A stretch of DNA of 12,459 bases from a candidate division KSB1 bacterium (GTDB lineage: Bacteria; Zhuqueibacterota; JdFR-76; DREG01): positions 1 through 12,459 of the forward strand of contig JADFJB010000131.1 of the NCBI GenBank assembly GCA_022566355.1, given 5' to 3'. Below the pieces are notes generated by a model. The model was not told the origin of the DNA. It did no database searches and saw only the letters and a list, made by a program, of their open reading frames with translations. A program made the position numbers and the translations under genes. Below, one piece after another: positions 1-12,459 of this stretch; the stretch's first letter is position 1; each line of letters begins with the position of its first letter.

Positions 1-1004
1 CGATCATGTTTTTCTCCGGAGATTTTGTATTTGTCGGTAGCGTGGGACGACCCGATCTGTTAGAGAAAGCTGCCGGTATTGTTGGAACACAGGAATCAGG
101 TGCACGCCAGTTGTTCCATTCATTGAAAAAATTTTCTGCTTTGCCGGATCATGTGCAGGTATTACCGGGACATGGTGCAGGATCAGCTTGCGGTAAGGCT
201 TTGGGAGCAGTCCCTGCTACAACCGTAGGATATGAGAAATTAGTCAATTGGGCTTTGCAAGATCAAAGTGAAGAGGAATTTGTCGAGACTTTATTGGATG
301 GGCAACCCGAAGTGCCAGCTTATTTTTCAATCATGAAAAGATTAAATAAACAGGGCCCTGATGTACTTGGAGGTTTGCCAAGTCTTAAAAAACTTGGTTT
401 GGATGAATTAAATAAAGCGATTGATTCCGGATTGATGATGATCGATGCCCGTGATAAACTAACTTTTTCTAGAGGTCATATACCGGGAAGTATCAATATC
501 CAAAATACTCCATCATTTAGCAATTGGACCGGTTGGTTCCTGGATTACACAAAACCGTTTGTTTTGGTAACGTTTGAAAATCAATCGGACATTATAAATC
601 GGAAATTGATCCGGGTTGGTTTGGACCTGTGTCTTGGTTATTTTATAGATGTTAAAACTTGGCGTGAATGTGGCAACCCATTAGAGCAGTTGGAGCAAGT
701 GGAGCCTCAAACATTACAAAATTTAGCCGTTAATAATCAAGTTCAAATATTAGATATTAGATCCAGATCGGAATATGAAACTGAACATATCCCCGGAGCT
801 GAACATATCCATTTGGGTAGATTAGAGGATTACCTGGATAGATTACCTGGCAACAGAAAAATTGTTTTACATTGTAAAAGCGGTGACCGGTCAAGTATAG
901 GCTGCAGCTTTCTACAAAGCAAGGGGATTAAGAACATTGCCAATTTAACCGGCGGCATTACTGCCTGGAAAAAAGCAGGATATGAGGTTGTAAAAGAACG
1001 GTAA
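1..1004 (+). CDS. Metallo-beta-lactamase/double-rhodanese fusion, persulfide-dioxygenase/CstB-like (5' partial)
   Basis: The reading frame is open to the window's left edge, so the N-terminal part of the hydrolase domain, including the expected HxHxDH metal motif, lies outside. Numbering from the Met at position 6, the visible part starts in the metallo-beta-lactamase fold: SGDFVFVGSVGRPDL carries the metal-bridging Asp (D6), and LPGHGAGSACGK carries a metal His (H56) in a signature typical of the ETHE1/CstB/Blh group. A first rhodanese domain (about 125-225) has no Cys in its active-site loop. A second (about 235-330) has an intact loop, CKSGDR, with Cys290. Known family members oxidise glutathione or low-molecular-weight persulfides, or move sulfane sulfur, in the cytoplasm, so sulfide/persulfide detoxification is the likely role. 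The gene converges with the ABC permease, 22 bases apart. The class is clear; the exact substrate is not. Confidence 0.85.
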   Translation, partial: IMFFSGDFVFVGSVGRPDLLEKAAGIVGTQESGARQLFHSLKKFSALPDHVQVLPGHGAGSACGKALGAVPATTVGYEKLVNWALQDQSEEEFVETLLDGQPEVPAYFSIMKRLNKQGPDVLGGLPSLKKLGLDELNKAIDSGLMMIDARDKLTFSRGHIPGSINIQNTPSFSNWTGWFLDYTKPFVLVTFENQSDIINRKLIRVGLDLCLGYFIDVKTWRECGNPLEQLEQVEPQTLQNLAVNNQVQILDIRSRSEYETEHIPGAEHIHLGRLEDYLDRLPGNRKIVLHCKSGDRSSIGCSFLQSKGIKNIANLTGGITAWKKAGYEVVKER

Positions 1005-1026
1005 AAACAGCTGGTCTTCTATCATC

Positions 1027-2220
1027 TCACATTCTAAAAATTGTCTGCTCCCTGCCAAACCATTTTGAACATGCCCACAAACTTACTCCTGCTAAAAGAA
1101 AAAGCGACGCATAAACAACGACGAGATATTCTACCTGTATGGTTCCTGCCAAAATTGTTTTGGTAGCAAGTGAAATATTAAGGATCGGTATTAAGGCAGT
1201 GGTAAAGTTTAGCTCGATTCCAGGCAACAATCCGATCGCAGCAGGTATAATAACCATAAAATTCAGGGGTGTAATAATGCTTTGTGCTTCTTTAAATGAT
1301 TTTGCAAAAATAGATAATCCTAACATTACGGCGGCAAAAAAAGCCGTAAGGGGTAACAATAAAGACAACACCATCACAATAGATTTTGTTTCGAGTAGTC
1401 CAAGAATAGCGTTTAAAAATTCCGGCGGTATTTCGCCAATCTGGCGAATCCCTATATAAATACCCAAAATAGACAGAGCGGCTGAAGTAAAGCCTGCAAA
1501 TGAAACAATTGTGAATTTTCCCAACAAGATCTGAAATCTACTGGCGGGGGATGCAAGGAGGGTTTCAAGCGTTCCTCTTTCTTTTTCACCTGCGGCAAGG
1601 TCGATTGCAGGATACATCGCGCCCATGAAACAAAAAATCACAAACATATATGGCAGCATTCCACCGATAAGTTTACCTACCTTTTCCTTGGTGCTTGCGA
1701 CATCAATTTGAGTTAGATCGAGGGTTTCAACAATGCTCTCATCTAAATTTAATTCCGCCAATCTTTTCTTTAGAAGCTCATCTCTAAAGTCATCAACAAG
1801 TGTTCGGAGTCTTCTTCTCGTAATATTTTCATCGACTGTGGATCTATAGTACATCGAAATTCCCCCCGCCTCATGAGTTTTAATCTTTGCATCAAAGTCT
1901 TCCGCCAAAATAAGTGCGGCATCGATGCTATCCTTCAAAATAAAGGATTGTACACTATCTACTTGAATGTCAGCAATAATTTTAAAATCGTCGAGTGCAG
2001 ATAGTTTTTGTGCAAATTCTTCGGCATTCCCATTTGTGATTAGGGCAAGTGTAATTGTTTTTTCTTTAGCTTTCTTTGCAAAAGACATACTGATTTTCAT
2101 AAATATTCCCATCATTACCGGAATCAAAAGCAATGGAATGAGGACCATGAAAAAGAGGGTGCGGCGGTCGCGTATCGTGTCGATAAATTCTTTCTTAATG
2201 ATAGTCAAAATCGTGTTCAT
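1027..2220 (-). CDS. natB: ABC-2 type exporter permease, NatB-like
   Basis: This 397-residue protein is the membrane subunit of an ABC exporter. The N-terminus (KKEFIDTIRDRRTLFF, then a hydrophobic segment about 21-42) is typical of NatB/ABC-2 permeases. A hydrophilic, probably extracytoplasmic domain spans about 45-185. Five or so membrane segments follow between 186 and 390, with the hallmark loop EKERGTLETLLASP near 212-225. Its ATG overlaps the stop of the ATPase gene by one base (TAATG), and an AGAGGAGG ribosome binding site lies inside the end of the ATPase gene, so translation should be coupled. NatAB of Bacillus exports Na+, but related pairs export other substrates, so the substrate here is open. 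Confidence 0.85.
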   Translation of the reverse strand: MNTILTIIKKEFIDTIRDRRTLFFMVLIPLLLIPVMMGIFMKISMSFAKKAKEKTITLALITNGNAEEFAQKLSALDDFKIIADIQVDSVQSFILKDSIDAALILAEDFDAKIKTHEAGGISMYYRSTVDENITRRRLRTLVDDFRDELLKKRLAELNLDESIVETLDLTQIDVASTKEKVGKLIGGMLPYMFVIFCFMGAMYPAIDLAAGEKERGTLETLLASPASRFQILLGKFTIVSFAGFTSAALSILGIYIGIRQIGEIPPEFLNAILGLLETKSIVMVLSLLLPLTAFFAAVMLGLSIFAKSFKEAQSIITPLNFMVIIPAAIGLLPGIELNFTTALIPILNISLATKTILAGTIQVEYLVVVYASLFLLAGVSLWACSKWFGREQTIFRM

Positions 2221-2987
2221 TATGCCTCCTCTACTAAACGGATAAATTCGTCTTCCAAAGATCGTAATTTCATATTTTTAGTAAAATATTCATAACTATC
2301 GTTGTAAAGTAATTTACCCTTGTGAATGATCGCTAATTGATCACTAAGCAAGCTCACTTCCGACATAATGTGGGTGGAAAAAATCACAGTCTTACCGGCA
2401 TTACGAAAATCGCGAATTAAACTAACGATTTCCTTTGAAGTGATTACATCCAGGCCGGTTGTCGGTTCATCAAACACCACGACATCCGGATCATGAATGA
2501 TGGTACGGGCAATAGACACTTTTTGCTTCATGCCTGATGATAACTTAGCAATTCTCCGTTTTGCAAATTCGTGAATTCCAAGCCGGTCAAAGATTTCATC
2601 TCGCCGTTTGACAAAAATGGATTTGTCCATTTGATTGAGGTCTGCGTAGTATTTGATAAATTCCATGGGTGTCAATCGGTCGTACAATCCGGTTGTTCCC
2701 GTTAAAAAGCCCAGACTGCCCCGAACTTTGCGGGAGTCTTTTACTACATCATAACCCGCTACGGAAACGCTACCGGAAGTGGGTTTCAACATGGTAGCTA
2801 TAATTCGCAATACTGTGGTTTTACCGGCGCCGTTGGGTCCTAGCAAAGAAAACACCTTGCCAGGTTCACATTTGAAACTGACGCCGGCAACAGCATCTAT
2901 GGTGGAACCTTCAAAGCCCTTGCCCATTTCCCTTTTTTGTTTTCTGGACAACTTAAAAGTTTTATATAAATCTTTGATTTCGATCAT
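2220..2987 (-). CDS. natA: ABC exporter ATP-binding subunit, NatA-like
   Basis: A 255-residue ATPase that should drive the adjacent permease from the cytoplasmic face. The nucleotide-binding motifs are complete: Walker A GPNGAGKTT (50-58), signature LSSGMKQK (149-156), Walker B VVVFDEP with the D-loop TTGLD (about 169-180) and H-loop His206. I place the start at the ATG at 2987 because GGGAGGAAG stands 6 to 14 bases upstream and the product then begins MIEIKDLYKTF, as usual for the family. An in-frame ATG at 3017 would add ten uncharacteristic residues. The stop overlaps the permease start by one base, giving a two-gene operon read leftward. Confidence 0.9.
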   Translation of the reverse strand: MIEIKDLYKTFKLSRKQKREMGKGFEGSTIDAVAGVSFKCEPGKVFSLLGPNGAGKTTVLRIIATMLKPTSGSVSVAGYDVVKDSRKVRGSLGFLTGTTGLYDRLTPMEFIKYYADLNQMDKSIFVKRRDEIFDRLGIHEFAKRRIAKLSSGMKQKVSIARTIIHDPDVVVFDEPTTGLDVITSKEIVSLIRDFRNAGKTVIFSTHIMSEVSLLSDQLAIIHKGKLLYNDSYEYFTKNMKLRSLEDEFIRLVEEA

Positions 2988-3284
2988 CAGGTTCTTCCTC
3001 CCAGATAATGGATTCAAATCAACTGAAATTTTACAATATAGTCCAGGGAGATTATCAATGTCAAGTGCTGAATAATTTTAATCGTATGTTCCCGGAAACT
3101 TTTCTTACTCATGTTGAATTTTCTTGAAAATGAATACCAAAAAATAATTGCTTTTCAGCCATATGCAATTAAATTTCATCTATTCAATTAGGTGTAAAAT
3201 AAATTGAACTTCGATAATTTCTGTTCATATAGTTACTTATACTTTAATCTTTCTGTAATATTCAATATAGAGATTTATTTATAA
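2988..3284. other. Divergent intergenic region upstream of the ABC operon and the DAHP synthase gene
   Basis: About 297 bases of very AT-rich sequence between two divergent transcription units, with no credible coding frame. It must hold promoters for both sides. On the plus strand a TATACT box (3238-3243) lies about 40 bases before the DAHP synthase ATG and could be a -10 element, but no good -35 sits at the usual spacing (TTGAAC at 3204-3209 is too far away). I see no clear operator, riboswitch or leader-peptide attenuator. Confidence 0.4.
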
Positions 3285-4646
3285 ATGAAAAACTGGACAA
3301 CAGACAGTTGGAAATCATTCAAGGCTTTTCAGCAGCCTGAATACAGTGATCCTGAAAAATATGGTAAAGTTTTGGGGACGATTTGCGCGTATCCAGCCCT
3401 GGTTTTTCCTGGGGAAGTCGTAAAACTAAAAGAGCAAATTGCCAAGGCAGGAGAGAGAAAAGCATTTATATTACAGGGAGGGAGTTGTGCCGAGAAATTT
3501 ATTGATTGCAATGAAGTAAGTATAACCAACCAGATTAAAATTTTGTTACAAATGAGTGTTATTTTAACTTATGGAGCACGAAAATCAATTATCAAAATCG
3601 GGCGCATTGCCGGCCAATACGCAAAACCCCGCTCCAATGTTACTGAAATTGTAGACGGCCAACTCATTTCAAGTTACCTTGGCGACAGCGTCAATGATTA
3701 TACACCAAATCTTGCCGCACGAACTCCGGATCCTGAAAGGTTACTTCAGAGTTATCATCATTCGGCGGCCACACTAAATTATATCCGTGCAATGATTGAC
3801 GGTGGTTTTGCCGATCTGCATCATCCATACAACTGGAATCTGCATTCCATTGAAAAATCACCTAAATGGCCGGATTACCAGAAAATTGTTGCTCAAATAT
3901 TAGACGCAATCGATTTCATGGAATCTTTCGGAGGCGCTCGTAAAGAAAGCCTGAATAAGATTGATTTCTTTACTTCCCATGAAGGGCTGTTGCTTGGTTA
4001 TGAAGAAGCAATGACTCGCAAAGATCCGCAATCACAAAAGTATTATAATTTGGGAGCTCATATGGTGTGGATTGGGGAGAGGTCCAGGGATGTTAATGGC
4101 GCCCATGTTGAATACTTTCGCGGAATTTCAAATCCAATTGGAATGAAAGTCGGACCTACTTGCACGGCTGATGAACTTTTAAAATTACTCTCCATCTTAA
4201 ACCCCGACAATGAGCCAGGCAAAATCACATTAATTACCAGAATGGGTGCTAGTAAGGTGGATGATATTCTACCAGGTTTAGTTAAGGCGGTACAAAAATC
4301 AGGCAATGTCGTGACTTGGTGCTGCGATCCAATGCATGGCAACACAATCATTGGCAATGGAAAATTGAAAACACGCAATTTTTCAGTTATTCTGGATGAA
4401 CTAAAAAGGAGTTTTCTTATTCACATTGAGAACCAATCCTATCTTGCGGGTGTGCATTTTGAGCTTACCGGTGAAGATGTTAGCGAGTGTATTGGCGGAT
4501 CGGTTAATCTTACGGATGAGGAGCTTCAAAGAAATTATTCAAGCTATTGCGATCCACGGTTGAACTATTCACAAAGTTTGGAAATGGCTTTTCTCATCAC
4601 ACAATTATTGCATGAAAATTATAGTTCTTTTCGCTCCCTTTCTTGA
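3285..4646 (+). CDS. Class II 3-deoxy-D-arabino-heptulosonate 7-phosphate (DAHP) synthase
   Basis: This 453-residue enzyme condenses phosphoenolpyruvate and erythrose 4-phosphate, the first step of the shikimate pathway to aromatic amino acids. It belongs to the plant/mycobacterial class II family and is about full length. The four metal-ligand positions known from the family can be seen: Cys68 (QGGSCAE), His351 (DPMHGNT), Glu393 (VHFELTGEDV) and Asp423 (CDPRLN). Substrate-binding motifs are also present: AGQYAKPRS (109-117), FFTSHEGLLLGYE (228-240), VWIGERSR (261-268), MKVGP (287-291) and LITRMGA (316-322). Two motifs deviate: GGDCAE reads GGSCAE, and the usual HRAEGTHPGGxH segment reads HIENQSYLAGVH (380-391). 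It could be a divergent housekeeping copy or a paralogue for a specialised aromatic. No strong Shine-Dalgarno sequence precedes the ATG. Confidence 0.93.
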   Translation: MKNWTTDSWKSFKAFQQPEYSDPEKYGKVLGTICAYPALVFPGEVVKLKEQIAKAGERKAFILQGGSCAEKFIDCNEVSITNQIKILLQMSVILTYGARKSIIKIGRIAGQYAKPRSNVTEIVDGQLISSYLGDSVNDYTPNLAARTPDPERLLQSYHHSAATLNYIRAMIDGGFADLHHPYNWNLHSIEKSPKWPDYQKIVAQILDAIDFMESFGGARKESLNKIDFFTSHEGLLLGYEEAMTRKDPQSQKYYNLGAHMVWIGERSRDVNGAHVEYFRGISNPIGMKVGPTCTADELLKLLSILNPDNEPGKITLITRMGASKVDDILPGLVKAVQKSGNVVTWCCDPMHGNTIIGNGKLKTRNFSVILDELKRSFLIHIENQSYLAGVHFELTGEDVSECIGGSVNLTDEELQRNYSSYCDPRLNYSQSLEMAFLITQLLHENYSSFRSLS

Positions 4647-4752
4647 AGAGAAGATTATTCTATTATTTTTATCCTTGCTATTCATCTCATCTAAAATTAT
4701 CTTCAAAACCATACTATTTTTTTAAGCAAATCATTTCTTTGAGGTTATTCAT

Positions 4753-5703
4753 TTGAACCAAAAAAATGATATCATAACAACTGAACAAGAAAACTATGAG
4801 CGGCTCAGCGTCGAAGCAATTGATGCAATTTTAGGCAAACCGTTCAAAGTATTGGATGATGGTTTTGTCCGCGTGATTGATTACATGGGATCTGATGAAT
4901 CAATCGTCCAGGCTGCCCGTGTTTCTTATGGGAAGGGCACTAAAAAAATTCAGCAAGACAGGGGATTGATTCGTTATTTGTTGCGCCACAGGCATACCAC
5001 TCCTTTCGAAATGTGTGAAATTAAATTTCACGTACGAGTACCTATGGATTGCTGGCGGCAGTGGATCAGACATCGTACTGCAAATATAAATGAATACTCA
5101 ACCCGCTACTCCATTGCAATTGATGCTTCTCAAACAACTAAACCGGATGAATGGCGGCTGCAGGCAAAAGGCAATCGTCAGGGGAGCGTTGGTTTTCTTG
5201 ATTCGCAGACTGGGGAAATCTTAAGCAAAAAAGAAGCAGAATTACAGAATTTATCTCGTCAGTCGTATGAAGAACGATTGGAAGCAGGAGTAGCCAGGGA
5301 ACAAGCTCGCAAGGATTTGCCGTTATCCACCTACACGGAGGCTTACTGGAAAATAGATTTGTACAATTTGTTTCATTTTCTCAGCCTTAGGATGGATGAG
5401 CATGCTCAGGAAGAAATTCGTGTTTATGCTAAGGTCATTGGGGAAGAAATTGTCAAGCCTTGGTGCCCAATTGCCTGGGAAGCATTTTTAGATTTCAGTC
5501 TTCATTCGTTCGGTTTTTCTCGACTTGAGCATTTTATCCTAAAAGAAGTCATTGCAGGAAATAGTGACAAGGCCATTCAGCTTGCAGTTGAATTCGGATT
5601 ATTACCAGCCGATTTAAGCCAAATTAAAAAGAACAGAGAAAGAGCCGAGTTAGAAGCCAAATTGTGCCAACTTGGACTCAATATTCCGTGGCAACTAAAA
5701 TAA
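4753..5703 (+). CDS. thyX: Flavin-dependent thymidylate synthase ThyX
   Basis: ThyX makes dTMP from dUMP with methylene-tetrahydrofolate as carbon donor and FAD/NAD(P)H as reductant, replacing ThyA. The defining motif RHRxxxxNExS is present as RHRTANINEYSTRY (106-119). It is preceded by RYLLRHRHTTPFEMCEIKFHV-type sequence (74-94), which normally helps bind FAD and dUMP. The protein has 316 residues, toward the long end for the family, with extra sequence after the motif (about 125-170). The start is TTG at 4753: GAGG at 4741-4744 is spaced eight bases from it, and no in-frame ATG comes before residue 45, which would delete conserved sequence. A 105-base AT-rich gap separates it from the DAHP synthase gene; the selenoprotein gene follows after 56 bases. 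Confidence 0.95.
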   Translation: MNQKNDIITTEQENYERLSVEAIDAILGKPFKVLDDGFVRVIDYMGSDESIVQAARVSYGKGTKKIQQDRGLIRYLLRHRHTTPFEMCEIKFHVRVPMDCWRQWIRHRTANINEYSTRYSIAIDASQTTKPDEWRLQAKGNRQGSVGFLDSQTGEILSKKEAELQNLSRQSYEERLEAGVAREQARKDLPLSTYTEAYWKIDLYNLFHFLSLRMDEHAQEEIRVYAKVIGEEIVKPWCPIAWEAFLDFSLHSFGFSRLEHFILKEVIAGNSDKAIQLAVEFGLLPADLSQIKKNRERAELEAKLCQLGLNIPWQLK

Positions 5704-5759
5704 TATTTTAATTAATTCATCTAATCCACTCATACTCAATAAAATTAACCGGAGGTTCT

Positions 5760-6164
5760 ATGAATAAATCAATAAATAAAATGGGAATATCATTTTTCGT
5801 AGTGTTATTCTTCATTAATTTGTTAATGATCAATTTTGGTTGTTCCAAAAGTGAAGAGCAATCAGTTGATGATGCTACTCAACTAAAAGCAAATTTGGTT
5901 TATTATTCAATGCCTGGCTGACCATTCTGCGCTAAGATACAAACCATCGTGAATGGTTTAGAAGAAACAAATAAAGGAGTATTGGCTTGTGAAATCCGAA
6001 ATGCTATGGATGAGAAGGGTAAAGTAGAAATTTCCGAATTAGGTTTTAAAACCCACGGAATGGTTTTTTACGATCCTGATGGTAACATCCTCAAAAAGAT
6101 AGATGGACACAAGATGACCGAAGAAGAAATTGATTCAGCAGTGAATGAAATTTTAGGAATTTAA
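5760..6164 (+). CDS. Selenocysteine-containing thioredoxin-like lipoprotein (UxxC; TGA at 5919-5921 read as Sec54)
   Basis: From the ATG at 5760, preceded by GGAGG (5751-5755), the frame stays open except for one TGA at codon 54 and ends at TAA 6162-6164, giving 134 residues. The TGA sits in YYSMPG-U-PFCAK, exactly where the first Cys of a thioredoxin CxxC motif belongs, and the resolving Cys57 is intact. Upstream is a lipoprotein-type signal (hydrophobic 10-26, then NFGC, Cys28). Downstream sequence is collinear with a thioredoxin-like fold: helix after the motif, then FKTHGMVFYDPDGNILKKIDGH. The usual cis-Pro position appears to be HG. A hairpin begins at the TGA. UGA is an ordinary stop in other genes here, so reassignment is unlikely. 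I infer a membrane-anchored extracytoplasmic redox protein. The alternative is a nonsense-mutated pseudogene; GTG at 5949 could start a 71-residue remnant lacking the active site. Confidence 0.86.
5919..5958 (+). promoter_or_regulatory. Candidate bacterial SECIS hairpin at the in-frame TGA
   Basis: GACCATTC (5920-5927) can pair with GAATGGTT (5951-5958): seven Watson-Crick pairs plus one G-U, closing a 39-nucleotide hairpin whose base includes the last two bases of the UGA. Above it GCG (5929-5931) can pair with CGT (5948-5950) if T5928 bulges, leaving a 16-base loop; an alternative inner stem pairs GAT (5936-5938) with ATC (5946-5948). Size and placement resemble the E. coli fdhF SECIS, which also starts at its UGA. 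The usual early loop G is not evident, so the apical structure is uncertain. Confidence 0.6.
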
Positions 6165-6186
6165 ATAAATCAATCCTTTGTTACTT

Positions 6187-6220
6187 AGCCCGGTTCAAAA
6201 ATTAAGAGCCGGGCTTTTTT
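6187..6220 (+). terminator. Rho-independent terminator after the selenoprotein gene
   Basis: AGCCCGGTTC (6187-6196) pairs with GAGCCGGGCT (6206-6215), ten pairs with one T-G wobble, around a nine-base AT loop, followed directly by a T run (6215-6220). It lies 22 bases past the TAA. It should end the transcript carrying the selenoprotein and separate it from the cyclophilin gene. Confidence 0.93.
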
Positions 6221-6224
6221 AATA

Positions 6225-6247
6225 ATTTTGATTTTGAAGATCAAAAT
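6225..6247. repeat. Short AT-rich inverted repeat before the cyclophilin gene
   Basis: ATTTTGAT (6225-6232) and ATCAAAAT (6240-6247) form an 8-base inverted repeat around a 7-base centre, just after the terminator and 22 bases before the GAGGAG ribosome binding site. It could be an operator or part of a leader, but in such AT-rich DNA it could also be chance. Confidence 0.3.
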
Positions 6248-6282
6248 AAGCTTAATGAATTATTACTTTGAGGAGCTAAATA

Positions 6283-6324
6283 ATGCCTAGAATGGTTCAT
6301 TTTGAAATACGTCATGCAGTGTAA
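6283..6324 (+). other. Possible 13-codon leader reading frame overlapping the cyclophilin start
   Basis: ATG at 6283, seven bases after GAGGAG, opens MPRMVHFEIRHAV and stops at TAA 6322-6324, just past the candidate cyclophilin starts (TTG 6302, ATG 6314). It could couple translation into the cyclophilin gene, or mark a single-base indel (real or a sequencing error) that detached the original start from the gene. Confidence 0.4.
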
Positions 6325-6910
6325 ATTCAAAGTCTTCATTCTTATTGTCGTTTCGATTGTATCCATTCATACAATTTCATGTTCTAACCAAAATAATTTT
6401 ATTCATGTGGTTATTCAAACTGAACTGGGCGATATAGAAGTTGCCATAGATTCAGTCAATGCTCCGAACACTTCGGTTAATTTCCTAAAATATGTGGATG
6501 AAGGATTTTACTCCACAGGCAGTTTCTATCGAACTGTAAAATTAGACAATCAACCAGACAATGATGTATGGATCGAAGTGATTCAAGGCGGTATTAATCG
6601 TGAATATAGAGATAAGCAATTTCCACCAATCAACCTGGAACGGACAAATCAAACCCATGTAAACCATGAAGATGGAGCGATCTCCATGGCTCGATCAGGT
6701 CCGGATACCGCAACTTCAGCTTTTTTTATTTGCATTGGCAACCAACCCTCTCTTGATTTTGGCGGAGATCGAAATCCGGATGGACAAGGTTTCGCAGCAT
6801 TCGGAAAAGTTACGCATGGAATGAAGATTATCAGAAATATTCAGTCTTCCCCGGCAGAAGGACAGGGATTAACCCCAGCAATAAAAATTATTAATATCAA
6901 ACGGAAGTAA
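6302..6910 (+). CDS. Cyclophilin-type peptidyl-prolyl cis-trans isomerase, lipoprotein
   Basis: Cyclophilins catalyse isomerisation of X-Pro bonds during folding. The domain begins near residue 36 (VVIQTELGDIEVAID) and shows the usual blocks: NFLKYVDEGFYSTGSFYR with the catalytic-region Phe-Tyr-Arg, VIQGG, GAISMARSGPDTATSAFFI (the loop normally reading MAR...SQFFI) and FAAFGKV. The N-terminus is basic then hydrophobic and ends in TISC (Cys27), a plausible lipobox, so it is probably anchored facing the periplasm. The start is uncertain. TTG at 6302 gives 202 residues, and ATG at 6314 gives 198 with a cleaner signal peptide. The only good Shine-Dalgarno (GAGGAG, 6270-6275) instead serves an ATG at 6283 in another frame, which stops at 6324 after 13 codons. 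Confidence 0.9.
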   Translation: MKYVMQCKFKVFILIVVSIVSIHTISCSNQNNFIHVVIQTELGDIEVAIDSVNAPNTSVNFLKYVDEGFYSTGSFYRTVKLDNQPDNDVWIEVIQGGINREYRDKQFPPINLERTNQTHVNHEDGAISMARSGPDTATSAFFICIGNQPSLDFGGDRNPDGQGFAAFGKVTHGMKIIRNIQSSPAEGQGLTPAIKIINIKRK

Positions 6911-7008
6911 GCCTGGATTATTGGCTTGAATTAATGGGATTCTTGCAATAGTTTTTTGATTAATCATTAACGTTGGATATAAATAACGAAACTAAAATAG
7001 GAGCATGT

Positions 7009-7380
7009 ATGCCGAAACTTACGATTGAAGGATTCGGATCATATGAGGTCGAAAGGGGAAAGCGATTGGTAAATGCAATTGAATCCAATAACGTTGATAT
7101 TGGGCATCGTTGCGGCGGAAATGCTAAATGCACCACTTGTAGAGTCGTGTTTTCTGAGGGAGAACCAACCACGATGACCCAGGCTGAATATGATAAATTA
7201 GAAGAAAAGGAACTTTTTGGCGAAGTCCGGCTTTCATGCCAGATTGTATGTGATCATGATATGTCTCTGAAACCATTAATGCGTCAGTCGGAAATGGGTT
7301 GGGATGATCCGGGTCCGGAGACTGAAAATTATGTGACGCCTGAAGCCAAGTGGCTGCCAATTGAAGAACTCAAAAAGTAA
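7009..7380 (+). CDS. [2Fe-2S] ferredoxin, adrenodoxin-like cysteine spacing
   Basis: A 123-residue soluble electron carrier. The cluster ligands are Cys35, Cys41, Cys44 and Cys77: HRCGGNAKCTTCRVVF gives the CX5CX2C spacing of adrenodoxin-type and related bacterial ferredoxins, and VRLSCQ supplies the fourth Cys. An acidic C-terminal tail (about 98-123) extends beyond the core. I chose the ATG at 7009 because AGGAG (6999-7003) lies five bases before it and the fold starts at once with PKLTIEGFGSYEV; an upstream TTG at 6973 has no ribosome binding site. The rhomboid gene begins nine bases after the stop, so the two are probably co-transcribed. The redox partner is not evident from neighbours. 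Confidence 0.92.
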   Translation: MPKLTIEGFGSYEVERGKRLVNAIESNNVDIGHRCGGNAKCTTCRVVFSEGEPTTMTQAEYDKLEEKELFGEVRLSCQIVCDHDMSLKPLMRQSEMGWDDPGPETENYVTPEAKWLPIEELKK

Positions 7381-7389
7381 TAATGAGTT

Positions 7390-8289
7390 ATGCGTTTAAT
7401 CGGTGAATTAGATAACGAAGCATTTGCACTTACATTTAGCGATGCGCTCTTTGTAAAGGGAATTGAAAACCGTATTCAGGAAGAAAACGGCAAGTGGGCA
7501 ATTTGGGTTCTTGCGGAAGAAAAGTTACAAAAATCCAAAGAATTATTGGATCTTTACAGGAAAAATCCCGAGCACAAAGAATTTCACCAGGCAGCGGAAA
7601 AGGCGTATGAAATTAAAATGGCAGAAGCCAAAGAGGCAACAGCTTATCAAAAGAGTATGGCTGCTGCCAGTAAGAAAATTAGCGGTGTTTTTGAAAGTGG
7701 CACAGGCAGGGTAACGTTATCCCTGATTTTATTTTCAGTTTTTATTGCCCTTTTTTCACTCCTTGGAGAAAATAAAGCCTTTTTAAATCCTTTTTTCATT
7801 ACTGAATACGATATTGCAGGAGATAGAATTCAATGGATGCCAGGCCTTCCTGAAGTTTTTAGCGGTCAGATTTGGCGGCTTATAACACCGATTTTTATTC
7901 ATTTTGGAATCATACATATCTTTTTCAATATGTGGTGGCTAAAATCACTCGGAACCGTCATTGAACACCGAGAGGGACGCGTTTATCTAGGAGTGATGGT
8001 ATTATTAATTGCTGCCCTTTCCAATTTGGGCCAGTACTTATTATCCGGCCCCAGTTTCGGTGGTATGTCTGGTGTAGTGTATGGATTGCTCGGTTATATC
8101 TGGTTTCGAAGTAAATATGATCCGGGATCCGGCTATCATATTGATAATTTTATCGTTCAGTTTATGGTTGTTTGGTTTTTTCTTGGGGTTACCGGGATTA
8201 TCGGAAATATAGCAAATGGTACTCACGGTATCGGCCTGGCATGTGGAATGACATGGGGCTATATCTCATCCCGATTGCGTATTAAATAA
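7390..8289 (+). CDS. Rhomboid family intramembrane serine protease
   Basis: A 299-residue inner-membrane protease that should cleave transmembrane helices. It has a cytoplasmic N-terminal domain (about 1-60, resembling the GlpG N-terminal domain), an Ala/Lys/Glu-rich helical linker (65-97) and a membrane core from about 107. The catalytic dyad is Ser227 (GGMSGVVYG) and His279 (NGTHGIG). The oxyanion-side motif HIFFN (His176, Asn180) and the preceding IWRLITPIFIHFG match the HxxxN rhomboid signature. All catalytic positions are intact. It follows the ferredoxin gene by nine bases. The ribosome binding site is weak, which fits translation coupled to the ferredoxin gene. The substrate is unknown. 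Confidence 0.93.
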   Translation: MRLIGELDNEAFALTFSDALFVKGIENRIQEENGKWAIWVLAEEKLQKSKELLDLYRKNPEHKEFHQAAEKAYEIKMAEAKEATAYQKSMAAASKKISGVFESGTGRVTLSLILFSVFIALFSLLGENKAFLNPFFITEYDIAGDRIQWMPGLPEVFSGQIWRLITPIFIHFGIIHIFFNMWWLKSLGTVIEHREGRVYLGVMVLLIAALSNLGQYLLSGPSFGGMSGVVYGLLGYIWFRSKYDPGSGYHIDNFIVQFMVVWFFLGVTGIIGNIANGTHGIGLACGMTWGYISSRLRIK

Positions 8290-8349
8290 ATATTATGAAT
8301 TCTTAAATGAACATATTCAAAGTCATATTAATCTAAAATATTCCTGCCT

Positions 8350-9165
8350 GTGCGAACAGTTTTATCATTCGGATTCATCACAATTTCAATTTATGTATTT
8401 TTCTGCATCCTGCTTTTTTTCTTCCAGGATAAAATGTTGTTTTTCCCGGATAGAAATATAGGTTCCACACCTCTTTCAATTGGGCTGAGTTTTGAGGAAG
8501 TGTCAATTCTTACCAGGGATAAAGTAAAAATTCACGGTTGGTTTCTGCCGGTGGCAGGGGCTGAGAAAATCTTGTTGTTTTTTCATGGCAACGCCGGCAA
8601 TATTTCTCATCGCCTTGAATCGTTGGAAATTTTTACTCGAATGGGATTGTCGGTATTCATTATCGATTACAGAGGTTATGGGAAAAGCGAAGGTAAACCT
8701 TCGGAACAGGGAACCTATTTGGATGCTGAAGCCGCATGGAATTACCTGACCACTGACAGAAATTATGATCCGAATGAAATTATTGTTTTTGGGCGATCCA
8801 TGGGCGGCAGTTTAGGAACTTATGTGGCTAGTAAGTTTAATCCGGCTGCACTTATATTAGAGTCATCTTTTACTTCAGTCCCTGAGTTAGCAGGAGATAT
8901 TTATTGGTATTTTCCGGTAAAATTACTATCCAGAATAAATTACGATAATCTTGGTAGAATTCAGGATACTAAATGCCCTGTTTTGATTATTCACAGCAAA
9001 GACGATGAAATCATTCCATTCCGGCATGGGCAAAAATTATTCGAAATAGCTAATAACCCAAAGGAATTTCTTGAAATAAATTTCGGACACAACGATGGAT
9101 TTTATCTTTCCGGTGAAAAATATACGGATGGTATCATCAAATTTCTTGGGGATTATTTGAAATGA
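8350..9165 (+). CDS. Membrane-anchored alpha/beta hydrolase (BEM46/ABHD13-like)
   Basis: A 271-residue serine hydrolase with one N-terminal hydrophobic segment (about 5-25) that looks like an uncleaved anchor. The catalytic triad can be placed at Ser150 (GRSMGGSLG nucleophile elbow), Asp219 (HSKDDEIIPF) and His247 (FGHND); HGNAGN (79-84) is the oxyanion-hole loop and DYRGYGKSEG (106-115) a common family block. The start is a GTG at 8350: the frame is closed by a TAA at 8329 and no ATG lies between, and no convincing ribosome binding site is seen. Threonine synthase starts 13 bases after the stop. The substrate cannot be read from sequence; family members include esterases and depalmitoylase-like enzymes. 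Confidence 0.88.
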   Translation: MRTVLSFGFITISIYVFFCILLFFFQDKMLFFPDRNIGSTPLSIGLSFEEVSILTRDKVKIHGWFLPVAGAEKILLFFHGNAGNISHRLESLEIFTRMGLSVFIIDYRGYGKSEGKPSEQGTYLDAEAAWNYLTTDRNYDPNEIIVFGRSMGGSLGTYVASKFNPAALILESSFTSVPELAGDIYWYFPVKLLSRINYDNLGRIQDTKCPVLIIHSKDDEIIPFRHGQKLFEIANNPKEFLEINFGHNDGFYLSGEKYTDGIIKFLGDYLK

Positions 9166-9178
9166 AAGCGAGAATATT

Positions 9179-10348
9179 ATGCAGAGCTATTTAAGTCATT
9201 TGGAATGTGGATTGTGCAACAAGCAATTAGAAGCAGATCGTATCTGGAATTTGTGTCCGGATTGCCAAAAACCTCTTCTGGCACGATATGATTTAAAACA
9301 AGCAGGAGAAGCTGTTTCGCCGGAGGTGATCAAAAATCGGCCGGAATCCTTATGGCGCTATTACGAACTTTTACCCGTTAAAAACAGCGATTATGCCTTA
9401 ACCCTTGGCGAAGGTTTTACTCCTTTGATCCATGCCAAACGATTAGGACAAAAAGTGGGGAGTGATACTTTATACATTAAGGATGAAGGAAATAACCCAA
9501 CGACCTCATTCAAGGCGAGAGGACTTTGCCTGGCTGTTTCCAGGGCATACGAATTGGGGATAAAGGAGTTATCTATTCCTTCCGCCGGAAATGCTGCAGG
9601 AGCAATGAGCGCATACGCAGCACTGGCCGGACTAAAATCTTATGTGTTCATGCCAAAGGATGTTCCACCTCCATTTATTGCCGAATGCAAAGCATTAGGA
9701 GCTGAAATTACATTAGTCGATGGATTGATCACAGACTGCGGTAAAATTGCTGCAAAGGGCGTTGCGGAGTTCGGCAGGTTCGATATTTCGACATTGAAAG
9801 AGCCTTATCGCATCGAAGGGAAAAAAACCATGGGTTATGAATTGGCTGAACAGATGGACTGGAGCCTGCCGGATGTGGTTATTTACCCGACAGGTGGTGG
9901 AACAGGTCTGATAGGGATGTGGAAAGCATTTGATGAAATGGAAAAATTAGGTTGGATCGATTCCAAACGGCCGAGGATGGTGACAGTGCAGTCCGAAGGT
10001 TGTGCACCGATGGTGAAAGCATTCGATGACGGCTCTGAATTTGCCACACCGTGGCAGGGTGCAAAGACGATTGCAGATGGTTTGCGTGTTCCCGCTGCAG
10101 TGGGTGATTTCCTGATCTTAAGAGCGCTGCGGGAAAGTAAAGGTACTGCGATAGCTGTTTCAGACGAGGATATGATCCAGGCTGCAAACTTGATTGGATC
10201 CACCCAGGGACTGTTCGTCGCTCCGGAAGGCGGGGCAACCCTGGTCGCCTATCAAAAGCTGAAAGAAAGCGGCTGGCTCCATGAGAGTGAGAAGGTTGTA
10301 CTGTTTAACACCGGCAGTGGTTACAAATATTATTCATTGTGGAAGTGA
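9179..10348 (+). CDS. thrC: Threonine synthase, zinc-ribbon type
   Basis: A PLP enzyme converting O-phospho-homoserine to threonine. The 389-residue protein starts with a zinc-ribbon (Cys10, Cys13, Cys26, Cys29), as in many archaeal and bacterial threonine synthases. The PLP lysine is Lys112 in NNPTTSFKARG; SAGNAAGA (135-142) and PTGGGTGLIGMWKAF (about 236-250) bind the cofactor and its phosphate. The C-terminus FNTGSGYKYYSLWK is intact and recurs as fragments downstream. Cysteate synthase and other fold-type II relatives are possible but less likely. It ends the co-directional run and faces the convergent hicB/hicA region. Confidence 0.92.
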   Translation: MQSYLSHLECGLCNKQLEADRIWNLCPDCQKPLLARYDLKQAGEAVSPEVIKNRPESLWRYYELLPVKNSDYALTLGEGFTPLIHAKRLGQKVGSDTLYIKDEGNNPTTSFKARGLCLAVSRAYELGIKELSIPSAGNAAGAMSAYAALAGLKSYVFMPKDVPPPFIAECKALGAEITLVDGLITDCGKIAAKGVAEFGRFDISTLKEPYRIEGKKTMGYELAEQMDWSLPDVVIYPTGGGTGLIGMWKAFDEMEKLGWIDSKRPRMVTVQSEGCAPMVKAFDDGSEFATPWQGAKTIADGLRVPAAVGDFLILRALRESKGTAIAVSDEDMIQAANLIGSTQGLFVAPEGGATLVAYQKLKESGWLHESEKVVLFNTGSGYKYYSLWK

Positions 10349-10379
10349 GGCAGTGGTAACATATTAAGAAAGCCTTTTG

Positions 10380-10522
10380 TTAATCTTTTACGAGGCCATC
10401 TTCTATTTCAGTGTGCCTTGGAATAGGTTGGCTTTTTCCCGATTGAGGATTTTTATACCAATCATGATTGGCGCCATGACGTATAAAAACACTACCATTT
10501 GACTTAATTGTTTTCTTTTCAA
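10380..10522 (-). pseudogene. hicA: Broken hicA toxin gene, copy 1
   Basis: HicA toxins are small mRNA interferases with a double-stranded-RNA-binding-like fold and a catalytic His. From a TTG at 10522, overlapping the hicB stop as TTGA, the frame begins KRKQL and then shifts. In the other frame, from 10502, it encodes SNGSVFIRHGANHDWYKNP and then QSGKSQPIPRHTEIEDGLVKD, a clear HicA core with the RHG...H motif. Compared with copy 2, 13 bases are missing between two AAAACAATT repeats, which causes the frameshift. The C-terminus also ends early at 10380-10382. The toxin is almost certainly not made. Confidence 0.82.
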
Positions 10523-10710
10523 ATCGCTATTTCCAATAGCTGAAAAGGTTCTGCATCTGGCACCAAACCTTTTTGAATATCATGATAAATCTCTATTAGA
10601 TTGTCTTTTAATTCACCGATTGTTTTTCCCTGGCTTTCATAATCGGGGTGTTGTTGTATATGCCCGATAAACCATTCTTTTTCTTTTTTATAGACAATAT
10701 TTAATTTCAA
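10519..10710 (-). CDS. hicB: HicB-family antitoxin, copy 1
   Basis: A 63-residue protein of the HicB RNase-H-like antitoxin fold: MKLNIVYKKEKEWFIGHI, then PDYESQGKTIGELKDNLIEIY. It contains only this domain; the C-terminal DNA-binding domain of longer HicB proteins is absent, as in many short forms. GGAGA sits upstream at the usual distance, but the start codon is TTG where copy 2 has ATG, so expression may be weaker. It differs from copy 2 at three residues (17, 32, 61). The partner toxin gene overlapping its stop is broken, so this is now an orphan antitoxin that might still neutralise a related HicA elsewhere. Confidence 0.85.
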   Translation of the reverse strand: MKLNIVYKKEKEWFIGHIQQHPDYESQGKTIGELKDNLIEIYHDIQKGLVPDAEPFQLLEIAI

Positions 10711-10784
10711 GAAAATCTCCTTTTAATTTTTTAAGTCGAACGTGGATGTATGTATTATTCATGTTATAAATATAAATAGATTAT

Positions 10785-10897
10785 CCAGATGGTGCAAGTC
10801 CCTTATTAACGAGTTGAGACGCGTCCTCCGCTCCTCGGCGGAAGTCCATTAGTAAGCTGCAAGAGCCTGTCTCGGGCTTGAACCGGGGGTGTCCCGT
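10785..10897 (+). ncRNA. GC-rich structured-RNA fragment, possibly part of a group II intron
   Basis: This stretch is much richer in GC than its surroundings and has no coding frame. It can form a series of hairpins: TCCGC/GCGGA (10827-10842), AGCCTG/CGGGCT (10864-10878) and CGGG/CCCG (10884-10896). Phrases such as GGTGCAAGTCCC followed by repeated short stems remind me of domain I of bacterial group II introns, but no reverse transcriptase, domain V or 3' end is present, so it would be a remnant. The strand is assumed from that resemblance. It runs straight into the second thrC tail. Confidence 0.35.
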
Positions 10898-11052
10898 TGG
10901 GTCTAACCAGGGTTTGTTCATCGGTCCTGAAGGTGGAACAACCCTGGTCGTCTACCAAAAGCTAAAGGAAAGATCGCTGGATCGCGGAGAATGAGAAAGT
11001 GGTATTGTTTAACATCGGTAGTGGTTACAAATATTATTCTTTGTGGAAGTGA
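10897..11052 (+). pseudogene. thrC: Diverged fragment of the thrC 3' end, copy 2
   Basis: Collinear with the last 50 or so codons of thrC (native about 10192-10348). Translated in register it reads VGSNQGLFIGPEGGTTL and VVYQKLKE, with many third-position changes, so it descends from a functional but diverged gene. A one-base insertion in GAAAGATCGCTGG breaks the frame and creates a TGA; the tail SGYKYYSLWK and its TGA (11050-11052) can still be read after the shift. No N-terminal part or start is present. Confidence 0.92.
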
Positions 11053-11089
11053 GGCTGATTGGTAATTCTTCTTTCTTGGATGAAGAGGC

Positions 11090-11545
11090 TTAATATTCTT
11101 TTGCAATACGCATTGCCTCAGAATATAGAGTACCACTTATTCTAAAACCAACTTCCTGAAAATTATCGAGAATAGGTTTGATTTCAGATATTATTCCTCG
11201 ATCTTTTGCTCGTAATATTAAACCAATTGTTCCAATTACTTTAAGACTTAACTCTTTTGCTATTCGTCTAGCTTTTTTATCATCAAGAAGAATATGAATG
11301 TTACTAATTTCAAGCGCTAAAGCTATTGCTTCTGATTCTCCATCGCCAATTTGAGTACATAAGGAAGAAACAACCGCAATATTTTTTACTGTTTTTACAG
11401 AAATTTTCTTTATCTTATTTCCGATTTCCTTTTGTACAGCTTCAGGAATTAAAATAATCTCAACTGATTTTAACAGTATTTCAAGATGTCCAATTCTTTC
11501 AAGAGCAATTATGCAGGAACTATTGCATACAATATTTTTAATCAT
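11090..11545 (-). CDS. DUF3368 PIN-domain nuclease, probable toxin
   Basis: A 151-residue PIN-like protein, likely the toxin of a UPF0175/DUF3368 pair; PIN toxins are metal-dependent RNases. The order fits the family: NIVCNSSCIIALERIGHLEIL at the N-terminus, IPEAVQKEI, GDGESEAIALALE (67-79) with acidic residues Glu70/Glu72, then HILLDDKKARRIAKEL with Asp88/Asp89, and KVIGTIGLILRAKDRGII. The first PIN Asp is Asn8 here, a variation I believe is common in this subfamily but which makes activity uncertain. Its ATG overlaps the end of the upstream antitoxin gene by eight bases. The C-terminal region (130-151) is intact. Confidence 0.85.
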   Translation of the reverse strand: MIKNIVCNSSCIIALERIGHLEILLKSVEIILIPEAVQKEIGNKIKKISVKTVKNIAVVSSLCTQIGDGESEAIALALEISNIHILLDDKKARRIAKELSLKVIGTIGLILRAKDRGIISEIKPILDNFQEVGFRISGTLYSEAMRIAKEY

Positions 11546-11759
11546 ATGATTGTTCTTGCTTTAGATCTTCAGCAGGATGATCAAATATTGGGACATTGTA
11601 TTTATCCAATAACTCCATAAAAGCACGCTTAGAATAACCTGAATACTTTGCAGCTTGTCCTAGAGATAATTTTCCAGTTTCAAAGAGTTTTATCATAAGT
11701 AATAATTTTGCCTCTTCCTGCTGAACTTCAGAAGGAAGTTGTATTTGCAATACATACAT
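11538..11759 (-). CDS. UPF0175-family antitoxin
   Basis: A 73-residue protein with a short N-terminal strand, LQIQLPSEV, and a helix-turn-helix-like segment, FETGKLSLGQAAKYSGYSKRAFMELLDKYNVPIF (about 26-59), typical of UPF0175, the usual partner of DUF3368 nucleases. It should bind the toxin and repress its own promoter. The ATG at 11759 has AGG seven bases upstream; a second ATG four bases downstream (11755) is out of frame. The acidic, Gln-rich tail overlaps the toxin gene by eight bases. Confidence 0.85.
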   Translation of the reverse strand: MYVLQIQLPSEVQQEEAKLLLMIKLFETGKLSLGQAAKYSGYSKRAFMELLDKYNVPIFDHPAEDLKQEQSYD

Positions 11760-11954
11760 AAAAATACCTATCTTTTATTTAACTTATTAGAATACTATAA
11801 ATTCACTAAAATTTAGTGTTTCTTTCCCTCAATAATCAAGTAATAATTTTTTGATTCTTCATCAATTTATATATTTTTTGTTCTGTTTTCTCCATCCAGC
11901 TAACGACTCGAGTTAACCCGATATTTCAGCATAAGATGAACTTGATTACTTGTC
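11760..11954. other. AT-rich promoter region of the UPF0175/DUF3368 operon, rest without gene
   Basis: No gene is seen. The part nearest 11760 must carry the leftward promoter; TATAGT or TATTCT about 30-40 bases before the antitoxin ATG are possible -10 boxes. The remainder, up to the third thrC tail, is featureless apart from a small palindrome ACTCGAGT near 11908-11915. Confidence 0.4.
11804..11818. promoter_or_regulatory. Candidate autoregulatory operator of the UPF0175/DUF3368 operon
   Basis: CACTAAA (11804-11810) and TTTAGTG (11812-11818) form a perfect 7-base inverted repeat around one base, 45 bases before the antitoxin start and just upstream of possible -10 sequences. The antitoxin's DNA-binding-like segment makes self-repression here plausible. 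This is an inference from position and symmetry. Confidence 0.42.
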
Positions 11955-12049
11955 CAAAAGCTGAAAGAAAGCGGCTGGATCGATGAGAATGAGAAAGTTG
12001 TTCTGTTCAACACCGGCAGTGGTTATAAATATTATTCTTTATGAAGTGA
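11955..12049 (+). pseudogene. thrC: Diverged fragment of the thrC 3' end, copy 3
   Basis: About the last 32 codons of thrC: QKLKESGWIDENEKVV, then LFNTGSGYKYYSL, in one frame. Loss of one G turns the native LWK-stop into an immediate TGA (12042-12044); the ancestral stop can be seen at 12047-12049. Copies 2 and 3 share CTGGATCG and GAGAATGAGAAAGT where native thrC differs, so they resemble each other more than native thrC in that segment. Confidence 0.9.
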
Positions 12050-12064
12050 AGCAGTTGTAACATG

Positions 12065-12238
12065 CTACGAAAGTCTTTTTATTATTCTTATAGCGAGGCC
12101 ATCATCTATTTCAGTATGCCTCGGGACAGGTTGGTTTTTCCTGATTGAGGTTTTTTATACCAAATCAGAATTGGCACCGTGGCGCATAAAAACACTACCA
12201 TTTGACTTAATTGTTTTAATCAATTGTTTTCTTTTCAA
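12065..12238 (-). pseudogene. hicA: Broken hicA toxin gene, copy 2
   Basis: From a TTG at 12238, overlapping the hicB stop as TTGA, the frame reads KRKQLIKTIKSNGSVFMRHG and then ANSD, a normal HicA start. It then meets an extra T (GATTTGG where copy 1 has GATTGG), giving a stop at 12155-12157. A later one-base loss (AAAAACC against AAAAAGCC) restores the original frame, which then reads QPVPRHTEIDDGLAIRIIKRLS up to a TAG at 12065-12067. The N-terminus missing from copy 1 is intact here, but the catalytic-core region is out of frame, so it is also inactive, by different lesions. Confidence 0.82.
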
Positions 12239-12426
12239 ATCGCTACTTCCAATAGCTGAAAAGGTTCGGCATCCGGCACCAAACCTTTTTGAATATCATG
12301 ATAAATCTCTATTAGATTGTCTTTTAATTCATCGATTGTTTTTCCCTGGCTTTCATAATCGGGGTGTTGTTGGATATACCCGATAAACCATTCTTTTTCT
12401 TTTTTATAGACAATATTTAATTTCAT
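12235..12426 (-). CDS. hicB: HicB-family antitoxin, copy 2
   Basis: Sixty-three residues, differing from copy 1 only at residues 17 (Tyr for His), 32 (Asp for Gly) and 61 (Val for Ile). It starts with ATG at 12426, with GGAGA upstream at a normal distance, so it should be the better expressed copy. It comes first in a hicB-hicA order with a four-base overlap, as usual for translationally coupled pairs, but its hicA is frameshifted. Confidence 0.86.
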   Translation of the reverse strand: MKLNIVYKKEKEWFIGYIQQHPDYESQGKTIDELKDNLIEIYHDIQKGLVPDAEPFQLLEVAI

Positions 12427-12459
12427 GAAATTCTCCTTTTAATTTTTTAAGTCGAACGT

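Follow-up and report, generated by a model that had tools for sequence, protein, structure and literature searches.

A predicted envelope-anchored UxxC selenoprotein with a thioredoxin fold, unannotated in a candidate division KSB1 genome

Thioredoxin-fold selenoproteins with a UxxC motif form a known class, and UxxC is the usual redox layout. The described systems closest to the protein presented here are the Sec-containing thioredoxin (Trx, UxxC; PMC13188914, Table 1), with which it shares the thioredoxin fold and a UxxC motif that opens the first helix; the Sec-containing glutaredoxin (PF00462, UxxC), with which it has in common a short beta-alpha-beta...beta-beta-alpha core; and SaoT (NF040730), likewise a small thioredoxin-like UxxC selenoprotein. 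The cis-Pro of the fold is usually more conserved than the CxxC motif; it is believed to contribute to the site where the substrate binds and to keep metals from binding (PMC2757866). SelD, DUF3179 and AhpC/TSA-fold proteins are also known selenoprotein families. In the literature searched, no paper was found that combined Calditrichota or Calditrichaeota with selenoprotein or selenocysteine, and a search with the motif was also empty.

The window, that is, the whole stretch of DNA that was analysed (12,459 nt), is the entire contig C131. The draft genome to which it belongs comprises 213 contigs that add up to 4.62 Mb, and it is 98.5% complete; a binning error was considered for this contig and rejected, its composition being typical of the genome. 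On the plus strand, one frame of 134 codons is interrupted by a lone internal stop, a TGA that takes the place of the first Cys of a thioredoxin-like CxxC motif (...VYYSMPG-U-PFCAKI... in translation). The features of this locus are the following:

5751-5755, plus strand: ribosome binding site GGAGG, seen in the sequence ahead of the ATG
5760-6164, plus strand: coding sequence of the predicted 134-residue selenoprotein, with TAA at 6162-6164 (frame translation and homologues)
5760-5840, plus strand: predicted lipoprotein signal peptide, residues 1-27 (hydrophobic stretch, then a Cys-Ser invariant in five members)
5841-5843, plus strand: Cys28, predicted lipidated Cys (invariant in five)
5886-6161, plus strand: thioredoxin-fold domain, residues 43-134 (AlphaFold pLDDT >90; matches to thioredoxins with Z up to 13.8)
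5919-5921, plus strand: TGA, predicted selenocysteine codon 54 of UxxC (TGA at the same codon in all five genes)
5928-5930, plus strand: Cys57, putative resolving Cys of the UxxC motif (invariant in the five-member alignment)
5941-5959, plus strand: candidate SECIS hairpin AAACCAU-CGUGA-AUGGUUU (codons 62-66 identical in five genes)
6054-6059, plus strand: His99-Gly100, replacing the thioredoxin cis-Pro loop (invariant in five, Pro absent nearby)
6187-6220, plus strand: terminator-like hairpin AGCCCGG...CCGGGCT followed by a T-run (read from the sequence)

The terminator-like hairpin is missing from the hairpin scan because its 15-nt loop exceeds the limit of the scanner. The standard ORF list contains only a 71-residue piece of the gene, from GTG 5949 to 6164, as had been anticipated by an earlier, sequence-only reading of this DNA, which proposed the selenoprotein and noted the ribosome binding site now placed at 5751-5755. 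Elsewhere in the contig, positions 10391-12459 hold a duplicated block with a HicB-like ORF at 10519-10710 and 12235-12426 (246 nt, 96%) and with repeats at 10976-11045 and 11974-12043 that resemble the 3' end of a threonine synthase-like gene; the contig terminates within the second copy of this block. An overlapping pair of small ORFs at 11090-11759, on the minus strand, resembles by eye a PIN-domain toxin and a UPF0175-type antitoxin.

Four homologues with 43-51% identity to the window protein were found. Two of them (G033 and G042) came from searches of the phylum, and a scan of genome contigs with X at the Sec codon returned three loci, i.e., L035 (Calditrichaceae MAG_33), L036, and again the contig of G033, which recurs as Caldithrix sp. 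N075bin58. The organism names point to Calditrichota, and the match with G033 would place the window in this phylum as well; the exception is one record labelled Deltaproteobacteria (L036, WYBG01000500.1) that is probably a mislabelled or contaminated MAG; over the selenoprotein gene this record is approximately 96% identical to Calditrichaceae MAG_33, with which it is also syntenic. All four homologues have TGA at the position of codon 54 in frames that are otherwise intact, therefore the in-frame TGA of the window is not a chance occurrence. The ratio dN/dS is approximately 0.2 on either side of the TGA (for the G033/G042 pair, 0.10/0.55 upstream and 0.12/0.50 downstream), and both flanks are under purifying selection. 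The single TGA at the first-Cys position, the unbroken frame on both sides of it and the conservation of the gene in relatives, where decay would have spoken against the proposal, thus agree with the sequence-only reading. The Cys-54 homologues that it suggested looking for were a different matter: homologues do exist, but every one of them carries Sec. Cys was not found at codon 54 in any of the five family members, the scan of genome contigs with patterns having Cys at the Sec codon gave zero loci, and no homologue was found in plasmid records, phage records or viral contigs. A profile search of 82 genomes of the phylum added a single sequence, a remote CxxC thioredoxin (G051, L142).

The same alignment bears on the possibility that the TGA is an ordinary stop, which would leave a short secreted peptide followed by a separate ORF from GTG 5949. 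TGA is indeed a normal stop in the phylum, as the sequence-only reading had also remarked for this DNA, and the L035 and L036 copies of the gene themselves terminate with it; moreover, an ORF does begin at GTG 5949. Nevertheless, this GTG is codon 64 and falls within the first helix (residues 55-70), and the two halves together build a single thioredoxin domain, to which the upstream one contributes the first strand and the loop of the active site. Given that the TGA is conserved across five genes that hold the frame with no further stop, this explanation is contradicted and its probability is negligible.

The protein encoded by the full frame was characterized by structure prediction. An AlphaFold model built with three sequences showed a pLDDT >90 over most of residues 43-134, and structure comparison retrieved thioredoxins (best Z 13.8, TM-score to target of approximately 0.7). 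Sec54 superposes on the first Cys of thioredoxin, and Cys57 is invariant. The sequence-only reading had seen a fold-consistent sequence after the TGA and a UxxC site, and both are borne out by the model. It had also described a lipoprotein-like N-terminus, and all five members have the hydrophobic stretch with its Cys-Ser; the lipobox is atypical in the window protein (N-F-G-C) and reads L-A-A-C in L035 and L036. From these sequence features, Cys28 is probably lipidated and the protein anchored in the envelope. The position expected for cis-Pro is occupied by His-Gly in 5/5 members. As for the remark that no annotated family was recognised, it stands, since the window protein passes none of the Pfam and NCBIfam cut-offs; PF00085 (thioredoxin) gave no match to it at E 0.1 and matched 1/5 members, at E 0.0033. 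For the members tested, the scores with the curated selenoprotein models were all far from close.

A redox function of the product is fairly probable, the most likely one being that of a Sec oxidoreductase of the thiol/disulfide type, anchored in the envelope. Another explanation, which competes with the redox part of this proposal and leaves the selenoprotein part untouched, is that the protein serves mainly to bind or chaperone metals or metalloids, in which case Sec54, Cys57 and His99 would hold a soft metal because the cis-Pro that normally blocks such binding is missing. The invariant His99-Gly100 in a loop lacking Pro fits this idea, and so does the His-rich cation-efflux (CDF) gene that precedes the selenoprotein gene, on the same strand, in L035 (4909-4968) and L036 (1101-1300). 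However, this neighbour is confined to two closely related loci, and it is absent in the window, G033 and G042, while the UxxC motif itself favours redox activity; a mainly metal-binding role is therefore unlikely. Sec/Cys/His chemistry that goes beyond plain disulfide exchange, for instance the binding or reduction of soft metals or metalloids at the cell surface, is considered a similarly doubtful possibility. A reading of His99 after the Sco copper chaperones was also considered; the spacing in Sco differs from the one present here. With regard to the genomic context, the window gene lies near thyX and a cyclophilin, and G033 and G042 have other neighbours, unlike those of the window or of L035 and L036. 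The position beside thyX that the sequence-only reading had pointed out is thus real in the window and incidental, and a functional link with thyX was rejected given that the neighbours differ among homologues.

Another aspect of the locus is the RNA element that may direct Sec insertion. According to the bSECIS model (PMC13188914), the loop should have 3-9 nt with a G in its first two positions, the spacing from the UGA should be 16-37 nt and the energy -7.5 kcal/mol or lower. In all five genes, a hairpin core (ACCAU-CGUGA-AUGGU) begins approximately 20 nt past the UGA, with the loop CGUGA 26 nt past it, which satisfies the rules of loop size, G position and spacing; in contrast, the hairpin folded in isolation reaches only -4.5 to -5.6 kcal/mol, which is weak, and a hairpin of the stability of that in the window, or better, follows 4.4% of random TGAs. 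The codons of the hairpin (62-66) are the same in the five genes, versus 8/38 of the other codons for invariant residues (hypergeometric P of approximately 0.001). At the base of the stem there is one double change among the five sequences, from A-U to G-C, and covariation across them falls within that of shuffled alignments (103/500). RNAalifold favours a competing helix that shares the 3' arm of the hairpin, and the consensus of the region, at -9.8, contains this other helix. Since the hairpin is weak alone, is matched at 4.4% of random TGAs and competes with a more stable helix, it is a good candidate SECIS, as yet unproven.

The genome itself was searched for the Sec machinery, as the sequence-only reading had suggested, and the outcome was divided. 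The selD gene is present (L031 8163-; G000:C12:35945-36865), and it too contains an in-frame TGA (TCGUAAKISP), accompanied by a strong GGUC hairpin; on the other hand, the search of the draft gave no selA, no full selB and no tRNA-Sec. TGA-interrupted coding frames were sought in 2.0 Mb (44%) of the genome, and this sample revealed six other intact selenoprotein genes, encoding SelD, four DUF3179 proteins and one AhpC/TSA-family protein, so that the genome has at least seven when the window gene is included. The DUF3179 proteins have one in-frame TGA each (L087 14826-, L089 6100-, L123 7294+ and L139 8482-, in strand-oriented positions), and two of the four have lipoprotein-like N-termini; their Sec contexts are AYUPLVD or VWUPLAN, i.e., U followed by PL-V/A, versus the UxxC/T given in a review. 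The AhpC/TSA-family protein (L091 9849+) reads GGWUPYC and has a hairpin with a GGU loop after the UGA.

Among the genomes with a homologue of the window gene, G033 has both SelB and tRNA-Sec, located on a single contig. In G001, of the same family as the genome studied here, the gene order is gat441-ltd589-mem-selA-selB (the first three being working names for the flanking ORFs), and tRNA-Sec is on a different contig. Orthologues of gat441 (64% over 441 residues) and ltd589 (47%) open contig C46 of our genome, 0.6 kb from the contig edge and oriented toward it. From this location at a contig end, we infer an assembly gap, so that selA, selB and tRNA-Sec would lie beyond the assembled contigs. 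Alternatively, the Sec trait could have been recently lost together with selA, selB and selC, and the gene would be an undecayed relic whose product ends at codon 53. The failure to find the three genes in a draft that is 98.5% complete agrees with such a loss, which keeps some probability because the last 0.6 kb before the edge of C46 does not correspond to the expected next gene, mem, which was not found elsewhere in the genome, and because the separate contigs of selA-selB and tRNA-Sec in G001 indicate that one gap may not remove all three. However, a relic is difficult to reconcile with that many intact selenoprotein genes and with the two neighbours at the contig end, and the absence of tRNA-Sec weighs little, since the Rfam search missed it in approximately 5/25 SelB-positive relatives; loss of the trait is accordingly regarded as very improbable. 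In G002, G013, G021 and G026, SelB is present and the Rfam search gave no clear tRNA-Sec, which may reflect MAG gaps or a divergent tRNA-Sec. The absence of selA, selB, selC and selD from a complete genome, named beforehand as evidence against the selenoprotein, is not what was observed, because the genome is a draft, selD is present and at least five further selenoprotein genes are intact.

Taken together, the reading frame, the conserved UGA, the selection on both flanks, the fold and the other selenoproteins of the genome support well that the window gene encodes a true selenoprotein in which UGA codon 54 is read as Sec, a conclusion drawn from sequence that we consider very likely; the core of the sequence-only reading, an unannotated UxxC thioredoxin-like selenoprotein lipoprotein, is upheld. 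In the mechanism proposed, UGA 54 would be decoded by a SelA/SelB/SelD/tRNA-Sec system, steered by the short hairpin located just 3', and the product would be exported, probably lipidated at Cys28 and held in the cell envelope. There, Sec54 could act as the nucleophile and Cys57 as the resolving residue within the thioredoxin-fold domain, to reduce disulfides or related oxidised S/Se groups of an envelope substrate. The inferred parts of this explanation are the lipidation, the SECIS function, the unseen selA, selB and tRNA-Sec, and the redox activity with its direction. Standard gene callers do not see the half of the protein that contains the active site, and annotated genomes therefore lack the family or show it in truncated form. 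In addition, the lineage looks like a substantial, undescribed user of selenium, since this genome has several other selenoproteins.

Compared with the known systems, the window protein differs from the Sec-containing thioredoxin in its lipoprotein signal, in the lack of cis-Pro, in scores below the Pfam cut-offs and in a model without the N-terminal beta-alpha unit. PF00462 (glutaredoxin) is the best Pfam match and the one common to all five members; however, the score of the window protein is below the cut-off (20.7 versus 22.9), the protein is predicted to be exported, and its structural matches are thioredoxins. SaoT is the best NCBIfam match of the G033 member, with 24.1 bits, far under the cut-off of 65, and the window protein gave no match to this model. 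The only Cys relative retrieved by the phylum profile search, the lipoprotein thioredoxin of G051 (L142, E 2.9e-5), which adjoins a cytochrome-c-biogenesis-like membrane gene, also combines a lipoprotein signal with a thioredoxin domain, but its similarity is remote and it has CxxC and a normal cis-Pro. The gene of the window thus apparently adds to the known class of thioredoxin-fold UxxC selenoproteins a new family that is Sec-only, predicted to be envelope-anchored, and devoid of cis-Pro.
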